Positions 1 through 5,329 of a stretch of 5,329 nucleotides of DNA are shown here, one piece after another. This stretch comes from Bryobacteraceae bacterium (GTDB lineage: Bacteria > Acidobacteriota > Terriglobia > Bryobacterales > Bryobacteraceae), in the NCBI GenBank assembly GCA_014379815.1, contig JACMLA010000678.1:1-5329 (forward strand), in the 5' to 3' direction. The notes under the pieces were generated by a model. It searched no databases, was not told the DNA's origin, and saw only the letters and a program-made list of their open reading frames with translations. Each line of letters opens with the position of its first letter. The first letter of the stretch is position 1. Position numbers and translations under genes: made by a program.

Positions 1-142
1 GCCCGCTCAGAGCCCTGGAATAGTCGATCGCGACCGATCCGGCAAGAGGCAACAGAACGGCGCAGGCAAGAAAAGCAGCGAGTGATAACACCGATACTGC
101 GATGACCCGGGCCCTTATGTGCGGTCCGTAGTCAGCGCGCAT
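1..142 (-). CDS. FecCD/BtuC-family ABC transporter permease, N-terminal fragment (cut by window edge)
   Basis: Inner-membrane permease of a vitamin B12/siderophore importer; only the first 47 codons lie in the window and the frame stays open to base 1. Read from ATG 142-140, it begins MRADYGPHIRARV. A hydrophobic segment follows at about residues 12-33 (first membrane helix), then a PLAGSVAIDYSRALSG stretch. That resembles the post-helix-1 segment of FecCD permeases (GS-x-x-I/L-S/D-x-x-x-x-AL-x-G). The start lies 5 bases after the ATPase stop, so the two are probably co-transcribed. No good Shine-Dalgarno sequence is visible. A TTG at 151-149, overlapping the ATPase stop, is an in-frame alternative start. 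The family call rests on this short piece plus the adjacent binding protein and ATPase; those neighbours make a permease expected here. The substrate cannot be read from this fragment. Confidence 0.8.
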   Translation of the reverse strand, partial: MRADYGPHIRARVIAVSVLSLAAFLACAVLLPLAGSVAIDYSRALSG

Positions 143-147
143 TACAT

Positions 148-921
148 TCAATGCCCAAAGCTGAGCCACGGACGCCCGGCGGGTCCCTCATGCAGCGTTG
201 CTTCGACCGCAAACACATCCCGGATCATCGCTGAATTCAAAACTTCCGCAGGCGGACCAGCGCCCACCAGCTTGCCGGATCGCAGCAGCAGGATGCGATC
301 GGAATACGACACCGCCAGATTGAGATCGTGAGTGACAGTAACAACCAGCAAGCCTTCTTCAGCAAGCGAACGCAGCAGCCGGTAAAGCGAAATCTGGTGC
401 TCGAGGTCGAGATAAGTCGTTGGCTCATCGAGCAGCAGGATCTTTGGCTCCTGCGCGAGCGCCGAGGCTAGCACCAGCCGTTGCCGTTCTCCGCCGCTCA
501 AAGTAGAAAAGTTCCGATCCCGAAATGCCTCGGTTCCCGTCAGCTTCAGAGCACGATCGACTGCGGCCACATCCGCAGCAGACTCAAACATGGAGTCGCC
601 CCAGGGCGTCCTGCCCATCAGCACCAGTTGACCGCCGGTGAAAGGGAACTCCAGCTTGAGACCCTGCGGAACCACAGAAACCAGTCTTGCCAGAGCCGGG
701 CGTTTCCATTCCCGGATCTCCCGTCCTTGCAACCGACAGCTGCCGGAATAACCGGGACGAAGCTTCGCGAGAATGTTCAGCAGAGTCGACTTGCCCGCCC
801 CGTTGGGACCCGCAATCGCCACGAGTTCCCCCGCTTGCAATCGGAGAGAAATATTGCTCAGTGCGGAAGCTCCGTTGTAACTCAGCCCCACATCGGTTAG
901 TTCGTAGAAGTCATCGGTCAC
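148..921 (-). CDS. ABC transporter ATP-binding protein, BtuD/FecE/FhuC type
   Basis: Cytoplasmic ATPase (257 aa, full length for the family) that powers import of cobalamin or an iron-siderophore through the adjacent permease. All nucleotide-binding motifs are intact. They are Walker A GPNGAGKST (residues 38-46), Q-loop VVPQ (Gln86), signature LSGGERQR (141-148), Walker B ILLLDEP (161-167), D-loop YLDL (170-173) and switch His198 in THDLNLA. The HDLNLA wording is typical of the FecE/BtuD/FhuC group. The start is GTG at 921; GGAG (933-930) lies 8 bases upstream. It begins 15 bases after the binding-protein stop, and this spacer contains a short tandem duplication (see the repeat entry). The ATPase precedes the permease, as in some metal-chelate operons. 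The symbol is left blank because cobalamin and siderophore ATPases cannot be separated on sequence alone. Confidence 0.95.
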   Translation of the reverse strand: MTDDFYELTDVGLSYNGASALSNISLRLQAGELVAIAGPNGAGKSTLLNILAKLRPGYSGSCRLQGREIREWKRPALARLVSVVPQGLKLEFPFTGGQLVLMGRTPWGDSMFESAADVAAVDRALKLTGTEAFRDRNFSTLSGGERQRLVLASALAQEPKILLLDEPTTYLDLEHQISLYRLLRSLAEEGLLVVTVTHDLNLAVSYSDRILLLRSGKLVGAGPPAEVLNSAMIRDVFAVEATLHEGPAGRPWLSFGH

Positions 922-952
922 TGGAACAGCTCCACCTCACTGGAACAACTCC
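915..952 (-). repeat. Tandem 19-nt duplication at the binding-protein/ATPase junction
   Basis: Two adjacent copies of GGAG[T/C]TGTTCCAGTGA occur on the minus strand, 952-937 and 933-918. They have period 19 and 15 of 16 bases match; the last three bases of each unit differ (GGT, CCG). The first copy encodes the last residues of the binding protein (ELFQ) and its TGA stop. The second provides the GGAG ribosome binding site and the GTG start of the ATPase. In the second copy the GTGA would be a stop/start overlap, like the other junctions of this operon. A small duplication may therefore have separated two genes that once overlapped. The repeat is seen directly; the history is inferred. Confidence 0.75.
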
Positions 953-1821
953 GGATGCAATAAAGCGGCCAGTCGTCGCGCGCATTCCACAACTCGCGGA
1001 CCCGGCACGACAAATAACTCGCTGGCTACGATGTGGACGCGTTTATTGCGAACCGCCGGAATCGTCGGGTAGCGGCCCCATAGACCAATCTCCGATTGCG
1101 CCTGAGCCGTCGATATTGCGTTCGCATCGGCATGCTCGCCCATGTCGATAATGACTTCGGGGTTCCGGGATACGATCTCTTCCTGGACAACCTTGACGTA
1201 GGGAACGCGTGCGTCCCCAAGGATGTTTTTCCCGCCCGCTGCCGAGATTACTTCATCCAGATACGACAGCGGTCCGACAGCAATCACGCCTTCCAGAGAT
1301 CCGGGGTTGCGGCCTACGACAAACAAGGCCGGGGTCGGTCGGGCATTCCCCAGGCGGCGTTTCACATCCTGCAGCTGCCCCTGAATTTCCGAAGTAAGTC
1401 GCGTCGCCCTGTCCTGCACGCCCGCACTGTCGCCAATCGCCCGAACAGTGGTAAAGATATCGGCAATCCTGTCGAGACGCACATCGAGAGTCTTTAGCCC
1501 AACACCCTCGAACTTGGCAGAGTTTTGAATTGCAGTCTGCTGTACGACCACCAGGTCAGGACGCAAGGAAAGAATGACCTCCATATTCGGAGCCATCCAG
1601 GTCCCAACTTTCGGCAGCTTAGTTACTGACGCCGGATACTTACAATACTGAGTTACTCCAACAACACTGCTCCCAAGTCCCATCGCAAACAAAATCTCTG
1701 TAATTCCGGGAGCTGTCGAGACAATGCGTTTCGGAATGGGCTTGGTTTGCTGCGCGAAAGCCAGCAAAGGTGTAAACGCCAGCAATTGACGGCGGAGCAT
1801 CGTCGACCTTTCCCCACTCAT
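937..1821 (-). CDS. btuF: Periplasmic cobalamin/siderophore-binding protein, BtuF-like
   Basis: Class III (helical-backbone) substrate-binding protein, 294 aa, that would deliver a metal chelate, probably vitamin B12, to the downstream permease and ATPase. An N-terminal signal peptide is visible: MLRRQ, a hydrophobic core LLAFTPLLAF and a probable cut after AFA, with no lipobox Cys, so a soluble periplasmic protein is predicted. The mature N-terminus RIVSTAPGITEILFAMGLG (32-50), VGVTQYCKYP (54-63), GTWMAPNMEVILSLRPDLVVV (73-93) and YLDEVISAAGGKNIL (187-201) follow the BtuF pattern, including Glu81, placed like the BtuF Glu that docks on the permease. The ATG at 1821 overlaps the pyrF stop (ATGA) and has AGGAG (1834-1830) 8 bases upstream. 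An internal ATG at 1800 (Met8) with AAAGG 6 bases upstream would give a tidier signal peptide. A siderophore or other chelate substrate cannot be excluded. No cobalamin riboswitch was recognised in the window. Confidence 0.85.
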   Translation of the reverse strand: MSGERSTMLRRQLLAFTPLLAFAQQTKPIPKRIVSTAPGITEILFAMGLGSSVVGVTQYCKYPASVTKLPKVGTWMAPNMEVILSLRPDLVVVQQTAIQNSAKFEGVGLKTLDVRLDRIADIFTTVRAIGDSAGVQDRATRLTSEIQGQLQDVKRRLGNARPTPALFVVGRNPGSLEGVIAVGPLSYLDEVISAAGGKNILGDARVPYVKVVQEEIVSRNPEVIIDMGEHADANAISTAQAQSEIGLWGRYPTIPAVRNKRVHIVASELFVVPGPRVVECARRLAALLHPELFQ

Positions 1822-2501
1822 CCCGCGATCTCCTCAAGAATCTTTTTGACCTCGCCGCCGGGGTCAGGTGAGTTCGTCACCTGACGTCCAATCACCAGAT
1901 AGCTGGCACCTTCTGCCATAGCTTGTCGTGGCGTTGCTATGCGTTTCTGATCCCCCGGGTCAGCACCTGCGGATCGCACTCCCGGAGTCACCAGAACCAT
2001 ATCCGGCCCTGTGATGTTGCGCACTGCAGCCACCTCCAGCGGGGAGCACACAATCCCTGCGACCCCGGCAGCAACTGCGTTGCGCACCCGAAGCTGCACC
2101 AGATCGTCCACACTTTTCTCGTACCCGTCAGCCAGCAGGTCTGCGTTGTCGAAGCTCGTGAGAACCGTCACACCAAGGATGTGCAACTCGGATCCGGTTC
2201 GCCCCTGCATGGCTGCAAGCATTACCTGTGGAACCGCGTGCACCGTAAGAAAGCGGGCTCCCATGCGGGCAACCTGAGCCACCGCCCTCGTAACGGTCTG
2301 GCCAATGTCATATAGCTTTAGATCGAGGAAGACCTGATTACCCTCAGCTACAAACTCGTTTACCAGTTCGGGCCCGGCTGCCGTGAACAGTTCCAGTCCG
2401 ACTTTGAAGAACCTGACATGGTGGGTTAGCTTCCTGACAATTGCCCGCGCCTGTCCGGCACTCTCCACGTCCAGAGCAATGATCAGGGGGTTATCGTTCA
2501 T
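1818..2501 (-). CDS. pyrF: Orotidine-5'-phosphate decarboxylase
   Basis: Cytoplasmic enzyme that decarboxylates OMP to UMP, the last step of de novo pyrimidine synthesis. The 227-aa product has the usual length of the bacterial short-form enzyme. Active-site features are the beta-strand-1 Asp11 (IIALDV), Lys33 (FKVG) and the catalytic D-x-K-x-x-D set Asp60, Lys62, Asp65 in FLDLKLYDIGQTV. TVHA (86-89), VTPGVR (171-176) and the phosphate-loop IGRQVTNSPDP (204-214) follow. Compared with the common DIPNTV and GRPIT wording, DIGQTV and GRQVT are mild variants that keep the catalytic residues, so the enzyme should be active. The ATG shares its A with the selD stop (TGATG), with a weak AGG 7 bases upstream, which suggests translational coupling. 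Its 3' end overlaps the binding-protein start by four bases. No other pyr gene is in view, so it is a stray pyrimidine gene in a mixed operon. Confidence 0.96.
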   Translation of the reverse strand: MNDNPLIIALDVESAGQARAIVRKLTHHVRFFKVGLELFTAAGPELVNEFVAEGNQVFLDLKLYDIGQTVTRAVAQVARMGARFLTVHAVPQVMLAAMQGRTGSELHILGVTVLTSFDNADLLADGYEKSVDDLVQLRVRNAVAAGVAGIVCSPLEVAAVRNITGPDMVLVTPGVRSAGADPGDQKRIATPRQAMAEGASYLVIGRQVTNSPDPGGEVKKILEEIAG

Positions 2502-3535
2502 CAGAATACCTGACGCGAAACGACGTGAATCGGATTGCCGCCCTTCGGAACAACCCGGCCAATCGGAAAAGCGTCGGGCTGCCGGACCAGCAGTTGACCC
2601 AGATCGCGTTCTGCAATTGCGATCAGCAAACCACCGGAGGTCTGTGGGTCATACATCAGAGCCAGCAGTTCAGCAGCAATTTCACTGTCGACCGAGACGC
2701 TTTCCCGGACAAACTCCTCGTTGTTTCGCTGACCTCCCGGAATTGCTCCAGCTTGCGCGTATTCGAGCGCTCCGGGCAGAAACTGGATCGCCAGTGCCGA
2801 GATCTCCAGCGTGACATCCGAGGCAACCGCGAGTTCCCGGGCGTGCCCAAGTAAGCCGAAACCGGTGACATCCGTGCAGCCTTTTACATCGAGATCTGCG
2901 ATAGCTTCAGCAGACCCGCGATTCAGCCGCAGCATGGACGCAATGGAGGCTTGTACATGCTCGTCACCGGCAAGACCTCGTTTCAGAGCCGTAGCAATTA
3001 CACCGGTGCCGATGGGCTTGGTTAGTACCAGCACGTCTCCGGGACGAGCACCCGCATTCGTCAAAACGCGCTCCGGATGCACGGTTCCTGTGACCGAATA
3101 ACCAAACTTGATCTCTTCATCGTTGATGCTGTGCCCGCCCAGCACCACGCATCCAGCTTCGTGAATCTTATCCGCACCGCCACGGAAAATTGCCTGGAGA
3201 TCCTCAATACTCTCCTTCGCGGGCCATGCACAAATAGACAGCGCCGTGATCGGCGTGCCTCCCATTGCATACACATCACTCAGGGCATTCGCGGCCGCAA
3301 TGGCTCCGAACGTGTACGGATCGTCAACAATCGGCGTAAAAAAGTCTACCGTCTGCACCAGGGCGCACTCCGCCGAAAGCCTGTACACCCCGGCGTCGTC
3401 CGAGGTCTCATAGCCGACCATCACATTCGGGTTGTGCACGCGCGGCATCCCGGCGAGCGCCTGATCCAACACCTTTGGACCGAGTTTAGACGCTCAACCA
3501 GCTGCTTTTACGTGCGCCGTCAGTTTGCGGGACAA
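2501..3535 (-). CDS. selD: Selenide, water dikinase (selenophosphate synthetase), predicted selenoprotein with in-frame UGA
   Basis: Makes selenophosphate from selenide and ATP, the selenium donor for Sec-tRNA synthesis and for tRNA 2-selenouridine. Read from TTG 3535 through an in-frame TGA (3496-3494), the product is 344 aa, close to the 347 of E. coli SelD. The N-terminus is MSRKLTAHVKAAG-U-ASK. Sec14 and Lys17 have the same C/U-x-x-K spacing as catalytic Cys17 and Lys20 of E. coli, and GPKVL follows as ISPKVL does there. Other motifs, numbered with Sec as 14, are YETSDDAGVY (42-51), TVDFFTPIVDDPYTFG (62-77), ANALSDVYAMGGTP (82-95), GGHSI (133-137), TDVTGFGLLGH (220-230) and DPQTSGGLL (295-303). 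A conventional call would start at GTG 3472 (residue 22) and lose the active site. No ATG or GTG lies in frame upstream before the next stop, so TTG is the best start; its Shine-Dalgarno is poor. The gene starts 32 bases after the dioxygenase stop and shares one base with pyrF. Confidence 0.93.
3455..3495 (-). promoter_or_regulatory. Candidate bacterial SECIS hairpin in selD mRNA
   Basis: Immediately at the UGA, GAGCGUCU (3495-3488) pairs with AGGCGCUC (3462-3455) over 8 bp with one U-G wobble; the G and A of the UGA form the base of the stem. The enclosed 25 nt (3487-3463) can pair further: A-U, then C-G and U-G, then C-G and G-U around an apical GUCCAAAGG. This leaves unpaired U residues on the 3' side and GU/GG in the loop, about 13-22 nt after the UGA. 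Bacterial SECIS elements are coding-region hairpins directly 3' of UGA with a G-containing apical loop bound by SelB. The lower stem is clear; the exact apical fold was paired by eye and is uncertain. Confidence 0.65.
3494..3496 (-). other. Predicted selenocysteine codon (UGA) at the SelD catalytic position
   Basis: The TGA lies in frame between GGT (Gly13) and GCG (Ala15). The codons on both sides keep reading as SelD: HVKAAG before and ASKLGPKVLDQAL after. The position aligns with the catalytic Cys/Sec of the family, three residues before the conserved Lys. SelD is known to occur in Cys and Sec forms in bacteria. A nonsense mutation or a base error (TGA for TGT or TGC) would also fit a single site. 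The downstream hairpin favours true recoding. Confidence 0.88.
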
Positions 3536-3567
3536 GACACCAGTGTAGCGGCGCGGCGGCCGTTCTT
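3536..3567 (-). other. 32-nt spacer between the dioxygenase stop and selD start
   Basis: This GC-rich gap holds no recognisable promoter, terminator hairpin with U-run, or good ribosome binding site for selD. The only purine-rich stretch, GAAGAA just after the dioxygenase TAG, is too far from the TTG; GGTG lies about 2 bases before it. Lack of a terminator is consistent with read-through from the dioxygenase gene into selD. Confidence 0.5.
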
Positions 3568-4341
3568 CTAACGCAGAAATCCACTGGCACGTGACATCGG
3601 AGAGCTGATCTCATCGTTGTGCGAATCATCCAGAGCCAGCACCCGGCGCAACTCCGGCCCAAAACCGTTCTGCACATTTTCGGGAATCAAACGCTTCTGG
3701 TACTGCTGCTGCGCAATGTCCCAGCGACAGTAAAATCCGTGCAGAGCCCGCCTCGGATTCGCCGTACGGTTCTCCGTTCCCCCGTGCCACATATGCGCAT
3801 TCATGATCACCACTGTGCCCGCTGGAGCAGTAACTAAGATCTCCTCGGGATGACCGGCTTCCAGATCCGGCAATTCGTCCTGTGGTCTCCGCTGCCAGCG
3901 ATGCGAACCGGGAACAATGCGAAGGGCTCCGTTATCGGCGGTAAACTCGTCCAGCATCCACACCGTGTTGCATACCGAGTAGCCCTGCTCGTCAGGCAGA
4001 AGTCCCATGTCGACATGCAGCGGCTGACGCGACCACGAATCCGGATTTGCCGAGCGTGCGTTCAGACTGGAAAGCTTGTACCGGCTGCCAAGCACCGCTT
4101 CGACATACTCCAGAATCGCAGGAGTTGCAACGATCCGCCCAAACACCTCGCCCTTGGCAACTAAGTTCGCCAGCCTTCGCACGTGCGGCTCCTGCCGGAA
4201 TTCGGAGCCTGCATTCCCGCCTTCCTGTTCGAAGAGTTCTTCCGTGCACCGGGTCAATTCGGCCAGTAAGTCGGCAGACATCCAGCGTTCCAGAACCACG
4301 TAACCCTCGGTATCCAAAAGCTTCCTGTGTTCGGCAAGCAT
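3568..4341 (-). CDS. Phytanoyl-CoA dioxygenase (PhyH) family Fe(II)/2-oxoglutarate oxygenase
   Basis: A 257-aa cytoplasmic non-haem iron oxygenase that would hydroxylate or otherwise oxidise a small molecule with O2 and 2-oxoglutarate; its substrate cannot be inferred. The N-terminal [15 protein letters not shown] (8-22) is the usual PhyH opening. The iron triad is His109-x-Asp111 in PLHVDMG and His186 in [12 protein letters not shown]. Arg197, 11 residues after the distal His in [13 protein letters not shown], is placed to bind the 2-oxoglutarate carboxylate. [14 protein letters not shown] (136-149) and [16 protein letters not shown] (173-188) are typical core strands. The ATG at 4341 has a strong GGAGG (4353-4349) 7 bases upstream. 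It is the first gene of the leftward cluster, divergent from gnd and 32 bases ahead of selD, so it may share a transcript with selD. No signal peptide is seen. Family confidence is high and the specific reaction is unknown. Confidence 0.93.
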
Positions 4342-4390
4342 GACCGGGCCTCCGGGGCAAATATATCCTAAGGTGATACCTCAGGAGCGT
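4342..4390. promoter_or_regulatory. Divergent intergenic region between the dioxygenase gene and gnd
   Basis: These 49 bp separate the two divergent starts, so promoters for both directions must lie here or extend into the flanking coding ends. The centre (4359-4369) is AT-rich (AAATATATCCT) in otherwise GC-rich DNA. Read leftward it gives TATATT/GATATA-like -10 candidates for the dioxygenase operon, without a convincing -35. The dioxygenase Shine-Dalgarno GGAGG is at 4353-4349 (minus strand). The gnd AGGAG is at 4383-4387, only 3 bases from its ATG. Promoter assignment is tentative. Confidence 0.5.
4367..4385. repeat. Inverted repeat CCTAAGGT-GAT-ACCTCAGG upstream of gnd
   Basis: The 8-bp arms (4367-4374 and 4378-4385) are inverted repeats with one mismatch around a 3-bp GAT spacer, and each arm is itself a near-palindrome CCTNAGG. 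The right arm overlaps the AGGAG ribosome binding site of gnd. It could be an operator for a dimeric regulator, or an mRNA hairpin covering the gnd Shine-Dalgarno. The symmetry is seen directly; any function is inferred, and a short repeat like this could arise by chance. Confidence 0.45.

Positions 4391-5329
<939 letters not shown>

Follow-up and report, generated by a model that had tools for sequence, protein, structure and literature searches.

The selD gene of the window (the whole 5,329-nucleotide stretch of DNA analysed here) most probably encodes an ordinary selenocysteine (Sec)-containing selenophosphate synthetase of an acidobacterium close to Bryobacteraceae, and from comparison of sequences we put the probability of this reading at about 0.96. 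A preliminary description of the same DNA had proposed that SelD is itself a selenoprotein, and the proposal is supported by the conservation of the in-frame UGA, by Cys/Sec interchange at this codon, by a SECIS-like hairpin and by the Sec machinery found in relatives. The features of the window are listed in Table 1. An Rfam scan at gathering scores and a tRNA scan of the window gave no match.

Table 1. Coordinates of selD, its predicted recoding elements and the neighbouring genes in the window
Feature	Position	Strand	Remarks
ABC transporter ATPase and periplasmic binding protein genes, heme/B12/siderophore type	148-1821	-	downstream of pyrF
pyrF	1818..2501	-	directly downstream of selD; one-base overlap with selD, TGATG
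selD, selenide water dikinase, UGA read through	2501..3538	-	frame reading; TIGR00476, 375.6 bits
SECIS-like hairpin	3455..3495	-	7-bp upper stem, 3481-3475 paired to 3469-3463; AGGUG as apical loop, 3474-3470
TGA predicted to be read as selenocysteine, catalytic position	3494..3496	-	TGA in 70/80 and Cys codon in 10/80 related loci
Phytanoyl-CoA dioxygenase family gene	3568-4341	-	upstream of selD
6-phosphogluconate dehydrogenase gene	4340-5329	+	divergent; runs off the contig

A plain ORF of 323 aa (3472-2501) starts at GTG 3472-3470 on the minus strand. Reading of the frame confirmed that selD runs on for 21 codons upstream of this GTG, as had been described, and that the upstream frame is open except for one TGA at 3496-3494, which is the only internal TGA of the recoded frame before the stop codon TGA at 2503-2501. 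With TTG 3535-3533 as the start, the protein gains these 21 codons and has 344 aa with Sec at residue 14; with GTG 3538-3536, it has 345 aa with Sec at residue 15. Either may be the true start, and by eye no clear Shine-Dalgarno sequence is seen for selD.

When the TGA is read as U, the translation is RKLTAHVKAAG-U-ASKLGPKVLDQAL, and the TGA sits at the catalytic position of SelD, within KAAG-U-ASKLGPKVL. The earlier assignment of this segment to the SelD active site is borne out by solved SelD chains (3u0o_A, E 3.4e-71; 2yye_A, E 6.6e-65), in which it aligns with AGCGCKISPKVL of 3u0o_A and SSGCAAKVGP of 2yye_A, and the U and K of the window protein align with the C and K of both chains. The Lys three residues after U, also pointed out before, is seen in the translation of the window (G-U-A-S-K), which thus holds both the catalytic Cys/Sec position and the Lys that characterize SelD. 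Besides the solved chains, the suggested alignment with SelD families gave a score of 375.6 bits against TIGR00476, far over the cut-off of 125, placing the recoded protein in the family.

A scan of genome contigs confirmed at least 577 relatives, and the best 80 of these loci were compared at the aligned codon. TGA is found in 70 of them and TGC or TGT in the other 10 (L010, L011, L016, L022, L025, L055, L061, L065, L075 and L079), with no third residue; L036 was counted in the separate frame that holds its N-terminal part. Across the best 80 loci the in-frame UGA is thus retained, with Cys as its sole substitute, which is the pattern of a selenoprotein and argues that the TGA is no sequence error. 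The codons 5' of the UGA are also kept as protein in frame, since KLTAHVKAAG or a close version of it occurs in most Bryobacterales-like loci. In a second sample, 61 genomes from the family of the genome that carries L002, selD was over the cut-off in 52; 43 of these genomes carry a single TGA within the match and 9 carry none. One of these 9 matches is an N-terminally truncated fragment, and another piece from the same genome has a TGA. Among 30 loci fetched from this family, the motif codon is TGA in 25 and Cys in 5. The family set and the 80-locus set overlap, five genomes being common to both: G002, G005, G008, G014 and, for the family search alone, further members of the first set.

The hairpin, which begins within the UGA itself, had received no mention in the preliminary description. 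Folding of the 45-base segment that starts at the UGA gives -19.2 kcal/mol, compared with a shuffle mean of -10.53 (z -3.63; 0 of 200 shuffles as good). According to a figure legend of PMC13188914, a bSECIS element has a loop of 3-9 nt with G among the first two loop positions, an upper stem of 4-16 bp, a spacing of 16-37 nt and an MFE of -7.5 or lower. The hairpin of the window lies inside these limits as that legend gives them, with a 5-nt loop (AGGUG, G second), a stem of 7 bp, a spacing of 19 nt and the energy of -19.2 kcal/mol.

Pairing was counted at six apical pairs across 44 UGA genes of acidobacteria, 41 of them distinct (246 cells). Standard pairs make up 96.3% of these cells, against 12.2-51.6% when the pairs are slid by 1-3 columns. 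Two-sided changes are found in 13 cells versus 4.3 in shuffles (0 of 500 shuffles as high), and 2 pairs show such changes, a number reached by 48 of 500 shuffles. Two rows from Blastocatellia (L047 and L073) fail some of the hairpin pairs. The mean fold z is -2.02 in the UGA genes, 71 counting that of the window, and +0.14 in the 10 Cys genes. Stems of 5 bp or more that comply with the rule for loop and spacing follow the UGA codon in 71 of 71 genes and the Cys codon in 4 of 10, in a count that tried many loop positions and has no shuffle control. The Cys-selD genes L010, L011 and L016 have mostly lost the hairpin pairs, keeping 1-3 of 6.

The search for the Sec machinery covered 30 of the 80 genomes from which the loci come (L001-L028, L036 and L065). 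The Rfam tRNA-Sec model is over the cut-off in 29 of these relatives, some of the matches being tRNA-Ser or others, and ARAGORN bears out tRNA-Sec(UCA) in 26; selB is over the cut-off in 25 and selA in 27. Among the 24 relatives with TGA-selD, tRNA-Sec is found in 21, selB in 20 and selA in 23, with all three in 17 genomes. The 7 relatives that lack at least one match speak against the Sec reading, though the draft genomes are likely incomplete. The 6 Cys-selD relatives contain tRNA-Sec (5), selB (5) and selA (4) as well, indicating that Cys-SelD does not imply loss of the Sec trait there. Moreover, an FdhA-like gene with in-frame UGA exists in at least 13 of the 30 relatives. FdhA-family regions with an inner TGA were taken from 13 genomes, and all 13 fetched regions have U-H-(A/G/S)-(P/A) at the TGA; at least one further listed TGA match, G009:C384, lies outside those. 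Selenouridine synthase (TIGR03167) is over the cut-off in none of the 30 relatives, so these genomes give no sign of selenouridine as a further purpose of SelD. The expectation in the preliminary description of selA, selB, tRNA-Sec and probably further selenoproteins is thus borne out in most of the 30 relatives, and the machinery is presumably encoded in the window's own genome too.

In the proposed mechanism, the hairpin starting within the UGA would direct Sec decoding, and SelB together with Sec-tRNA-Sec(UCA) would decode UGA 3496-3494 as selenocysteine, which would take the place of the Cys found in other SelDs. The enzyme would then turn selenide and ATP into selenophosphate, for SelA. 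Both Sec insertion and catalysis by the SelD of the window are expected rather than observed events.

Alternatively, a mistake in sequencing or assembly might have put TGA in place of TGT or TGC, in which case the enzyme would be a plain Cys-SelD. Such a form is common among relatives (104 of 120 catalogue proteins listed), though the catalogue truncates UGA forms, and the window rests on a single assembled contig. However, an error in one contig does not fit with TGA at the same codon in 70 of the best 80 loci, with the 15 other listed proteins that start downstream of the motif and group with the window (support 84), or with the kept hairpin (z -3.63), and we regard it as very improbable. 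The UGA could also be a true stop, after which a shorter SelD of 315 or 323 aa would start, lacking the catalytic residue. Against this, the codons 5' of the UGA are kept as protein in the frame of the UGA, and the Cys relatives read straight through; the gene calls of the catalogue that start past the UGA (P0002 and 15 others, 120 listed) do agree with a stop, but we give this explanation hardly any credence.

Decoding by a tRNA other than tRNA-Sec, such as a suppressor or an allo-tRNA carrying Ser or Cys, would leave the UGA codon in place without selenocysteine. A hairpin is expected for SelB-dependent decoding, and tRNA-Sec(UCA), selA and selB are present in 26, 27 and 25 of the 30 relatives. 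According to a passage of PMC7609411, tRNA-Sec-like allo-tRNAs do occur in Acidobacteria, and one is found in relative G009, but its anticodon UAU does not read UGA. Decoding of this kind is exceedingly unlikely, and a Sec-containing SelD is the preferred reading of the window.

The tRNA-Sec-like gene of G009 (L107:1501-1586) has an 8-bp acceptor stem and scores 58.5 bits to RF01852. Within the family of G009, 2 of 121 genomes carry it, the copy in the second genome matching at 87%, and it resembles the allo-tRNA(UAU) group described in PMC7609411. For its anticodon, this resemblance and its rarity, we rejected it as an odd UGA decoder, and it has no bearing on the UGA.

The main import of the Sec-containing reading concerns annotation. 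The catalogue entry for the SelD of this contig, P0002, has 315 aa and begins from an ATG after the UGA. The prediction that standard annotation would give a 323-aa protein without the nucleophile is therefore right about the truncation and wrong about the length; the catalogue protein lacks the catalytic residue because the gene caller stops at the UGA. Of 7998 catalogue matches scored, 120 are listed; the motif contains Cys in 104 of these, and the other 16, including P0002, start downstream of it. The other 15 motif-less proteins form one tree branch with the window (support 84), and their genes probably carry UGA as well. The best catalogue relative among the matches listed is P0003, which is 76% identical to the SelD of the window. 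Surveys based on the catalogue would over-count Cys-SelD (104 of the 120 matches listed), whereas reading through the genomes gives TGA in 43 of the 52 selD-bearing genomes of the L002 family.

Sec-SelD is long known and common (PMC1794560 and PMC4561486), and the biology of the window is as expected. In the former, SelD and FdhA are the most widespread bacterial selenoproteins; the latter states that in many cases SelD is itself a selenoprotein, that annotation usually gets selenoprotein genes wrong, and that bSECIS elements were retrieved from genes for Sec-SelD. In a table of PMC12013277, three known selenoprotein genes are given for the acidobacterium Occallatibacter riparius. Among the titles listed for selenocysteine in combination with Acidobacteria, Acidobacteriota or Bryobacter, none was devoted to SelD of this group. 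Compared with Sec-containing bacterial SelD (TIGR00476), the window has the same family, the catalytic-site UGA, the hairpin directly 3', the Lys three residues on and Sec machinery in its relatives, and no difference of substance was found. In contrast, Cys-SelD of related Bryobacterales (such as L010, L011, L016 and P0007) has a Cys codon where the window has TGA, and is about 59-66% identical to the SelD of the window. The window is thus a correct but ordinary case with the usual mis-annotation.

As for the gene neighbourhood, pyrF adjoins selD in 18 of 23 Bryobacterales-like loci (L001-L021, L027 and L036); two of the 23, L018 and L027, break off within selD or close to it. None of the 57 others of the best 80 has pyrF in this place. 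The pairing is independent of Sec, since pyrF also lies beside the Cys-selD of L010, L011 and L016. The ABC transporter genes have no conserved place beside selD in the best 80 of at least 577 loci.

Trees of SelD point to repeated switching between Sec and Cys among the relatives of the window. A FastTree tree of 198 rows (183 labelled) needs 13 Sec/Cys changes. A second, quick tree of 140 rows, built with the active-site residues left out and without L018, L019, L027, L039, L041, near-duplicate Cys proteins and most non-acidobacterial loci, also needs 13, of which 8 for the Cys label are required by its starred branches by themselves. L036 is outside both trees because its in-frame body after the UGA is too short. 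The outgroup rows of the 140-row tree are Sec, which suits repeated Sec-to-Cys loss, and such loss is a simpler reading than reversals from Cys to Sec. According to a passage of PMC1794560, SelD accounts for 20% of detected Sec-to-Cys conversions, and no Cys-to-Sec events were seen in SelD. The wider scenario suggested by the trees, in which SelD of Bryobacteraceae and their kin would have switched many times with the Sec machinery kept, possibly with some changes from Cys to Sec, seems unlikely to us.

Two Cys-SelD genes, L022 (5085-5129) and L025 (2963-3007), keep 5 and 6 of the six hairpin pairs, respectively, and are placed among UGA genes in the 140-row tree. For both reasons, their hairpins look like fossil SECIS elements and are likely left from a recent Sec-to-Cys change. 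Moreover, the Sec-SelD of L138 and the Cys-SelD P0012 are mutual nearest rows of this tree (support 100) with end branches of 0.058 each, a very recent switch that is suited to direct comparison.
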